Under the pieces are notes generated by a model. The model was given only the letters and a program-made list of their open reading frames with translations, ran no database searches and was not told the DNA's origin. Position numbers and translations under genes: made by a program. A stretch of DNA of 64,000 nt, from assembly GCA_017516005.1 (NCBI GenBank), contig JAFWDU010000013.1:1-64000 (forward strand), read 5' to 3'. Source of the DNA: Oscillospiraceae bacterium (GTDB taxonomy: Bacteria > Bacillota > Clostridia > Oscillospirales > Oscillospiraceae). Below, piece by piece: positions 1-64,000 of the stretch. Each line of letters begins with the position of its first letter. The stretch's first letter is position 1.

Positions 1-141
1 AGGACCGACCGGGTTTGGTCGATCCCTTGTCGTACTATCTCGCAAGATGTACTTGAATATCTGTTTTGATGTAGCGCCGTATACCTGACCGGTACGTACG
101 GTGCAACGGGAGGGAGGGGCCTAACCCCTCTCTACCCTATT
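1..141 (+). mobile_element. Group II (class C-like) intron, 3' end (domains V and VI)
   Basis: The sequence folds as the last two domains of a bacterial group II intron. Domain V: GCGCCGTA (74-81) pairs with TACGGTGC (97-104), with the typical two-base CG bulge at 95-96 and an upper stem TACC/GGTA (82-85/91-94). The CGC at 75-77 sits where the catalytic triad lies in IIC introns. Domain VI: 108-119 pairs with 125-137, leaving a single bulged A at 134, the expected branch point, seven bases before a plausible 3' end at about 141. The maturase gene and 5' domains would lie left of the window. The domain V loop (TGACC) is not a GNRA tetraloop, a deviation. Position 1-60 is assigned to the intron only by continuity. 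Confidence 0.72.
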
Positions 142-470
142 GCTATTAATACAGCGTTTTCCCTTATGCTTTCCCTATACAGAAAGTAAATCAAGCATTT
201 TTCAAGATACTGTCTCCGTAAACCGTCATGCGGACGACCAGATTGCTCCAAAGCCGGCCGCCGTACTGGCTTGGCAGGGAAGTGTTAATGGCCAGACTGC
301 ATAATAAGTTGCTTTTTAGTTGATGCTTTGGTACAATATAAAAACAAATAACAAAGATCTGCGTTTTGAATTGAGCGAGAAATGAAATGCAGAGACAGCC
401 CACAATCGCCTTTACGCAATTATCTTGGAAGAGCGGCATTGTGCGTTTATTGAATGAAGGAGGTTCTCAT
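142..470. other. Intergenic stretch between intron end and zinc-ribbon gene
   Basis: No convincing gene. The stretch holds the presumed 3' exon of the group II intron and, near its end, a weak promoter-like pair (309-337). A short open frame runs on the minus strand over part of it, but it has no ribosome site and no recognisable family. Confidence 0.5.
309..337 (+). promoter_or_regulatory. Candidate sigma-A promoter for the zinc-ribbon membrane protein
   Basis: TTGCTT (309-314), a 17-base spacer and TACAAT (332-337). The -10 is good, the -35 matches only the TTG. Confidence 0.35.
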
Positions 471-1064
471 ATGATTACAGCATTAACCAGCGGCAATGGA
501 TTCATTTCTGTGATTCTCGGTGTTGCTGCATCCATTTTCCTCGGCTGGGCGATGGGAAGATTTGCAAAAGACGGCCTGAACCTGAAGAACTGGTGGCTGT
601 ATGCTGCATGTGGCCTTTTTCGCTTCACAATCATTATCGGATTAATTGTCGAGCTTGTAACTTTTTTAAGACAGAAGAAAAACGGCACATTTTTCCCGAA
701 ACTGAAGGGCTTTGAGGCATTTGCCTCGGATCCGAATGCGCAGACCGCACAGGCTCCTGAGCAGACATATGATTCCGTTCAGAATTCGTTTGAACCACAG
801 CAGGAGACTGTTCCACCTGTTGTTTCTAATGAGCCTGCACAGGAAGTTTCCGTAGAGGAACCGCAGCCTGCTGAAACTGTTTGCGGAAACTGCGGTGGAC
901 TCATCCCGGAAGGAAGCAAGTTCTGCCCGGAATGCGGCATGGCAGTTACAGCAGCGCCTGCCGCTGAATCTGTTCCTGAGGCGCCGAATTCCTGTCCCGC
1001 ATGCGGTGAGATCCTTCCGGAGGGAAGTAAGTTCTGTCCGAATTGCGGATCACCCGTTGTATAA
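471..1064 (+). CDS. Membrane protein with two C-terminal zinc ribbons
   Basis: A 197-residue protein. Start chosen at 471 because AAGGAGG lies 7 bases upstream; an upstream in-frame ATG at 387 has no ribosome site. Residues about 10-30 and 41-66 form two hydrophobic segments, followed by an acidic, Pro/Gln/Glu-rich linker (about 83-136) and two near-identical zinc ribbons, each with the spacing CxxC-x10-CxxC (Cys138/141/152/155 and Cys175/178/189/192). This double zinc-ribbon arrangement is common in small Firmicute membrane proteins of unknown role. The ribbons probably face the cytoplasm and could bind protein or nucleic acid; that is inference. The gene stands alone before degV. Confidence 0.8.
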   Translation: MITALTSGNGFISVILGVAASIFLGWAMGRFAKDGLNLKNWWLYAACGLFRFTIIIGLIVELVTFLRQKKNGTFFPKLKGFEAFASDPNAQTAQAPEQTYDSVQNSFEPQQETVPPVVSNEPAQEVSVEEPQPAETVCGNCGGLIPEGSKFCPECGMAVTAAPAAESVPEAPNSCPACGEILPEGSKFCPNCGSPVV

Positions 1065-1137
1065 AAAACGCCAATCCCGCTTCTGCAATTCGGACAGTGT
1101 ATGATAACGCCGCAAATGCGGATTGGAGCTGAAAGAA

Positions 1138-1166
1138 TTGCTCACCCGTGTGGATGCTGATATAAG
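1138..1166 (+). promoter_or_regulatory. Sigma-A promoter for the DegV/lipase pair
   Basis: TTGCTC (1138-1143), 17-base spacer, TATAAG (1161-1166), about 45 bases before the degV start. Confidence 0.55.
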
Positions 1167-1210
1167 GCGCCTGCGGAGGTTATTGTAAATTCAGAAGGGA
1201 GTTGCTTCCT

Positions 1211-2068
1211 ATGGGCAATGTAGTTATTACCTGCGATTCAACCTGCGATCTCACGCCGGAACTGTATCAGAAATATCAGATTCAGCCGATTGCGTTGAGC
1301 ATCTATCTTGGGGAGCAGGTATACAAAGATCAGATTGATGTTACGGTTCCGGAACTGTTTGCATATGCGGATCGGGAACGTGTTCTTCCGAAGACGACGG
1401 CGACTTCTGTAGGAGAATATATGGATGTATTCTCCGCCTGTCGTGAGACAGGAAGTGAAGTTGTGCACATCAGCCTTTCCAATCGGTTCTCATCCTGCTA
1501 TCAGAATGCCACCATTGCCGCCAAGGAATTGGGCGGCGTCTATACCGTAGACAGTCTGAATCTGTCGTCTGGTTCCGGACACCTGGCAGTTCTTGCCGCA
1601 GAACTCCGGGATCAGGGATTGAGCGCTGCTGAGATTGCGACTGAACTGGAAGAAGCTCGTACGAGGCTGGATGTCAGTTTTGTTCTTCAGACGCTGGACT
1701 ATCTGAAGATGGGAGGCTGCTGCAGCGGCGTAGCGGCACTCGGCGCAAATCTTCTGAAACTTCGTCCTGAAATTCTGGTTACCGGAGAAGGAACCATGGT
1801 TGTCGGGAAAAAATACCGCGGAGATATGAAGCGGACAATCACGGACTATATCAAAGGAAGGCTGGAGGGAAGAGACGATATCCAGTTGAACCGGATCTTT
1901 ATTACTTATTCGGATGGCATTCCGGATGAGGATATTGAAGAGTTTAAGGCGCTGGTTGCATCCCTTCAGCCATTTAAGGAAATTATTCCAACCAATGCAG
2001 GATGCACCATTGCAAGCCATTGCGGACCGAGATGCCTTGGTGTGCTGTTCTTCCGGAAAAAAGCATGA
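1211..2068 (+). CDS. DegV family protein (fatty-acid binding)
   Basis: 285 residues, the usual DegV length. Starts at ATG 1211 with AAGGGAG nine bases upstream. The N-terminus (VVITCDSTCDLTPEL) carries the family's characteristic DS(T)xD loop, and later LSNRFSSCYQNA and the VDS-LNLSSG segments line the lipid pocket in solved homologues. DegV/FakB-type proteins present fatty acids to the kinase FakA for phospholipid synthesis; no fakA is in view, so the specific role is inferred from family. The stop codon overlaps the start of the next gene (ATGA), so the two are probably translated together. Confidence 0.9.
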   Translation: MGNVVITCDSTCDLTPELYQKYQIQPIALSIYLGEQVYKDQIDVTVPELFAYADRERVLPKTTATSVGEYMDVFSACRETGSEVVHISLSNRFSSCYQNATIAAKELGGVYTVDSLNLSSGSGHLAVLAAELRDQGLSAAEIATELEEARTRLDVSFVLQTLDYLKMGGCCSGVAALGANLLKLRPEILVTGEGTMVVGKKYRGDMKRTITDYIKGRLEGRDDIQLNRIFITYSDGIPDEDIEEFKALVASLQPFKEIIPTNAGCTIASHCGPRCLGVLFFRKKA

Positions 2069-3234
2069 GAAAGCACCTTCTAACAATCCTGACTCTGCTG
2101 TATGTGCTGGTGTTATTCAGCGCGTGCAAATCTGCCCCTGCAGAGGAGCCGGGCAAGCCCGCTGAACAATCAGATTCTTCCTCTGAGGAGCAAAGACCCC
2201 AGCAACAGGAAGAAGAGAGTCCAGTAGAAGAAATACAGATGGAGACAGTCGTGTTTCAGATTCCGGAGGATTCCTGTTCTTTTTCCGGTGCATTCGCCCA
2301 ACAGGCATTAAGCCTTTGCGGAGGACATACGGCGGAACGTACGGAAGCGCTTTTTCAGAATTCTGGATTTGAGGTTCTCGGTCAGTATCATTACGATAAA
2401 GCGGATGAGGATCAGTCACATACCTGTGCCTATACCATCGGCAGAAGAACCGTGGAGCGAGCGGGAAAGACAGAAACATTGATTTCCTTGGCTGTCCGCG
2501 GTACAAATGCAGGTGAGTGGTACTCCAATTTCGATGTTGCGCCTTCCAGAGATTATTCCGAGGCATACGCGGAGAATTTCCTTTTGTGTGCGAAAGAGGC
2601 CCTTTCCGCACTTGAGGCGGAGCTGCAGGGAGATGAACTGGTGCTCGTCTGCGGCCACAGCCGCGGCGGTGCCTGTGCGAATCTTCTCGGTGTCCTGCTT
2701 CAGGATCTCGTTCCGGAATCAGATCTGTATGTCTATACTTTTGCATCTCCCACGACGATTACAGCGGATGCGAAGATCGAGGCCAGGAATATCTTTAACG
2801 TAATTAACCCGGATGACGTGGTTCCCATGGTACCCCTTACGGGCTGGGGCTTTTTCAGAGCGGGGGAAGATATTCTGCTTCCTGGAGATGAGAATCACAG
2901 CTTACGGCTGGCAGATGCGATGCAGCTTCTTCACAGTACCGCCTTTACACTGGAGCAGTATTATGAAGAGAAGCACTCTTTGACAGGACCGGGGCTGGAT
3001 CCGGAATATGGATTGGGCACATTTGAATTGATGCGTTTCGTTGCGGCTTCCTTTGCCGGAGAGGAGCGGACACCCGGCGATGCTGACATGATGCAGAAGA
3101 TTGCTCCGGACAGCGATCTGGCTCCAGTGCTGATGCTCCTGGGAGGCCTAAATGCGGAAACGACGATGCAGCACATGCCGATGACTTATCAGCTCAGGCT
3201 GACGGTTTTAGGAGTTCAGCAGTTGGATGAATAG
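2065..3234 (+). CDS. Lipase-like (class 3, alpha/beta hydrolase) lipoprotein
   Basis: 389 residues beginning at ATG 2065, which overlaps the degV stop. Residues 1-20 are a hydrophobic signal peptide ending in a lipobox (LFSAC, lipidated Cys21), then an acidic Ser/Glu/Gln-rich spacer (about 25-70). The nucleophile elbow GHSRGG puts the catalytic Ser at residue 199, and downstream the TFASPTT and NPDDVVPMVP segments look like the acid-residue region of lipase_3 proteins. Probably an extracellular membrane-tethered esterase/lipase. Coupling to DegV suggests a link between lipid hydrolysis and fatty-acid uptake (inference). Substrate unknown. Confidence 0.8.
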   Translation: MRKHLLTILTLLYVLVLFSACKSAPAEEPGKPAEQSDSSSEEQRPQQQEEESPVEEIQMETVVFQIPEDSCSFSGAFAQQALSLCGGHTAERTEALFQNSGFEVLGQYHYDKADEDQSHTCAYTIGRRTVERAGKTETLISLAVRGTNAGEWYSNFDVAPSRDYSEAYAENFLLCAKEALSALEAELQGDELVLVCGHSRGGACANLLGVLLQDLVPESDLYVYTFASPTTITADAKIEARNIFNVINPDDVVPMVPLTGWGFFRAGEDILLPGDENHSLRLADAMQLLHSTAFTLEQYYEEKHSLTGPGLDPEYGLGTFELMRFVAASFAGEERTPGDADMMQKIAPDSDLAPVLMLLGGLNAETTMQHMPMTYQLRLTVLGVQQLDE

Positions 3235-3243
3235 ATGATAAGC

Positions 3244-3281
3244 AAAAACGGACAGAAGAGTTTTCTCTCCTGTCCGTTTTT
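3244..3281. terminator. Bidirectional terminator between lipase gene and deoD
   Basis: AAAAACGGACAG (3244-3255) pairs with CTGTCCGTTTTT (3270-3281). The A and T runs allow function in both directions for the two convergent genes. Confidence 0.85.
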
Positions 3282-3309
3282 CGCTCCAATCCAGTCGGAT
3301 TCTAGATTC

Positions 3310-4029
3310 TTACAGCTCCGCAGCCAGATCCAGTGCGAGAAGGATCATATCATTCAGGCCCGCCTGGCGCTCCTCGGCAGTTGTTTCCTCTCCGGTCAGA
3401 ATACTGTTAGAGACGGTGCAGATGGCCAGCGCACGCTTTCCGGTTCTGGCGGCATTCATATACAGACCGGCGGCCTCCATCTCAACAGAGAGGACTCCCA
3501 TCTTTTTCCATGGATCCAGAGCGTGAGGATCGTCGTCATAATATACGTCCGCAGAAAGCAGATTGCCGACCTTGACATTCAGATCCTTCTTTTCTGCGAT
3601 TTCCACTGCCTTGCGGAGCAGTCCGAAATCGGCAATAGGGGCGTAGGTGCCGTTGAGGCCGTACTGGGATGCCCATGCGGAGGTTGTACAGGCTGCCTGT
3701 CCGAGAACAATATCCCGAATGTTCAGGGATTCTGAGATGCTGCCGGTTGTTCCGATCCGCAGGATATTCTCAACGCCGAAGAAGGAATACAGCTCGTAGC
3801 TGTAAATTCCAATGGACGGGATACCCATGCCAGAGGCCATAACGCTCACTTTTTTGCCGTTATAGAATCCGGTATAGCCCTGTATGCCGCGCACGTTGTT
3901 TACAAGTCTGCAGTCCTCCAGATAGGTTTCAGCGATATACTTGGAGCGGAGCGGATCGCCGGGCATCAATACGGTTTTTGCAAAATCTTCCGGTGTTGCC
4001 TGAATGTGAGGGGTAGGATAATTCGCCAT
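3310..4029 (-). CDS. deoD: Purine nucleoside phosphorylase (DeoD type)
   Basis: 239 residues, normal for the hexameric bacterial PNP, which cleaves purine (deoxy)ribonucleosides with phosphate to free base and (deoxy)ribose-1-phosphate. The start at ATG 4029 (MANYPTPHI) is preceded by GGAGGAAC; a longer frame exists but lacks a site. Visible family motifs: MPGDPLRSKYIA near the N-terminus (phosphate site), RIGTTGS, SVEMEAAGLY (ribose contacts) and the VSNSILTGE region. It lies 48 bases downstream of the permease gene on the same strand with no terminator between, so both probably belong to the unit controlled by the Mn-type riboswitch. Confidence 0.95.
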   Translation of the reverse strand: MANYPTPHIQATPEDFAKTVLMPGDPLRSKYIAETYLEDCRLVNNVRGIQGYTGFYNGKKVSVMASGMGIPSIGIYSYELYSFFGVENILRIGTTGSISESLNIRDIVLGQAACTTSAWASQYGLNGTYAPIADFGLLRKAVEIAEKKDLNVKVGNLLSADVYYDDDPHALDPWKKMGVLSVEMEAAGLYMNAARTGKRALAICTVSNSILTGEETTAEERQAGLNDMILLALDLAAEL

Positions 4030-4077
4030 GAACAGTTCCTCCAATCGTTGAATCAATATGAATCTGAACCCTCTGGG

Positions 4078-5382
4078 TTAATGCCAGAACAGCCAGATAA
4101 AGAGATATCCGATAATCACTGCGGTGAAGGTGAAGGGAAGTCCAATCCGGAAGAAATCCTTGTTCTTTACTTCATAACCTTCCTTGCGCAGAATGCCGAT
4201 GCCGGCTACATTCGCAGAAGCACCGAAGGGGGTTATATTTCCGCCAAGAGTCGCGCCGATCAGAAGACCGAAGTACAGGCAGTTTGGATCCAGTCCGAGA
4301 TTCATTGCGATGGACTGAGTGACAGGGAGCATCGCGGCAACGTACGGAATGTTGTCCACAAATGCGGAGATGGCTACGCTGGCAAAGACAATGAGCGTAT
4401 AGAGTCCGAAATAGCTGCCGGACCCGATACCGGTAAACCAGGACGCAATGGCGTCAATGATACCGGCATGTGTAATGCTTGCAATGACGATGAACAGACC
4501 GCAGAGCATGGCAAGTGTCTGAAAATCCATCTCTTTCGCGACCAGCTTCAAGGGATCCAGGCTCTTACGTTTTACACAACTGAGGACAATGCTGATTACG
4601 CACATGGTAATGCAGATCAGTCCGTTCTTCAGATGATCCACATAGGGAATCGTGAAGAAAGATGCGATAATGAGAAGAAGGACGACGCCGACCATGAAAT
4701 AGCTGGGAAGGTAATCGTTAACCTGAGTCATCCGTTCTGAGTCGACCGGAGACTTTTCCTTCCGGAAAAGGAACCACAAAATCACAAGGCTGCCTGCCGC
4801 GCCCAGTTCTGTAGCCCAGAAAATGGACGGACGGCCATGCCAGAAGATGAAATCAACGAAGGTCATTCCCGCATAGTCACCAAGAAGAATGCTGGTGGTA
4901 TCGCCGACCAGAGTTGCTGCGCCCTGCAGATTGGAGGACACAGCAATCGCGACGATAACAGGAACCGGATTGATCTTCAGCTTCTTACTGATTGCAATGC
5001 CGACCGGTGCGACCATCAGGACAGTCGCGACATTGTCTACAAACGCAGAGACAATACCGGAAAATGCGGCAAGTGCAATAACTGCCCAGCAGACGGTGGA
5101 AGTCTTCTTAAGCAGAAGATCAGCAAGCCTGGCCGGCATGCCCGTCTCAATAAAGAGACTGACAATTCCCATGGTTCCGGCAATCATCATGATTACGTTC
5201 CAGTTGATCGACTGCAGGACAAGACGTACGGGAAGCACCTGGAAAATCAGCATTGCTGCGGCGCCGCCGAGTGCAAACCAGACACGCCTCTTGGCAAATA
5301 TGAGCATACCAAGATACATAATGATGAAGATAATTGCAGCTGTTCTCAAATGAATCACATCCAAATACGATACTTCTGACAT
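4078..5382 (-). CDS. ArsB/NhaD (ion transporter superfamily) permease
   Basis: 434 residues with about 10-11 hydrophobic segments. Two inverted-repeat-like signatures, AFVDNVATVLM and AFVDNIPYVAAMLP, are typical of ArsB/NhaD/citrate-type ion transporters, with GATLGGN near the C-terminus. Start placed at ATG 5382: the upstream in-frame ATG at 5451 lies inside the riboswitch and 5' of its terminator. The ribosome site is weak. The leader carries a yybP-ykoY-type RNA, whose other targets are mainly Mn2+ exporters, so a role in divalent metal or metal-coupled export is inferred; arsenite, Na+/H+ or carboxylate transport remain possible. Followed by deoD. Confidence 0.85.
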   Translation of the reverse strand: MSEVSYLDVIHLRTAAIIFIIMYLGMLIFAKRRVWFALGGAAAMLIFQVLPVRLVLQSINWNVIMMIAGTMGIVSLFIETGMPARLADLLLKKTSTVCWAVIALAAFSGIVSAFVDNVATVLMVAPVGIAISKKLKINPVPVIVAIAVSSNLQGAATLVGDTTSILLGDYAGMTFVDFIFWHGRPSIFWATELGAAGSLVILWFLFRKEKSPVDSERMTQVNDYLPSYFMVGVVLLLIIASFFTIPYVDHLKNGLICITMCVISIVLSCVKRKSLDPLKLVAKEMDFQTLAMLCGLFIVIASITHAGIIDAIASWFTGIGSGSYFGLYTLIVFASVAISAFVDNIPYVAAMLPVTQSIAMNLGLDPNCLYFGLLIGATLGGNITPFGASANVAGIGILRKEGYEVKNKDFFRIGLPFTFTAVIIGYLFIWLFWH

Positions 5383-5410
5383 GGATTTCGGGGGAGAAGC
5401 AGAAGAAAAA

Positions 5411-5441
5411 GAGACTTTGCCGATGTATCCGGCAAAGTCTC
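5411..5441 (-). terminator. Riboswitch-controlled intrinsic terminator
   Basis: Perfect hairpin GAGACTTTGCCG/CGGCAAAGTCTC followed on the minus strand by TTTTTCTTCT. Its 5' arm is also the 3' conserved segment (GCGAGACTTTGCC) of the aptamer, so aptamer folding and termination are mutually exclusive. Confidence 0.88.
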
Positions 5442-5525
5442 GCCGCTTCATTACAAGGCCGGGTCCAGAGACCGTACTGACGACCAGGTAAGCGCATGCA
5501 CTGCGCCGGCTACTCCCTAAGCTGT
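5431..5525 (-). promoter_or_regulatory. yybP-ykoY family (Mn2+) riboswitch
   Basis: On the minus strand the conserved blocks occur in the right order: GGGAGTAGC, then GTCGTCAGTACGG, then CCCGGCCTTGT, then GCGAGACTTTGCC. These match the family's two metal-binding loops and closing helix as remembered from the Lactococcus structure. The expression platform is the overlapping terminator at 5411-5441. In this class metal binding stabilises the aptamer and permits readthrough, so the downstream permease and deoD would be induced by Mn2+. The 5' arm of the closing helix pairs imperfectly here, so the exact 5' boundary is uncertain. Confidence 0.88.
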
Positions 5526-5529
5526 CCTC

Positions 5530-5558
5530 ATCTTACCGTAGATTCGTTGGATTGTCAA
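5530..5558 (-). promoter_or_regulatory. Sigma-A promoter of the riboswitch-permease-deoD unit
   Basis: TTGACA (5558-5553), 17-base spacer, TAAGAT (5535-5530). Predicted transcription start about 5523, just before the riboswitch. Confidence 0.75.
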
Positions 5559-5562
5559 TCAT

Positions 5563-5614
5563 CTGCGCGAAAAACAGAATGGATGCGACTGCGCGAAAAA
5601 CAGAATGGATGCGA
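5563..5614. repeat. 26-bp perfect tandem duplication
   Basis: The unit beginning CTGCGCGAAAAACAG occupies 5563-5588 and is repeated exactly at 5589-5614, immediately upstream of the promoter at 5530-5558. Confidence 0.95.
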
Positions 5615-5625
5615 CAGGGTATATG

Positions 5626-5670
5626 CTTAGAGCATCTGAAGCCCTCTTCAGGGACCTCAGATGCTCTAAG
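5626..5670 (-). terminator. Long hairpin downstream of the C11 peptidase gene
   Basis: CTTAGAGCATCTGA (5626-5639) is perfectly complementary to 5657-5670, with a smaller inner stem in the loop. There is no clear U tract, so it may be a weak terminator or an mRNA 3' stabiliser. Confidence 0.55.
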
Positions 5671-5698
5671 ATCAGTATGCGAAAAGAAGTGATGCGGA

Positions 5699-8269
5699 TT
5701 AGGGAATGACCGGAGTCCAGTACTGCTGATTGAAGATATCGGTCAGCAGATAGGTGGCAGAAGCAGCAGACGCGTCAATATAGACATTGCTGATCTGCGC
5801 ATCTGCATGATAGATCCACTGGTCACCCAGGAAGTAGCTGTCTTCATAGACGCCATCGTAACTGTAATAGTCACAAAGGAAATCGACAATGTCACCTTCC
5901 TGAAGTTCTGTCATGGTTTTTGCAACAGTCTCCGTTTCTCCATCGCGGTAATCAAACTGTGCGCCGGCAATGAATCCATAGGGGTTCTCGTTATTAAACA
6001 CGATAATCAGCTCGGCACGGTCGCCATTGATCTTGGCGGGTACGCGTCCCGTGATGCAGTAGGTGCCTGCCTCAAGGTCATAGACCGTATTTGTATGATA
6101 GAAGGCAATCGGCTGCTGATCGATTGCAAGCCATGTTCCGTCATATTCGCCCTTCAGAGCGCCGTCGTCCGTGAAGGAGTAAACGGTATCCAGACCCATG
6201 TCAATGTATCCGGTGCCGTCGTCAATGAAAAGATTCAGCTCCAGTTCGTGAACCAGACTCCACTGCTCTTCGGAAAGCACGAGGCAGGGGATTCCATTGT
6301 GATCGGTCCACACCAGGGCATCGGCATCAAACTGATTTGCCTGTGCGTAGGCAATGGCACGGTCTGAGGAGAGACCGGACATGGAGAACAGATCGCCGCC
6401 GCCGAGAAGGGAACTGATCAGCCCGGTAAGATCTCCGGCGGAGGAACTGCTGGAACCGGCGCTGCCGCCGTATCCGCCGAAGCTGCCGCCAAGAAGCGAG
6501 GAGAGAGGATTGCTCATGCCGCCGGCTACTGCCTGGCCGCTTGCTTCCATACTGGCGAACTGCTGGATGCAGCGGGAATAGCTGCTGTCAAGTCCGATGG
6601 ATTCGTAGGTGGCAACTGCGTTGTTTACCTTGGATACGGATTTATACGGGAAGTAGATGGAGAGTCCGTATGCGTTGGTCATATTGGTGGATGTGCGGTT
6701 ATACTTAATTGCACTGAGAAGTGTATTTGCAAGGGCACGGCTTTCTTTGGTGTCCAGATTCAGCGCGAAATGAACAAGGTCAATCTGGTCCAGACGGTTG
6801 GATGCCGCAAACTCCCGGGTGCCGCTTCTGGCGTCAGACACCTTCTGATAATTGTCGCCTGAAATCAGATCCACGGTGCTGGTGGAGAAGTTTTTCAGTG
6901 CAGCGGGAGCAGTGGCTTCCAGTTCTGCAAGGTCGATCAGAGCAAGCGTGGCGCCCTGTCCGGGACAGGATCTTGCGCAGGTTGTAACGAAATCATCGAC
7001 AATTCTCTGACCGAGATCCAGCGTGGAGATGGAGGTATTCTTGGAAAGAGCAGTGACCCAGTTGGTGTAGTACCAGCCGATACCGGGCTCCGTTTCCTCG
7101 GATGCAACCAGATAGTCGCCATAGTCGGAAAGCATAAGCGCGTTTTCCAGGGTTCCCATCAGGCAGGTATCAAATCCGATCATGTCAAAGGTAACGCCGC
7201 CATTTCTCAGAGCATCATTGATGCCACTGAGTCCCATGGAGCCGGAGGAGGCGTTCTTTTCGTCATAGCCGTAGCCGGTAAGGCTTCCGCCGCCGTGATC
7301 CCAGAAGATCAGCATATTGCGGTTAGCGGGGAAGTTGGTTGCGCAGTACTGAATGAAACTGGTCAGCGTCGCCGGCTTGGTCATGCTGGCGTTTCCTGCA
7401 TTCTTTTCCAGACAGCGCAGCCCGCCGGACTGCAGCTGGTAGATCTGATTGTTGGAACTGGAGACCACATTGTTCCGCCAGGATTTTGCGCCGCCGGTGA
7501 ACACAATCAGGTTCACGTTCTCACCGATGGTACCTGCCATCATCTCCTGAAGGTCGGAGGTGGCCATTCCGCTTCTGGACTCCAGATCGGCGCCGCACAT
7601 ATAGACCATTACGGTGACGACATCCTTGCCGTTGCCGAGAATCTTCGTCCGCTTCTCACGGGCGCCGGAGGTCACGTTGGTATCCAGGCTTCCGGTGTTT
7701 GCCGACTGATTCCAGCCGGAAGAGATGGAGCCTGTGGTGCTGTTGATATTGCCGAGCATGCTGGCGGATGCACCGCTGCTTCCGCCGCCCATGAGCTGCT
7801 CAATCAGGCTCAGCGCACTGCTGGAACCGGAGGATCCGAAAGAGCTTCCTGCGGAAGATCCGGAAGAAATACCGGATGAAGTGCCGGAAGGAGAGGATGA
7901 ACTGCTGGGAGTGGTATAAGAGCTGGACGGGGTATTGGTATAGTCAGAAAAACCTGTGGAAGGCTGCTGCGCACTGTCACCGCCCAAAAGAGAGTTCAGG
8001 CCGAAACCGCCGCCGCCAAGAAGGAGAGCAGCAATGATGGCGATAATGGAGATTTTTCCGCCGCTCCGGGTTGTTCGCTGCCCGCCGCCGGAGTACTGCT
8101 GACCGGAGCCAGTTGGTCTGGAACCGGTGCCGGTTGGTCTGGGTCCGTTGGACGCGTTATGGCCGGAAGAACTGCCGACAGGGCCAGTGCCCTGTCCCTC
8201 TCCGCGGCGGTAAACGCTCTTGCCGGTTCCAGTGACGTTCTTTTCACGTCCGTTTGGCCGATTGTCCAT
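5699..8269 (-). CDS. Membrane-anchored clostripain-family (C11) cysteine peptidase
   Basis: 856 residues. GGAGGT sits eight bases before the ATG. Domains in order: a basic Gly/Ser/Arg-rich cytoplasmic tail (1-70), one hydrophobic anchor (about 72-95), a Ser/Gly low-complexity stalk (about 100-205), the peptidase (about 215-580), a second Gly/Ser linker, and a beta-rich C-terminal region of unknown type. The catalytic dyad is visible: His325 in FWDHGGG and Cys369 in DTCLMG. Clostripain-type enzymes cleave after Arg (or Lys) and are calcium-activated; the domain should sit outside the cell. The tail motif GREKNVTG...RRGEGQGTGPVG looks like a recurring element of Clostridia membrane proteins. 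Substrate unknown. Confidence 0.88.
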   Translation of the reverse strand: MDNRPNGREKNVTGTGKSVYRRGEGQGTGPVGSSSGHNASNGPRPTGTGSRPTGSGQQYSGGGQRTTRSGGKISIIAIIAALLLGGGGFGLNSLLGGDSAQQPSTGFSDYTNTPSSSYTTPSSSSSPSGTSSGISSGSSAGSSFGSSGSSSALSLIEQLMGGGSSGASASMLGNINSTTGSISSGWNQSANTGSLDTNVTSGAREKRTKILGNGKDVVTVMVYMCGADLESRSGMATSDLQEMMAGTIGENVNLIVFTGGAKSWRNNVVSSSNNQIYQLQSGGLRCLEKNAGNASMTKPATLTSFIQYCATNFPANRNMLIFWDHGGGSLTGYGYDEKNASSGSMGLSGINDALRNGGVTFDMIGFDTCLMGTLENALMLSDYGDYLVASEETEPGIGWYYTNWVTALSKNTSISTLDLGQRIVDDFVTTCARSCPGQGATLALIDLAELEATAPAALKNFSTSTVDLISGDNYQKVSDARSGTREFAASNRLDQIDLVHFALNLDTKESRALANTLLSAIKYNRTSTNMTNAYGLSIYFPYKSVSKVNNAVATYESIGLDSSYSRCIQQFASMEASGQAVAGGMSNPLSSLLGGSFGGYGGSAGSSSSSAGDLTGLISSLLGGGDLFSMSGLSSDRAIAYAQANQFDADALVWTDHNGIPCLVLSEEQWSLVHELELNLFIDDGTGYIDMGLDTVYSFTDDGALKGEYDGTWLAIDQQPIAFYHTNTVYDLEAGTYCITGRVPAKINGDRAELIIVFNNENPYGFIAGAQFDYRDGETETVAKTMTELQEGDIVDFLCDYYSYDGVYEDSYFLGDQWIYHADAQISNVYIDASAASATYLLTDIFNQQYWTPVIP

Positions 8270-8309
8270 GAGGATTACCTCCGATTCATAGAAAGATGCT
8301 TATGGAATC

Positions 8310-8338
8310 ATTATATTTCCGCAAGGTCATGAAGTCAA
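8310..8338 (-). promoter_or_regulatory. Sigma-A promoter of the C11 peptidase gene
   Basis: TTGACT (8338-8333), 17-base spacer, TATAAT (8315-8310). Confidence 0.75.
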
Positions 8339-8366
8339 TGAAATGACCGTATTTTCCGTTGAAGGA

Positions 8367-8408
8367 CAAAAAGAACTGTGGGTCTGGAAGAATCCAGATC
8401 CACAGTTC
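8367..8408 (-). terminator. Intrinsic terminator of the lipoprotein gene
   Basis: GAACTGTGG-TCTGGA pairs with TCCAGA-CCACAGTTC across a four-base loop, followed on the minus strand by TTTTT. Confidence 0.88.
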
Positions 8409-8424
8409 GAAGTGTTTCAGATGC

Positions 8425-9156
8425 TTATTTCACAGTGACGGAAGTGATGTGGGGGTTTACGCCCTCGTACCAGTACAGGAAGCCTTCCATATCAACGGTA
8501 TCGCCGACTTTCAGACCTTCAACAGCCTGGTAAACAGCGGTATCCTGGCCGCAGAGATAGCTCTCAACGGTGAAGGTGTAGGTGTTGCCGCCGACAGAAA
8601 CGTTGAAGTACAGGTCGCTGCCGCGCTCACCGGAACCATCCCAGTTATACATGAAAGCGTCGCCGGCATCGTTGCAGGCTTCGACCTTCATTCCCTTGAA
8701 GGAAACCAGTTCATTCTGATGCTTGATCAGATCTTCGGTTCCAAGAAGGCTGGTGGCATCCAGAGCCTTGGCAACATAGTTGCCCTCTTCAATCTCAAAG
8801 GTAGCGTCGACGATCTCGACTTCGCCGGCCCACTCGGACTTGTAGCCGGTAACCTTGATCTTTGTGCCGGGAGTCAGCTTGGCATAGTCTGCTTCGGAGC
8901 AGGCCATGTTGTACAGGAAATAGGCGCCGTCCTTATCCTGGGTGTAAACGGTGGCTTTGTCTTCCCACCAGGACTGCTTGGCCTGCACATAGGTCTCAAC
9001 AACAACCTGAGTGTCCAGAGCTGCTGCGGTGTACTCGGCATAAGTCATGACGCCCTCGCCCTTAACATCCGCGCCGCTGTTGGTCTTGCCGCCGGAGCAG
9101 GCAACCAGAGCCAGGCAAAGAACGACAGCAAGTGCAATTGCAAGAAACTTCTTCAT
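8425..9156 (-). CDS. Lipoprotein of unknown function (OB-fold-like repeats)
   Basis: 243 residues. The start at ATG 9156 (MKKFLAIAL) follows GAGGAG; an in-frame ATG seven codons earlier includes that site and is rejected. Signal peptide with lipobox LVAC then SGG, a lipoprotein N-terminus. The mature part seems to hold two similar beta-rich units, each with a phrase like TKIKVTGYKSEWAGEVEI and KVGDTVDMEGFLYWYEG, reminiscent of OB-fold substrate-free domains. No catalytic motif seen. It has its own promoter and terminator, so it is monocistronic. Function not recognised. Confidence 0.8.
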   Translation of the reverse strand: MKKFLAIALAVVLCLALVACSGGKTNSGADVKGEGVMTYAEYTAAALDTQVVVETYVQAKQSWWEDKATVYTQDKDGAYFLYNMACSEADYAKLTPGTKIKVTGYKSEWAGEVEIVDATFEIEEGNYVAKALDATSLLGTEDLIKHQNELVSFKGMKVEACNDAGDAFMYNWDGSGERGSDLYFNVSVGGNTYTFTVESYLCGQDTAVYQAVEGLKVGDTVDMEGFLYWYEGVNPHITSVTVK

Positions 9157-9210
9157 GATGTTCTCCTCTTTTTTCATTTAATTGGTACGCATAATTGTAC
9201 GTCCTGCTGA

Positions 9211-9239
9211 ATCATACCTGTTTCCAGTTGAATTGTCAA
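9211..9239 (-). promoter_or_regulatory. Sigma-A promoter of the lipoprotein gene
   Basis: TTGACA (9239-9234), 17-base spacer, TATGAT (9216-9211). Confidence 0.75.
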
Positions 9240-9314
9240 TCTCAACCATGCTGTTTTTTAACCTGTATTCCGGGTATTTCTTGTGCACCGCGCCGAGAAA
9301 ACCGGATAATTCCT

Positions 9315-9350
9315 ATAAAATGTCCGGCCGGAATCTCATCCGGCCGGACA
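9315..9350 (-). terminator. Intrinsic terminator of the sugar ABC operon
   Basis: TGTCCGGCCGG (9321-9331) pairs perfectly with CCGGCCGGACA (9340-9350), followed on the minus strand by TTTTAT. Confidence 0.88.
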
Positions 9351-9366
9351 GAAAGGAAAGACAGAA

Positions 9367-10964
9367 TCAGACAGCTTTGCCTTTTTTCCGCTTCTTCAGG
9401 TAGTCAAACAGGGCGTAGACGCCAAGAAGTACCCAAACACAGCACAGCGATACGAGCAGAACAACAGCAGTTTTCGGAAGGGGACCGAGCTCCGCTTTTC
9501 CGGTGACGTCAGCGCGGGTCTGATCCAGACGGTACAGGGAGATGACGTCAGAGTAGAGCTTGTCAAAGTAGGCATCATTGATGGTCTCCTTCCGCCGCAC
9601 GGATTTGACTGTATTTTCAATCAGCTGTCCGGCTGCGTCCCGCAGAGAAGTGGAGCCGTTGAATACAGGCGTGACAAATGTGTCGGAGGTATGATCAATG
9701 AGCAGCCTGGAGGCAAGAAGCTTGACTTCATAATAATCCGCACTCTGCTCGGGTGTATGGTTCAGGTATTCCGTATAGCGGGAATCACTTCGTGCCTTCT
9801 CGGTTACCGGCACATAGCCTTCCGTACGGGCATAGGCAATCTGCACATCGTTTGTAAGGAGGAACTGGGTGAAGAGCCAGGAGGCCAGGACCTCCTGACT
9901 GTCCGGCTTGTTGAAGATGCAGATGCTGGGACCCTGCGAGATCATCTTCGGATGATCCGGATCAAACTGGGAATTGGCCGGACTGCCGTTTCAAACTCAA
10001 CCACCTTATCGGCACTGATGTCGGACAGAGGCGCGTGGGTTCCGAGCCAGGTGGAGCCGGCTGTGGAATCAATAGCAAAAATACACTGTCCTGCGTTTAA
10101 GAAGTTGCCCGGATAACTGGAGATCTTGAAGGTCGAAAAGGCGCCGCCGCTCTCTGAATGAGAAGCGATCTCGTAAAGAAGCTCCTTGGTCGTGTCATTG
10201 AACAGAAGAATCTCACCGGCGTCGTTGGAATACGGCGCGTTCAGCTGACGGAGCATCTGGATCATCATGTTATCCGTGGATTTGTAGATAAAGGGAATCA
10301 TCACCTTCTGGCCGTTGACCAGATAAGTTCCTTCCGCATCCTTTTTGGCAGCTTCTTCTGCAACTTCCCAGATAAAGTCCCAGGTAGGCACGTCGGGAAT
10401 GGTATAGCCCATGGCTTCCACATAGGTTTTGTTGATATACAGAGCCTCCGTGGAACGCATAAAGGGAACGGCGTAGCAATGATCCTGAATCCAGCATTCA
10501 TTCAGAAACTCAGGAACCATTTCATCCAGACGCGGAGACTGAAAACGAAGCGCACTTCCGCCCAGACCCCAGGAAGGATTCTCAAAGAGCTCCTCCAGTG
10601 GAACTACAACATTGGTTCCCGTCAGATAGGTGGCAATGTGGTCGGGATAGGTAATGCACACATTGGGCGTGGTGCCGGTGGAGATGTTTGTGATGACATC
10701 GTTGTAGATCTTGCCGTAATCCGTATAAAGACGCAGATTGACATGGATATTTGGGTAGAGCGCTTCAAAGTCTGCAATGGCCTGCTCATAGATTCGCGTC
10801 TGTGTTTTATTGGTATCGTTTTTTGCCCAGAATGTGATCTCATACTGCCCGGCGGTATCCAGATCCTCCGGCAAGGCGAAAGCGTCGATATTTCGCGCAC
10901 CGTGGCAGGAGCAGAGAAGAAGAATCAGCAAGAGACTGGAAAACAGAAGGGAAAGCCGTTTCAT
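9367..10964 (-). pseudogene. ABC solute-binding protein (UgpB/MalE type), frameshifted
   Basis: Two open frames (10964-9942 and 9945-9367) are the halves of one extracellular solute-binding protein of about 530 residues. The first has a lipobox signal peptide (LLLCSC) and the family body (YEITFWAKND, PNVCITYPDHI, YAVPFMRSTEALYIN); it leaves frame after VRPIP. Restoring one C in the CCC at 9969-9971 gives a seamless family-like join, PIP-QFDPDHPKMISQGPSICIF. The remainder ends in a hydrophobic segment and a basic tail, so the protein would be anchored at both ends. Either an authentic one-base deletion or a sequence error; no good slippery heptamer supports programmed shifting. Translation overlaps the permease gene upstream (ATGA). 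Confidence 0.85.
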
Positions 10965-11824
10965 CCTTTTGTGCCTCCTCTCGAGACGCCCTCCATGATT
11001 TTTTTGTGGAAAATCAGGAAGAGAATGATCAGGGGAACGGAGATGACCACAACGGCTGCCATCATGGCTGGGATGTTTTCCCGTCCGAATCCGTTTTCAC
11101 GGATTTCCTGGATGCCGTTGGACACCAGGAAATAGGCTTCATCGTCCGTAATCAGACGCGGCCAGACATAGGAGTTCCAGCATTCGATGATCTTCAGGAT
11201 GGCGATGGTAATGATGGTGGGACGGCAGATGGGAATCATAACCTTCCACAGGAATTTCAGATCTGAAGTTCCGTCTACCTTTGCGGCCTTATACAGTTCA
11301 TCCGGAACCTGCTCAAAGTTTTCCTTCAGCAGATAGATGTAGAAGACCGACGTGACCGAGGGGAGAATCAGGCCGAGGAAGGTGTTCCGCAGTCCCCAGT
11401 TGGTGATGGTAGCAAAGTTGGTGATGATGACCTGTTCGTTGGGGATCATCATGAGGGCGAGAAATCCGGTAAAAAGCAGATTCTTGCCCTTGAAGTCCAG
11501 CCTGGCGAAGGCATAGGCGGACAGAACGGTGACGAGAAGCATGCAGGCAGTAGTCGCAAGGGTGAAGAAGAGCGTGTTCGCAAAGTATCTGCCGAGAGAT
11601 ACAGTTGTAAAGGCATCCCGGTAATTCTGTGCGGTGGGGGACAGCGTAAAAAACTGGGGAATATACTCTGAATTGTAGGCTCCGTAGCTTTTAATGGAAG
11701 TGAGCACCATCCAGTAGAAGGGGAAGAGAACAATCAGAGCCCAGATCGTAAGGAGGAAATAGATGATGCCTTTGCGCACCGCGGCGGACTGCCTGGTGCG
11801 CTTTTCAATTCGATCGTAATCCAT
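10961..11824 (-). CDS. ABC sugar transporter permease (MalG/UgpE type)
   Basis: 287 residues with about six membrane segments. The start at ATG 11824 has GGGAGGA nine bases upstream; the longer frame would begin with TTG inside the preceding stop region. The coupling-helix motif of binding-protein-dependent permeases is present as YKAAKVDGTSDLKFLWKVMIPICRP (the EAA loop, around residue 185). It forms the channel with the MalF-type permease encoded just upstream. Its stop overlaps the start of the binding-protein gene. Confidence 0.93.
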   Translation of the reverse strand: MDYDRIEKRTRQSAAVRKGIIYFLLTIWALIVLFPFYWMVLTSIKSYGAYNSEYIPQFFTLSPTAQNYRDAFTTVSLGRYFANTLFFTLATTACMLLVTVLSAYAFARLDFKGKNLLFTGFLALMMIPNEQVIITNFATITNWGLRNTFLGLILPSVTSVFYIYLLKENFEQVPDELYKAAKVDGTSDLKFLWKVMIPICRPTIITIAILKIIECWNSYVWPRLITDDEAYFLVSNGIQEIRENGFGRENIPAMMAAVVVISVPLIILFLIFHKKIMEGVSRGGTKG

Positions 11825-11838
11825 GATGCGTTCCTCCC

Positions 11839-12732
11839 TCAATCGTAATAGACATGCCGACGGCTTACCAGCAGATTGATGCAGGTGATGGTCAGCACAA
11901 TGGCGAACAGAATCAGAGCCGCGGCAGCGGCGTAGGACGGGTATCCGCCGGAATCGCCGTAGAGCATGTCATAAACATAGCCCACAATGGTATTCATGCC
12001 GGCGGCGTTCAGATCCGTGCCGAAGAGGGCAACCGCGTCGGAATAAGCCTTAAAGGCTCCGATAAAGCCGGTCACCACCAGATAAAACAGCATCGGAGAA
12101 ATCATCGGCAGAGTAATCCGCGTGAAGATTCTCCAGCGGGGCGTAGCGTCCACTCTGGCTGCATTGTAGTAATCCTGCTTCACGGAGGTCAGGGCGGAGG
12201 TGAGAATCAGAATCTTGAAGGGCATGACAACCCAGACGGTGTAGAAGCAGAGTACAAAAATCTTTGCCCAGTATGGACCGTCAATGAAGTCAACGCCCTC
12301 TCCGCCGAACCAGCGGATCAGGAGATTCACGAGACCGTCGGAATAAGCAGTCTTTTTGAAAAGAATCATGAAAACCAGGCCGACAGCCAGCGTGTTTGTT
12401 ACATAGGGGAGAAAGAAAACCGTCTGATACAGATTCCGCAAGGGCTTGATAGCGTTTAGTCCGAGGGAAATCAGCAGCGCGATACCCGTGGAGACTGGAA
12501 CGGTAATAATAACCAGGAGGAAAGTGTTCTTGACCGCCTGAAGAAAATACGGGTCATGAAGCACGTAGGAGTAGTTGTACAAACCCACGCCGAAAAAGGT
12601 CTGGGACGCGGAGTTGTAGCCTTCCTCCAGTGAATACACCAGAACGTCCACAAGGGGGTAAACCATGAAGAAGCCCAGGAAGAGCAGCGCGGGAAGCAGA
12701 TACAGCCAGGGCTTGAAATCTTTCTGTTCCAT
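11839..12732 (-). CDS. ABC sugar transporter permease (MalF/UgpA type)
   Basis: 297 residues, six predicted membrane segments, starting MEQKDFKPWLYLLPALLFLG with GGGAGGGG upstream. An EAA-type loop (YNAARVDATPRWRIFTRITLPM) near residue 205 would contact the ATPase. Partner of the MalG-type permease downstream. The substrate class (a carbohydrate or glycerol-phosphate-like solute) is inferred from family only. Confidence 0.93.
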   Translation of the reverse strand: MEQKDFKPWLYLLPALLFLGFFMVYPLVDVLVYSLEEGYNSASQTFFGVGLYNYSYVLHDPYFLQAVKNTFLLVIITVPVSTGIALLISLGLNAIKPLRNLYQTVFFLPYVTNTLAVGLVFMILFKKTAYSDGLVNLLIRWFGGEGVDFIDGPYWAKIFVLCFYTVWVVMPFKILILTSALTSVKQDYYNAARVDATPRWRIFTRITLPMISPMLFYLVVTGFIGAFKAYSDAVALFGTDLNAAGMNTIVGYVYDMLYGDSGGYPSYAAAAALILFAIVLTITCINLLVSRRHVYYD

Positions 12733-12744
12733 AATACCCCTCCC

Positions 12745-13848
12745 TCAGGCGTTGGAAACCGCAATCCGTTCCTGTGTACTGCGGTCAAAGAGGAAGACCT
12801 TGTTGGGCTTCAGAGAAAACCGGACAGTCGGTAAAGTCTGATCCACCCGGTTCTCAGCGGGGATTATGGCGCGGATGGTGCCGCTTGTGCAGCATTCATG
12901 GGAACAGACAACGCTGGTGTCACGGCCCATGATCTCGACACGGCTCAGCTGGCAGCAGAGCGGGCCGTCAGCGTTGAGTACAAAGCCTTCCGGCCGGACA
13001 GCGGCGTAGACTTCCTGATCCGCCACGCCGGGAACATCCAATACGGGGGTTCCGCCAAGATAAAGACTGCCTGCCCGGACACTGCCGTCGAAAACATGAA
13101 TGGGAGGTGTTCCGAGGAACTGGGCGACAAACAGGTTCTTCGGTTCGTCGTAAACATCCTGGGGCGCGCCGATCTGATGGACAACGCCTTCCTTCATCAC
13201 GACGATCATATCGGAGATGCTCATGGCCTCCTCCTGGTCGTGTGTGACAAAGATGGTTGTAATGCCGGTTTCCCGCTGGATGCGGCGGATTTCCTCACGT
13301 GTCTGAAGACGCAGACGGGCGTCCAAATTGCTCAGAGGCTCGTCAAGCAGAAGAACGCGCGGCAGCTTTACCAGTGCGCGGGCAATGGCAACACGCTGCT
13401 GCTGGCCGCCGGATAGCTCTGACGGTCTGCGTTCCATCAGCTGCTCAATCTGTACAAGCTTGGCGGCCTCCTCCGCACGCTGAATCATCTGCTCCTTGGT
13501 GGGACGCTCAGCTCCCTTCAGATTCTGAAGGGGGAAGAGAATGTTCTGCAGAACAGTGAGATGGGGATACAGGGCGTAGTTCTGGAAGACAAGCCCGACG
13601 CCCCGGCTCTCCGGGGGAAGGCCTGTCACATCATCTTCTCCAAAGTAGATTTTGCCGCGGGTCGGCTTCTCCAGACCGCTGATGAGATTCAGAGTCGTCG
13701 ACTTGCCGCAGCCGGACGGGCCAAGCAGGCCGATCAGCTTTCCGTCCGGAATCACAAAGGTGAAATCATTGACGGCGATGACATCGCCGGTCTCCTTTTT
13801 GCCGCGTTTTGGGAAAACCTTTGTCAGGTTCTGTAAGGTGATTTGCAT
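12745..13848 (-). CDS. ABC transporter ATPase, UgpC/MsmX/MalK type
   Basis: 367 residues. Walker A GPSGCGKST near residue 42, Q-loop VFQNYALYPH, signature LSGGQQQR, Walker [13 protein letters not shown], and switch His in FVTHDQEE, followed by a C-terminal TOBE-type regulatory domain, the usual layout of sugar-import ATPases. First gene of the operon. It has its own promoter, so ATPase, two permeases and binding protein are co-transcribed. Confidence 0.95.
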   Translation of the reverse strand: MQITLQNLTKVFPKRGKKETGDVIAVNDFTFVIPDGKLIGLLGPSGCGKSTTLNLISGLEKPTRGKIYFGEDDVTGLPPESRGVGLVFQNYALYPHLTVLQNILFPLQNLKGAERPTKEQMIQRAEEAAKLVQIEQLMERRPSELSGGQQQRVAIARALVKLPRVLLLDEPLSNLDARLRLQTREEIRRIQRETGITTIFVTHDQEEAMSISDMIVVMKEGVVHQIGAPQDVYDEPKNLFVAQFLGTPPIHVFDGSVRAGSLYLGGTPVLDVPGVADQEVYAAVRPEGFVLNADGPLCCQLSRVEIMGRDTSVVCSHECCTSGTIRAIIPAENRVDQTLPTVRFSLKPNKVFLFDRSTQERIAVSNA

Positions 13849-13886
13849 AAGCGGATCCCTCGCTTTTTCAGATTATTCCAAAGAAA

Positions 13887-13915
13887 ATTGTATCCCAGGG
13901 AAGGAAGAATGTCAA
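13887..13915 (-). promoter_or_regulatory. Sigma-A promoter of the sugar ABC operon
   Basis: TTGACA (13915-13910), 17-base spacer, TACAAT (13892-13887). Confidence 0.8.
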
Positions 13916-13923
13916 CGCAGGAG

Positions 13924-13968
13924 GAAAAAAACGGGCGAAGCGTGCAGGTAACACACTTCACCCGTTTG
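13924..13968 (-). terminator. Intrinsic terminator of the pyrimidine operon
   Basis: AAACGGGTGAAG (minus strand) pairs with CTTCGCCCGTTT, followed by a long T run. Located right after the pyrI stop. Confidence 0.88.
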
Positions 13969-13977
13969 TATGAATGA

Positions 13978-14400
13978 TTAAACAGCAGAGGCCTTGGTCT
14001 CGCAGTAGATGCAGCGGTAGATATTCTGCTCACGGTCCGTCAGGCGGAAGACCTGATCCAGTTCCTGCTCCACCATGCTGATGCAGCGGGGATTCTTGCA
14101 GCGGATGACATTGACTAGACGCTCGGGCATCTCAATTCTCCGCTTCTGTACCAGATGGCCATCCTTGATGAAATTCACGGTCGCGCCGGGATCCACATAA
14201 CCGATGACGTCAAAACTGACGGGGATATCCGCATCAATTTTAATGATGTCCTTCTTTCCCATCTTATTGCTGATGGCATTCTTGATCAGCGCAACGGAAC
14301 AGTCCAGCTCGTCAAGGCCAAGCAGGGTATAGATCCGCATGCCTCTGCCGGCAGTGATATGATCAATTACAACACCGTTCTGTATGGAATCAATATTCAT
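13978..14400 (-). CDS. pyrI: Aspartate carbamoyltransferase regulatory chain
   Basis: 140 residues. The allosteric nucleotide-binding half ([16 protein letters not shown]) is followed by a zinc domain with four Cys (CKNPRC and CIYC) that holds the catalytic chain. PyrI binds CTP/ATP and makes aspartate transcarbamoylase feedback-regulated. The start overlaps the pyrB stop by ATGA. Last gene of the operon. A fused or adjacent PyrI implies the class B (PyrB3/PyrI3-like assemblies) enzyme rather than the PyrR-regulated naked PyrB of Bacillus. Confidence 0.96.
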
Positions 14401-15320
14401 CCTTGTTCCGCCTCCTTCAGAAGCTTCAGAATCAGGGCCATACGCATATACTTTCCATTCAGGACCTGCTTGAAATAGCAGGCTCTGGGATCTGCGTCCA
14501 CAGCGACGCTGATCTCATTGACACGGGGCAGGGGATGCATGATGCTGAGATCCTCTCTGGCTGTTTCCAGCTTTTTCAGATCCAGAATGTAGCTGTCCTT
14601 CAGGCGAAGGTAGTCCTCTTCGTTGAAGAAGCGTTCCTTCTGTACTCTTGTCATATAGAGGATATCCAGATCCGGCATAGGTTCGAGGAGACTGGTGGTC
14701 TGACGGTACGGGATTCCATTCCGTTCCAGGACATCTTTCTTCACATAGCTGGGAAGCTTCAGCTCCTCCGGAGAGATGAGCACGATCTCGATCCCTTCAT
14801 AGCGGGAAAGCGCATTGATCAGGGAGTGAACGGTGCGGCCGAATTTCAGGTCGCCGCAAAAGCCGACGGTCAGATGATCGAAACGACCTTTTTCCCGGTA
14901 GATTGTCAGAAGATCCGCAAGCGTCTGCGTGGGATGGTTATGGCCGCCGTCGCCGGCATTGATGACCGGAACACTCGCGTTGAGGGAGGCAACGTAAGGA
15001 GCGCCCTCATTGGGGTGGCGCATGGCAATAATGTCTGCGTAGCAGCTGACGGTTTTTGCCGTATCCGCTACGCTCTCGCCTTTGGCGGCAGAAGAGGAAC
15101 TGCCGGAGGAAACGGAAAGCACATTGCCGCCAAGCTCGTACATGGCTGCTTCAAAACTCAGCCTGGTGCGGGTGGACGGCTCAAAGAACAGGGTTGCCAG
15201 CTTCTTGTGCCGGCATGCCTCCTGGTACGCTTCCGGACGGGCAATAATATCGCAGGCGGTATGAATCAGTTCTTCAATCTCTTCAACCGAGAGGTCCAGA
15301 ATGTCAATCACGCTTTTCAT
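14397..15320 (-). CDS. pyrB: Aspartate carbamoyltransferase catalytic chain
   Basis: 307 residues, normal length. It condenses carbamoyl phosphate with aspartate, the committed step of pyrimidine synthesis. Seen: [10 protein letters not shown] (carbamoyl phosphate site), [12 protein letters not shown], and [10 protein letters not shown] near the C-terminus. It begins three bases after the pyrE stop and overlaps pyrI. Confidence 0.97.
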
Positions 15321-15323
15321 ATC

Positions 15324-15959
15324 TCAGCCCCGATTCATCCATGATTCATCAGAGGGGTTGTTGCGGAAACGGATCAGACGCTGCACATCTTCCGGGGCAA
15401 TATAGCCTTCATCCGCAGCGGCCTGGGCGATGACATCAAAATTCGTCAGGGAATAGTTGGTGACTTCTGCTGCCGCGAGCCGTTCCAGGCCCTTCTGCAT
15501 GCCGTAGGTAAAGATACTCACGATGCCGAGCACCTGTGCGCCGGCTTCCCGGAGTACATTGACCACTTCCAGAACGCTGCCACCGGTGGAGATGAGATCT
15601 TCCACAACCACGACCTTCTGTCCCGGTTCCAGTTTACCTTCGATCTGATTCTGTCTGCCGTGATCCTTGCTTCCGCTGCGTACATAGCCCATGGGAAGTC
15701 CCATGATGTGCGCGGTGATGGCTGCGTGGGCAATACCGGCGGTGGAGGTGCCCATAAGGACTTCTGCCTCCGGATAGTGCTTCCGAATCAGTTCCGCAAG
15801 GCCGTTTTCCACATGTCCGCGGACCTCCGGAGCAGTCAGGGTGAGACGGTTATCGCAGTAGACAGGGCTCTTGATGCCACTTGCCCAGGTAAACGGTTCC
15901 TGGGGCCGGAAAAACACAGCGCCGATTTTCAGTAGGTCTTTTGCAATCTGCAGTTCCAT
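15324..15959 (-). CDS. pyrE: Orotate phosphoribosyltransferase
   Basis: 211 residues from ATG 15959, preceded by GGAGGAG at seven bases; an ATG five codons earlier contains that site and is rejected. PRPP motif VVVVEDLISTGGS, and KDHGRQNQIEG is the flexible catalytic loop. Converts orotate to OMP. Packed against pyrF. Confidence 0.96.
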   Translation of the reverse strand: MELQIAKDLLKIGAVFFRPQEPFTWASGIKSPVYCDNRLTLTAPEVRGHVENGLAELIRKHYPEAEVLMGTSTAGIAHAAITAHIMGLPMGYVRSGSKDHGRQNQIEGKLEPGQKVVVVEDLISTGGSVLEVVNVLREAGAQVLGIVSIFTYGMQKGLERLAAAEVTNYSLTNFDVIAQAAADEGYIAPEDVQRLIRFRNNPSDESWMNRG

Positions 15960-15974
15960 ATGATGCTCCTCCAT

Positions 15975-16673
15975 TTATCCGACAAATTCCCGGACACAGC
16001 GCTCATACGCGGCGACAGGGTCTGCAGCCGCTGTAATGGGGCGTCCGACAACAATATAATCCGATCCGACGAGTTTTGCCTGGGCGGGCGTCATGACCCG
16101 TTTCTGGTCTCCGATCTCCCCGTCGGCAAAGCGGACGCCCGGGGTAACCGTGAGGAAGTCGCTGCCGCAGCAGGCATGCACCTCTGCTGCTTCCAACGGA
16201 GAGCAGACCACGCCGTCCAGACCGGCTTCCTTTGCTTTGGATGCGTAGTGCATGACTACCTGTTCCATGGGCTGATGAATCAGAAGATCTTCTTCCAGAT
16301 GCGCCTGATCTGTGCTTGTGAGCTGTGTAACCGCAATCAGGAGCGGACGGCTTCCGTCCGGCCGGGTCAGGCCTTCCAGCGCAGCTTCCATCATGGGGGT
16401 CGTTCCGGCTGCGTGGAGATTGCAGAGATCCACATCCAGACGGGAGAGTACAGCCATGGATTTTTTAACGGTGTTGGGGATATCATGCAGCTTCAGATCC
16501 AGAAAGATCTTATGGCCGCGGCGCTTGATTTCACGTACAATGGACGGACCTTCCGCATAATAGAGTTCCATGCCGATCTTCAGGAAGGGTTTTGCACCTT
16601 CGAACAGATCAAGAAAGGAGAAAACCTGGTCCGCTCCGGCAAAGTCACATGCAACAATTACATCTTTTCCCAT
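15975..16673 (-). CDS. pyrF: Orotidine 5'-phosphate decarboxylase
   Basis: 232 residues, type 1 enzyme. The catalytic Lys-Asp tetrad lies in FLDLKLHDIPNT; TPGVRFADG and VGRPIT bind phosphate. It makes UMP from OMP. Its start overlaps the pyrD 3' end by 16 bases, using GGAGGT inside pyrD. Confidence 0.97.
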   Translation of the reverse strand: MGKDVIVACDFAGADQVFSFLDLFEGAKPFLKIGMELYYAEGPSIVREIKRRGHKIFLDLKLHDIPNTVKKSMAVLSRLDVDLCNLHAAGTTPMMEAALEGLTRPDGSRPLLIAVTQLTSTDQAHLEEDLLIHQPMEQVVMHYASKAKEAGLDGVVCSPLEAAEVHACCGSDFLTVTPGVRFADGEIGDQKRVMTPAQAKLVGSDYIVVGRPITAAADPVAAYERCVREFVG

Positions 16674-17584
16674 TCAGAAGCACCTCCAATAATCTCATTT
16701 AGCTCTTTGATTCCGTATTCTTCCATAACGCGGGGGAGATCTGAAATAATGTCCCTGCAGGCGAAGGGATTGACAAGATTGGCGGCACCGACTTGCACGG
16801 CGGTGGCGCCGGCAAGCATCATCTCGATGACATTCTCTGCACTGGACACGCCGCCAAGTCCTACGACCGGGATGCAGACGGCTTTCGCCACCTGATAGAC
16901 CATCCGGACAGCCAGGGGAAAGACCGCCGGACCGGAAAGACCGCCGGTGGTATTGGCGAGAATCGGCCTGCGCGTACGAAGATCGATCCGCATGCTCAGC
17001 AGTGTATTGATCAGGCTCAGTCCATCGGCGCCCGCGTCCTCGCAGGCACGGGCGATAGAGACGATATCCGTTACATTGGGACTCAGCTTTACAATGACCG
17101 GCTTGGTTGTTACGGCCTTGACTGCCCGTGTCACTTCCGCGGCAGCATTGGGATCCGTACCAAAGCTCATGCCTTCGCCATGAACGTTGGGGCAGCTGAT
17201 ATTGACTTCCAGCCAGCCGATCTGAGGCTGAGGATCCAGCGCGGCACAAACGTCCACATATTCCTCGACAGAGAAGCCGGAGACATTAGCCATGACAGGC
17301 TTGGAAAAACATGTTTTCAGTCTGGGAAGTTCCCGGGAGATGACAGCGTCTACCCCCGGATTCTGCAGGCCGACAGAGTTGAGCATTCCGGAAGGCGCTT
17401 CCGCGATTCTGGGCGTGGGATTGCCGAACCGGGGCTCCCTTGTCGTGCCTTTGAAGGAGAAGGTGCCGAGACAGTTAATGTCATAGAGCTCAGCAAATTC
17501 ATATCCGAAACCAAAGGTGCCGGAAGCAGGAATGACCGGGTTGTCCAGTTCAATTCCGCAGAGATTCACACTCAGCGGTCCCAT
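16658..17584 (-). CDS. pyrD: Dihydroorotate dehydrogenase, catalytic subunit (class 1B)
   Basis: 308 residues, FMN-binding TIM barrel with PVIPASGTFGFGYE, the NISCPN motif, and an active-site Cys region as in NAD-dependent class 1B enzymes. Pairing with pyrK directly upstream supports the PyrD-PyrK heterotetramer that passes electrons to NAD+. Overlaps both neighbours. Confidence 0.96.
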   Translation of the reverse strand: MGPLSVNLCGIELDNPVIPASGTFGFGYEFAELYDINCLGTFSFKGTTREPRFGNPTPRIAEAPSGMLNSVGLQNPGVDAVISRELPRLKTCFSKPVMANVSGFSVEEYVDVCAALDPQPQIGWLEVNISCPNVHGEGMSFGTDPNAAAEVTRAVKAVTTKPVIVKLSPNVTDIVSIARACEDAGADGLSLINTLLSMRIDLRTRRPILANTTGGLSGPAVFPLAVRMVYQVAKAVCIPVVGLGGVSSAENVIEMMLAGATAVQVGAANLVNPFACRDIISDLPRVMEEYGIKELNEIIGGASEWEKM

Positions 17585-18309
17585 AGAATCTCCTCCTTCC
17601 GCAGTACCGGGCCGTCCCGGCAGATTCGTTTATAGCCGGTAACGGTCTTGCAGGAGCAGCCCATACAGGCACCAAATCCGCAGCCCATGCGCTCCTCAAA
17701 GCTGAACTGGCCGGAAGTGCGGCTGGCGCGATAGACAGCACGCAGCATGGGTTCCGGTCCGCAGACATAGAAGTGGGAGTAGCAAAGATCCGCCATTGGC
17801 CCCGTGACAAAGCCAGGTACGCCGCGGCTTCCGTCCGCTGTGGTGATGATCACCTTCGCGCCCAGATCCAGGAACTCCCGTTCATAGAATATTTCGGATG
17901 CGGTATTGAAGCCAAGAATGACCGTACAGCTGTGTCCGGCAGCGATCAGCTCCCTGCACAGCCAGTACATGGGTGGAACGCCTGCACCGCCTCCGAGGAG
18001 AAGCGGCGCGTCTCCGCTGACGCTCAGGTCGTATCCGTTGCCGAGACCAAGCAGCACATCCAGAGTTTCACCTTGCTTCATTTCCCGCAGGGCACGGGTG
18101 CCCTGACCGACGACCTTGTAAAGGAGCGTCAGTTCATCCTGCCGGCAGTCGCAGACGGAGATGGGGCGGCGGAGATAGAAGCCATCCAGCTTCAGATTCA
18201 CAAACTGACCCGGCTGAGTGACGGCACTGACGTCTCCTGAAAGCTTCAGTTCCATCATGGCGTCCGTCAGTGGCCGGTTTTCGGTAATTGTCAATACTTC
18301 CTGCTTCAT
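17572..18309 (-). CDS. pyrK: Dihydroorotate dehydrogenase electron-transfer subunit
   Basis: 245 residues. FAD-binding RRPISVCD, nucleotide-binding GGGAGVPPM, and a C-terminal 2Fe-2S ligand cluster in CGFGACMGCSC plus a later Cys (KRICRDGPV). It transfers electrons from PyrD to NAD+. ATGA overlap with carB. Confidence 0.96.
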   Translation of the reverse strand: MKQEVLTITENRPLTDAMMELKLSGDVSAVTQPGQFVNLKLDGFYLRRPISVCDCRQDELTLLYKVVGQGTRALREMKQGETLDVLLGLGNGYDLSVSGDAPLLLGGGAGVPPMYWLCRELIAAGHSCTVILGFNTASEIFYEREFLDLGAKVIITTADGSRGVPGFVTGPMADLCYSHFYVCGPEPMLRAVYRASRTSGQFSFEERMGCGFGACMGCSCKTVTGYKRICRDGPVLRKEEILWDR

Positions 18310-21300
18310 TTCGCGTCAATGGTGGAGACCGTGATGGTGGTTTCTTCCAGCACGTCAAGCAGGACACGAACAGTATCGAGAGATGTGAAAATCGTGACGT
18401 TGTTCTCCGTTGCCGTGCGGCGGATCTGAACGCCGTCCTCATAGTGCACGCCGGAGAGAATGGCGCGGGTATTGATGATGTAGCTCACATAGCCGGCGCG
18501 GATGGAGTCCAGAATCTCCGTGCTGCCTTCCGACAGCTTTCCGCGGATTCTGGTACGGATTCCGTGATCCTTCATGAACTGGCCGGTGAGGGAAGTGGCC
18601 TCAATGTTGAAGCCCATATCATAGAAGCGGCGGACAAGGGGAAGCGCCTCTGCCTTGTCTTCATCCGCCAGGGTGACCAGAACGGTACCGTAGTTTTTGA
18701 GCTCGATTCCGCTGGCAATCAGTGCCTTGTAAAGGGCGCGGGAGAGTTTGTTGTCGTATCCGATGGCCTCACCGGTGGATTTCATCTCCGGGCTGAGATA
18801 GGCATCAAGACCCTTGATCTTGTTGAAGGAGAAGACGGGAACTTTGACGTAATAGCGCTTTTTCTCCTCGGGATACAGGCTGAAGAAGCCCTGTTCCTTC
18901 AGACTCTTACCCAGGATGACCTCCGTTGCGATGTCTGCAAGGGAGTATCCGGTTGCCTTGGACAGGAAGGGAACCGTGCGGGAGGAGCGGGGATTGACTT
19001 CAATGATGTAGACATTCTCATCCTTGTCCACAATGAACTGAATGTTGAACAGGCCGACAATGCCGATGCCGGGGCCGAGTTTCTTGGCGTACTGCAGGAT
19101 AATTCCCTTTACCTTGTCGGAGATGGAGAAAGAGGGGTAGACGCTGATGGAGTCGCCGGAGTGAACGCCCGTACGCTCCACAAGCTCCATGATACCGGGG
19201 ACAAACACATCTCTGCCGTCGCAGATGGCGTCGACTTCCACTTCCTTGCCCTGGATATACTTGTCCACAAGAACCGGCTTGTCCACGTCCACTTCCACGG
19301 CGGTTTTCAGATAATGACGGAGCATGGTCTCGTTTGCCACAATCTCCATGGCACGGCCGCCCAGAACGAAGCTGGGACGAACCAGAACGGGGTATCCGAT
19401 TTCGGCTGCAGCGCGGACGCCGTCCTCAATGTTGGTGACCGCAGTGCCGCGGGGCTGGGGAATGTTCAGGCTGTGGAGAAGCTTTTCAAAGCTGTCCCGG
19501 TTTTCGGCGCGTTCGATGGCTTCGCAGTCTGTGCCGATGATATTGACATTCCGGAGCATCAGGGGCTCAGCCAGGTTGATCGCGGTTTGTCCGCCAAGAG
19601 AGGCGATAACGCCTTCCGGCTGCTCGAAGTCTACAATGGCCATCACATCTTCCGGTGTGAGCGGCTCAAAGTAAAGCTTGTCTGCAGTTGTATAGTCCGT
19701 GGAAACAGTTTCCGGGTTGTTGTTGATAATGATCGCCTCATAACCGGCACGCTTGATGGTCTGCACCGCATGGACTGTGGAATAGTCAAATTCCACACCC
19801 TGTCCGATGAGGATGGGGCCGGCACCGAGCACCAGAATCTTCTTTTTGTCCGTAAGTCTGGAGTCATTCTGTCCGCTGTAGGAGGAGTAAAGATAGGCAA
19901 TGTACTTTCCGGTATGAAGGGTATCCACCATGCGGAAGACGGGAACGATGCCTTTTTCCTTGCGCAGGTGATAGATGGAGATCTCGTCCACATTCCAGAG
20001 AGCGGCAATCATCTTGTCTGAAAAGCCCATCTTCTTGGCCTGGAGCAGAATGTCAAGATCCATGGGATGATCCCGAAGGGTATTTTCCATCTGAACGATT
20101 TTCTGAATGGATTCCAGGAACAGTTCCGTGATCATAGTGACGCGATGCAGCGTTTCCACGCTGGTGCCGAGGCGCAGAAGCTGCGCAATGGCGAAAATAT
20201 TGTCGCTGCGGAATTCGGAAATGTAGTCCAGAAGTTCCTGCTCGCTCATGCTGTCGAATTTCGGGAGGTGCAGATGATGTACGCCGATTTCCAGAGAACG
20301 TACGGATTTGAGAGTGCATTCCTCCAGATTGGAGCCGATGCCCATGACCTCTCCGGTGGCCTTCATCTGTGTGCCGAGGGTGTTGGGAACTTCCGTGAAT
20401 TTATCAAAGGGGAAGCGGGGGAATTTCGCCACAATATAGTCAAGACTGGGCTCGATGGCGGCGGTTCCGCCTGCGACCGGAATATCCTCAAGCGCCATGC
20501 CGAGAGCGATTTTTGCGGTGACTCTGGCAATGGGATAGCCGCTTGCCTTGGAGGCCAGGGCGGAGGAGCGGGAAACACGGGGATTGACTTCAATCAGGAA
20601 GTATTCCGAAGAAGTGGGATTCAGAGCAAACTGCACATTGCAGCCGCCTTCGATTTTCAGTTCCCGGATAATCTTGATTGCGGAATCATTGAGCATCTTC
20701 AGATCCTTGTCGTTCAGGGACAGAATCGGAGCAACCACGATGGAGTCACCGGTGTGGACACCGACGGGATCCACATTTTCCATACCGCAGATGGTGATTG
20801 CCGTGTCATTGGAATCCCGCATGACTTCGAATTCGATTTCCTTGTAGCCTTTCACGCTCTTTTCCACCAGAACCTGATGGACAGGGGAGAGCTTGAAGGC
20901 ATTCAGCGCGATATCATAGAGTTCCTGCTCGTTTTCCGCGAAGCCACCGCCGGTGCCGCCCAGCGTGAAAGCCGGACGAAGAACGACGGGATAGCCGATA
21001 TCCAGCGCAGCCTTTTTCGCCTCCTCGATGGAGTAGGTGATTTCGGAAGGAATAACCGGCTCGCCGATGGATTGGCACATTTCCTTAAACAGCTCACGGT
21101 CTTCCGCGCGTTCAATACTGTCGGAACTGGTTCCAAGAAGCTCCACACCGCACTCTCTGAGGATGCCTTTGCGCTCCAGCTGCATGGCCATATTCAGGCC
21201 GGTCTGACCGCCGATGCCGGGGACAATGGCATCCGGACGCTCGTAGCGGAGAATTTTCGCAATGTATTCCAGAGTCAGAGGCTCCATGTAGACCTTGTCC

Positions 21301-21482
21301 GCGATGGAAGTGTCGGTCATGATGGTGGCGGGATTGGAATTGACCAGAACCACTTCATAACCCTCTTCCTTTAGGGCAAGGCAGGCCTGTGTGCCCGCAT
21401 AATCAAATTCGGCAGCCTGACCGATGACGATGGGGCCGGAGCCGATGATCAGCACTTTTTTAATGTCCGTTCTTTTTGCCAT
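18306..21482 (-). CDS. carB: Carbamoyl-phosphate synthase large subunit
   Basis: 1058 residues. The start at ATG 21482 (MAKRTDIKK) is preceded by GGAGGAA; an in-frame upstream extension overlapping pyrC is rejected. Two tandem ATP-grasp halves are visible, each opening with a dinucleotide-like loop (IIGSGPIVIGQ and VLGAGPILIGQ), followed by a C-terminal MGS-like allosteric domain. It uses ammonia delivered by the small subunit CarA, which is not encoded here, to make carbamoyl phosphate. The start lies within the last codons of pyrC (23-base overlap). Confidence 0.97.
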   Translation of the reverse strand: MAKRTDIKKVLIIGSGPIVIGQAAEFDYAGTQACLALKEEGYEVVLVNSNPATIMTDTSIADKVYMEPLTLEYIAKILRYERPDAIVPGIGGQTGLNMAMQLERKGILRECGVELLGTSSDSIERAEDRELFKEMCQSIGEPVIPSEITYSIEEAKKAALDIGYPVVLRPAFTLGGTGGGFAENEQELYDIALNAFKLSPVHQVLVEKSVKGYKEIEFEVMRDSNDTAITICGMENVDPVGVHTGDSIVVAPILSLNDKDLKMLNDSAIKIIRELKIEGGCNVQFALNPTSSEYFLIEVNPRVSRSSALASKASGYPIARVTAKIALGMALEDIPVAGGTAAIEPSLDYIVAKFPRFPFDKFTEVPNTLGTQMKATGEVMGIGSNLEECTLKSVRSLEIGVHHLHLPKFDSMSEQELLDYISEFRSDNIFAIAQLLRLGTSVETLHRVTMITELFLESIQKIVQMENTLRDHPMDLDILLQAKKMGFSDKMIAALWNVDEISIYHLRKEKGIVPVFRMVDTLHTGKYIAYLYSSYSGQNDSRLTDKKKILVLGAGPILIGQGVEFDYSTVHAVQTIKRAGYEAIIINNNPETVSTDYTTADKLYFEPLTPEDVMAIVDFEQPEGVIASLGGQTAINLAEPLMLRNVNIIGTDCEAIERAENRDSFEKLLHSLNIPQPRGTAVTNIEDGVRAAAEIGYPVLVRPSFVLGGRAMEIVANETMLRHYLKTAVEVDVDKPVLVDKYIQGKEVEVDAICDGRDVFVPGIMELVERTGVHSGDSISVYPSFSISDKVKGIILQYAKKLGPGIGIVGLFNIQFIVDKDENVYIIEVNPRSSRTVPFLSKATGYSLADIATEVILGKSLKEQGFFSLYPEEKKRYYVKVPVFSFNKIKGLDAYLSPEMKSTGEAIGYDNKLSRALYKALIASGIELKNYGTVLVTLADEDKAEALPLVRRFYDMGFNIEATSLTGQFMKDHGIRTRIRGKLSEGSTEILDSIRAGYVSYIINTRAILSGVHYEDGVQIRRTATENNVTIFTSLDTVRVLLDVLEETTITVSTIDAK

Positions 21483-22695
21483 GTTCGATTCCTCCGTTTT
21501 CCTGATAGACTGTCTGCCCATGGCAGACGGTTTGTTTGCATGTTCCGTATACCTCCATGCCCGCAAAGGGGGTTGCGCGGCCCATGGAGACAAATTTTGA
21601 CGGGTCAATTACGTAGGACTCACTGAGGTCCCAGATGGAGTAGTCGTCCTGCAGGGGAATTCCAAATCGTCGCCGCGGATTGCGGCTCAGCAGATCCGTC
21701 AGCTTTGACAGAGTCAGAATCCCGGGAAGGACCAGCTTCGTATACAGAACCGGAAACGCGGTTTCCAGTCCCACAATCCCAAAGGGACTGCCTTTGAGTC
21801 CTTTTGACTTTTCCTCTGCGCTGTGAGGCGCATGGTCGGTTGCAATCATCTCAATGGTGCCGTCCAGGATCCCTTCCAGAAGCGCCTGCTGATCCGAGGC
21901 AGACCGGAGCGGCGGGTTCATTTTGAATCTGCCGTCCTCCTGAAGATCAGAATCATTAAGAGTCAGATAGTGGGGAGCTGTTTCGCAGCTGACATCCACG
22001 CCTGTTTTCTTTGCCTGACGGATCAGTTCAACGCTCTGCGCGCAGGAGACGTGACATACGTGGTAGCGCACGCCGGTCTTTGCGGCAAGATCCAGATCTC
22101 TGGCGATCGGTCCCCATTCACTTTCAGAGCAGATGCCCGCATGGCCATGCGCGGCGGCGTAGGCTCCTTCGTGAATGTAACCGCCCCGAAGAAGCCGGTT
22201 GTCTTCACAATGTGCGGCAATGATCTTTCCGAGTTCTTTTGCGGTCCTCATCGCTTCCAGCATCATCTCTTCCGACTGCACGCCCCTGCCGTCATCGGAA
22301 AAGGCGATAACGTCCGGCGCGAGTCCGGCCAGGTCCGCGAGAGCATCGCCTTTCTCCCCAACGGTTATTGCACCGTAGGGAAGAACCTGTATGCAGGCGT
22401 CCTTCCGGATCAGATCAAGTTCCGGCTGCAGATTCTCAGGGGAATCCGGCACCGGGTTCAGATTCGGCATGGCGCATACTGCCGTGTAGCCGCCGGCAGC
22501 TGCTGCATTGGATCCGGAGCGGATGGTCTCCTTATAAGAAAAACCCGGCTCACGAAAGTGCACATGCACATCGCAGAAGCCGGGAAACAGGAGAATTGAG
22601 GAAGAATTGAACAGGGAAGCGGCCCCCTCGTTCAGAACGGGAAGCTGGGAAGACTGATCCAAGCCACAGGACTGAATGTGATTGTTCCGTGCCAT
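21460..22695 (-). CDS. pyrC: Dihydroorotase (class I, cyclic amidohydrolase)
   Basis: 411 residues from ATG 22695, with AGGAGG six bases upstream. Metal-binding DVHVHFREPG (HxH) near residue 60, further His in AAHCEDN and HVSC, and MIATDHAPH provide the binuclear zinc site. Converts carbamoyl aspartate to dihydroorotate. First gene of the operon. The reading frame is open further upstream through the leader terminator to ATGs at 22764 and 22758, which could encode an in-frame leader. Confidence 0.95.
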   Translation of the reverse strand: MARNNHIQSCGLDQSSQLPVLNEGAASLFNSSSILLFPGFCDVHVHFREPGFSYKETIRSGSNAAAAGGYTAVCAMPNLNPVPDSPENLQPELDLIRKDACIQVLPYGAITVGEKGDALADLAGLAPDVIAFSDDGRGVQSEEMMLEAMRTAKELGKIIAAHCEDNRLLRGGYIHEGAYAAAHGHAGICSESEWGPIARDLDLAAKTGVRYHVCHVSCAQSVELIRQAKKTGVDVSCETAPHYLTLNDSDLQEDGRFKMNPPLRSASDQQALLEGILDGTIEMIATDHAPHSAEEKSKGLKGSPFGIVGLETAFPVLYTKLVLPGILTLSKLTDLLSRNPRRRFGIPLQDDYSIWDLSESYVIDPSKFVSMGRATPFAGMEVYGTCKQTVCHGQTVYQENGGIEHGKKNGH

Positions 22696-22716
22696 AGCTG
22701 CCTCCTTCCAGATATG

Positions 22717-22744
22717 AAAAAAACCTTGCCGCAGACCGGCAGGG
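22717..22744 (-). terminator. Leader attenuator upstream of pyrC
   Basis: CCCTGCCG (22744-22737) pairs with CGGCAAGG (22731-22724, one mismatch), followed by seven U (22723-22717). It lies between promoter and pyrC ribosome site, so termination would silence the operon. The segment 22768-22775 (minus TCGGCAGG) can pair with 22736-22743 and prevent the terminator. Confidence 0.75.
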
Positions 22745-22802
22745 CTTCGCGTTCTCATGAGCATTTCCTGCCGAAGCGGAAACCGCCGCTCAAGTTGCAA
22801 TA

Positions 22803-22831
22803 AGTATAGTATTCAGCCGGTACCTTGTCAA
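22803..22831 (-). promoter_or_regulatory. Sigma-A promoter of the pyrimidine operon
   Basis: TTGACA (22831-22826), 17-base spacer, TATACT (22808-22803). Leader of about 100 nt before pyrC. No PyrR-binding consensus (AGUCCAGAGAGGCU-like) was found. Confidence 0.82.
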
Positions 22832-22859
22832 TTGATTTTTCCTCGTCCTGGCATAATTC

Positions 22860-22891
22860 GGCAAAAGGGGAAAAGCCGAAGCTTTTCCCCT
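22860..22891 (-). terminator. Intrinsic terminator of potABCD
   Basis: AGGGGAAAAGC pairs perfectly with GCTTTTCCCCT across a TTCG loop, followed by TTTT on the minus strand. Confidence 0.88.
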
Positions 22892-22921
22892 GAATACTTT
22901 TGTCAGATTCGGCAATGGGCC

Positions 22922-24037
22922 TCAGCTGATCTTCAGCGTCTCCCAAAGCGTAGTGATGTAGCTCAGCGTATCCGGATCCAGATTGCGGTAGGCGTACTCG
23001 TTGTAGAGCTCGGAGAAATTCTCAATGCCGGGGTAGAGAATGGCAATGGCATCTTCGCCCAGTTCTTCCTGATAGTCCTCACTGTCGTAAACAAGGGAGT
23101 TGGGGGAGGCGTAATAGATGTACTCGGCGTTCGCGATTGCAGGCTCCTCAGAAAGCATATAGTTGATGAAGATCTCTGCCAGTTCCTTGTTCTGGCAGCA
23201 GGAGGGGATGCACATTGCGTCCACAAAGTAATTGGTGCGTTCGGGATAATAGAACTGCAGGTCCACGGAATCGCTCTGATTGTCGAGCATGGTGAAGTAG
23301 TCGCCGGCGTAGTAGGCTGCAATGGCCGCCTCACCGGACTCCATCATGTTGTAGACCTCATCCATGACATAACTCTTGATCATGGGAGACTGGGTCTTGA
23401 GCTCCTGCAGAGCGGCATCCCAGTTGGCGTGATCTGTGCTGTTTACATCCAGCCCAAGCTTATACTGTGCGGTGGCAAAGGCGTCGCGGGAATTGTTGAA
23501 CTGCAGAATGTTGCCTGCATACTTCTCATTCCACATCAGATCCCAGTCGCCGACATCCGCCTCATCGACCACGTTGGCGTCATAGATAATGCCGACAACG
23601 CCGTAGGTGTAGGGAACCGTATACTGGTTGTCAGGATCATAGTAAAGACCGCGGAAGCTCTCGTCAATATACTGATAGTTGGGGATGTTGTCGTAATTCA
23701 GAGGAAGAAGCATCCCTTCGTCCTTCATTCTTGCAATCATATAGTCGGAGGGAATGATCACGTCATAGCTGACAGCGCCGCTGGACAGCTTTGCATACAT
23801 ATCCTCATTGCTCTGATAGGTGGTATAGCGCACGGTGATCTTGGCTCCGTAGGTCTGCTGATACCATTCCTTGAACGCAGCGATGGTGTCCAGGGTGCCT
23901 TCGGATCCGTCGGAGATGTATTCGCCCCAGTTGTACACATTCAGGACAAGGGACTTGGATTTGCCGCAGGAGGACAGAGTCAGCAGAGCGCTGAGCATAA
24001 GCACAAGGCTCAGGAGGACGCAGATTGTTTTCTTCAT
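22922..24037 (-). CDS. potD: Spermidine/putrescine ABC transporter, binding protein
   Basis: 371 residues from ATG 24037 (MKKTICVLL), with AAGGAG upstream; longer frames overlap potC and lack a site. Lipoprotein signal with lipobox LSSC. LNVYNWGEYI at the mature N-terminus and IIPSDYMIARM are hallmarks of PotD/PotF-type polyamine-binding proteins. It delivers polyamines to PotB/PotC. Last gene of the operon, followed by a terminator. Confidence 0.94.
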   Translation of the reverse strand: MKKTICVLLSLVLMLSALLTLSSCGKSKSLVLNVYNWGEYISDGSEGTLDTIAAFKEWYQQTYGAKITVRYTTYQSNEDMYAKLSSGAVSYDVIIPSDYMIARMKDEGMLLPLNYDNIPNYQYIDESFRGLYYDPDNQYTVPYTYGVVGIIYDANVVDEADVGDWDLMWNEKYAGNILQFNNSRDAFATAQYKLGLDVNSTDHANWDAALQELKTQSPMIKSYVMDEVYNMMESGEAAIAAYYAGDYFTMLDNQSDSVDLQFYYPERTNYFVDAMCIPSCCQNKELAEIFINYMLSEEPAIANAEYIYYASPNSLVYDSEDYQEELGEDAIAILYPGIENFSELYNEYAYRNLDPDTLSYITTLWETLKIS

Positions 24038-24041
24038 GGAT

Positions 24042-24884
24042 TTATAGCTCCTTTTTTGCATGATTTGCTTTCTTTCTGGATCTGGCTTCCCGGATCGTCT
24101 GTGCCGTGTTGGCATCGAAGACGTTGGAGAGAAGCAGCAGTGCCAGAATCACGAAGAAGATGATGGTTGCGAGGGCGTACATCTTCGGAGTGACGGTTTT
24201 CTTTGTCATGTTATAGATGCGGATGGGAAGAGTCTGGAAACCGTTTCCCGTTGTGAAATAGCTGATGACAAAGTCGTCCAGGGACAGGGTGAAGGCCATG
24301 ATGAGTCCCGTTATGATGCCAGGCATGATTTCGGGAACTTCTACCTTAAGAAAGGCCTTGATCGGTGTGCAGCCGAGATCCATGGCGGCTTCCGGAAGCG
24401 AAGCGTCCATCTGCTGGATTTTCGGCAGCACCTGAAGAATGACATAGGGCAGGCAGAACGTAATATGGGCGATGAGCATGGTGCCGAAGTTCAGGCTTGT
24501 TGCGGCTCCGAAGAAACGGCCGACAAAGACGAACATCAGCATAAGGGAGATGCCGGTGATAATATCCGGGTTGATCATGGGAATATTAGTAACCGCATCC
24601 ATGGCAACGCGAAGATAACGCTTTTTCAGCCGATGCATGCCGACCGCTGCGGCAGTGCCCATGACGGTGGAGATGATGGAGGCGCTGACCGCGAGGATCA
24701 GTGTGTTCTTCACGGAACTCAGGGTTTCCGAATCACGGAAGAGTTCCCGGTACCAGTGCATAGAGAAGGAGGAGAACACGCTCAGACTCTTGGAAGAGTT
24801 AAAAGAGAAAACCAGGAGAATCGCGATCGGCGCAAAGAGAAAGAGAAGAATCAGCGCTGTGTAGATTCTGGAGACATGCTTCAT
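24042..24884 (-). CDS. potC: Spermidine/putrescine ABC transporter permease
   Basis: 280 residues with six membrane segments. The EAA loop EAAMDLGCTPIKAFLKVEVP and the C-terminal SLDDFVISYF segment are typical of PotC. AGGAGG upstream. It forms the channel with PotB. Confidence 0.94.
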   Translation of the reverse strand: MKHVSRIYTALILLFLFAPIAILLVFSFNSSKSLSVFSSFSMHWYRELFRDSETLSSVKNTLILAVSASIISTVMGTAAAVGMHRLKKRYLRVAMDAVTNIPMINPDIITGISLMLMFVFVGRFFGAATSLNFGTMLIAHITFCLPYVILQVLPKIQQMDASLPEAAMDLGCTPIKAFLKVEVPEIMPGIITGLIMAFTLSLDDFVISYFTTGNGFQTLPIRIYNMTKKTVTPKMYALATIIFFVILALLLLSNVFDANTAQTIREARSRKKANHAKKEL

Positions 24885-24902
24885 TTCGACTCAAACCTCC
24901 TC

Positions 24903-25781
24903 TCACGCGGTAGCACGCTTGTTGGCGGCGCGCTGCATGACAGCCATGCAGATAAGAAGAATCACCATGAGAATGAAGGCGATGGCGGCGGCGAAGTGAA
25001 GATTATTCGCCGTATACTGGCTCTCAATGGCGTCGCCAATAAGATAGAACTTTCCGTTGCCCAGTTTCTGGGAGATGTAGAAGGTGCTGATAGAAGGAAT
25101 AAGCACCATGGTAATGCCGGAAATGACGCCGGGAAGGCTGAGAGGCCAGATCACACGGCGCAGAACGCCGATTCCATTGCAGCCCAGGTCATGAGCCGCT
25201 TCGATGAGCTTGATGTCCATCTTGGCCATAACGGAATAGATGGGAAGAATCATATAGGGGAAGTAGTCATAGACCATGCCGATAACAACAGCTGACTCTG
25301 TTCCGATGATATGAATTTTCCCAAGTCCCAGCATGCCGAGCAGTCCGTTGAAAATGCCGGTATCCTGCAGGATTGTCATCCATGCGTAGGTGCGGATTAG
25401 GAAATTCATCCACATGGGGATCATAATCAGGGTGATGAGAATGCCCTGCGTCTTCGGGGATGCGCGCGAGATCAGATACGCAAAAGGATAGCCGAACACG
25501 AGGCAGATGATGGTGGAGATCACGGCAAGCTTGAGAGAACGGCCGAAAATCAGCAGATAGGTATGAACCATTCTGGTTCCGTTCTCATCTGAGATTTCAG
25601 AAGTTGCCTTGAAGAACCGGAGAATATTCTCGGTTGTGAAGTGAAAAGCCGAGTCGGTAAATGCATAGTATGCCACAAAGATCAGGGGTACGAGAATGAA
25701 GAGAACCGCCCAGAAGGAGTATGGAGTCAGTGCCAAACGCCGAATCAGGGCAAGATTCCGGTTGGAGCGTTTCAGATTCAA
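24903..25781 (-). CDS. potB: Spermidine/putrescine ABC transporter permease
   Basis: 292 residues, six membrane segments. The EAA loop EAAHDLGCNGIGVLRRVIWP is seen around residue 195. The start codon is TTG at 25781, supported by AGGAGG eight bases upstream and immediately after the potA stop. Partner of PotC. Confidence 0.93.
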   Translation of the reverse strand: MNLKRSNRNLALIRRLALTPYSFWAVLFILVPLIFVAYYAFTDSAFHFTTENILRFFKATSEISDENGTRMVHTYLLIFGRSLKLAVISTIICLVFGYPFAYLISRASPKTQGILITLIMIPMWMNFLIRTYAWMTILQDTGIFNGLLGMLGLGKIHIIGTESAVVIGMVYDYFPYMILPIYSVMAKMDIKLIEAAHDLGCNGIGVLRRVIWPLSLPGVISGITMVLIPSISTFYISQKLGNGKFYLIGDAIESQYTANNLHFAAAIAFILMVILLICMAVMQRAANKRATA

Positions 25782-25783
25782 TG

Positions 25784-26905
25784 TTACTCCTCCTCCGCAT
25801 TCAGTTCCGCGTCAGAGAGCTCATCAAGCTCGTTGGAGAAGGAGGAGTAATCTCCAAACATGCCGGAGTACTCGGATTTGTGCATGATATGGATGGCTTC
25901 CGGTTCGATGAAAAGACCGATGTGAGAGCCGACAGGCTCGAAATCCGTGGTCTGGATCATCCATTTGAAGCCGTTGATATCCACGATGATTTCATAATGA
26001 ACGCCGAGGAATGTGACGGAGGTGACTACGCCTTCCAGCATGCCCTTGTCGACCGGGACGATATCCACATCTTCCGGACGAACAACCACATCAACTGGCT
26101 CACGCTCTTCAAAACCGAAGTCAACGCACTCAAAATCGTGACCAGAGAACCGGACCAGGCGGTCACGAAGCATAATCCCGTCAACAATATTGCTTTCTCC
26201 GATGAAGTCGGCAACGAAAGCGTTCTTCGGCTCGTTGTAGATATCCATGGGAGTGCCAATCTGCTGGATCTGGCCTTCGCTCATGACAACAACCGTGTCA
26301 GACATGCTCAGGGCTTCTTCCTGGTCATGTGTGACGAAAATGAAGGTGATTCCCATTGCCTTCTGAATGTTTTTCAGCTCCTGCTGCATGTCCTTGCGAA
26401 GCTTCAGATCCAGGGCGGCAAGAGGCTCATCGAGAAGGAGAACCTTTGGACGGCCGACCAATGCCCGCGCGATTGCCACACGCTGCTGTTGTCCGCCGGA
26501 GAGACTGGTGACAGAACGCTTTTCAAAGCCGGTCAGGGCGACCATTTTCAGCATCTCATCCACGCGCTCCCTGATCTCCTGCCTGCCAACCTTCTTTTCA
26601 CGAAGCGGAAATGCAACGTTTTCAAAGACATTCAGGTGAGGGAAGAGTGCATAGCGCTGGAAGATGGTGTTGACGTTCCTTTTATGGGGAGGCAGATCCT
26701 GAATATCGCGGCCCATAAAGATGACATCGCCCTCATCCGCCGTCTCAAAACCGGCAATGATTCGAAGCGTGGTGGTCTTTCCACAGCCGGAAGGGCCGAG
26801 TAGCGTCAGAAACTCGTTGTCGTTGATGTACAGATTGATATTATCAAGTACTTTCTTCCCGTCATAGGACTTGGAAACGTTTTTTAATTCGATCAGCTTA
26901 TCCAT
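25784..26905 (-). CDS. potA: Spermidine/putrescine ABC transporter ATPase
   Basis: 373 residues from ATG 26905 (MDKLIELKN), preceded by GGAGG; the longer frame runs into the leader terminator and is rejected. Walker [10 protein letters not shown], signature LSGGQQQR, Walker [13 protein letters not shown] and switch FVTHDQEE are intact, with a C-terminal TOBE domain. First gene of the operon. Confidence 0.95.
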
Positions 26906-26921
26906 GTCCGGCCTCCAAAAG

Positions 26922-26957
26922 AAAAAGGTGATGCATGCATAACAAGCATACATCACC
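26922..26957 (-). terminator. Leader terminator upstream of potA
   Basis: GGTGATGTATGC (26957-26946) pairs with GCATGCATCACC (26938-26927), a 12-bp stem with one GU pair, followed on the minus strand by TTTTTCTTTT. It lies between the leader RNA and the potA ribosome site, so the operon is probably controlled by conditional termination. Confidence 0.82.
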
Positions 26958-27259
26958 TGAACACGACATGGGAAAGACCGTACGAATTGGTCCGTCTTCC
27001 GTCTCAATGGGTTTTCGAGTCTATATAGCAAAGATTACTTTTACTACTCTTATTGACCATTTCACAAGTTTTGTATGCAGCTGCACACTGGTTTATAGTA
27101 ACCAACTTTCATGAAACTGAGCTTTTAACTCAATCAATAAGGCAACGAAAGTTGCCACCGCACCTGCGGTTCATCGGCATTCGACCCGGCTGTCCGTCTG
27201 GCCTTGGCTGCAGATTCTGCAGCGGTCGCATCTTGCTTTGGAATACTCCAATTGAGACG
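26958..27259 (-). ncRNA. Large structured leader RNA of the pot operon (unidentified class)
   Basis: Read on the minus strand, a 9-bp perfect helix (27259-27251 with 27008-27000) closes a domain of about 260 nt beginning at the predicted transcription start. Inside are many exact complementary pairs: CTTATTGA/TCAATAAG (8 bp), GCTGCAG/CTGCAGC (7 bp), GGCAAC/GTTGCC (6 bp), ACCGC/GCGGT, CGACC/GGTCG, TTGGA/TCCAA, GGTT/AACC, GTGTGCAG/CTGCATAC and TTTCA..AAGTT/AACTT.TGAAA. A further hairpin and then the terminator at 26922-26957 follow. No protein gene fits. It matches none of the common riboswitch cores I can recall (lysine, SAM, cobalamin, TPP, glycine, guanidine-I). It could be a riboswitch or an independent RNA. 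Confidence 0.7.
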
Positions 27260-27263
27260 CCTT

Positions 27264-27292
27264 ATTCTAGCAATTTCGAATGTTTGTGTCAA
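27264..27292 (-). promoter_or_regulatory. Sigma-A promoter of the pot leader/operon
   Basis: TTGACA (27292-27287), 17-base spacer, TAGAAT (27269-27264). Predicted start about 27257, at the 5' arm of the closing helix of the leader RNA. Confidence 0.82.
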
Positions 27293-27393
27293 TCTATTTT
27301 CGATAAATCGGGAGATTGTGAATAAATCAGGGATTTTGGAGACGCCCTTTTATGTATTTCGTCACGGAAGAGTCAGAAACGGGTGCAAGCAAC

Positions 27394-27426
27394 GAAAAAA
27401 ACCGCCTCGCCGAAGGGCGGGGCGGT
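27394..27426 (-). terminator. Intrinsic terminator of the NlpC/P60 gene
   Basis: ACCGCCCCGCC pairs with GGCGAGGCGGT, followed by seven T on the minus strand. Confidence 0.88.
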
Positions 27427-27443
27427 GGGGAATCAGATTCGGG

Positions 27444-28367
27444 TTATACAATGCGTCTTGCGCCTACATAGCGGACAGAATAGTAGCTGTTGTCCAGATC
27501 GGTGATCTTGACACCGCCGCTGGCAGCGTGAACAAACTGATTGCCGCCGATATAGATGCCGACGTGTGTTGCGGTTTCAGAGGAATAATAGGTGTTTCCG
27601 AAGAAGACCAGATCGCCGGGTGCCAACTCAGAAATACCGACTGCGTATCCGTTCTCCATCTGTGCATTTGCAATGCGGTTCAGTGTATAGCCGAACTGCT
27701 TGTAGACATACTGCGTAAAGCCGGAGCAGTCAAATCCGCTGGTGGTGGTTCCACCCCAGACATAGGGGACACCAAGATAATTCTGCGCGAAAGTCGCAAT
27801 CTGCTCACCGGCAGAGATCACAACTGTTGTGGCAACTTCGCCGCCGACGCCGGAGGAGTTCTCCTCAGGGGCAGAGCCTAGATCCAGAAGATCCGACCGC
27901 ACATAACCGATGTAGTCGCCGATCGTGATCTTGAACCATCCGTCATGGATTCCGATGATGTTGACTTCGGTACCGAAACTGAGCTGAGTGATCATGGGAG
28001 CTTCCGTTGTGGGAGCTTCGCGCATGTTCACGAGGGTGCTGTTGATAAAACCGCTGCCCAGATCCACAGTCTCGACAGATTTGAAGGAGAGGTATTCACC
28101 GTACATGTAGCCGGTTTTCAGATTGTAATCCACCTGATACCAGTCGCCTTCCTGGCTGATCACGACAACCGTGTCACCCAGAGGTGCAGTTGCAAGAATG
28201 GCGGAATCGGTCGACGGCGCCTCACGGAGACGAAGCGAGCTTGCATCCACAACAGTAGCAACGCCGGTTTTCATTTCAGTATCCGCTGCAAAGGCCACAG
28301 CAGTAACCGCCGCGACGGTAACACATGCCAGAGCGGCTTTTCTCAGAATGGAATGAAAATCTAACAT
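27444..28367 (-). CDS. Secreted SH3 - NlpC/P60 cell-wall hydrolase
   Basis: 307 residues. Signal peptide (about 1-28, ending AFAADT), two bacterial SH3 domains (about 33-95 and 103-163, each with the LR/NMREAPST pattern), a short Ser/Gly linker, and an NlpC/P60 peptidase domain (about 185-305). The catalytic triad is visible: Cys214 (FDCSGF), His268 (THVGIYIG) and His280 (FVHAAS). It should cut gamma-D-Glu-diamino acid bonds of peptidoglycan stems outside the cell. It follows a small gene by 30 bases with no terminator, so it is probably transcribed from the TGTAAC-repeat promoter at 28708-28736. Its own ribosome site is weak (GGGGG). Confidence 0.92.
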   Translation of the reverse strand: MLDFHSILRKAALACVTVAAVTAVAFAADTEMKTGVATVVDASSLRLREAPSTDSAILATAPLGDTVVVISQEGDWYQVDYNLKTGYMYGEYLSFKSVETVDLGSGFINSTLVNMREAPTTEAPMITQLSFGTEVNIIGIHDGWFKITIGDYIGYVRSDLLDLGSAPEENSSGVGGEVATTVVISAGEQIATFAQNYLGVPYVWGGTTTSGFDCSGFTQYVYKQFGYTLNRIANAQMENGYAVGISELAPGDLVFFGNTYYSSETATHVGIYIGGNQFVHAASGGVKITDLDNSYYSVRYVGARRIV

Positions 28368-28397
28368 TGGTAAGAACCCCCGTTATTTGCTTGATTC

Positions 28398-28685
28398 TTA
28401 TTTTTTCGCAAGTGCCCGTTCCAACCAGACACTTCCAAGATCGAGAGCAGTGTAGAAGCCCTCTTTTTCGCTTTTTTTGACAACACGGTCTCTCGCTTTT
28501 GCATTCGGATCTGTCAGCTGGAGCTGAACGGAGACTTTACTTGCGGCTTTGATGTCATTTACATCCTTGGTCTCAAGAATCTGAAGCATTACGATGTACT
28601 CATCGGCCATGGAACCGTAGTAAACCAGATTGTCTTTGCGCATCAAGGGACGTCCCTTGTAGGTCAGCATATTATTGTCAGCCAT
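28398..28685 (-). CDS. Small conserved-looking protein of unknown function
   Basis: 95 residues from ATG 28685 (MADNNMLTYKGRPLMRKDNL) with AGGAGG upstream; a longer frame starts within the promoter and is rejected. Mixed alpha/beta composition, no signal peptide or membrane segment, Lys-rich C-terminus ending in LAKK. No family recognised. Shares a transcript with the downstream SH3-NlpC/P60 hydrolase, so a link to cell-wall physiology is possible but unproven. Confidence 0.75.
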   Translation of the reverse strand: MADNNMLTYKGRPLMRKDNLVYYGSMADEYIVMLQILETKDVNDIKAASKVSVQLQLTDPNAKARDRVVKKSEKEGFYTALDLGSVWLERALAKK

Positions 28686-28699
28686 ATGTCCTCCTGATT

Positions 28700-28736
28700 T
28701 GTAACCAATTGTAACACTTTGTATCCAGATTGTCAA
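28700..28736 (-). promoter_or_regulatory. Promoter with overlapping TGTAAC repeats (candidate operator)
   Basis: TTGACA (28736-28731), 17-base spacer, TACAAT (28713-28708). On the plus strand TGTAAC, TGTAAC and TGTATC begin at 28700, 28710 and 28720, a 10-base period covering the -10 and spacer. The same arrangement occurs at 46910-46955 before another cell-wall hydrolase. Ten-base direct repeats suit an OmpR-type response regulator (inference). Confidence 0.7.
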
Positions 28737-28751
28737 CAGTAAATCTTACTA

Positions 28752-28774
28752 GAAATTCCGTTGGACGGAATTTC
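28752..28774 (-). terminator. Hairpin overlapping the ireB stop codon
   Basis: GAAATTCCG pairs perfectly with CGGAATTTC (9 bp, five-base loop). The U tract is poor (TAGTAAGATTT), so termination may be partial. Confidence 0.55.
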
Positions 28775-29018
28775 AGTCGAAAAGGTAGTGGCGTACGAGT
28801 TCTGCAAGAAGTTCGTCACGGTCAACTTTGACAATCAGACTCCGGGCATTATTGAAATTGGTAATATAGGTAGGATCCTCGCTGAGGATGTAACCTACAA
28901 TCTGGTTAATGGGATGATAACCCTTCTCACTCAGAGAGTTGTAGACGGAGGTGAGAATCTGTTTCATTTCATCTTTATGATCCACCGGAAACACAAATTT
29001 GATGGTATTATCGTTCAA
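28773..29018 (-). CDS. ireB: IreB family regulatory phosphoprotein (UPF0297)
   Basis: 81 residues. It matches the family closely: [29 protein letters not shown] then NNARSLI and [13 protein letters not shown]. In Enterococcus IreB is a substrate of the Ser/Thr kinase IreK and tunes cephalosporin resistance and MurA turnover. The start codon is TTG at 29018, supported by GGGAGGG seven bases upstream and a strong promoter. In many Firmicutes it precedes ruvX; here it stands alone. Confidence 0.93.
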
Positions 29019-29052
29019 CGATATCCCTCCCTGTTAAATATTATGTCACTTT

Positions 29053-29081
29053 ATTATAATCGCTTTTGTAGGGATTGTAAA
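29053..29081 (-). promoter_or_regulatory. Sigma-A promoter of ireB
   Basis: TTTACA (29081-29076), 17-base spacer, TATAAT (29058-29053). Confidence 0.82.
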
Positions 29082-29332
29082 GCCTATTCTCGATTATTTT
29101 TGAGCGAAAAAAGAAAAAATACAGCAGAAATCGGGAAAAAACCGAAAAAAAGGCATTCCGTAATCACATGGAATGAAATTATGGCCGAACATTATGTGTT
29201 CTACTCAGCCGGAAAACACAGCATCCTGTATTTTTGCTGTTCACACAGGGAAATCCTTCTGCCGTGTGTTTTTCATCCTTGGATAAGAAAAAACGGGCAA
29301 TCGAAACAACTCAGCACGGAATCTGCGGACAG
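29082..29332. other. Intergenic stretch, nothing recognised
   Basis: AT-rich bases between the ireB promoter and the pheT terminator. Only a small inverted repeat (ATTCC...GGAAT near 29155-29175) stands out; no gene or RNA is supported. Confidence 0.5.
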
Positions 29333-29387
29333 AAAGGCCCCCGGTGAAAGCAGAGAATCGAAGTTCTGCTTTCGCCAGGGGCCTTTT
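29333..29387 (-). terminator. Long hairpin downstream of pheT
   Basis: AAAGGCCCC/GGGGCCTTT outer stem and GAAAGCAGA/TCTGCTTTC inner stem around a short loop. The T run is short on both strands. Confidence 0.75.
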
Positions 29388-29410
29388 ATGTCCCGGTTCC
29401 GTTTCCGGAA

Positions 29411-31789
29411 TCAGCGGAGGACGGCGTTGAGTTCTTCTGACAGTTTCTTCAGAACATTGGATACAACACCGTCTGAGTCAGCATCGGTGAGCGTCCTGTC
29501 GTCCGCACGCAGTTCCAGAGAGAATGCGACGCTCTTTTTGCCGGCAGGGACGCTGCCGCCGCGGAATACATCAAAGAGGCTGACTTTCCGAAGCAGTTGT
29601 CCGCCCGCGGAGAGAATGCATTTTTCAAGAGCAGCGACCGTAACAGGCTCCTCGCAGACCACAGCGATGTCACGGGTGACTGCCTGATACTTCGGCAGGG
29701 GATGATAGACTGCTTCCGGCGCAAGGACCTTTGCAATGTCGGAGAAATTGATCTCGGCGACATAGGTGTCGCAGTCAAGATCATAATTTGCGGCTGTAAG
29801 AGGATGAATCTGACCGAGAAGGCCGAGATAGATGCCGTCAACACTGACACTGGCACAGCGACCCGGATGGAAAATGGGGTTGTCCGTTACAGGAGCGAAT
29901 TCCGGCTCTTTTGCGCCGACAGCCTGCAGAACAGTTTCCACAGCTCCTTTGAGTGCATAGAAATCCATCTTTCCGCCGTATGCACCGAGAAGAAGCATCT
30001 TGGGCTCTTCCGGGAGACGCTGACCGTCTTTCGGCAGATAGACCTTTGCCAGCTCGTAGAGACGAACCTGCTGCGCGTGATAGGAATCATTGCGGGAGAG
30101 TACTTCCAGCATGCTGGGAATAGCGGTGGTACGCATCACGCTCCGGTCCTCGCCGAGGGGGTTCAGAATCCGGATGGTTCGGCGCAGGGGAGAGTCGGCA
30201 GGAAGCCGAAGACTGTCGAACATGGCGGGCGATCCGAAGGAGTAGGTCATGATCTCGTCATAGCCCATTCCGCGGCAGGCGGTACCGGCCTTCCGCTCCA
30301 GCACTTCCGCCTGGGACAGTCTGCCCTGTGTGGTGGAACCCTGGAACATGGTTGTCGGCATCTTGTTGTAGCCGTACAGGCGGCCGACTTCTTCCGCAAG
30401 ATCCGCCATGCAGCGGAGATCCGGACGCCAGCTGGGAACCTGGACCATGCCGTTTACAACAGGAATCTCAAGCCGGTTGAGATAGGATACCATCTCAGAT
30501 TCGGGGAGATTCAGGCCGAGAAGGCGGTTGATTTTCTCCGGCTCAAGAGGGAGCTCCACTGGTTCGGGGACATAGTTGAGTACGTCGATCACACCGTCGA
30601 CCACTTCACCGGCACCAAGTAGCTCAACCAGTTCACAGGCGCGATTGACGGCGGGAAGCGTGTTGAGAATATCCAGGCCTTTCTCGAATTTCGCAGAGGC
30701 CTCAGTCCGCATGCCCAGTGCGAGAGCTGTCTGGCGGATGGATGTACCGTCGAAATTGGCGCTTTCGAAGACCACGTCCACAGTATCATCAACGATCTCG
30801 GAGTTTTCACCGCCCATGATGCCTGCGAGGCCAACCGGCTTTTCCGCATCGGCGATGACCAGCATGCCGGGCTTAATCGGACGGTCCACGCCGTCAAGCG
30901 TCCGCATGGTGTCGCCTTCCACGGCGCGGCGGACAACGATGTGGCCGTTCACGTAACGGTAGTCGAACGCGTGCATGGGCTGACCATACTCCAGCATGAC
31001 GTAATTGGTGATATCCACAATATTATTGATGGGACGTACGCCGGATGCGCGAAGGCGCTGGCGCATCCACTTGGGACTGGGTGCAATTCTGACATTGCGC
31101 ACCATACGTGCAGTGTAGCGAGGGCACAGGTCCTCAGCCTGTACATCCACATCCAGAAGGTCCGTAAGAGTGCCTTCTCCGCCGCCCTTTACCACAGGCT
31201 CATGGAGCTTAAGAGGCTTCTCAAATGTTGCCGCAACCTCACGCGCGAGTCCGATGACGCTGAAGCAGTCGGGGCGGTTGTTTGTGATTTCAAATTCAAC
31301 GACAGAATCGTCATTTCCGATGACTTCGTTGATGTCCTGACCGATGGAGCAGTCCTCCTGAAGAATCCAAAGACCGTCCTCAGCCGCATAGGGGAAATCG
31401 TTGCGGGTCAGCCCCAGTTCCTGAATGGAGCAGAGCATTCCGTTGGAAAGAACGCCGCGAAGCTTGCCCTTCGTGATCTTAACGCCGCCGGGAAGCGTGG
31501 AATTGTGCAGTGCCACCGGAACAAGGTCGCCGACTTTCTGATTCTGAGCACCGGTAACGATTTGAACAAGATCGGGCTGCCCCACGTTGACCTGGCAGAC
31601 CCACATGTGATCGGAATTCTCGTGGCGGACCATCTCTTCAATCCGGCCAACGACCACGTTGCTGATCTCCGCATCCAGTCTTGTAGTGAGCTCCACCTTG
31701 GAACCGGAGAGTGTCATGGCCTCGTCAAATTCTCTGTCCGTCGCTTCAATCTGGACAAATTCCTTCAGCCAGTTTCTGGATAAATTCAT
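29411..31789 (-). CDS. pheT: Phenylalanine-tRNA ligase beta subunit
   Basis: 792 residues, the normal size. N-terminal EMAP/tRNA-binding domain (VVGRIEEMVRHENSDHMWVCQV), the B3/B4 editing region, B5 (MGGENSEIVDD), and a C-terminal anticodon-binding FDX domain (YPLPKYQAVTRDIAVV-like). Forms the alpha2beta2 enzyme with PheS. AAGGAGG before the start; 15 bases after pheS. Confidence 0.97.
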   Translation of the reverse strand: MNLSRNWLKEFVQIEATDREFDEAMTLSGSKVELTTRLDAEISNVVVGRIEEMVRHENSDHMWVCQVNVGQPDLVQIVTGAQNQKVGDLVPVALHNSTLPGGVKITKGKLRGVLSNGMLCSIQELGLTRNDFPYAAEDGLWILQEDCSIGQDINEVIGNDDSVVEFEITNNRPDCFSVIGLAREVAATFEKPLKLHEPVVKGGGEGTLTDLLDVDVQAEDLCPRYTARMVRNVRIAPSPKWMRQRLRASGVRPINNIVDITNYVMLEYGQPMHAFDYRYVNGHIVVRRAVEGDTMRTLDGVDRPIKPGMLVIADAEKPVGLAGIMGGENSEIVDDTVDVVFESANFDGTSIRQTALALGMRTEASAKFEKGLDILNTLPAVNRACELVELLGAGEVVDGVIDVLNYVPEPVELPLEPEKINRLLGLNLPESEMVSYLNRLEIPVVNGMVQVPSWRPDLRCMADLAEEVGRLYGYNKMPTTMFQGSTTQGRLSQAEVLERKAGTACRGMGYDEIMTYSFGSPAMFDSLRLPADSPLRRTIRILNPLGEDRSVMRTTAIPSMLEVLSRNDSYHAQQVRLYELAKVYLPKDGQRLPEEPKMLLLGAYGGKMDFYALKGAVETVLQAVGAKEPEFAPVTDNPIFHPGRCASVSVDGIYLGLLGQIHPLTAANYDLDCDTYVAEINFSDIAKVLAPEAVYHPLPKYQAVTRDIAVVCEEPVTVAALEKCILSAGGQLLRKVSLFDVFRGGSVPAGKKSVAFSLELRADDRTLTDADSDGVVSNVLKKLSEELNAVLR

Positions 31790-31804
31790 GATGAGACCTC
31801 CTTC

Positions 31805-32830
31805 TTAAAACTGTTCGAGGAACCGAACGTCATTTTCAAAGATCAGGCGCATATCGCTGATCGCGAATCTCCGCATCGCCATACGTTCCAGGCCGACGCC
31901 GAATGCAAAGCCGGAGTAGACTTCCGGATCAATCCCGCAGCCAGCGAGAACTTTCGGGTGAACCATGCCGGCGCCAAGAAGCTCAATCCAGCCCTCGCCC
32001 TTGCAGGTTCGGCAGCCGGCTCCGTGGCATTCGAAGCACTGAACATCCACTTCGCAGCTGGGTTCCGTGAACGGGAAGTGGTGGGGACGGAAGCGGACGA
32101 CGGCGTCCGGACCGTAGAGCGCTTTGACCATCTGCTCCAGGCAGCCTTTCAGGTCTGTCATGGTGATGCCCTTGTCTACCACCAGACCTTCCATCTGATG
32201 GAACATGGGGGAATGGGTTGCGTCCACTTCGTCCTTGCGGTAGACGCGGCCGGGTGCAAACATGCGGATGGGCGGCTGCTGAGTCTCCATGACGCGGATC
32301 TGGATGGGGCTTGTCTGGGTACGAAGGAGAACCTCATCGTCCTCTGTAACATAGAAGGTATCGGAATGGTCTCTGGCGGGATGACCTTCCGGGGTGTTCA
32401 GGCGGGTAAAGTTGTAATCCGAAAGCTCCACTTCGGGACCGTCAACAATATCAAAACCCATGCCGACAAAGACATCTTTGACTTCATCGAGCGCTAGATT
32501 CATGGGATGCCGATGTCCCTGTGGAATTCTGGTGCCGGGAACCGTTACATCCAGCGTCTCGCTTCTGAGCTTTGCCTCAAGCAGTTTTGCCTTGAGCACG
32601 TTTCTGCTGGCATCGAGCTTCTGCTCGATTTCGGCGCGGACCGTATTGGCAAGCTGACCCATGACAGGACGTTCCTCTGCAGAGAGGCCGCCCATCATTT
32701 TCAGGACAGCTGTCAGTTCTCCTTTTTTGCCGAGAAACTGCACGCGCAATGCCTCGAGCTCTTCCGGGGAAGCGGCCTGTTCAAGGGCTTTCATTGCCGC
32801 AGTGCGGATCTGTTCCAGTTGCTGCTTCAT
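31805..32830 (-). CDS. pheS: Phenylalanine-tRNA ligase alpha subunit
   Basis: 341 residues. N-terminal coiled coil, then class II catalytic core with HPMNLALDEV, the motif 2 region RVYRKDEVDATHSPMFHQME and motif 3 GFAFGVGLERMAMRR. Charges tRNA-Phe together with PheT. Preceded by a T-box leader. Confidence 0.97.
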   Translation of the reverse strand: MKQQLEQIRTAAMKALEQAASPEELEALRVQFLGKKGELTAVLKMMGGLSAEERPVMGQLANTVRAEIEQKLDASRNVLKAKLLEAKLRSETLDVTVPGTRIPQGHRHPMNLALDEVKDVFVGMGFDIVDGPEVELSDYNFTRLNTPEGHPARDHSDTFYVTEDDEVLLRTQTSPIQIRVMETQQPPIRMFAPGRVYRKDEVDATHSPMFHQMEGLVVDKGITMTDLKGCLEQMVKALYGPDAVVRFRPHHFPFTEPSCEVDVQCFECHGAGCRTCKGEGWIELLGAGMVHPKVLAGCGIDPEVYSGFAFGVGLERMAMRRFAISDMRLIFENDVRFLEQF

Positions 32831-32876
32831 ACTCTTCTATAACTCCTTTGTGGTGAGAATTTCATCGGGATGGGGC

Positions 32877-33118
32877 AAAAAAAGACCTCCGTCCCATGGG
32901 GACGAAGGACACAGTGCCTCCGCGGTACCACCCGCAATTCGCCTGACAGCGCACTTGAAACCGTTAACGGAGTTATCCGGCGCGCCCTACTCTGGTTCAG
33001 GCGGCAGCTCACGGGAGAAAGCCCTGATGCGTCCCGCTGGATGGTTCTCAGCACCCCATCCTCTCTGAAAGCGGGGGACCCGCATTGGACGGCCCGGTCA
33101 CAGCTTTTTTCAAAGATC
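32877..33118 (-). promoter_or_regulatory. T-box leader of pheST
   Basis: The T-box sequence GGGTGGTACCGCGG is present at 32933-32920, followed by a terminator hairpin (CCTTCGTCCC/GGGACGGAGG, 32885-32909) and seven U. Upstream in order are a stem I region with AGAGAG and GGGTGCTGAGAACC, and ACCAGAGTAGG before the antiterminator. Uncharged tRNA-Phe would favour readthrough. A UUC triplet at 33019-33017 is a possible specifier but is not followed by a purine, so the assignment is uncertain. Confidence 0.92.
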
Positions 33119-33124
33119 CCGCTT

Positions 33125-33153
33125 ACTTTAACACAGGATTTCCGATTTGACAA
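33125..33153 (-). promoter_or_regulatory. Sigma-A promoter of pheST
   Basis: TTGTCA (33153-33148), 17-base spacer, TAAAGT (33130-33125). Its -35 hexamer overlaps the -35 of the divergent plus-strand promoter. Confidence 0.75.
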
Positions 33154-33175
33154 GTGTTTTTCCTTCGTCTATAAT
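33147..33175 (+). promoter_or_regulatory. Consensus sigma-A promoter of the 33203 operon
   Basis: TTGACA (33147-33152), 17-base spacer, TATAAT (33170-33175), a perfect consensus promoter. Confidence 0.88.
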
Positions 33176-33202
33176 GAGAAAAAATCTGCCTGACGGAGGC
33201 GT

Positions 33203-33721
33203 ATGTTTGTGATCTATGAGGATGTGCTCGTGGAGCATCTGGTGAAGCATAAACCGACTGTCGTGAACATTCTGATTAAGATCGGCGCAATTCTTCTTGG
33301 ACTGGTTGTCACGTTTACAGCGTGGCTGATCACGCCGACCTACAGCTATCTTCTGTTCACGGCTGCATGGGTCGCGGCTTATTTCCTGTTTATCTTTCAG
33401 AATTACGAATTCGAGTACATCTACTCTTCCGGTGATCTGTATATCGACCGCATCACGGCAAAGCGGCGCCGCAAGCGTCTTCTTTCGGTTTCCATGGACT
33501 CTGTTGTGCTTCTTGCACCCTGTGATGAAGCGCATGAGCATCTCATGAACACTGTAAATCCGGTAAAAACAGCGGACTGCTCACCTTCCCGGAAGGATGA
33601 AAACAGGTGGTTCCTGGTTGCCAAGACCTCTGCCGGAGACCAGTCCATGCTGATTTTCTCACCCAGTGAACGGATGCTGACGGAGCTCAGAAAAGCGCTG
33701 AAAGACAAGGTGCGTGCATGA
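33203..33721 (+). CDS. Two-segment membrane protein of unknown function
   Basis: 172 residues, GACGGAGG before ATG 33203. Two hydrophobic segments (about 22-42 and 46-66) lie near the N-terminus; the rest is a soluble, probably cytoplasmic domain with a basic patch (TAKRRRKRLL) and the phrase NRWFLVAKT. No family named with confidence. ATGA overlap with nnrE/nnrD and followed by alr, a context seen in Clostridia; a role in the envelope is a guess. Confidence 0.8.
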   Translation: MFVIYEDVLVEHLVKHKPTVVNILIKIGAILLGLVVTFTAWLITPTYSYLLFTAAWVAAYFLFIFQNYEFEYIYSSGDLYIDRITAKRRRKRLLSVSMDSVVLLAPCDEAHEHLMNTVNPVKTADCSPSRKDENRWFLVAKTSAGDQSMLIFSPSERMLTELRKALKDKVRA

Positions 33722-35226
33722 ATGTTTATCTGCCTGAAGATATGAAGGCGATTGACCGGGCTGCGATTGAGAAGCTCGGCATTTCGTCTGTCCTGCTCAT
33801 GGAAAATGCTGCCAGAGCACTGGCGGAGACTGCGTGCGAACACCTGCAGGACCGGAAAACAGAGACCTGGTTTCTCTGCGGAACAGGCAACAACGGCGGC
33901 GACGGCATTGCCGCCGCCCGTTTTTTGCTGGAAGCCGGCTATCCGGTACGCTGCTTTCTTCTTGGCAGGGAAGAAGCACTTTCACCGGACGCGTCGGAAA
34001 TGCTCCGGAGACTGCGTGACAGCTGGGGAGATATTGAACCCTTTACACCGGAACTGAAAGGATCACCTGGCGTGATTGTTGACGCCATGTTCGGCTTCAG
34101 TTTCCATGGTGCCCTCCGCGGCGAGTATCTGGAGGCTGCCAGGTGGATCAACCGCTCCGGCGCTTTTGTAATTGCCTGCGATCTGCCCAGCGGAGTGGAT
34201 CCCAGAACCGGAAAAGTGGAATCCGAGGCAGTTCGTGCAGACTGCACGGTGACCATGACGGGATTCAAGACGGGACTGCTTCTGGCGCCAGGATCGGAAT
34301 ACGCCGGCAGGGTGGAGGTTGTCTCCATTGGGATTCCGGAAGCAGCGCTGGTACGGAAACCTGTGGCGAAAGTAACACAGATTCAGGATGCGGCAGCCTG
34401 CTATCCGCGGCGGCCGAGAAACTCCCACAAGGGGAACTACGGAAAGGTTCTACTGCTCTGCGGAAGTGAAGGCTTTACGGGAGCAGCTGCCCTTGCCGCA
34501 AAGGCTGCGCTCCGCGCGGGTTCCGGACTTGTATATCTTGGTGTTCCAAGATCCGTTTATCCCATTCTCGCTTCGAAGCTGGATGAAGCGGTTGTTTTCC
34601 CCCTTGCGGACAGGGAGGGGCATTTTTCAAGAGATGCGCTGCCAGAAATCGCAAAACGGCTGGATGGAATGGATGCGTGTCTGATTGGCCCGGGACTTGG
34701 CCGCAGCTGGGATGTGCAGACCATGGTGCGGGAGATGATGACCTGGATCCAATGCCCCACGGTGGTTGACGCGGACGGATTGAACGCACTTGCAGAGGAA
34801 CCGGAGGAGATCCGCCGCGCATATGCGCCTCTGGTGCTGACGCCCCATGACGGGGAACTCTCCAGACTGGGAGCTGCTCCCGAGCCTGGCGCGCGTCTCG
34901 AAGGCGCGAAAATATTCGCGAAAACGCACGATGTCACACTTCTATTAAAAGGCTTCAGGACGATCATCACGGACGGCACACAGACCTATGTCAATCCGAC
35001 CGGAAATCCTGGCATGGCAGTGGGCGGCTCCGGAGATGTGCTCTCCGGTATTCTGGTCAGCCTGCTTGGAAGAGGGATCTCTCCGGTCCAGGCTTCCGCT
35101 GCAGCCGCATGGATTCACGGAGCGGCTGGAGATCTGGCCGCCTCAGAGTTCGGTGAAGCATCCATGCTCCCGACAGACCTGATTACGAAAATTCCGGATG
35201 TGATCCGACCTTTGGAAACCATTTGA
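33718..35226 (+). CDS. nnrD: Bifunctional NAD(P)HX epimerase / ADP-dependent dehydratase
   Basis: 502 residues, a fusion of two repair enzymes. Residues about 1-215 form the YjeF_N epimerase (GTGNNGGDGIAAARFL, CDLPSGVDPRTG). Residues about 220-500 form the ribokinase-like dehydratase (PRNSHKGNYGKVLLLCGS, TVVDADGLNAL, VLTPHDGE, NPGMAVGGSGDVLSG with the catalytic Asp). It restores hydrated NADH/NADPH. Translationally coupled to the membrane protein before it; the alanine racemase gene follows. Confidence 0.95.
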   Translation: MNVYLPEDMKAIDRAAIEKLGISSVLLMENAARALAETACEHLQDRKTETWFLCGTGNNGGDGIAAARFLLEAGYPVRCFLLGREEALSPDASEMLRRLRDSWGDIEPFTPELKGSPGVIVDAMFGFSFHGALRGEYLEAARWINRSGAFVIACDLPSGVDPRTGKVESEAVRADCTVTMTGFKTGLLLAPGSEYAGRVEVVSIGIPEAALVRKPVAKVTQIQDAAACYPRRPRNSHKGNYGKVLLLCGSEGFTGAAALAAKAALRAGSGLVYLGVPRSVYPILASKLDEAVVFPLADREGHFSRDALPEIAKRLDGMDACLIGPGLGRSWDVQTMVREMMTWIQCPTVVDADGLNALAEEPEEIRRAYAPLVLTPHDGELSRLGAAPEPGARLEGAKIFAKTHDVTLLLKGFRTIITDGTQTYVNPTGNPGMAVGGSGDVLSGILVSLLGRGISPVQASAAAAWIHGAAGDLAASEFGEASMLPTDLITKIPDVIRPLETI

Positions 35227-35290
35227 CGCATTTTGTCCGGATTCTGTCCGGAACATTAGACGCAAAATTACGTTCAGGAGGCGTTTTGCC

Positions 35291-36463
35291 TTGGAATATC
35301 AGAAGAAGACCTGGGTTGAGGTGGACCTGGACCGACTGGCGCATAATTATCATGTGATCCGTTCCGCCATCCCGGATCAGACCCGTTTTTTGGGTGTGGT
35401 CAAAGCCGATGCATACGGCCATGGTGCCGTGCCGGTCAGTCTCCATCTTCAGGAGCTGGGAGCTGACTATTTCGCTGTTTCCAATCTGGATGAGGCGATT
35501 CAGCTACGCCGGGGCGGAATTGACCGCCCGATCCTGATTCTGGGGTATACACCGCCAGAATTCGCAATTGAGATGACTCTGCTGAAGATTACGCAGGAGG
35601 TTCACAGCCTGGAGTATGCGAAAGCACTCTCCAAGAGCCTTCCTGTGGGACAGACGCTTCGTATTCATATCAAGCTGGATACGGGAATGTCACGGCTGGG
35701 CTTTTTCTCCTACGACAGGCCGGAGACGGCAGATGAGATCCGGGAGATCTCTGAGCTTCCGCATCTGCAGATTGAAGGCTGCCTGCAGCATTTTGCGGCA
35801 GCTGACGGAAGAAGTACGGACGATCGGGCATATACCAGGCTGCAGTACCGGAGATTCCAGGAAATGCTGGATCAGATCCGCGCCCTTGGCGTGGATCCCG
35901 GAATCTGCCATTGCGCAAACTCCGGTGCGGTAATTGATTATCCGGAATACGCCATGGATATGGTTCGGCCGGGCATTGCCACCTATGGTTTGTCTCCCAG
36001 TGAAGAACTCAGCGGCGTGCTGGACCTCAAACCGATTCTCAGCTGGAAGGCGAGCATCGGGCAGATCCGCAGTTTTCCCGCAGGTGTCAGTATCAGCTAC
36101 GCCCGCACATTTACCACGGCGCGGCCCAGCCGGATCGCTGTTCTTTCCGTGGGATACGGCGACGGCCTTTCCAGGGCGCTGTCGAACGGATGGGAAGTAG
36201 TGCTGCACGGTAAGCGGGTACCGATTGTTGGAAGAATCTGCATGGATATGTGCATGATTGATGTGACGGACGTTCCGGAGACAAAGGTGGAGGATCCCGT
36301 TACCTTAATCAGCAGTGAAGCCACAGAAGGCATCACCGCTGAGGATATGGCGCAGCGCCTCGGAACGATCTCCTATGAAGTTCTGTGCGGTATCAGCAAA
36401 CGCGTTCCCAGACTGTATCTTCGGAACGGGGAAGTAGCAGATGAACTGCGTTATATTGTCTGA
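35291..36463 (+). CDS. alr: Alanine racemase
   Basis: 390 residues, fold type III PLP enzyme making D-alanine for peptidoglycan. PLP Lys38 lies in VVKADAYGHG; the second catalytic base, Tyr, is in SYARTFTT; MCMIDVTD and RPGIATYG are also typical. The start is TTG at 35291 with AGGAGGCG upstream. It follows nnrD by 64 bases and has no separate strong promoter in view. Confidence 0.96.
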   Translation: MEYQKKTWVEVDLDRLAHNYHVIRSAIPDQTRFLGVVKADAYGHGAVPVSLHLQELGADYFAVSNLDEAIQLRRGGIDRPILILGYTPPEFAIEMTLLKITQEVHSLEYAKALSKSLPVGQTLRIHIKLDTGMSRLGFFSYDRPETADEIREISELPHLQIEGCLQHFAAADGRSTDDRAYTRLQYRRFQEMLDQIRALGVDPGICHCANSGAVIDYPEYAMDMVRPGIATYGLSPSEELSGVLDLKPILSWKASIGQIRSFPAGVSISYARTFTTARPSRIAVLSVGYGDGLSRALSNGWEVVLHGKRVPIVGRICMDMCMIDVTDVPETKVEDPVTLISSEATEGITAEDMAQRLGTISYEVLCGISKRVPRLYLRNGEVADELRYIV

Positions 36464-36488
36464 TTGGAATGCTGCACGTAAGTTTTCC

Positions 36489-36517
36489 TTGCATGTCAAT
36501 GCCAAATCGGGTATAAT
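36489..36517 (+). promoter_or_regulatory. Sigma-A promoter of the 36601 gene
   Basis: TTGCAT (36489-36494), 17-base spacer, TATAAT (36512-36517). Confidence 0.75.
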
Positions 36518-36600
36518 GACTCGCGTAGGTTTACAGAAAATGACCTGTTTCATTTGAAAAGGTACGGAATTTTGCCCCTTTTCTGAAAATGGAGGAAATT

Positions 36601-37113
36601 ATGTCTAAGAATAATCTTCTGTACAAGCTTCTTGCGCTTGTCGTGTCTGTAGCTGTAATTGCCGGCCTTGCCGTCTTTGCACTTGGCGCCGGATCGTCCG
36701 CGGGAACCAGTTCGGATCCCCTCGTTACGCTTAGCTACGTCAATGAAACATTCAAGAAAGAGCTTCTTGATGAAGTGCAGAAAAGAATCGACCTGAATCA
36801 GTATGATGTTGACAGCCAGATTGCCGCACTTGCAGAGAGTTTCTCCAGTTCTGTGGCCGCTTCTTCCGGCTATGCGGAGCAGACTCCGTACATGACAGTG
36901 GAGATTTCGGCGGGTAACACGCTGGATCTTCCTGCCGGCTCGGAATTCCTGGTGCTTTCCGGAAACGGAAAGGTCAGTGTCAATATGGCGGTTGACACCA
37001 CTTCCGGTAAGAATCTTTCGCATTCTGATGCGATCTCTGAGAATCATTTCATTGTCTGTCCGGCAGACTGTCAGATTCAGGCATCGAGTGCCATGCGGAT
37101 TCTGGTCAAGTGA
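36601..37113 (+). CDS. Secreted or membrane-anchored protein of unknown function
   Basis: 170 residues from ATG 36601 (MSKNNLLYK) with GGAGGAA upstream. A single hydrophobic segment (about 8-33) acts as signal or anchor. The outside part opens with SSDPLVTLSYVNETFKKELL, then an amphipathic helix and a C-terminal beta region with GNTLDLPAGSEFLVLSGNG. The SDPLVTLSYVN phrase recurs in small Clostridia proteins of unknown role. Monocistronic, with its own promoter and terminator. Confidence 0.78.
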   Translation: MSKNNLLYKLLALVVSVAVIAGLAVFALGAGSSAGTSSDPLVTLSYVNETFKKELLDEVQKRIDLNQYDVDSQIAALAESFSSSVAASSGYAEQTPYMTVEISAGNTLDLPAGSEFLVLSGNGKVSVNMAVDTTSGKNLSHSDAISENHFIVCPADCQIQASSAMRILVK

Positions 37114-37126
37114 TCAGTGAAAAGGG

Positions 37127-37149
37127 AAGGCGTCCGTTCCGGACGCCTT
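37127..37149 (+). terminator. Intrinsic terminator after the 36601 gene
   Basis: AAGGCGTCCG pairs with CGGACGCCTT around a three-base loop; short T run follows. Confidence 0.8.
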
Positions 37150-37242
37150 TCGTGCATGATAGTGAGAGATTACTGGCTTTTTATCGAGATCAGCAGATGA
37201 TTTCTATATTTTTTTTATTATAAATTAGTACAAAATTCATTC

Positions 37243-37271
37243 TTGACATGAAGTAGGATTTTCAGTATAAT
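37243..37271 (+). promoter_or_regulatory. Consensus promoter of rplU-prp-rpmA with AT-rich upstream element
   Basis: TTGACA (37243-37248), 17-base spacer, TATAAT (37266-37271). The 40 bases upstream are almost all A/T, resembling an UP element of a ribosomal-protein promoter. Confidence 0.88.
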
Positions 37272-37284
37272 TGACAGGCCGCGT

Positions 37285-37345
37285 CGAAGAGGCTCAAAGC
37301 GAGATTATCTCCGCCTCCAGAGCGAGACTACAAATAAGGTAGGTG
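37285..37345 (+). promoter_or_regulatory. Possible L21 leader structure
   Basis: GAGGC (37289 region) can pair with GCCTC around an inner GAGA/TCTC hairpin just before the rplU ribosome site. Its position fits the autoregulatory L21 leaders of Firmicutes; the match to the family consensus was not checked. Confidence 0.4.
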
Positions 37346-37355
37346 CAAAGAAATC

Positions 37356-37667
37356 ATGCAGGCTATTATTGTCACAGGCGGCAAGCAGTACAACGTCTCT
37401 GAGGGCGATGTCCTCTACATCGAGAAGCTGAACTGCGAGGCGGGCGACAAGATCAGTTTCGACCAGGTTCTTGCGATCGTTGACGGAGAGAACTCCAAGT
37501 TCGGTACTCCCACGGTTGCCGGAGCAAAGGTGGAAGCCAGCGTCGTCAAGAACGGCAAGGGCAAGAAGATTTACGTCTTCAAGTATCGGCCGAAGAAGGA
37601 CTCCAAGTCCATGCGCGGCCATCGTCAGCCGTATACCAAGGTGCAGATCGAGAAGATCGTGCAGTAA
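37356..37667 (+). CDS. rplU: 50S ribosomal protein L21
   Basis: 103 residues, starting [18 protein letters not shown] and ending in the basic [15 protein letters not shown] region that contacts 23S rRNA. Ribosome site AGGTAGGTG. Its stop overlaps the prp start (TAATG). Confidence 0.97.
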
Positions 37668-37990
37668 TGACTACGGTTTCATTTAAAAACGAGCAGGGAA
37701 GAATCACTGGTTTTACCTGCGAAGGGCACTCCGGTTATGCGGAAGCCGGCGCGGATATCATCTGCGCGGCAGTATCTACGGCCGTCCAGTTTGCAACAGC
37801 CACCATCTGCGATGTGCTTGGTGTCAGCTGCAAGACGAAAGTAGACGAGGAAAACGCGCTGATCCGGCTCAGCCTTCCCGCTGTCTGCGAGGAGGAGGAC
37901 GCCGCACAGGCGGTTCTCAGCGGAATGATGCTCACCCTGAGCGCCCTGCATGACGAGTATCCGGATTATATCGAAGTTTTGGAGGTGTAA
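37667..37990 (+). CDS. prp: Ribosomal-processing cysteine protease Prp
   Basis: 107 residues. The catalytic pair is visible: His21 in [12 protein letters not shown] and Cys33 in IICAAVS, at the family's usual spacing. Prp removes the N-terminal extension of L27; the substrate is encoded next and carries the matching cleavage sequence. Located between rplU and rpmA as in other Firmicutes. Confidence 0.95.
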
Positions 37991-37994
37991 CTCT

Positions 37995-38279
37995 ATGCTG
38001 AATATTGGCTTCCAGTTTTTTGCCCATAAAAAGGGCGGCGGCTCCACCAAGAACGGCCGTGATTCCGAGTCCAAGCGTCTTGGCGTGAAGCGTGCTGACG
38101 GTCAGTTTGTTCTGGCCGGCAATATCCTCGTGCGTCAGCGCGGCACTCATATCCATCCCGGTGTCGGCACCGGTATTGGCAGCGACGATACGGTTTATGC
38201 CACCATCGACGGCGTTGTCCGTTTTGAGCGCCTCGGCAGAGACCGCAAGCAGGTCTGTGTTTACGCTGTAGAGCAGTAA
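37995..38279 (+). CDS. rpmA: 50S ribosomal protein L27 with Prp-cleaved extension
   Basis: 94 residues from ATG 37995 with GGAGG upstream (an ATG 15 codons earlier lies inside prp). The N-terminus MLNIGFQFF is the Firmicute extension cut by Prp after the second Phe, exposing AHKKGGGST, which reaches the peptidyl-transferase centre. Confidence 0.97.
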
Positions 38280-38291
38280 GGATTGACTGAA

Positions 38292-38325
38292 GCAGGCTCG
38301 GACATGTAGTTCGGGCCTGCTTTTT
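38292..38325 (+). terminator. Intrinsic terminator after rpmA
   Basis: GCAGGC-TCGGAC pairs with GTTCGG-GCCTGC, followed by TTTTT. Confidence 0.88.
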
Positions 38326-38445
38326 CCGTTTCGAGATGTTTCCTGAACGGTGCAGTTCGAGCGTACTGCAGTTTCGAAAGTTTCACTGACAAATCAGGCA
38401 GCGAAACCTGCGCCAGAAATTACCATAGAACAAGGGGGAATCCAT

Positions 38446-39729
38446 ATGCCTTCCAGCTTTGTGGATCATGTTACGATTACCGTTTCTTCCGGAAAGGGAG
38501 GAAACGGCGCTGTCGCATTCCATCGGGAAAAATATGTTGCCGCGGGCGGTCCCGACGGCGGAGACGGCGGCAACGGAGGCAATGTGATCCTTCAGGTGGC
38601 CGAGAATATGTCCACACTGATGGATTTCCGCTATCACCGGAAATATTCTGCCGGAGACGGTCAGGACGGAAGAGGTGCCAGATGCCGCGGAAAGAACGGC
38701 GAAGACTGCGTGATCCGCGTCCCAAGAGGTACCGTGGTCAAAGACGCGAAGACAAAAGCTGTCATTCAGGACATGACACAGACAGAAGAATTCGTACTCT
38801 GCAAGGGCGGCCGCGGCGGCTGGGGCAACCAGCATTTCGCAACCCCAACCAGACAGGTCCCGAATTTTGCCAAGCCGGGTCTTCCCGGCGTTACCAGGGA
38901 AGTGGAACTGGAACTGAAGCTTCTGGCGGATGTGGGTCTGGTCGGTTTTCCCAATGTTGGAAAGAGTACGCTCTTGACTGTGACTTCCAATGCCCACCCG
39001 AAAGTCGCAAACTATCACTTCACAACTCTGTTCCCGAATCTCGGAGTCATCTATGTTTCAGAAGGCGCAAGCTTTGTCATGGCAGATATCCCCGGTATTA
39101 TCGAAGGCGCCTCAGAGGGGGCCGGCCTTGGCTACGAGTTCCTGCGGCATATTGACCGGTGCCGCCTGATGATTCATGTTGTGGATGTTTCGGGTTCCGA
39201 GGGAAGAGATCCGGTAGAAGATTTCCATGCCATTAACGCGGAGCTTTCGCAGTATTCCGAGGATCTTGCGCGGCGGCCGATGCTGGTGGCTGCGAACAAG
39301 GCGGATCTGCTTGCGCCGGACAGCGATAATCTGGAACGTCTTCGCGCTGCTGCAGAGGAGGCGGGATGTGATTTCTATGTCATCTCCGCAGCCACAACCT
39401 CCGGTACACGGGAACTCATGCAGGCAGCTGCCGCAAAGCTTGCCGCGCTTCCGCCCGTGCGCGTATATGAAGCGGACTATGTAGAGCCGGAGGTGGAAAT
39501 CGTCAGCTCCGATGAGCTCACGATCCGGCACGAAGATGACCTGTGGATCATTGAAGGGGAATGGCTGCAGAGACTTCTCGGCAGCATCAATCTCAATGAC
39601 TACGAATCGCTTGGATATATGGATCGCCGCCTGCGGGAATGCGGCCTGTTTGAACGCCTTGAAAAGATGGGCATTCAGGACGGCGATACTGTCAGTATTT
39701 ATGATATGGAATTTGACTATGAAAAATGA
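38446..39729 (+). CDS. obgE: GTPase ObgE/CgtA
   Basis: 427 residues from ATG 38446, after AGGGGGAA. Glycine-rich Obg domain (about 1-158, GGDGGNGGNVIL), G domain with GFPNVGKST, DIPGIIEGA and NKADLL, and a C-terminal OCT domain (about 345-425). It binds the 50S subunit and acts in ribosome assembly and stress signalling. Follows the rplU-prp-rpmA unit as in most Firmicutes, but a terminator separates them. Confidence 0.97.
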   Translation: MPSSFVDHVTITVSSGKGGNGAVAFHREKYVAAGGPDGGDGGNGGNVILQVAENMSTLMDFRYHRKYSAGDGQDGRGARCRGKNGEDCVIRVPRGTVVKDAKTKAVIQDMTQTEEFVLCKGGRGGWGNQHFATPTRQVPNFAKPGLPGVTREVELELKLLADVGLVGFPNVGKSTLLTVTSNAHPKVANYHFTTLFPNLGVIYVSEGASFVMADIPGIIEGASEGAGLGYEFLRHIDRCRLMIHVVDVSGSEGRDPVEDFHAINAELSQYSEDLARRPMLVAANKADLLAPDSDNLERLRAAAEEAGCDFYVISAATTSGTRELMQAAAAKLAALPPVRVYEADYVEPEVEIVSSDELTIRHEDDLWIIEGEWLQRLLGSINLNDYESLGYMDRRLRECGLFERLEKMGIQDGDTVSIYDMEFDYEK

Positions 39730-39767
39730 CGTTCCTGCTGCATAACGAAGGCAGGAACGCCTAATGA

Positions 39768-39816
39768 GGATGTTCCTGTGCTTTGATTCATGAAACAGAG
39801 CAGGAACATCCTTTTT
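39768..39816 (+). terminator. Terminator after obgE (with a second hairpin before it)
   Basis: GGATGTTCCTG pairs with CAGGAACATCC, followed by TTTTTCTTC. A related hairpin (GTTCCTGC/GCAGGAAC, 39731-39759) precedes it. Confidence 0.8.
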
Positions 39817-39852
39817 CTTCTATAAAAAGTGCACAAAAGAGTGTTCAGACCC

Positions 39853-39881
39853 TTGTCAGAGACGGAAAAAAATAGTATAAG
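39853..39881 (+). promoter_or_regulatory. Sigma-A promoter of the pur-guaA cluster
   Basis: TTGTCA (39853-39858), 17-base spacer, TATAAG (39876-39881). No purine riboswitch core or PurR-box was seen in the short leader. Confidence 0.65.
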
Positions 39882-39956
39882 AAGCATGGTAAAAACTGCG
39901 CTTCCCGTCAGGAAAGCCTGATGCGCTGCGCATGGAAAGTAAGGAGTATTATCATC

Positions 39957-40667
39957 ATGGAAAAGAAAAAGCAACTGTACGAAGGAAAGGCAAAAAAAGT
40001 CTACGAAACTGATGATCCCAATCTGCTGATCGTCTCCTACAAGGATGACGCTACCGCTTTCAACGGCCTGAAGAAGGGCACGATTGCCGGCAAGGGCGTC
40101 ATCAACAACCAGATGAGCAACTTCCTGATGAAGAAGCTCCAGGAGGAAGCCGGCGTTCCCACGCATTTTGTGGAGGAACTCAATGAGCGCGAGACAGTGG
40201 TCAAGAGAGTTTCCATCGTTCCCCTGGAAGTGATTGTCCGCAATATTGCCGCCGGCTCCTTTGCAAAGAATTACGGCGCAGTGGAAGGTACCGTCTTTGC
40301 GGAGCCCACTGTAGAGTTCTCCTACAAGAATGATGAGCTGGGCGATCCTCTGCTCAACGATTCCCATGCTCTCGCACTTGGCCTTGCAACCAAAGAGGAG
40401 CTGGCACTGATTAAAACGTATGCCCTCAAGGTCAATGATTTCCTGAAGGCATTCTGGCTGGAGCGCGGCGTGACCATCGTGGATTTCAAGCTTGAGTTCG
40501 GCAGACAGAGTGATGGCACGATTATCCTTGCAGATGAGATCAGCCCGGACACCTGCCGCCTGTGGGACACCGCAACCGGCAAGAAGCTGGACAAAGACCG
40601 TTTCCGCAGAGATCTCGGCGGAGTGGAAGAAGCCTACGAAGAGGTTATGGGACGCCTGAAGTCCTGA
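39957..40667 (+). CDS. purC: SAICAR synthetase
   Basis: 236 residues from ATG 39957 with AAGGAG upstream. [15 protein letters not shown] at the N-terminus, RNIAAGS, and DFKLEFG are family motifs. It joins aspartate to CAIR in purine synthesis. First of four purine genes on the plus strand. Confidence 0.97.
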
Positions 40668-40680
40668 GAAAGGAAAACCC

Positions 40681-41955
40681 ATGTCAAATTGCGCAATCGT
40701 CGGCATCAACTGGGGCGACGAAGGAAAAGGCCGCATGGTGGATCTTCTGACGGAGAATTACGATGTGGTAGTCCGTTATCAGGGCGGTGGAAACGCCGGC
40801 CATACTGTCATCAATGAATATGGTAAATTTGCTCTGCATCTGCTGCCATCCGGTGTATTCCGCAAGGGTGTTGTCAATGTGCTGGGCAACGGCGTTGCAC
40901 TGGATGCGGAAAACCTTCTGCAGGAGATTTCCACAGTGCAGGAAAAGGGCGTATCCATTTCTCCCGAGAATCTGAAGATCAGCGACCGCGCGTCACTGCT
41001 GCTTCCCTGGCACAGGGATCTGGACGAACTGGAAGAGCTGCGGCTGGCAGACAAAAAGTACGGTTCCACCAAGCAGGGAATTGCACCGTTTTATTCTGAC
41101 AAGTATCAGAAAAAGACAGTCCTGGCCGGCGAGCTTCGCGACAGGAAGGCACTTGAAGAGCATCTTGCGCAGATCCTGGAGTGGAAAAATCTCACTTTGA
41201 CCCGGGTCTACGACGCAGAAGCCGTTTCCATGAATGAACTCATGGACTGGGTGGACAGCTACGGTGAAAAGATTGTTCCGTATCTGTGCGATGCCGGAAA
41301 AGTTCTGCGCGATGCACAGAAATCCGGTAAGAATATTCTCTTCGAAGCACAACTTGGCGCGCTTCGGGATCTGGATTTCGGAATATATCCCTACACAACA
41401 TCCTCTAATGCCATCGCGGCCTATGCTCCGGTAGGAAGCGGATTCCCCGGTGCGAAGCTGGATGAAGTGGTCGGCGTCGTCAAGGCTTATTCCACCTGCG
41501 TGGGTGAAGGCCCGTTTACCTGCGAATGGTTCGGCGAGGAAGCAGAACAGCTCCGCGAGGCAGGAGGCGAGTACGGTGCAAAGACCGGCCGGCCCCGCCG
41601 TGTCGGACCGCTGGACCTGGTCGCGACCAGCTACGGCGTCCAGGTTCAGGCTGCGACCGCCATTGCGCTGACAAAGCTTGACGTACTGAGCTATATGGAC
41701 AGAATTCCAGTGTGTACCCATTATATCGTGGATGGGGAGCAGACGGACGAGTTTCCGTTCCCGTCCAAACTGGAAGGGGCAGAACCCGTGATTGAGTATC
41801 TGCCCGGCTGGTGCTGCGATGTGACGAAGGCCAGAACCTGGGAGGACCTTCCAAAGCAGGCACGCGACTTTGTGGAGTATGTGGAGGCGCGGATTGCGTG
41901 CCCGATCCGCTATGTCTCCGTTGGACCGGAACGGGACAGCATTGTCCTGAGATAA
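40681..41955 (+). CDS. purA: Adenylosuccinate synthetase
   Basis: 424 residues. The GTP-binding GINWGDEGKGRMVD and NAGHT loops are intact, as is FEAQLGALRDLDFG (equivalent to the usual GAQG-D region). It makes adenylosuccinate from IMP and aspartate. GAAAGGAAA precedes the start; 13 bases after purC. Confidence 0.96.
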   Translation: MSNCAIVGINWGDEGKGRMVDLLTENYDVVVRYQGGGNAGHTVINEYGKFALHLLPSGVFRKGVVNVLGNGVALDAENLLQEISTVQEKGVSISPENLKISDRASLLLPWHRDLDELEELRLADKKYGSTKQGIAPFYSDKYQKKTVLAGELRDRKALEEHLAQILEWKNLTLTRVYDAEAVSMNELMDWVDSYGEKIVPYLCDAGKVLRDAQKSGKNILFEAQLGALRDLDFGIYPYTTSSNAIAAYAPVGSGFPGAKLDEVVGVVKAYSTCVGEGPFTCEWFGEEAEQLREAGGEYGAKTGRPRRVGPLDLVATSYGVQVQAATAIALTKLDVLSYMDRIPVCTHYIVDGEQTDEFPFPSKLEGAEPVIEYLPGWCCDVTKARTWEDLPKQARDFVEYVEARIACPIRYVSVGPERDSIVLR

Positions 41956-41966
41956 GGAGTTCAAAA

Positions 41967-43382
41967 ATGAAAGACATCTATGAATCCCCGCTGTCCTCAC
42001 GCTATGCTTCCGAGTATATGCTCAAACTGTTTTCCCAGACGACCCGGATTGAAACCTGGCGCCGCCTGTGGGTGGCACTTGCCAGAGCGGAACATAAACT
42101 TGGCCTGCCTGTTACGGAAGATCAGGTCCGGGAACTGGAGGAGAATATCTCCAATATCGATTTTGAGGCAGCTGCAAAACGGGAAAAAGAGGTCCGCCAC
42201 GATGTGATGGCGCATGTCTATGCGTATGGCCTGGCAGCGCCTTCGGCAGCCGGTATCATCCATCTTGGCGCAACAAGCTGTTATGTGACCGACAACGCGG
42301 ACATGATTCTCTACCGTGATGCCATGCGCTATCTGCGTGGAGAACTTCTCGGCGTTCTTGCGAATCTTGCTTCCTTCGCAGAACAGTACAAAGCAACGCC
42401 GACACTGGGTTATACGCACTATCAGCCGGCTCAGCTGGTGACGGTTGGAAAGCGTGCGACGCTTTGGATGCAGGATCTCCTTCTTGACCTGGATGAGATG
42501 GATTTTGTGCTGTCCTCCATGAAGCTTCTCGGCTGCCGCGGAACAACCGGCACGGAAGCAAGCTTTATGGAACTCTTCGATGGGGACGGTGCAAAAATAG
42601 ATGAAATGAACCGGATGATCTGTGGAGAATTCGGTTTTGACGCTGCTTTTGCCGTTTCCGGACAGACTTACCCGAGAAAATTTGACAGCAGAATTCTTAA
42701 CTGCCTTTCGTCACTTGCACAGAGCCTCTATCGGATGGCAAATGATATCCGGCTGCTGCAGCACGACCGGCAGCTTGAGGAACCCTTCGAGAAAAACCAG
42801 ATCGGTTCTTCTGCAATGGCATATAAGCGCAATCCTATGCGTTCGGAGCGCATCTGCTCTCTTGCACGCTATCTCATGGCAGACGCCATGAATGGTTCCA
42901 TGACTGCTTCGGTACAGTGGCTTGAGCGGACACTGGATGATTCTGCAAACCGGAGAATCAGTCTTCCAGAGGGCTTCCTGTGTGCGGACGCCATCCTTCG
43001 GCTGGCACAGAACGTTACCAACGGTCTGGTGGTCAACGAAAAAATCGTGGATCGCACAGTGCGTGAATATCTGCCTTTCATCGCAACGGAGAATCTTCTC
43101 ATGGAAGGTGTCAAGCGCGGCGGAGACCGCCAGCAGCTACATGAGGTGATCCGCAGCTGCTCCATGAAGGCAACCGCTGCCCTGAAGGAAGGGGAACCGA
43201 ATGGCCTGCTTCGCCTTCTGGCGGATACCGGTGCGTTCCCCATGAGCCTGGAAGAGATGGAAGCGGCGCTTGATCCCAGAGCCTATGTGGGCAGATGTCC
43301 GGAACAGGTTGACGCATTTCTTGGTTCTGTTCGGAAAATTCTCGGCGAGACCAAAAAGTCCGATGCGGAGATCAACGTATAG
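41967..43382 (+). CDS. purB: Adenylosuccinate lyase
   Basis: 471 residues from ATG 41967 after AAGGAG. Fumarase/aspartase superfamily: the signature loop lies in SSAMAYKRNPMRSERI, with GATSCYVTDN and THYQPAQLVT for substrate contacts. It acts twice in purine synthesis, on SAICAR (PurC product) and adenylosuccinate (PurA product), which are encoded just upstream. Confidence 0.97.
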   Translation: MKDIYESPLSSRYASEYMLKLFSQTTRIETWRRLWVALARAEHKLGLPVTEDQVRELEENISNIDFEAAAKREKEVRHDVMAHVYAYGLAAPSAAGIIHLGATSCYVTDNADMILYRDAMRYLRGELLGVLANLASFAEQYKATPTLGYTHYQPAQLVTVGKRATLWMQDLLLDLDEMDFVLSSMKLLGCRGTTGTEASFMELFDGDGAKIDEMNRMICGEFGFDAAFAVSGQTYPRKFDSRILNCLSSLAQSLYRMANDIRLLQHDRQLEEPFEKNQIGSSAMAYKRNPMRSERICSLARYLMADAMNGSMTASVQWLERTLDDSANRRISLPEGFLCADAILRLAQNVTNGLVVNEKIVDRTVREYLPFIATENLLMEGVKRGGDRQQLHEVIRSCSMKATAALKEGEPNGLLRLLADTGAFPMSLEEMEAALDPRAYVGRCPEQVDAFLGSVRKILGETKKSDAEINV

Positions 43383-43403
43383 CACCGCGAAGAGGAATCA
43401 AAG

Positions 43404-44933
43404 ATGGAAAAAATACTGGTGCTTGATTTCGGAGGGCAGTATAACCAGCTGATTGCCCGCCGTGTGCGTGATCTGAAGGTGTATGCTGAAATCCTGCCGT
43501 ATACCACTCCGTTGGAAGAGATCGCACGCGGAGCGTATCAGGGCATCATTTTCACTGGCGGCCCGAACAGCGTTTATGATCCGGAGTCTCCGCATTATCC
43601 GGCTGAAATTCTCGACCTGGGGATACCGGTTCTGGGAATCTGCTATGGCGCGCAGCTGATGGCATATATGCTGGGCGGTACCATAGAACATGCCGATATG
43701 CGCGAGTACGGGAGAACGGAAGTTGCAGTGCAACGGAAAAGCCGGCTGTTTGCGAAAATCCCGAAGAAAAGCATGTTCTGGATGAGCCATACGGACTACA
43801 TTTCCAGGATTCCGGAAGGGTTTGCGGTCAGTGCATTGACGAAGGATTGCCCGTGCGCAGCAATGGAGCTTCCGGAAAAGCAGCTCTATGCGGTTCAGTT
43901 TCATCCCGAGGTAACACACTCGGAATATGGAAAACAGCTCCTGGAAAACTTCCTGTTCGGAATCTGCAAGTGCAGCGGAGACTGGATGATGGAAGATTTC
44001 ATTGAAACCACTGTCGCGGATCTGCGCAGACAGATCGGGGACTCAGGCGTTGTGTTGGGCCTTTCCGGCGGCGTGGATTCTTCTGTTGCGGCTGCGCTTC
44101 TTTCCAGAGCGGTCGGAAAACAGTTGACCTGTGTTTTTGTGGATCATGGTTTGATGCGGAAGAATGAAGGAGACCTCGTCGAGGAGGCGTTTCGAGATCT
44201 GTTCCCGATGAATTTTGTCAGGATCAACTGCGCGGATCAGTTTTTCGATCACTTGAAAGGCGTCTCTGATCCCGAAGAGAAAAGGCATATTATTGGAACC
44301 CAGTTCTATGAAGTGTTTTGGAATGAGATCCGGGAACGGTATTCTGAAGGCTTTTTTGCACAGGGTACCATTTATCCGGATCGAATTGAAAGCGGCAAAG
44401 GTGATGCAGCGAAGATCAAAACGCATCACAACCAGGTGGGACTTCCTTCGGATGTTAATTTTAAAGGCGTCGTTGAGCCGTTAAAGGACCTGTTTAAGGA
44501 CGAGGTTCGCCGAGTAGGTGAAAAACTCGGACTTCCACATGATCTTGTATGGCGCCAGCCGTTTCCGGGTCCGGGACTTGGTGTGCGCGTGATCGGCGAA
44601 GTGACTGCGGATCGCGTCAGAATCCTTCAGGAAGCCGATGCAGTATTACGGGATGAGATACATCAGAGCGGTTATGCATCAGAGCTTTCCCAGTTTTTTG
44701 CTGTTCTTCCCGGAGTCAGAACAGTAGGCGTTATGGGTGATGCCAGAACGTACTCGGAGCTGGTTGCCATCCGCGCTGTCACTACGGATGATTTCATGAC
44801 AGCAGACTGGGCAAAAATTCCATATGAGATTTTAGGAAAGGTTTCCTCTCGCATCATCAATGAAGTCGAGGGAGTCAACCGGGTCGTCTACGACATTTCG
44901 CAGAAGCCGCCCTCTACGGTGGAGTGGGAGTGA
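43404..44933 (+). CDS. guaA: GMP synthase (glutamine-hydrolysing)
   Basis: 509 residues. N-terminal class I amidotransferase with Cys80 (GICYGAQL) and the His-x-Glu of QFHPEVTH; central ATP pyrophosphatase loop SGGVDSSVAA; C-terminal dimerisation domain ending PPSTVEWE. Converts XMP to GMP. Last of the purine cluster. Confidence 0.97.
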   Translation: MEKILVLDFGGQYNQLIARRVRDLKVYAEILPYTTPLEEIARGAYQGIIFTGGPNSVYDPESPHYPAEILDLGIPVLGICYGAQLMAYMLGGTIEHADMREYGRTEVAVQRKSRLFAKIPKKSMFWMSHTDYISRIPEGFAVSALTKDCPCAAMELPEKQLYAVQFHPEVTHSEYGKQLLENFLFGICKCSGDWMMEDFIETTVADLRRQIGDSGVVLGLSGGVDSSVAAALLSRAVGKQLTCVFVDHGLMRKNEGDLVEEAFRDLFPMNFVRINCADQFFDHLKGVSDPEEKRHIIGTQFYEVFWNEIRERYSEGFFAQGTIYPDRIESGKGDAAKIKTHHNQVGLPSDVNFKGVVEPLKDLFKDEVRRVGEKLGLPHDLVWRQPFPGPGLGVRVIGEVTADRVRILQEADAVLRDEIHQSGYASELSQFFAVLPGVRTVGVMGDARTYSELVAIRAVTTDDFMTADWAKIPYEILGKVSSRIINEVEGVNRVVYDISQKPPSTVEWE

Positions 44934-44945
44934 GGTACCGGTGGC

Positions 44946-44998
44946 AATGACAAAATCGTTGAGCCTGAGAATGACAAACTTCTTGAGCGTATGACAGG
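44946..44998. repeat. ATGACA repeats, possible end of an IS21-type element
   Basis: AATGACAAAATCGTTGAGCC (44946-44965) is repeated with changes at 44970-44991, and ATGACAGG follows at 44991. On the other strand these read as TGTCAT repeats 21-24 bases apart, like the multiple terminal repeats of IS21-family elements. No transposase gene is nearby. Confidence 0.4.
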
Positions 44999-45018
44999 CT
45001 GAACAGCATAGTAAAACC

Positions 45019-45066
45019 AAGAAGCCTCATGCTATGACAAATCGTCACAGCATGAGGCTTCTTCTT
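45019..45066. terminator. Long hairpin terminator after guaA
   Basis: AAGAAGCCTCATGCT (45019-45033) pairs perfectly with 45049-45063, followed by a T-rich run on the plus strand. Confidence 0.82.
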
Positions 45067-45210
45067 TACCCTTTCGTCTTTATTTCACTGTCTACTTGAC
45101 GGTAAGCAATTCAAAAACCTGAGGCAACGCCTTTTCTTATGGATTTGGAGAAAGCGCAATTTGTGAAACGCATTGCGGCTGTCGAAATCTGGTGATTGTT
45201 TTGGAATGGG

Positions 45211-46887
45211 TCAGGTTCCGAAATAACTGAAGTGCATAAAATCTGTTCCAGTCTTCCAGAAGCCGCGGGTAAAACCGTATTTTTCGAATATCTTCTCGAT
45301 CTCTCCGCCGATTGGGATAAAAAGCGGACTCTGCGCAAGCTCCGCCAGTTCCTCATCGGTGAATTCTCCGCGGAGATAGCTCTTGGAATAGTAAGGATTC
45401 TGCAGCCAGTTAACGTCAACCGCCGTACCGATACAGTGCTCAGATCCAGGCTCATACCGGAAGCCGGCGATGCTGACAATCGGGAAGCCAGTCTCGTAGA
45501 TCTCTTCGAAGACCTGCTGGAAAGAAGCAGCCAGGGCACTGTGAACCTTGAAGTGAATGGTGCTCTTGCCGCCGGAAACCGTATTGACGGGAACGGTAAT
45601 CTCTGTCATACAGGCTTTTGCGTCCTCTTCCGAAGTGAAGAAATGCTTGACCTCGTCGTAGCTCCAGTTGGTCCTGCGTGGAACATCCTGTCCGAACAGG
45701 CGGAGGCACTTGTCCTCATAGCTCTCGCCGGGATAGGTCAGGTCCCCGGAAGGCGCGGAGGTCAGCGCTTTGGCAGGCGCTGCGCTGTGCAGGGAGCGCT
45801 GCATGGAGCACAGAATCGTCGCGGCCTGCGCACGGGTCAGCGTGTTCAAGGGGTAGAAGCATCCGTTCGGGTAGCCGGAGAGGATGCCGTACTTGCTCAG
45901 CGACTCCACATAGGGCTTCGCCCAGTCAGAGACTGCATTCCAGTCATTGTAGGAGGTCACGGGGTTCTCTGCTTCGGTATAGATCTGCCCGACGGCATCC
46001 GCATACCGGATAAGAACCGATGCAGTCTGCTCGCGGGTGATGCCGTCGCCCGGACGGAAGCTGCCGTCCCCGTCGCCGTTCATGACACCGGCGTTAGAGG
46101 CCCAGACTGCGCAGGAGAGATACTCTGCCGTGGCCGGCACATCGGAGTAGGGAGATACACCAGAAGCAGATGAGTCGACTCCGGCCATGTGCCCGAGCGC
46201 CGAGACAAACATCGCGCGGGTCATGACCCCTTCCGGATTAAAGCGTCCGTTGTATGTCTCCATCCAGCCAGATGAGAGAACCTGTGAGATATAAGAGGAA
46301 GCCCAGTGCCCGGAGATATCGGATGCTGTGGAAGAGAAGTCCTGGGACCTGTCGTCGGCAGGAAGGGGAGCGGACGCATCACCCAGGGCAATCAGGTCAG
46401 AGCGGATATAACCGGTTTTGCCTAGCAGCACGACCTTGTACCAGCCGTGATTGATGCCGGTGATCTGAACCGTTTCGCCCCGGGTCAGCTGGGCGATCGG
46501 CGCACCGGTGACTGCCGGCACAGAGCGGACATTCACGGATTCTTCCGTGACGGTGCCGGAGCCCAGTTCCACGTCGGCAACAGCCTGGAATTTCAGGTAG
46601 GAGGCATACATATAGCCGTCTCTGCCGTCGTAGCGGACGAGATACCAGTTTTCATTCACCTGCTCAAGGACCAGAACCATGGTCCCGGATTCCGCCGTGT
46701 CAATTACAGGCGAGTTCGTACTTGGCGCATCATGCATCCGCAGAGAGCTTGCGTCATAGACTGTGGCGATACCTGCGATCAGCGTGCCGTCGTCCGCAAG
46801 GACAGACGGAGCGCAGGAGAGAAGCACACACAGCGCAAATACGGCTGAGAGCAGCCGCAGTCTCAGTTGGCAGTGAGTTGAAATCAT
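45211..46887 (-). CDS. Secreted SH3 - SLH - VanY-type (M15) peptidase
   Basis: 558 residues from ATG 46887 with GGAGG upstream; a longer frame runs through the promoter and is rejected. Signal peptide (about 1-32), two SH3 domains (about 37-95 and 105-165), three S-layer homology units (about 185-370: DISGHWASSYISQVL, SPYSDVPATAEYLSCAVWA, WAKPYVESLSKYGILSGYP), and a C-terminal D-Ala-D-Ala carboxypeptidase-like domain with SEHCIGTAVDVNW and DFMHFSY, which hold the zinc ligands. It probably trims peptidoglycan stem peptides while bound to the wall. Its promoter shares TGTAAC repeats with the NlpC/P60 unit. Confidence 0.9.
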   Translation of the reverse strand: MISTHCQLRLRLLSAVFALCVLLSCAPSVLADDGTLIAGIATVYDASSLRMHDAPSTNSPVIDTAESGTMVLVLEQVNENWYLVRYDGRDGYMYASYLKFQAVADVELGSGTVTEESVNVRSVPAVTGAPIAQLTRGETVQITGINHGWYKVVLLGKTGYIRSDLIALGDASAPLPADDRSQDFSSTASDISGHWASSYISQVLSSGWMETYNGRFNPEGVMTRAMFVSALGHMAGVDSSASGVSPYSDVPATAEYLSCAVWASNAGVMNGDGDGSFRPGDGITREQTASVLIRYADAVGQIYTEAENPVTSYNDWNAVSDWAKPYVESLSKYGILSGYPNGCFYPLNTLTRAQAATILCSMQRSLHSAAPAKALTSAPSGDLTYPGESYEDKCLRLFGQDVPRRTNWSYDEVKHFFTSEEDAKACMTEITVPVNTVSGGKSTIHFKVHSALAASFQQVFEEIYETGFPIVSIAGFRYEPGSEHCIGTAVDVNWLQNPYYSKSYLRGEFTDEELAELAQSPLFIPIGGEIEKIFEKYGFTRGFWKTGTDFMHFSYFGT

Positions 46888-46909
46888 CGGGAAGCCTCCG
46901 AATCTGTTT

Positions 46910-46955
46910 TGTAACTTTTGTAACCGATTGTAACATATTGTGTCACTACCGTCAA
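46910..46955 (-). promoter_or_regulatory. Promoter with TGTAAC repeats (candidate operator)
   Basis: TTGACG (46955-46950), 17-base spacer, TACAAT (46932-46927). On the plus strand TGTAAC begins at 46910, 46919 and 46929, and TGTGTC at 46939 (9-10 base period). The block around the -10 is nearly identical to that at 28700-28736. Confidence 0.7.
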
Positions 46956-47140
46956 TATCTGCATCTCCAAATACCGGAAATTCGCAAGAATAACGGGTTG
47001 GAAGGAAGGCCATTCGAGAGAATTTGTTACATTTTTAACAGGAATCACGGCATCTGAAGGAGCTCTCCCCAAAAGCGGGGGCATCTTGAGGATGCGGGAA
47101 CACGAATACACACGCAGACGTCCTTTACCATCTGCATACA
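46956..47140. other. Intergenic stretch, nothing recognised
   Basis: No gene supported between the SH3-SLH-VanY promoter and the lpdA terminator. A small CCCC/GGGG hairpin lies near 47067-47084. Confidence 0.5.
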
Positions 47141-47183
47141 AAAACGATGCTCCGGGAGAAACAACATCCAGGAGCATCGTTTT
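47141..47183 (-). terminator. Intrinsic terminator of the glycine cleavage operon
   Basis: AAAACGATGCTCC (47141-47153) pairs perfectly with GGAGCATCGTTTT (47171-47183); T run on both strands. Confidence 0.88.
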
Positions 47184-47239
47184 TGCGGCCGTATTATCAG
47201 CCCGGTGTTTCCGCAGGAGCGCGGGCAGGGCCTTGTGGT

Positions 47240-48607
47240 TCAGGGTGCACTGGCTTCCCAGATCATCTCCGAGAAAGTCGGATGAGGATGTATGCTGCGG
47301 AAAATCGACTTTGCAGTCAAGCCTTCCGAAACCGCCACGGTAAGCTCGGAAATCATATCTGTTGCTCTCGGACATACCAGCTGCGCTCCAAGAATGACAT
47401 CTGTCTCGGCATGTGTGATTACTTTCACATAACCGGATTCGCTTTGAGAGATCACTGCTTTTCCGTTTGCTCCGGTCAGAGACTTTTTTGCCTTTACAGG
47501 AATGCCGGCTGCTTTCGCCTCGTCTTCCGTCATGCCGACAGAAGCGATTTCAGGACTTGTATAAATACAGCTGGGGATGACCGAAAGATTCACGGGCAGG
47601 GGATTGCCCAAAATAGACGCGACTGCATTTCTTCCCTGCGCTTCGGCGACATGAGCAAGCTGCGGGGTTCCCGCTCGTGCGTCGCCAATCACGTAAATAC
47701 GGTTCACAGAGGTCTTTCCGGCCTCATCGGCAATCAGGGCGCCGCGTTCCGAAGCGGGAAGAAGCACGTCAGGGAAAATACCGCCAAGCGCAGGCTTCCT
47801 TCCTGCTGCAAGAAGCACGCCGTCGCCGGAACAGGTGCATTCCTTCCCGGTTTTATCCTTGTATGCAACCTTCATGGCGCCAGGTTCTCCGGAGATTTCC
47901 GTGACCTGGGCACCAGTCGAAACAGAGATTCCCTGCTTTTTAAAGTACATGTTCAGACGCTGTGCGATCTCCCGATCCATTGGGGGCAGGATATGATCCA
48001 TCATTTCAAGGATGGTCACCTCAGCGCCGAGGTTCCGGTAGATGGATGCGCATTCGCAGCCGATGACGCCGCCTCCGATGATGATAAGAGAGCCGAGTTT
48101 CAATCCACTGCCTTCCAGAAGATCATTGCTGGTGTAAACACCCGGCAGTTTGCTTCCGGAGATAGGGGGAATCGAGGGAACAGAGCCAGCGGCGACAATG
48201 AGGTAGGATGCTTCATAGCTTGTTTCGTCCGCATTCACGGTGATGAAATCTTCATTCACGCCCGTTACGCTTGCGCGGGTATTGACTACCGTGACTTTTG
48301 CCGCCTTCATGGCGGACGCAATCCCTTTCCTGAGTATCTGAACGACCTGGTTTTTTCTTTCGTGAATTGCCTCAAAGTCATATGCAGCTTCAGAAACACG
48401 CAGTCCGAGAGATTCGCTTTCCTTTATGGAGCGGTAGAGTTCGGAAACGTGCAGGAGTGCCTTGGTCGGAATGCATCCGCGATTCAGACAGGTGCCGCCC
48501 AGCTGATCCGCCTCAAACAGAACAACGGAAAGCCCGTGCTTTCCGGCTTCCTCCGCGGCAGTATAACCGCCCGGGCCTCCGCCGATAATTGCAAGATCGT
48601 ATCTCAT
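47240..48607 (-). CDS. lpdA: Dihydrolipoyl dehydrogenase (glycine cleavage L protein)
   Basis: 455 residues. FAD loop IIGGGPGGYTAAEEA, redox disulfide GGTCLNRGCIPTK, NAD loop IIGGGVIGCECA, and the catalytic His-Glu in HPHPTFSEMI. Re-oxidises the dihydrolipoyl arm of GcvH. It overlaps the lplA stop by four bases and ends the operon. Confidence 0.97.
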   Translation of the reverse strand: MRYDLAIIGGGPGGYTAAEEAGKHGLSVVLFEADQLGGTCLNRGCIPTKALLHVSELYRSIKESESLGLRVSEAAYDFEAIHERKNQVVQILRKGIASAMKAAKVTVVNTRASVTGVNEDFITVNADETSYEASYLIVAAGSVPSIPPISGSKLPGVYTSNDLLEGSGLKLGSLIIIGGGVIGCECASIYRNLGAEVTILEMMDHILPPMDREIAQRLNMYFKKQGISVSTGAQVTEISGEPGAMKVAYKDKTGKECTCSGDGVLLAAGRKPALGGIFPDVLLPASERGALIADEAGKTSVNRIYVIGDARAGTPQLAHVAEAQGRNAVASILGNPLPVNLSVIPSCIYTSPEIASVGMTEDEAKAAGIPVKAKKSLTGANGKAVISQSESGYVKVITHAETDVILGAQLVCPRATDMISELTVAVSEGLTAKSIFRSIHPHPTFSEMIWEASAP

Positions 48608-49611
48608 GATTGTGTCCTCCCAGGTAAATGTAATACCAGTTGTATCAGTTGTTCTGAGTCATGCTCCGAAATACCGTACGAATGCAGATGCGTGCGAAGC
48701 ATCTCGGGATCCAGAGGGGTATTCTGAAGAATATCCGATGCGAGTGCAACATTCAGTGAGGTCTCCAACGCATCTGTGGAGAGAATTGCGGTGCTGAGCT
48801 GGTCACCGCGTTCTGACCAGTCGAAATCCAGCCGGAGAAGTCCGCTCTGTGTGCGGAGCTCGGCAAAATGAGGCAGCGGCCGCGCGTCAGAGAGGATCCA
48901 TTCAGACGAGGAAAGCCTCTGTTCGGATTCTGCCAGCATCTCCGGATCGAGTACGGATTCCTCGATGGTACAGGCAGAGAGGTGAAAGGTTTCTTCAAGG
49001 GCTTCTTTCAGCGCCTGTTTCAGCAGATCCGTTGTGAGAGATGGCTTCTCATCACAGAGATTGATTACCCTCGAGCGGACCGAAGAAACCATTCTGGCTG
49101 AAAGTTTCAGCGGTGATGGACGGAGATATGCAGAGAGCATTTCAAGATCCACCTGAAGCATCAGCGTACCATGGTGGAAGCAGCTCCTTTTGCCTTTGTA
49201 ATAGGCATGTCCGGAAAACTTTCTGCCATGAAGAGTCAGATCATTTCTGCCGTTTCGCTCGGCGGGGATTCCAAGCTGATGGAGAGCACGGAGAATCACT
49301 TCCGTCTGCTTTGCAACCTGATAGTCTTCCGATGCAGTGACAAAGGTGAAATTCAGATTGCCAAGATCGTGGAAAACGGCGCCGCCGCCGGAGATCCGTC
49401 TGGCGAGATGTCCACCGTCATGCTCCAGCCTGGGCACATTGCACTCGGCAATGGCGTTCTGGTTTTTGCCGATGACAACGGTTCTCTCATTCTGCCAGAG
49501 ATACAGGACACAGGTACCCGGTTCGATCCATTGAAGAAGAGATTCTTCAACAGCGAGATTATGGTATGGATTTGTTTGTGTCCCGTTGAGGACATAGAGC
49601 TTTTGAATCAT
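48604..49611 (-). CDS. lplA: Lipoate-protein ligase
   Basis: 335 residues. The catalytic lipoate/biotin ligase domain carries RRISGGGAVFHDLGNLNF and LHGRKFSGHAYYKGK (lipoate and adenylate site), plus a C-terminal accessory domain (about 250-330). Attaches lipoate to GcvH Lys64. It lies between gcvPB and lpdA, which points to a dedicated role in this operon. Confidence 0.95.
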   Translation of the reverse strand: MIQKLYVLNGTQTNPYHNLAVEESLLQWIEPGTCVLYLWQNERTVVIGKNQNAIAECNVPRLEHDGGHLARRISGGGAVFHDLGNLNFTFVTASEDYQVAKQTEVILRALHQLGIPAERNGRNDLTLHGRKFSGHAYYKGKRSCFHHGTLMLQVDLEMLSAYLRPSPLKLSARMVSSVRSRVINLCDEKPSLTTDLLKQALKEALEETFHLSACTIEESVLDPEMLAESEQRLSSSEWILSDARPLPHFAELRTQSGLLRLDFDWSERGDQLSTAILSTDALETSLNVALASDILQNTPLDPEMLRTHLHSYGISEHDSEQLIQLVLHLPGRTQS

Positions 49612-49625
49612 AGGTTTGAGAGGAA

Positions 49626-49664
49626 AGGCCGGGTCTGCAGGGGTTTCCTGATAAGACCCGGCCT
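49626..49664 (-). terminator. Hairpin between gcvPB and lplA
   Basis: GGCCGGGTC (49627-49635) pairs perfectly with 49655-49663 around an inner CAGG/CCTG stem; only TTTCC follows on the minus strand. Probably a partial terminator or processing site that lowers lplA-lpdA expression. Confidence 0.55.
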
Positions 49665-49679
49665 GAATGTAGGAAACGA

Positions 49680-51116
49680 TTATTCAAACGGATAGCGGAG
49701 AATCGGATTGCGGGCTGCAGAAACTTCATCGGGCCGTCCGACTGTCCGGGTATTCGGTGCACTGTGCAGGATTTCCGGGTTCTCCCTGGCCTCCTTCGCA
49801 ATCTCGAGGAACAGATCGCAGGCGTCATCCAGGGTTTCCCGGGACTCTGTCTCCGTGGGCTCAAGCATCAATGCCTCATGAACAATCAGGGGGAAGTACA
49901 TCGTTGGCGGATGAATGCCGAAATCAAGAAGCCGTTTGGCAACATCCATTGCGGATATACCCGTCTCATCCTTGAGCTTCTTCAGATCCATGACGAATTC
50001 GTGCATGCAGATTCCGGGATAGGCAATCTCATAAGATTTGCTCAGACGGTGCATCATGTAATTCGCGTTGAGTACAGCGGTAGAGGAGGCCTCAGTCAGG
50101 CCTTCGCCGCCCAGAGAGAACAGATAGGTCATTGCGCGCACAACCACCAGGAAGTTGCCCTGGAAGCTGCGGACCTTTCCAACGGATTCCGAAGGATCGT
50201 AAAGAGAATAGACGCCGTTGTCCTCCCGCACCTGGGGAGAGGGGAGATAGTCGGAGAGAAAAGCTTTGCAGCCGACGGGGCCGGAGCCGGGACCGCCTCC
50301 GCCGTGGGGCGTGGAGAAGGTCTTGTGAAGATTCACGTGAACACAGTCAAAACCCATATCGCCTGGACGTGCATGACCCATGACAGCGTTCAGGTTTGCG
50401 CCGTCGTAATAGCACAGACCGCCTGCCTCATGAACGATTTTCGTGATTTCCAGAATGTTGGGGTCGAAAAGGCCAAGCGTGTTGGGATTGGTCAGCATCA
50501 GACCGGCGGTATCCTCTCCGGCTGCCGCGCGGAGCGCATCCAGATCCACGCCGCCTTCTGCGTTGGAAGGGACCGAGACGACCGTAAAGCCGGCCATAAC
50601 GGCAGATGCGGGGTTGGTGCCGTGCGCGGAATCGGGAACGAGGATTTTAGTCCGTTTCTCCAGATCACCGCGAAGCTGATGATAGCGGCGGATCAGCAGA
50701 AGACCCGTATACTCGCCATGAGCGCCGGCTGCCGGCTGGAAAGTCATATCATCCATTCCAGTGATTTCGCAGATATATTTACCGGCGGTATGCAGGAGTT
50801 CAAGAGCGCCCTGTGTTGTGGCAGGGTCCTGCAGTGGATGAAGCTCCGTGAAGCCGGGCAGGGAGGCCATCGCCTCGTTGACACGCGGATTGTATTTCAT
50901 GGTACATGAACCAAGCGGGTAGAAGCCGGAGTTCACGCCATAGGTTTCTTTTGAGAGCGCCGTATAGTGGCGGTCAAGATCTACTTCGGACAGTTCGGGG
51001 AGACGAGGTGCGGAGCTGCGGAGGAGGGATTCATCAAAGGAAACTTCCGGAACATCGCAGTCAGGAAGAAGATTCATGGCTCTTCCAGTGCGGCTTCTTT
51101 CGAAAAGCAGTTTCAT
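49680..51116 (-). CDS. gcvPB: Glycine dehydrogenase (decarboxylating) subunit 2
   Basis: 478 residues from ATG 51116, after GGAGG. PLP-binding Lys lies in [28 protein letters not shown] is also diagnostic. With GcvPA it forms the P protein, which decarboxylates glycine and loads the aminomethyl group on GcvH. Four-base overlap with gcvPA. Confidence 0.97.
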
Positions 51117-52444
51117 TTTCCTGCCTCCTCTCCGACAATCTGGGCAGTCAGAGCACACAGATTGTCTATTTCAGCTTTGGAGTTCATTTCCGTTGCACAC
51201 CAGAGTATGGCGCCGTCCACGGGAAGACCGCCTAGGATGCCATGCTCGGCAAGACGGGCGTTCAGCTTTTCGGGGGCAATAGGGCAGTGCATAAGGAATT
51301 CATGGAAGAAGGGTTTTTCCTCTACCAGTGAGAATCCGGCAATCTCAGACAGCTTCTGAGCCAGATAATGCGCATGAGAAGCGGAGTTCATGGCTGCTTT
51401 GCGAAGACCGCCGGGACCCATGGCCGCGAGATACACGGACGCAGTCATGGCACAAAGTGCTTCGTTTGAGCAGATATTGGAGGAGGCTTTCTCCCGGCGA
51501 ATATGCTGCTCTCTGGCCTGGAGCGTCAGAACGAAGCAGCGGCGGCCCTGTGCGTCGGTTGTCTGACCCACAATCCGCCCGGGAAGCTTCCGCATCATTT
51601 CCTTGGATGCTGCCATAAAGCCGAGATAAGGACCGCCGAAACCCATGGGCAGGCCAAGAGGCTGACCCTCACCGCAGGCGATGTCAACGCCGTATTCACC
51701 GGGAGTTTTCAGCAGACCGAGAGAGATGGGATTGACGCCCAGGGCAACCTTTGCGCCTGCCTCATGGGCAAGAGAAACAATCGTTTCCACGTCTTCCAGA
51801 ATGCCGTAGAAATTCGGACTCTGGACATAGACACTGGCAGTCTGTGCGTCGAGAGCTGCCTTCAGTGCGTTCAGATCTGTAGCATGTGCGTCATCAGGGA
51901 GGAGTACACATTCAGCGCCTCTGGACTCACAGTAAGTTCGAATGACTGCGATGACATCCGGATGGGCGGCGGATGAGACAATCACTTTCTTCTTCCGGCG
52001 TCCGTCCACATTCATCAGAACAGCTTCCGCGGCAGCGGTAGCACCGTCGTATACAGAAGCGTTGGAAACGTCCATGCCAGTGAGCTCACAGATCTGGGTC
52101 TGATACTCAAAGATGGACTGAAGCACGCCCTGGCTGATTTCCGCCTGGTACGGCGTGTAGGCGGTAAGAAACTCTTCCTTGGATGTAATGGTCTTTACAA
52201 TGGCGGGAATGAAGTGGCGGTATGCGCCGGCTCCGCGGAAGACACTGCGGAAGACCGTGTTCTTTTCCGACAGGGCTGTAACACGCTGGGAGACTTCCAG
52301 TTCGGACATGCCTTCCGGCAGATTCAGTCCATGAATGCGGACAGCATCCGGAACCATGGCATACAGATCTTCGGGAGACTGCAAGCCGATTGCATGGAGC
52401 ATATCCAGCCGCTCATCCCGGGTAGAGGGAAGATAGTTGCTCAT
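51113..52444 (-). CDS. gcvPA: Glycine dehydrogenase (decarboxylating) subunit 1
   Basis: 443 residues. [13 protein letters not shown] at the N-terminus, [13 protein letters not shown] and [14 protein letters not shown] are typical of the GcvPA half. Works with GcvPB. Starts seven bases after the gcvH stop. Confidence 0.97.
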
Positions 52445-52450
52445 GGATAA

Positions 52451-52828
52451 TTACTCCTCTTCACAAAAATCGGAATATTCGGCAGCGTCGAGAAGATTCT
52501 CGGTATCAGTCACATCGGAAATGCGGATGAACCATGCGTCATAAGGCGCTTCATTGATCATTTCGGGCTTGTCCATGAGTTCCTCATTGATCTCTGCAAC
52601 AACGCCGCTGACAGGGGAGATTACTTCGGCCACAGCCTTGACAGACTCCACGTCCGCAAAGGATTCGCCGGCGACAACCTCGTCGCCAACCTCGGGAAGA
52701 TTGACAAATACGATATCGCCCAGCTCGGACTGTGCAAAGTCCGTCAGACCGACCACAGACAGGCCGTCTTCCTCTTTTACCCATTCGTGGGTTTTCGTAT
52801 ACCGCAGGTTCTCAGGAATCATACTCAT
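52451..52828 (-). CDS. gcvH: Glycine cleavage system H protein
   Basis: 125 residues. The lipoylated Lys64 lies in [11 protein letters not shown]. It shuttles intermediates among the P, T and L proteins. GGAGGAAA precedes the ATG. Confidence 0.97.
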
Positions 52829-52864
52829 TATAATTTTCCTCCAATCATGTTTGTATCAAAAAAC

Positions 52865-53953
52865 TTATTTTGAACGTTTATAAAAGACATAAGGAATGAC
52901 GCGGCAGGCAACGCGGCGGCCGCGGACATCTGCTTCCAACTCCGTGCCAGGAGCCGCGAATTCGCGTTCCACAAGTGCCATAGCAACGGGCTTTCCGAGA
53001 TATGGGCAATGCGTACCGGAAGTGCTGGCGCCGATCTCGCGGTCTCCGGAGAAGAGAGGCTGATGCTCCCGAACGATGCCGCGGCCGGTGATTTCCAGTC
53101 CTACGCGGATCCGCTTGGGTTCTCCGGCAGCAAGCAGCGCGTCTCTGCCGATGAATTCGGGTTTGTCCAGCTTGACACCGAAACCGAGATCCGCTTCCAG
53201 CGGAGTGATATCTTCGTCCATCTCATGGCCGTAAAGAGGCATGCCAGCTTCCAGACGCAGCGTGTCGCGGGCTCCGAGGCCGCAGGGAATCAGGCCATAG
53301 GGTTCTCCGGTTTTCCGAAGCAGACGCCAGAGCTTCTCTGCATTTTCGTTGGCGGTGAAGATCTCATAACCCAGTTCACCAGTATAGCCGGTGCGGGAGA
53401 TCATGCAGTTCATGCCGTCAATGTCCGCAGACTGGACAGCGGTGTAATATCCCTTGGGGATGCTTTCAGGAGGAAGAAGCTGTGCGAGAATCTCAGGTGC
53501 TTTAGGGCCCTGCAGTGCGATTTCCGCTACGTTATCAGACAGATCTTCCGCTTTGGTGCCGGGGAGGAGATTGGCAAGAATGTGTGCATAGTCTTTGTCA
53601 CGATTGGATGCGTTGACAACGGCAAGATAGCATTCCTCGCCGAACTTGTAGACAATCAGATCATCCACACAGCCGCCGTGCTCATTGCACATGACGGTAT
53701 AGCGGACCTTCCCGACAGGCATATCGGTAAAACGATTGGTCATAATGTGGTGCAGGGAGTCAAGCGCGGTTTTTCCGGTGAAGAGTATTTCGCCCATGTG
53801 TGAGACATCGAACAGGCCACAGGCCTGTCGGACAGCCATATGCTCCGCAATTACACCGGTGCCGTACTGGACCGGAAGAAGATAACCGGCAAACGGGACG
53901 ATTTTTCCGCCTTCCTCCACATGAATGTCATAGAGCGGTGTTTTCTTTTCCAA
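52865..53953 (-). CDS. gcvT: Glycine cleavage system T protein (aminomethyltransferase)
   Basis: 362 residues, passing the one-carbon unit from GcvH to tetrahydrofolate. GLFDVSHMGEI, RDTLRLEAGMPLYGHE and GGCVDDLIVYK are family motifs. The start codon is TTG at 53953 with GGAGGAAA upstream; the nearby ATG is out of frame. First gene of the operon, behind the riboswitch terminator. Confidence 0.97.
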   Translation of the reverse strand: MEKKTPLYDIHVEEGGKIVPFAGYLLPVQYGTGVIAEHMAVRQACGLFDVSHMGEILFTGKTALDSLHHIMTNRFTDMPVGKVRYTVMCNEHGGCVDDLIVYKFGEECYLAVVNASNRDKDYAHILANLLPGTKAEDLSDNVAEIALQGPKAPEILAQLLPPESIPKGYYTAVQSADIDGMNCMISRTGYTGELGYEIFTANENAEKLWRLLRKTGEPYGLIPCGLGARDTLRLEAGMPLYGHEMDEDITPLEADLGFGVKLDKPEFIGRDALLAAGEPKRIRVGLEITGRGIVREHQPLFSGDREIGASTSGTHCPYLGKPVAMALVEREFAAPGTELEADVRGRRVACRVIPYVFYKRSK

Positions 53954-53983
53954 TTCATTTCCTCCTTAATAATAGATGCAAAA

Positions 53984-54019
53984 CAGGGGCACAAAACATC
54001 TGATTGTTTTGTGCCCCTG
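53984..54019 (-). terminator. Glycine riboswitch expression platform (terminator)
   Basis: A 15-bp perfect stem, CAGGGGCACAAAACA (53984-53998) with 54005-54019, followed on the minus strand by TTTT, between the second aptamer and the gcvT ribosome site. Confidence 0.88.
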
Positions 54020-54224
54020 TGCTGAACCTGAAAGATTCCCTGCGGTTCTCTCATGGAACTGGAATTCCGGAACTGCAGTTTGCTTCTTCGGTGCGCGATT
54101 GCGCTCTCCAGAGTTTCGTCAGAAGCCGGTCCTTTTGCCTGAGAGTGATTGCAGCCCCTTCGGCGCCGCCCGTTTCCAGCGTCAGCGGTCTCTCCCGACT
54201 TCGTCATCCGAATCTTCAATTGTC
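54020..54224 (-). promoter_or_regulatory. Tandem glycine riboswitch
   Basis: Two aptamers in series on the minus strand. The first has GGGAGAGACCGC, GCCGAAGGGGCTGCAA and CTCTCAGGCAAAAGGACCG; the second has CTCTGGAGAGCGC, GCACCGAAGAAGCAAAC and TCTTTCAGGT. These are the conserved glycine-binding blocks, with the usual short linker. Glycine should prevent the terminator and switch on the cleavage genes. Confidence 0.95.
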
Positions 54225-54230
54225 AACATC

Positions 54231-54260
54231 AGTATACATTGCGCTGAGGGCGCATGTCAA
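54231..54260 (-). promoter_or_regulatory. Sigma-A promoter of the glycine cleavage operon
   Basis: TTGACA (54260-54255), 18-base spacer, TATACT (54236-54231). Confidence 0.75.
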
Positions 54261-54416
54261 CTGATTAATCCGGCAGATTCGGAGGGAAAAAGCATGCGAT
54301 TTTCAGCATTTTCCCGAAAATCTTTTTCCTACGGAAATGCTTTGAATTGGGTGTTGAAAACGGCAGAAGGAAACATTACTGATATATAAAAGGCGTATTT
54401 TATAACACCGTGCCGG

Positions 54417-55175
54417 TCATACGGAAAGGTCCATTTCAAGGCCGACCGGGCAGTGATCGGAGCCGAAGATATCCGAATGAATGGTCGTTGAAAGGATCTG
54501 ATCTCTGAGACGACTGGAGGCGACAAAATAGTCGATGCGCCAGCCGACATCCCGCTCCCGGGCACGCATCCGATAGCTCCACCAGGAATAGGCAACCTGG
54601 TCCGGGTGCTGATCTCGGAAAGAATCCAGAAAACCGGCAGCAAGAAGCTCCGTGAATTTACCCCGCTCTTCATCGGAAAATCCAGGATTTCCATGATTCG
54701 TTGCGGGATTCTTCAGATCAATTTCCTCATGTGCCACGTTGAGATCGCCGCATGCGATAACTGGCTTCGTACGATCCAGATCCTGCAGATAATTCCGGAA
54801 GGCGTCTTCCCACTGTATGCGGAAATCAAGACGCTTGAGACCGTCCTGCGCATTTGGCGTATAGCATGTTACAAGATAAAATGCCGGATACTCCAGCGTG
54901 ATCAGCCTTCCTTCATGGTCCAGTTCCTCAACGCCGATCCCGTAACGGACGTTTAAAGGTGCGTGCTTTGTGAAAATGGCGGTTCCGGAATAGCCCTTCT
55001 TTTCTGCACTGTTCCAGAACTGTTCATAGCCAGGCAGCTCCAGACTGATCTGGTCCGGCTGAAGCTTGGTCTCCTGCAGACAGAAAAAATCCGCATCCGC
55101 CTGATTGAAGAAATCAAGAAATCCTTTCTGCAAACAGGCGCGAAGCCCGTTGACATTCCATGAGACAAAACGCAA
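54417..55175 (-). CDS. exoA: Exodeoxyribonuclease III (AP endonuclease)
   Basis: 252 residues. ISWNVNGLRA-type N-terminus (here VSWNVNGLRACLQKG), FCLQETKL with the metal-binding Glu, ACGDLNVAHEEIDL, and FGSDHCPVGLE with the catalytic Asp-His. Cuts DNA at abasic sites. The start is TTG at 55175 with GGAGGGA upstream. Confidence 0.95.
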   Translation of the reverse strand: MRFVSWNVNGLRACLQKGFLDFFNQADADFFCLQETKLQPDQISLELPGYEQFWNSAEKKGYSGTAIFTKHAPLNVRYGIGVEELDHEGRLITLEYPAFYLVTCYTPNAQDGLKRLDFRIQWEDAFRNYLQDLDRTKPVIACGDLNVAHEEIDLKNPATNHGNPGFSDEERGKFTELLAAGFLDSFRDQHPDQVAYSWWSYRMRARERDVGWRIDYFVASSRLRDQILSTTIHSDIFGSDHCPVGLEMDLSV

Positions 55176-55203
55176 ATAAATCCCTCCGCGTTGTTTTTTG
55201 TAT

Positions 55204-55232
55204 ATTGTACCAGTCTGACGGGGTGTTGTAAA
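55204..55232 (-). promoter_or_regulatory. Sigma-A promoter of exoA
   Basis: TTTACA (55232-55227), 17-base spacer, TACAAT (55209-55204). Its -35 overlaps the -35 of the divergent murT promoter. Confidence 0.75.
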
Positions 55233-55254
55233 GTTCGGCGGTTTCTGCTATAAT
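55226..55254 (+). promoter_or_regulatory. Sigma-A promoter of murT-gatD, predicted leaderless
   Basis: TTGTAA (55226-55231), 17-base spacer, TATAAT (55249-55254). The expected start falls at about 55261-55262, on the murT ATG. Confidence 0.72.
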
Positions 55255-55261
55255 GCCGAAC

Positions 55262-56638
55262 ATGATGAAATTACGTGTATTTTGTGCACTGCTTGCCTGC
55301 AGGGCAGCCCGTCTCGGACTGCGTCTGCTTGGCCGCGGAGGCACCGATTTCCCCGGCAGAGTTGCTCTGAAACTCTGCCCGAATCTGCTTGGAATTCTGG
55401 CAAAGAACGTGACAACAGTGATTGTCACGGGCACCAACGGCAAGACCACGACATCCCGCATGATTGAGCAGGCTCTTGCTGATTCTGGAATCTCTTACTT
55501 TGCCAACAAGTCCGGCGCAAACCTGCTGTCTGGCGTGACTGCTGAATTCGCCATGCATTCGACGCTGTTCGGTCGCTGCCGCTATGATTATGCGCTTATT
55601 GAGTCCGACGAAGCAGCGTTCAAGGCGATTTCCCGCTTTGTCGACGCGAAAGCAATCGTCCTTACAAACGTGTTCCGGGACCAGCTGGACCGGTATGGCG
55701 AGGTAACTCATACGCTGGATAATCTCCGCATCGGTGTGGAAAACAGCCCGAATGCGGTTCTTTGCATCAATGCGGATGATTCTCTCTGCGCGTCACTGGC
55801 AGATGAGGTATCAAATGAGATCTGCTTTTACGGGGTCAATGTTCCTGTTTATGCCGCCAGAGTCCAGGAAGTATCTGATGCGCCGTACTGCATCCGCTGC
55901 AAGCATGAGTACACCTATGACTATGTGACTTACGGCCATCTCGGCGGATACCGCTGCCCCAACTGCGGCTATTCCAGGCCATCCCCGAAGGTTGCGGTCT
56001 GTGAGGTCAGCCGGTCTGATGCTGAGTCCAGCCAGCTTCGATTCCGGCTTCCAGACGGGAAGGAACTGGATGCGCTGGTGAATCTTCCCGGCGGCTATAA
56101 TATCTACAACGCCTGCGCGTGCATGGCGGCCGGACAGGTCCTTGGACTGAATCCGGAAGTGACTGCCTTGTCCTTAAGCCGGTTTGAGTGCGGGTTCGGC
56201 CGGATGGAACAGTTTGAGATTGCCGGGAAAAAGCTCCGGATGATTCTCATCAAGAACCCCGCAGGCTGCAACCAGGTGCTGAACTTCCTCCGGAATACCA
56301 ATACCAATGTGCTGTTCACTGCGTGTCTGAACGACCGGGCGCAGGACGGCACGGACGTGTCGTGGATCTGGGATGTGGACTTTGAGCAGCTGACGGAGAT
56401 GGGAGACAGGCTGACAGCGGTCTATGTTTCCGGCGTACGCGCGGATGACATGGCTCTCCGCTTCAAATATGCGGATATTCCTGTGGAGAAAATTCATGTG
56501 TTCCGGGACAATAAGAGCCTGATTGATGCAATTCTGGCGCAGAATGAACCTGCATATATTATGCCCACTTATACGGCTATGCTGAATTTGAGAAACTATC
56601 TCAGCAAGACCTACGGGTTTAAGCAGTTCTGGGAATGA
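55262..56638 (+). CDS. murT: Lipid II isoglutaminyl synthase, MurT subunit
   Basis: 458 residues. Mur-ligase-like: ATP loop VTGTNGKTTT (residues about 55-64), a four-Cys zinc ribbon inserted in the middle domain (CIRC and CPNC), and the C-terminal DUF1727 region (MDVFEQLTEMGDR-like). Together with GatD it amidates the D-Glu of lipid II. The start is set at ATG 55262 (or 55265); no ribosome site exists upstream and the promoter -10 ends eight bases before, suggesting a leaderless message. An ATG at 55253 lies in the -10 and is rejected. Confidence 0.94.
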   Translation: MMKLRVFCALLACRAARLGLRLLGRGGTDFPGRVALKLCPNLLGILAKNVTTVIVTGTNGKTTTSRMIEQALADSGISYFANKSGANLLSGVTAEFAMHSTLFGRCRYDYALIESDEAAFKAISRFVDAKAIVLTNVFRDQLDRYGEVTHTLDNLRIGVENSPNAVLCINADDSLCASLADEVSNEICFYGVNVPVYAARVQEVSDAPYCIRCKHEYTYDYVTYGHLGGYRCPNCGYSRPSPKVAVCEVSRSDAESSQLRFRLPDGKELDALVNLPGGYNIYNACACMAAGQVLGLNPEVTALSLSRFECGFGRMEQFEIAGKKLRMILIKNPAGCNQVLNFLRNTNTNVLFTACLNDRAQDGTDVSWIWDVDFEQLTEMGDRLTAVYVSGVRADDMALRFKYADIPVEKIHVFRDNKSLIDAILAQNEPAYIMPTYTAMLNLRNYLSKTYGFKQFWE

Positions 56639-56649
56639 GGTGTGAAGAT

Positions 56650-57381
56650 ATGGAATTGAGAATCTGCCATCTTTACCCCGATGTGCTGAATCTGTACGGT
56701 GACCGCGGCAATGTCATGTGCCTGCAGCACAGACTCCGCTGGCGCGGCATGGAGGCAACGGTAACCGGCGTCAGTGTCGGACAGCCCCTGAAAGCGGATG
56801 ATTTTGACCTCTTCTTTATCGGCGGCGGACAGGATTTTGAGCAGGAAGTCCTTCTGGAGGATCTTGCCGGAGGAAAAGCGGATGAAATCCGCGCGGCAGT
56901 GGAAGACGGGAAAACCTTCCTTGCGATCTGCGGCGGCTATCAGATGCTGGGCTCGTATTATAAAACGTGGGACGGACAACAGTGCGACTTCATCGGGGCA
57001 CTGGATCTGTATACGGAAGGGGAACAGGAGCGCCTGATCGGCAATTTCATGTTCTCCTGTCCGGAACTCAACGGACTGAATGTTGTCGGCTTTGAGAATC
57101 ACTCAGGAAGAACCTATCTGGGGTCCGGTGTGAAGCCTTTGGGTACCATACTCTACGGCGGCGGAAACAACGGGCGTGATAAAACGGAAGGCGCCAGATA
57201 CAGGAACGTATTCGCAACCTATTCCCATGGATGCCTACTCCCGAAAAACCCGGAGCTGGCCGACCTGATTCTGAAGAATGCGCTGGAACGCAGATACGGA
57301 ACTGTTTCGCTGGAATCTCTGGATGATGTGCTGGAGCGGAATGCACATGATTCCATGGAGCGCCGGCTGAAACAGGCCTGA
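56650..57381 (+). CDS. gatD: Lipid II isoglutaminyl synthase, glutaminase subunit GatD
   Basis: 243 residues from ATG 56650, with GAGGTG upstream; an ATG at 56635 overlapping the murT stop is an alternative. CobB/CobQ-type glutaminase with nucleophile Cys94 (AICGGYQM) and catalytic His in ATYSHGCLL. It supplies ammonia to MurT. Confidence 0.95.
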   Translation: MELRICHLYPDVLNLYGDRGNVMCLQHRLRWRGMEATVTGVSVGQPLKADDFDLFFIGGGQDFEQEVLLEDLAGGKADEIRAAVEDGKTFLAICGGYQMLGSYYKTWDGQQCDFIGALDLYTEGEQERLIGNFMFSCPELNGLNVVGFENHSGRTYLGSGVKPLGTILYGGGNNGRDKTEGARYRNVFATYSHGCLLPKNPELADLILKNALERRYGTVSLESLDDVLERNAHDSMERRLKQA

Positions 57382-57411
57382 CTGCGGCTGCAGGGCAGAT
57401 AGAGGCGTTAT

Positions 57412-58680
57412 ATGAGAAAAGGAAAACATTATCTGAATCTTCTACGTGTGGTTACAGTTCTTCTGCTGGCTGTGATGCTGACTTGCACGGTCAGCGCGGC
57501 CAAGACATTCTCAGACGTGAAAAAGGGAGACTGGTTTGAGCCCTATGTTACGGTTCTGGCTGATGCCGGCGTGGTGTCCGGATACCCGGACGGTACTTTT
57601 CTTCCGGGAAGAACTACCACTGCCGGTGAAGCCCTGCGCCTGATTCTCGGTGCTGCAGGCGTTGGCATTCTGGAACCGGTTGATTCCCACTGGGCAAGCG
57701 GATACCTCTGGTACTGCTACCGGAACGGTTATCTTTCCCCGACTGATCTGACAGACCTGTCCGGCGGCATTTCCAGACGACTGATTGCACAGGTGACCGC
57801 CTGCGCCCTTGGCCTGGATCCAGTGCTGGATACCGCTTCTCCGTTTGCGGATACGGATGATCCTTTTGTACAGGCTCTTTACGACGTGGGTATCCTTGCG
57901 GGAAGCTTTGATCCGAAGGGACTTCGGAAATTCTACCCCTCCCAGACCATCATCCGTTCGGAGATGAGCAGCGTGATCTACCATGTGTTTGAATATGTCG
58001 AGAACCGCGCGAAAGAACCGGAAAAAGCGGAGCAGGACACGGAGGACTCCGGACTGGCGGAACGTCCGGAAAATGCGCTGTTTGGCGTCGATGTATCTTC
58101 CCATAACGGTGAGATTAACTGGCGAAAAGCAGCGGACTCCGGTGTTGAGTTCGCGATGATCCGTGTCGGATACCGGGGATATACGGAGGGAAAACTCTAT
58201 TTGGATGACCGCTTCCTTGAGAACCTGCGCGGAGCCATCAATGCAGGACTGAAAGTCGGCGTTTACTTCTTCTCCCAGGCAGTCAGCAGGGAAGAAGCAG
58301 TCGAGGAGGCGGAACTGCTGCTTGATGCGCTTGACGGCATGCCGCTTGCGCTTCCCGTTGTGTATGACTATGAACCCATGAACTATGAAAGATCCAGAAC
58401 AAAAGACCTGGATGCGGATGTCATCACTTCATGCATGAAGGCATTTTGCAGGCGTGTGGAACGGGACGGATACAGCAGCATGGTATATCTTTACAAGCAT
58501 ATGATTGACAGCTGCTACCGCCTGTCAGATCTGCAGAACGAGACACTCTGGTATGCCCGGTATAAGTCAGAGCTTGGACTGGACTATCATGTAGATATGT
58601 GGCAGTATACCAATGCCGGAGAGGTGGACGGATTCCCCGGCAGTGTGGATTTAAACTGGTATTTCGGTCCGGAAAACTGA
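57412..58680 (+). CDS. Secreted SLH - GH25 muramidase
   Basis: 422 residues. Signal peptide (about 1-29), SLH-like region (about 31-200; FSDVKKGDWFEPYVTVLADAGVVSG is the clearest unit), acidic linker, and a glycoside hydrolase family 25 domain (about 220-420). FGVDVSSHNGEINW and VYDYEPMN carry the expected catalytic Asp and Glu, and DLNWYFG ends the domain. A wall-anchored lysozyme cutting glycan strands. Thirty bases after gatD, so it is probably in the same transcript as murT-gatD. Confidence 0.92.
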   Translation: MRKGKHYLNLLRVVTVLLLAVMLTCTVSAAKTFSDVKKGDWFEPYVTVLADAGVVSGYPDGTFLPGRTTTAGEALRLILGAAGVGILEPVDSHWASGYLWYCYRNGYLSPTDLTDLSGGISRRLIAQVTACALGLDPVLDTASPFADTDDPFVQALYDVGILAGSFDPKGLRKFYPSQTIIRSEMSSVIYHVFEYVENRAKEPEKAEQDTEDSGLAERPENALFGVDVSSHNGEINWRKAADSGVEFAMIRVGYRGYTEGKLYLDDRFLENLRGAINAGLKVGVYFFSQAVSREEAVEEAELLLDALDGMPLALPVVYDYEPMNYERSRTKDLDADVITSCMKAFCRRVERDGYSSMVYLYKHMIDSCYRLSDLQNETLWYARYKSELGLDYHVDMWQYTNAGEVDGFPGSVDLNWYFGPEN

Positions 58681-58692
58681 ATCAGACAGAGA

Positions 58693-58731
58693 GAAAACCC
58701 ATCCGCATTTTTTGAGTGCGGATGGGTTTTC
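58693..58731. terminator. Bidirectional terminator between GH25 and flavoprotein genes
   Basis: GAAAACCCATCCGCA pairs perfectly with TGCGGATGGGTTTTC; T and A runs flank it for the convergent genes. Confidence 0.85.
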
Positions 58732-58742
58732 TATACTTGTTT

Positions 58743-60341
58743 TCAGGAGGAAATATCCGTACTGTTTACAGATTGAATCAATGCTTCTGCGCAGCGGAGT
58801 CCGTCAACTGCGGAGGAAACAATGCCGCCTGCATAGCCGGCACCTTCTCCGCAAGGGTAGAGCCCGAATGCCGCGGGACTCTGAAGCAGCTTGTCACGGA
58901 GAATGCGGACAGGGGAACTGGACCTGGTTTCCGGGGCAGTCATCACCGCCTCAGGCGCATCGAATCCTTTCAGTTTCCGGCCCAGAAGCGGCAGCGCCTG
59001 TTCCAGAACGGAACATACCTGTTCGGGAAGAATCTCATGCAGATCTGCTGGGACCGTTCCGGGAAGATACGTTGTTTCAACAACGGGGGAGACTGCGGGA
59101 ACGGAAAGAAAATCTCCAACCGTCTGAGCCGGCGCGCGGTATGTGCCGCCTGCAGCCAGAAAGGCACGCTGTTCAATGGAGCGCTGCCATTCCATACCGC
59201 GGAGCGGATCTTCTCCGGGAGGGAAATCGGCCGGCGTAACGGAAACCAGAAGCGCGGAATTGGCATTCTTTCCGGCTCTGCCGGAATAACTCATTCCGTT
59301 TGTCACGACACCGCCTTCCTCCGATGCGGCGGCAACGACATAGCCGCCAGGACACATACAGAAGGTATAGGCGCTCGAGCCGTCAGGCAGGTGGACGGAC
59401 AGCCGGTAGTCAGCGGGCGGGAGGTCCTTTCCTCTCGGCCTGCCGTACTGCGCAAGATCCACAGCGGACTGAAGATGCTCGATCCGGACACCGAGAGAAA
59501 ACGCTTTGGGCTCCATGGGCAGTCCGGATCTCTGGAGCATTCTGAAGCTGTCTCTGGCGGAATGTCCCAGGGCAAGGATCGCGTGACTGCAGGGAAATAG
59601 CCTTCCGGAGGCCTCAATGCCGGTAAGACGGCCTCCTTCCACATGAAGCGCATCCATTCGGGTGTCAAAGAATACCTCACCGCCGAGGGAAAGAACCTCA
59701 CTGCGGAGATTGCGCACCACGTCCCGCAGGACGTCTGTACCGACATGAGGACGGGCATCAATGCAGACATCCTGGCCTGCACCGAAAGCGGCGAACTGTT
59801 CCAAGACATATCGAATTCTGGGATCATGTGTTCCCGTGTTCAGTTTTCCGTCTGAGAAAGTTCCTGCACCGCCTTCGCCAAACTGAACGTTGCATTCCGG
59901 ATCCAGAGATCCGCCTGAGAAAAATGCCTGTACTTTCTCGCTCCGCTTTTCGATGCACGATCCGCGTTCCAGCACGATCGGGCGCAGACCCGCCCGGGCA
60001 AGCGCAAGAGATGCGAACATACCTGCCGGACCGAAACCGACTACCACGGGACGCAATGCGGGCTCATTGATGAGATCGGGAATCCGATACGGCTCCTCCG
60101 GGAGCGCCAGAGCGGCGTTGGGACAGTTCGCGCGGGCAAGTGCGGCGGATTCATTTCCCTGAACGGCAACATCAACCGTATAGATGATCCGAACATCGGG
60201 ACGCTTTCGCGCATCGATACTCCGCCTGCGCAGCGCAAAAGAGAGAATGCGGGATTCCGGGATTCGCAGCATTGCGGCCGCCGCGGATTTCAGCTTTGTT
60301 TCCTGACCGGGAGCGAGACTCAGATTGCTCAATCGGATCAT
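58743..60341 (-). CDS. FAD-dependent dehydrogenase (COG2509 type)
   Basis: 532 residues. An N-terminal domain (about 1-90) precedes the FAD loop VVGFGPAGMFASLALARAG, then GGAGTFSDGKLNTG, ILALGHSARD, and a C-terminal GEGAGYAGGIVSSAVDG FAD-closing motif, all typical of this uncharacterised flavoprotein family. Substrate unknown; homologues are annotated only as NAD/FAD-utilising dehydrogenases. Its start overlaps the preceding gene (ATGA). Confidence 0.88.
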   Translation of the reverse strand: MIRLSNLSLAPGQETKLKSAAAAMLRIPESRILSFALRRRSIDARKRPDVRIIYTVDVAVQGNESAALARANCPNAALALPEEPYRIPDLINEPALRPVVVGFGPAGMFASLALARAGLRPIVLERGSCIEKRSEKVQAFFSGGSLDPECNVQFGEGGAGTFSDGKLNTGTHDPRIRYVLEQFAAFGAGQDVCIDARPHVGTDVLRDVVRNLRSEVLSLGGEVFFDTRMDALHVEGGRLTGIEASGRLFPCSHAILALGHSARDSFRMLQRSGLPMEPKAFSLGVRIEHLQSAVDLAQYGRPRGKDLPPADYRLSVHLPDGSSAYTFCMCPGGYVVAAASEEGGVVTNGMSYSGRAGKNANSALLVSVTPADFPPGEDPLRGMEWQRSIEQRAFLAAGGTYRAPAQTVGDFLSVPAVSPVVETTYLPGTVPADLHEILPEQVCSVLEQALPLLGRKLKGFDAPEAVMTAPETRSSSPVRILRDKLLQSPAAFGLYPCGEGAGYAGGIVSSAVDGLRCAEALIQSVNSTDISS

Positions 60342-61552
60342 GGCGTCACCTCATGGCAGAGACTTCCGGCCAGCATGCCGGATGACCATGCCCACTGCAG
60401 ATTGAAACCGCCGCAAGGACCGTCAACATCCAGCACTTCTCCGCAGGCATACAGGCCGGGGACAAGCAGACTTTCCAGAGTCTTCGGATGAAACTGGGAA
60501 GCATCCGCGCCGCCGATGGTAATCTGAGCGTTCTCCATACCGAAGCTTCCTGTCAGTTCCAGCGAAAAAGCTTTGGCCTGCGTACAGCATTTCTCCAGCT
60601 GCGCCGGCAGGAGCGATCCAAGGGAGACAGATGCCTCAATGCCGGCTTTACGGACAAGTACACGGCCCAGACGGTTGTGGATCATGCCTGTGAAAAGATC
60701 CTCTGCAGTGAGTTCCGGCAGAGTTTGAACGCGGTTCTTCATCGCGGAAAGCAGCGCATTATGGGAGAACTGCGGGAGAAAGTCCAGTAACAGCTGGCAG
60801 GGATACTGTTTATCCGCGACTCTGGAAAGATCAAAAATGGCAGGTCCGCTGACGCCGCCGTCCACGAACTGTACTTCCCCCGAATGGGTTAAGAGCAGAT
60901 CGCCGTGATGCAGAAGCTGCATGGAAGCCTGCGCACGGATCCCTTTCAGGCTTTTCAGGAGAGGTTCCGGAGAGCGAAGCTGCACAAGTCCCGGGGAGAG
61001 AGGTGTAACGCTGTGGCCGAGCATTCGAAGAAATCTTGCTCCGTCACTGGTTGCGCCGAGCTTTTCAGATGCAGGACCGCCGCATGCAATAATGAGCTTG
61101 TCGCATGAGAAATCACCGCTGGATGTTTCCAGGTGGAATCCGTGCTTTCCGATTTGTACAGATTGAACTTCACATCCAAGAACGGTCTGTACGCCGGAAG
61201 CATCCAGGGCAAAACGAAGTACGTCAACAACACTGTTGGCCTGATCCGAAAGCGGATAGCATCGGCCATCCTCCTCTGAGACCCATACCAGTCCGAGCTT
61301 TTCAAAAAAGGAGAGTGTACTGGAAACGGGAAAGGCTTCAAGAGCGAAACAATCCGCTCCGGTATCGGAGTGATATGAGGACGGAAGTGCGCTCAGATTG
61401 GTCAGATTGCATCTTCCGTTTCCGGTTGCAGACAGTTTTCGTCCGACCCTGTTCTGACGTTCAAGAAGACGCACCCGGTTGCCGGGTCGTCTGGATGCGG
61501 TGATAGCTGCGGCCATGCCGGAAGCGCCGGCCCCGATTACAATCGTCTGCAT
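60338..61552 (-). CDS. NAD(P)/FAD-dependent oxidoreductase, BaiN/HI0933 family
   Basis: 404 residues. FAD loop VIGAGASGMAAAITASRR, then GRKLSATGNGRCNLTN and GLYACGEVLDVDGPCGGFNLQWAWSSG-type C-terminal motif, both diagnostic of the HI0933/BaiN family. Some members act on bile-acid or other unsaturated ring systems in gut Clostridia; that function cannot be assigned here. AGGAGGGA before the ATG; coupled to the COG2509 gene. Confidence 0.9.
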   Translation of the reverse strand: MQTIVIGAGASGMAAAITASRRPGNRVRLLERQNRVGRKLSATGNGRCNLTNLSALPSSYHSDTGADCFALEAFPVSSTLSFFEKLGLVWVSEEDGRCYPLSDQANSVVDVLRFALDASGVQTVLGCEVQSVQIGKHGFHLETSSGDFSCDKLIIACGGPASEKLGATSDGARFLRMLGHSVTPLSPGLVQLRSPEPLLKSLKGIRAQASMQLLHHGDLLLTHSGEVQFVDGGVSGPAIFDLSRVADKQYPCQLLLDFLPQFSHNALLSAMKNRVQTLPELTAEDLFTGMIHNRLGRVLVRKAGIEASVSLGSLLPAQLEKCCTQAKAFSLELTGSFGMENAQITIGGADASQFHPKTLESLLVPGLYACGEVLDVDGPCGGFNLQWAWSSGMLAGSLCHEVTP

Positions 61553-61575
61553 GTGATCCCTCCTAGCTGATTCTT

Positions 61576-61604
61576 ATCTTACCGCAAATCCCATCATTCC
61601 GCAA
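61576..61604 (-). promoter_or_regulatory. Candidate promoter of the two flavoprotein genes
   Basis: TTGCGG (61604-61599), 17-base spacer, TAAGAT (61581-61576); moderate match. Confidence 0.45.
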
Positions 61605-61617
61605 TGGACCAAATTAG

Positions 61618-61646
61618 TTGACGGAAGCAGGCTTTGCGGGTAAAAT
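61618..61646 (+). promoter_or_regulatory. Sigma-A promoter of the 61680 gene
   Basis: TTGACG (61618-61623), 17-base spacer, TAAAAT (61641-61646). Confidence 0.7.
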
Positions 61647-61679
61647 ATTATGGAATACGATGAAAAAGGAGCGCTATCT

Positions 61680-63383
61680 ATGGAAGAAATCCTACGTGCT
61701 TTTCAACAGGCTTCCGGTCAGAATCAGGAGCAGCACAGCAACGCGCCGCTGCCAAAATGGAGCGTCAAACGTCTGATTGTCAGCCTGGTCATTACCCTTG
61801 TGTTCGGCGCTGTGCATTTCTATCTGTCTCTACCGGCACTGAATCTTCACTCCGGAGATATCTACAGATTTATTCTCCTGCTGCTTGTGGTCTTCTGCGT
61901 CTGTATGGTGCCGTTCCGGAGCGGCGGCCCCGTGCAGTATGTGAGGTATATCCGGAAGCGTCTGCAGGTTCCGTTCTGGATTGCCATTGCACTCATTGCA
62001 TTCGTCCTGATCGGCTCCATCACCGGCTGGGTTCTGTTCCGGAGCAAGAGCTACGCAAAGCTGCTTCCCATCGAGACAGGCGATTTTGCGGCGGAGGTGG
62101 AGCAGATCTCCTTTGATCAGATTCCCATGCTGGATTCCGCCTCAGCCAATGTGCTGGCCAATCGGAAACTGGGTGAGCTGGCGGATCTGGTCAGCCAGTT
62201 CGAGGTGGATTCCTCCTCTGTTCAGATCAATTACCGGGATCGTCCTGTTCGGGTCGCGTATCTCAATTACGGAGACTTCTTCAAATGGATCAACAACCGC
62301 TCGGAAGGTATTCCGGCCTACTTGATCACGGATATGGTCACGCAGGAGGTTACGGTTGTCCGGCTGAAGGAAGGAATGCGGTATACACCGTCCGAGCGGT
62401 TTGGAAGAAAACTGGAGCGGCATCTTCGCTTCCATTATCCAACGCTCATCTTTAATGATATCACCTTTGAAGTTGACGACGAAGGTGCTCCCTGGTGGCT
62501 TGCATCCGTGTGTACCAAGACAATCGGTCTCTTTGGCGGCGAGGACACAATTGGCGCTGTTCTTGTCAATGCCGTAACAGGAGAGAGCACATATTATTCC
62601 CTGAAGGACATTCCAGAGTGGTGCGACCGGGTCTTTAACGCGGAGCTGATCATCCAGCAGTATGACTATTACGGACGTTATCATAACGGCTACTGGAATT
62701 CCCTGTTCGGGCAGCGCGACGTAACAGTTACAACCGATGGCTACAACTACATAGCCCAGTCGGATGACGTGTGGCTGTATACGGGCATTACCTCCGTCGG
62801 TACGGATGAGGGAAACATCGGCTTTATCCTCGTCAACCAGAGAACGAAAGAAGCAAGATACTATTCCTGCGCCGGAGCAGAAGAGTACTCAGCCATGAAC
62901 TCTGCGGAAGGCGCGGTGCAGCAGTATCACTATGATGCAACCTTCCCGCTGCTTCTGAACATCGGCGGCCAGCCGACCTATTTCATGGCACTCAAAGACT
63001 ACTCCAACCTGGTAAAGCAGTATGCGATGGTAAATGTACAGCAGTATCAGGTTGTTGCAACAGGGAATACCGTTGCCTCATGCGAGCAGAATTATCTCTC
63101 CCTGCTGGCGCAGAATGGAATCCGCACGCAGGTGTCGGAAGAAGTTCTCGTGCAGGAGGAATATGACTCTGTGGAAGGTGTTATCGGAGAGATCAGAGCC
63201 GTGACCATAGATGGCAACACCGTGTTCTTTATCCGGATCGAAGGGTACGATGCGTACTACCGGATCAGTGCAAAGGATGAGATCATTACGGTCATTCTCT
63301 CTGCAGGTGATTCGGTCGCAATTGAGTATATTCCGTCTGATGGAGAGATCCGTGACGCGGTATCTGTGGAGCGCATATCCTGA
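61680..63383 (+). CDS. Large membrane protein of unknown function
   Basis: 567 residues from ATG 61680, with AAAGGAG upstream; the in-frame ATG at 61650 would precede or coincide with the transcript start. Soluble N-terminal stretch, three hydrophobic segments (about 32-52, 60-80, 100-120), then a large probably extracellular region of about 440 residues with alternating beta segments and repeated phrases such as GAVLVNAVTGESTYYSL and GFILVNQRTKEARYYSC, spaced about 100 residues apart, suggesting an internal duplication. C-terminal OB-like part (EVLVQEEYDSVEGVIGEI). No family recognised with confidence. Confidence 0.8.
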   Translation: MEEILRAFQQASGQNQEQHSNAPLPKWSVKRLIVSLVITLVFGAVHFYLSLPALNLHSGDIYRFILLLLVVFCVCMVPFRSGGPVQYVRYIRKRLQVPFWIAIALIAFVLIGSITGWVLFRSKSYAKLLPIETGDFAAEVEQISFDQIPMLDSASANVLANRKLGELADLVSQFEVDSSSVQINYRDRPVRVAYLNYGDFFKWINNRSEGIPAYLITDMVTQEVTVVRLKEGMRYTPSERFGRKLERHLRFHYPTLIFNDITFEVDDEGAPWWLASVCTKTIGLFGGEDTIGAVLVNAVTGESTYYSLKDIPEWCDRVFNAELIIQQYDYYGRYHNGYWNSLFGQRDVTVTTDGYNYIAQSDDVWLYTGITSVGTDEGNIGFILVNQRTKEARYYSCAGAEEYSAMNSAEGAVQQYHYDATFPLLLNIGGQPTYFMALKDYSNLVKQYAMVNVQQYQVVATGNTVASCEQNYLSLLAQNGIRTQVSEEVLVQEEYDSVEGVIGEIRAVTIDGNTVFFIRIEGYDAYYRISAKDEIITVILSAGDSVAIEYIPSDGEIRDAVSVERIS

Positions 63384-63411
63384 TTCTCAAGACATGCCGC
63401 TTTACCACATA

Positions 63412-63450
63412 AAAAGGCGCTGCCTGCGAAAGATGCGGGCAGCGCCTTTT
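63412..63450. terminator. Strong bidirectional terminator before ackA
   Basis: AAAAGGCGCTGCCTGC pairs with GCGGGCAGCGCCTTTT around a short loop; separates convergent genes. Confidence 0.88.
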
Positions 63451-63467
63451 GTGGTGTGAAAGATAGA

Positions 63468-64000
63468 TCAGCCCTGAACGAGTGCCTGGGTGTCCTTTGC
63501 AATCATGAGTTCCTCATTGGTGGGAATCAGCAGAACAGTGACCTTGGAGTCATCTGTTGAAATAACGGCCTCTTCACCGCGCTTCTTGTTGCGGTAGGGG
63601 CAGAGCTTCACGCCCAGGAATTCCAGGCCGTTGCAGATACGTTCACGCATCTGGCCGGAGTTTTCGCCGACACCGGCGGTGAATACGAGCACATCGAGTC
63701 CGCCGAGAGCAGCTGCATATGCACCGATGTACTTGCGGACTTCATAGGCGAATTTGTCAAGGGCAAGCGCGGCACGCTCATTGCCTGCGGCTGCTGCTTC
63801 TTCCAGATCGCGGAAGTCAGAGGAAACACCGGACATACCGGCCATACCGGACTTCTTGTTGAGGATGTTCAGCATCTCGTCCACGCTCAGCTCGTAACGG
63901 TTGCACAGGTACTGTACGACGCAGGGGTCGATATCTCCGGAGCGGGTTCCCATGGGCACGCCGGCAAGTGGGGACAGACCCATCGAGGTATCCTGGCATT
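63468..64000 (-). CDS. ackA: Acetate kinase, C-terminal part (cut by window edge)
   Basis: About 177 C-terminal residues of the roughly 400-residue enzyme. DTSMGLSPLAGVPMGTRSGD, RYELSVDEMLNIL, GLDVLVFTAGVGEN and the terminal IPTNEELMIAKDT are diagnostic. It interconverts acetyl phosphate and acetate with ATP formation, standard in fermenting Clostridia. The 5' end is beyond the right edge. Confidence 0.97.
   Translation of the reverse strand, partial: CQDTSMGLSPLAGVPMGTRSGDIDPCVVQYLCNRYELSVDEMLNILNKKSGMAGMSGVSSDFRDLEEAAAAGNERAALALDKFAYEVRKYIGAYAAALGGLDVLVFTAGVGENSGQMRERICNGLEFLGVKLCPYRNKKRGEEAVISTDDSKVTVLLIPTNEELMIAKDTQALVQG

Follow-up and report, generated by a model that had tools for sequence, protein, structure and literature searches.

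A large conserved leader RNA upstream of potABCD in an Oscillospiraceae bacterium is probably a polyamine-responsive attenuator

Introduction

A variant of the SAM-I riboswitch that responds to spermidine, with 13 examples associated with metK, ldcC and speB/speE genes, is the sole polyamine riboswitch class with convincing evidence, and its authors concluded that further polyamine classes must exist (PMC10853860). Other RNA candidates before polyamine genes are the odc1 motif of alpha-proteobacteria, which combines a single hairpin with a pseudoknot and a uORF, and the potE motif, a weak candidate that lacks an expression platform (PMC8632094). The SAM-I variant was the only polyamine riboswitch on which our literature search, with subscription papers and bioRxiv outside its scope, found papers.

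Here we describe a leader RNA encoded in a 64,000-nt stretch of DNA (the window; positions 1 to 64,000 of contig JAFWDU010000013.1, assembly GCA_017516005.1) from an Oscillospiraceae bacterium. The descriptions of potE and odc1 set them apart from this RNA. It would be alike in kind to the spermidine riboswitch, that is, a transcription-terminating OFF switch before Gram-positive polyamine genes (ldcC is among those of the riboswitch), but it has another fold and another sequence, and the four stems that define SAM-I were not recognized in the leader at E values up to 10. Part of it belongs to Rfam family RF02440, "Streptococcus sRNA SpF59 (ldcC RNA)", a 54-nt entry of type sRNA with no ligand. 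The label "ldcC RNA" suggests that a link to the gene had been noticed by someone. A search of the same scope returned no paper describing ldcC RNA, and for SpF59 only strain names and one unrelated review; in the main text of the Breaker-laboratory motif surveys of 2019, 2021 and 2024 a matching motif is absent.

Results

The Leader and the potABCD Genes

All features of the locus lie on the minus strand (Table 1). The promoter and the terminator were read directly from the DNA, as described in an earlier note on this stretch, and the transcript would start at about 27257. The terminator directly precedes a GGAGG SD sequence (26916-26912) and the potA ATG at 26905. The potA product scored above the cut-offs of both NF043075 (550 bits) and TIGR01187 (355.6 bits). 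The predicted fold of the leader reached -118 kcal/mol, versus -92.3 +/- 5.1 kcal/mol for 100 dinucleotide-preserving shuffles, none of which folded as well (z = -5.0). Elsewhere in the window, a glycine riboswitch aptamer (RF00504) was detected at 54117-54207 on the minus strand (58.5 bits).

Table 1. Coordinates of the leader RNA, its elements and the downstream genes in the window.
Feature	Position	Strand	Remarks
Promoter	27264..27292	-	TTGACA (27292-27287), 17-nt spacer, TAGAAT (27269-27264)
Whole leader	26922..27257	-	about 336 nt, putative start to terminator end
Full-length conserved motif	27007..27259	-	own covariance model R1, 198 bits, E 2e-63; this copy (L001) belongs to the R1 training set
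P1 5' strand	27230..27248	-	GAGU 27248-27245, GCAAGAU 27236-27230
P1 3' strand	27017..27035	-	AUCUUUGC 27035-27028, ACUC 27020-27017
SpF59 module (RF02440)	27174..27228	-	conserved GGCCANACGGACAGCCGGGUC..UGCCGA
P2	CGACC 27228-27224 / GGUCG 27186-27182	-	first pair significant, tree-aware test
P3	GCUGCAG 27223-27217 / CUGCAGC 27213-27207	-	significant, tree-aware test
Optional hairpin ACCGC/GCGGU	27157..27170	-	close relatives only
P5 hairpin	27141..27156	-	GGCAAC 27156-27151 / GUUGCC 27146-27141; three significantly covarying pairs
Core domain P6-P10	27050..27140	-	absent from Rfam
P6	UUAUUGA 27140-27134 / UCAAUAA 27056-27050	-	
P7	27133-27117	-	
P8	27116-27104 / AACUUGUGAAA 27070-27060	-	
P9	GGUU 27103-27100 / AACC 27093-27090	-	
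P10	27088-27082 / 27079-27073	-	
Antiterminator 5' strand	27065..27083	-	P10 3' strand and ACUUG of P8; pairs with terminator 5' arm
Terminator hairpin AGGTGATGTATGC/GCATGCATCACCT	26926..26958	-	T run to 26922
Terminator 5' arm	26958-26946	-	common to terminator and antiterminator
potA, spermidine/putrescine ABC transporter ATPase	25784..26905	-	NF043075 569 bits, TIGR01187 370 bits
potB-like permease	24903..25781	-	NCBIfam/Pfam
potC-like permease	24042..24884	-	NCBIfam/Pfam
potD-like substrate-binding protein	22922..24115	-	NCBIfam/Pfam

Rfam Covers a Fragment of the Leader

A cmscan of the whole window matched RF02440 with 66.2 bits (gathering score 37.2). The match corresponds to the 5' quarter of the leader RNA only, comprising P2/P3 and the GGCCANACGGACAGCC strand, and leaves out P1, P5, the core P6-P10 and the expression platform; the remaining approximately 150 nt of the motif are covered by nothing in Rfam. 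In a scan of 26880-27320 with E values up to 10, nothing else credible was found beyond RF02440 and there was no SAM-clan match, and the T-box and ribosomal-protein leader models did not match the leader either at gathering score or at E up to 10. An established Rfam family for the leader as a whole was ruled out: only the 54-nt fragment matches. The earlier note had recognized no known riboswitch core and had proposed such a scan; because RF02440 matches at 66 bits, that statement was only partly right, although the single credible family has no ligand assigned.

Distribution of the Full RNA

Among 60 relatives, 14 contained RF02440; at class level it occurred in 41 of 392 genomes, and at phylum level in 18 of 398. 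A pattern derived from the core sequence retrieved 118 loci with organism names, among them Oscillospiraceae, Lachnospiraceae, Paenibacillus, Bacillus, Neobacillus, Acidaminococcus, Phascolarctobacterium, Erysipelotrichaceae and one Spirochaetes MAG, and in essentially all of these about 150 nt 3' of the SpF59 part were equally conserved. Model R1, built for the full RNA, matched 100/100 loci tried and 51 of the 392 class genomes (about 13%), namely all 41 positive for RF02440 and ten more. Model R2, built for the core, matched the window at 27140-27034 (87.5 bits) and 33 of 379 genomes in the class of a Paenibacillus-like genome (G742), including seven species of one genus with genomes of 1.8-2.3 Mb, presumably Streptococcus. 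Four copies from this genus were read (L210-L213): R1 matched all four and RF02440 three, and one (L211) precedes an Orn/Lys/Arg decarboxylase gene. Judged by these comparisons, for which a set of about 180 loci was assembled, the leader is one representative of a large RNA, about 200 nt long and strongly conserved, that occurs in many Gram-positive bacteria. A stand-alone 54-nt sRNA was not what these loci contained, the longer motif following the RF02440 match in every non-chance locus.

In L212, an ORF resembling an IS200-type transposase lies 3' of the leader terminator, before any controlled gene. Six pattern matches (L070, L081, L088, L091, L108 and L141), from GC-rich genomes without the motif, were treated as chance, and a match in G163 (20 bits) also looks like chance. 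A phage origin was discarded, the exact core match being absent from viral contigs.

Architecture and Covariation

The RNA is closed by P1, followed by the SpF59 module (P2/P3 and GGCCANACGGACAGCC) and by P5; P6 then encloses P7 and a long P8 arm that bears P9 and P10. The branched core P6-P10 is almost invariant, P10 being a variable hairpin. Over 100 distinct aligned copies, the 66 pairs of the model showed 92.3% standard-paired cells (shuffles 83%, slid controls 34-47%), and 45 of them changed on both sides (0/500 shuffles); these counts lean towards the model because the alignment was fitted to the structure. A tree-aware test of our own design, in which substitutions were re-dealt along branches and a G statistic with APC was applied, brought nine column pairs to E<0.05, every one a pair of the model: P3 contributed four, P5 three, and P1 and P2 one each. 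P6 and P8 are barely testable by covariation because they are near-invariant. For P1, duplexes between the 5' leader and its cognate 3' segment were on average more stable than swapped ones (-17.7 versus -13.3 kcal/mol; 93 sequences, 0/20000 permutations). In model R3, where P1 was entered as fixed nested pairs, scores failed to improve and were lower for most loci, because the register of P1 differs between lineages; the helix therefore rests on the swap test and the pair counts and not on model scores. Conservation and covariation thus delineate a structured, aptamer-like domain.

The view in the earlier note that the pairings exceed chance was borne out by the fold score (z = -5), by conservation in homologues and by covariation. 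An 8-bp long-range complement that it listed (CTTATTGA/TCAATAAG) is present in the leader. Its 9-bp helix (CGTCTCAAT, 27259-27251, with ATTGAGACG, 27008-27000) exists as a complement but is not the conserved closing helix: two of its nine pairs would lie before the start at 27257, it is absent from the alignment of distant relatives, and when the aptamer was forced to fold it formed an extension outside P1, so that we regard it as a local outer extension in this genome. That the region holds just a strong terminator and chance pairings with no regulatory role is scarcely conceivable; good folding is common in structured leaders of AT-rich genomes, but such an explanation is contradicted by the fold z-score, the deep conservation, the covariation and the gene association described below.

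Several variant copies were found. L177, L178, L179 and L180 consist of the core with no SpF59 module, lie before speD or decarboxylase genes and are missed by Rfam; L177 and L178 have the core, the terminator and a polyamine gene despite the absence of the module. L176 (G334:C99, approximately 37487-37965, minus strand) also has the core without SpF59 and carries in the P10 loop an insertion of about 300 nt whose ends are inverted repeats (GAGCCGAACAGTAATAATCCAA / TTGGATTGTTACTGTTCGGCT), reminiscent of a small mobile element within a riboswitch hairpin; a terminator and a potA-like gene follow. L010 (1356-1479, minus) and L182 (1046-1168, minus) have an additional GGCAACUCAAUUGCC-type hairpin in the P8 arm beside P9, as if P9 had been duplicated.

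Terminator and Antiterminator

Within 420 nt 3' of the motif, 146 loci had a hairpin with a T run after it, a strong one in 140 cases. For the terminator 5' arm, the P10 and P8 3' strands are alternative pairing partners: in the window, GCAUACA pairs with UGUAUGC of the terminator and ACUU with AGGU (-13.4 kcal/mol). Across 132 loci this pairing averaged -15.3 kcal/mol for cognate partners, -12.3 for swapped and -8.7 for shuffled ones, and it co-varied between species (0/20000 permutations); the invariant ACUUGU of P8 was used in it at 104 of the 132. Because the captured P10/P8 strands belong to the aptamer, aptamer and antiterminator are mutually exclusive, which is the kind of expression platform expected of a riboswitch; a ligand that stabilizes the aptamer would favor termination. 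An OFF switch would follow from this topology and would suit feedback control of uptake and synthesis. Folding of the unliganded RNA gave -101 kcal/mol for the antiterminated state, -108 for aptamer plus terminator and -113 for the minimum free energy structure; since the antiterminated state is the less stable, the switch would have to be kinetic.

The same anatomy bears on whether the RNA could act in trans and lie before the operon by coincidence, which we consider very unlikely. RF02440 is typed as an sRNA by Rfam, and pneumococcal RNA-seq yielded the 327-nt F59/srn235/Spd_sr49 (TIGR4 869478-869804; PMC12323649). However, a polyamine gene on the same strand always follows the terminator, whose arm co-varies with the aptamer, and 327 nt is the length expected of a whole terminated leader, that is, of an attenuator product. 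The RNA may have a secondary role in trans.

Downstream Genes and the Probable Ligand

As expected of a riboswitch, the RNA is associated with the genes of one metabolite: polyamine genes lie downstream at 157 of the 161 loci with a readable downstream gene, distributed among speD (AdoMet decarboxylase; 49), potA (46), Orn/Lys/Arg decarboxylase (41) and carboxynorspermidine-synthase-like dehydrogenase (21). The other four loci, before non-polyamine genes, speak against a polyamine ligand. L008 precedes a lipoprotein matching the Pfam M28 peptidase, and L086 and L126 precede lipoproteins that look similar to it by eye; the substrate of these may be polyamine-related, if the genes are really controlled. 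A divergent copy (L059) lies before an amidohydrolase-family gene (Amidohydro_2).

The polyamine end product is the sole metabolite common to PotABCD import, AdoMet decarboxylase, the amino-acid decarboxylases and carboxynorspermidine synthase. Being the common denominator of the downstream genes, a polyamine would be the ligand, with spermidine as the most economical choice. Another compound of the pathway (AdoMet, decarboxylated AdoMet, MTA, lysine, arginine or ornithine) is an improbable ligand. Such compounds serve as substrates for the products of speD and the decarboxylase genes, but they would leave unexplained the 46 loci with PotABCD uptake and the 21 with carboxynorspermidine-synthase-like genes, and the published polyamine riboswitch, first suspected for MTA, proved to be specific for spermidine (PMC10853860).

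Discussion

We consider it probable, on the evidence of genomes compared, that the leader is a polyamine-responsive transcription-attenuation (OFF) riboswitch of a large class, with spermidine as the most likely ligand. In the proposed mechanism, the RNA of about 200 nt closed by P1 would fold into the SpF59 module, P5 and the branched core P6-P10, and a polyamine, most likely spermidine, would stabilize this fold and keep the 3' strands of P10 and P8 inside the aptamer, so that the terminator (26958-26922) could form and potABCD would be off. When polyamines are scarce, the terminator 5' arm would capture the P10/P8 strands (GCAUACA..ACUU) as an antiterminator, and transcription would continue into potA. 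The earlier note had put forward a polyamine-sensing attenuator and, alternatively, an independent RNA sharing the promoter. The homologues disfavor the latter and strongly support a polyamine-linked attenuator acting in cis, through the genes at 157/161 loci, the species-matched antiterminator and the covariation; polyamines would be what it senses.

The sensor could also be a protein, the ribosome or another factor, the RNA being read by a repressor or antiterminator or through translation coupling. The anatomy shows only that core and antiterminator exclude each other, and high conservation is also possible in protein-controlled leaders. Such a reader is nevertheless unlikely: a complex RNA of about 200 nt with near-invariant P6-P9, GGCCANACGGACAGCC and J regions is what one typically finds in aptamers but seldom in protein sites, this near-invariance spans Clostridia, Paenibacillus, Bacillus, Negativicutes and streptococcus-sized genomes, and no gene other than the polyamine genes recurred as a neighbor at the loci inspected.

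Taking the polyamine riboswitch as the preferred reading, we lean, with somewhat less assurance, to the view that it represents a second natural polyamine class of unrelated architecture, widespread in Bacillota, in which the core P6-P10 of about 105 nt would be the essential sensor, SpF59 a detachable accessory module, and termination would operate via the distal P10/P8 strand. The first 54 nt of the motif belong to RF02440, and the full motif is present in streptococcus-sized genomes before an Orn/Lys/Arg decarboxylase gene; unlike in RF02440, copies with the core only exist (L177 and L178). As in terminator/antiterminator riboswitches such as SAM-I and lysine, an aptamer strand and a terminator arm are mutually exclusive, but in those the strand belongs to the closing helix P1, whereas here a distal strand of the core would be captured.

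With 51 of 392 genomes in one class, the leader RNA is much commoner than the known spermidine riboswitch (13 examples), and it would control polyamine uptake through potABCD as well as synthesis, while lying hidden in databases as a 54-nt sRNA of unstated function. If our interpretation is true, it would explain how many gut Clostridia, Paenibacillus and streptococci maintain polyamine homeostasis, turn an "sRNA" family into a cis-regulator, and offer a large new aptamer for structural study.
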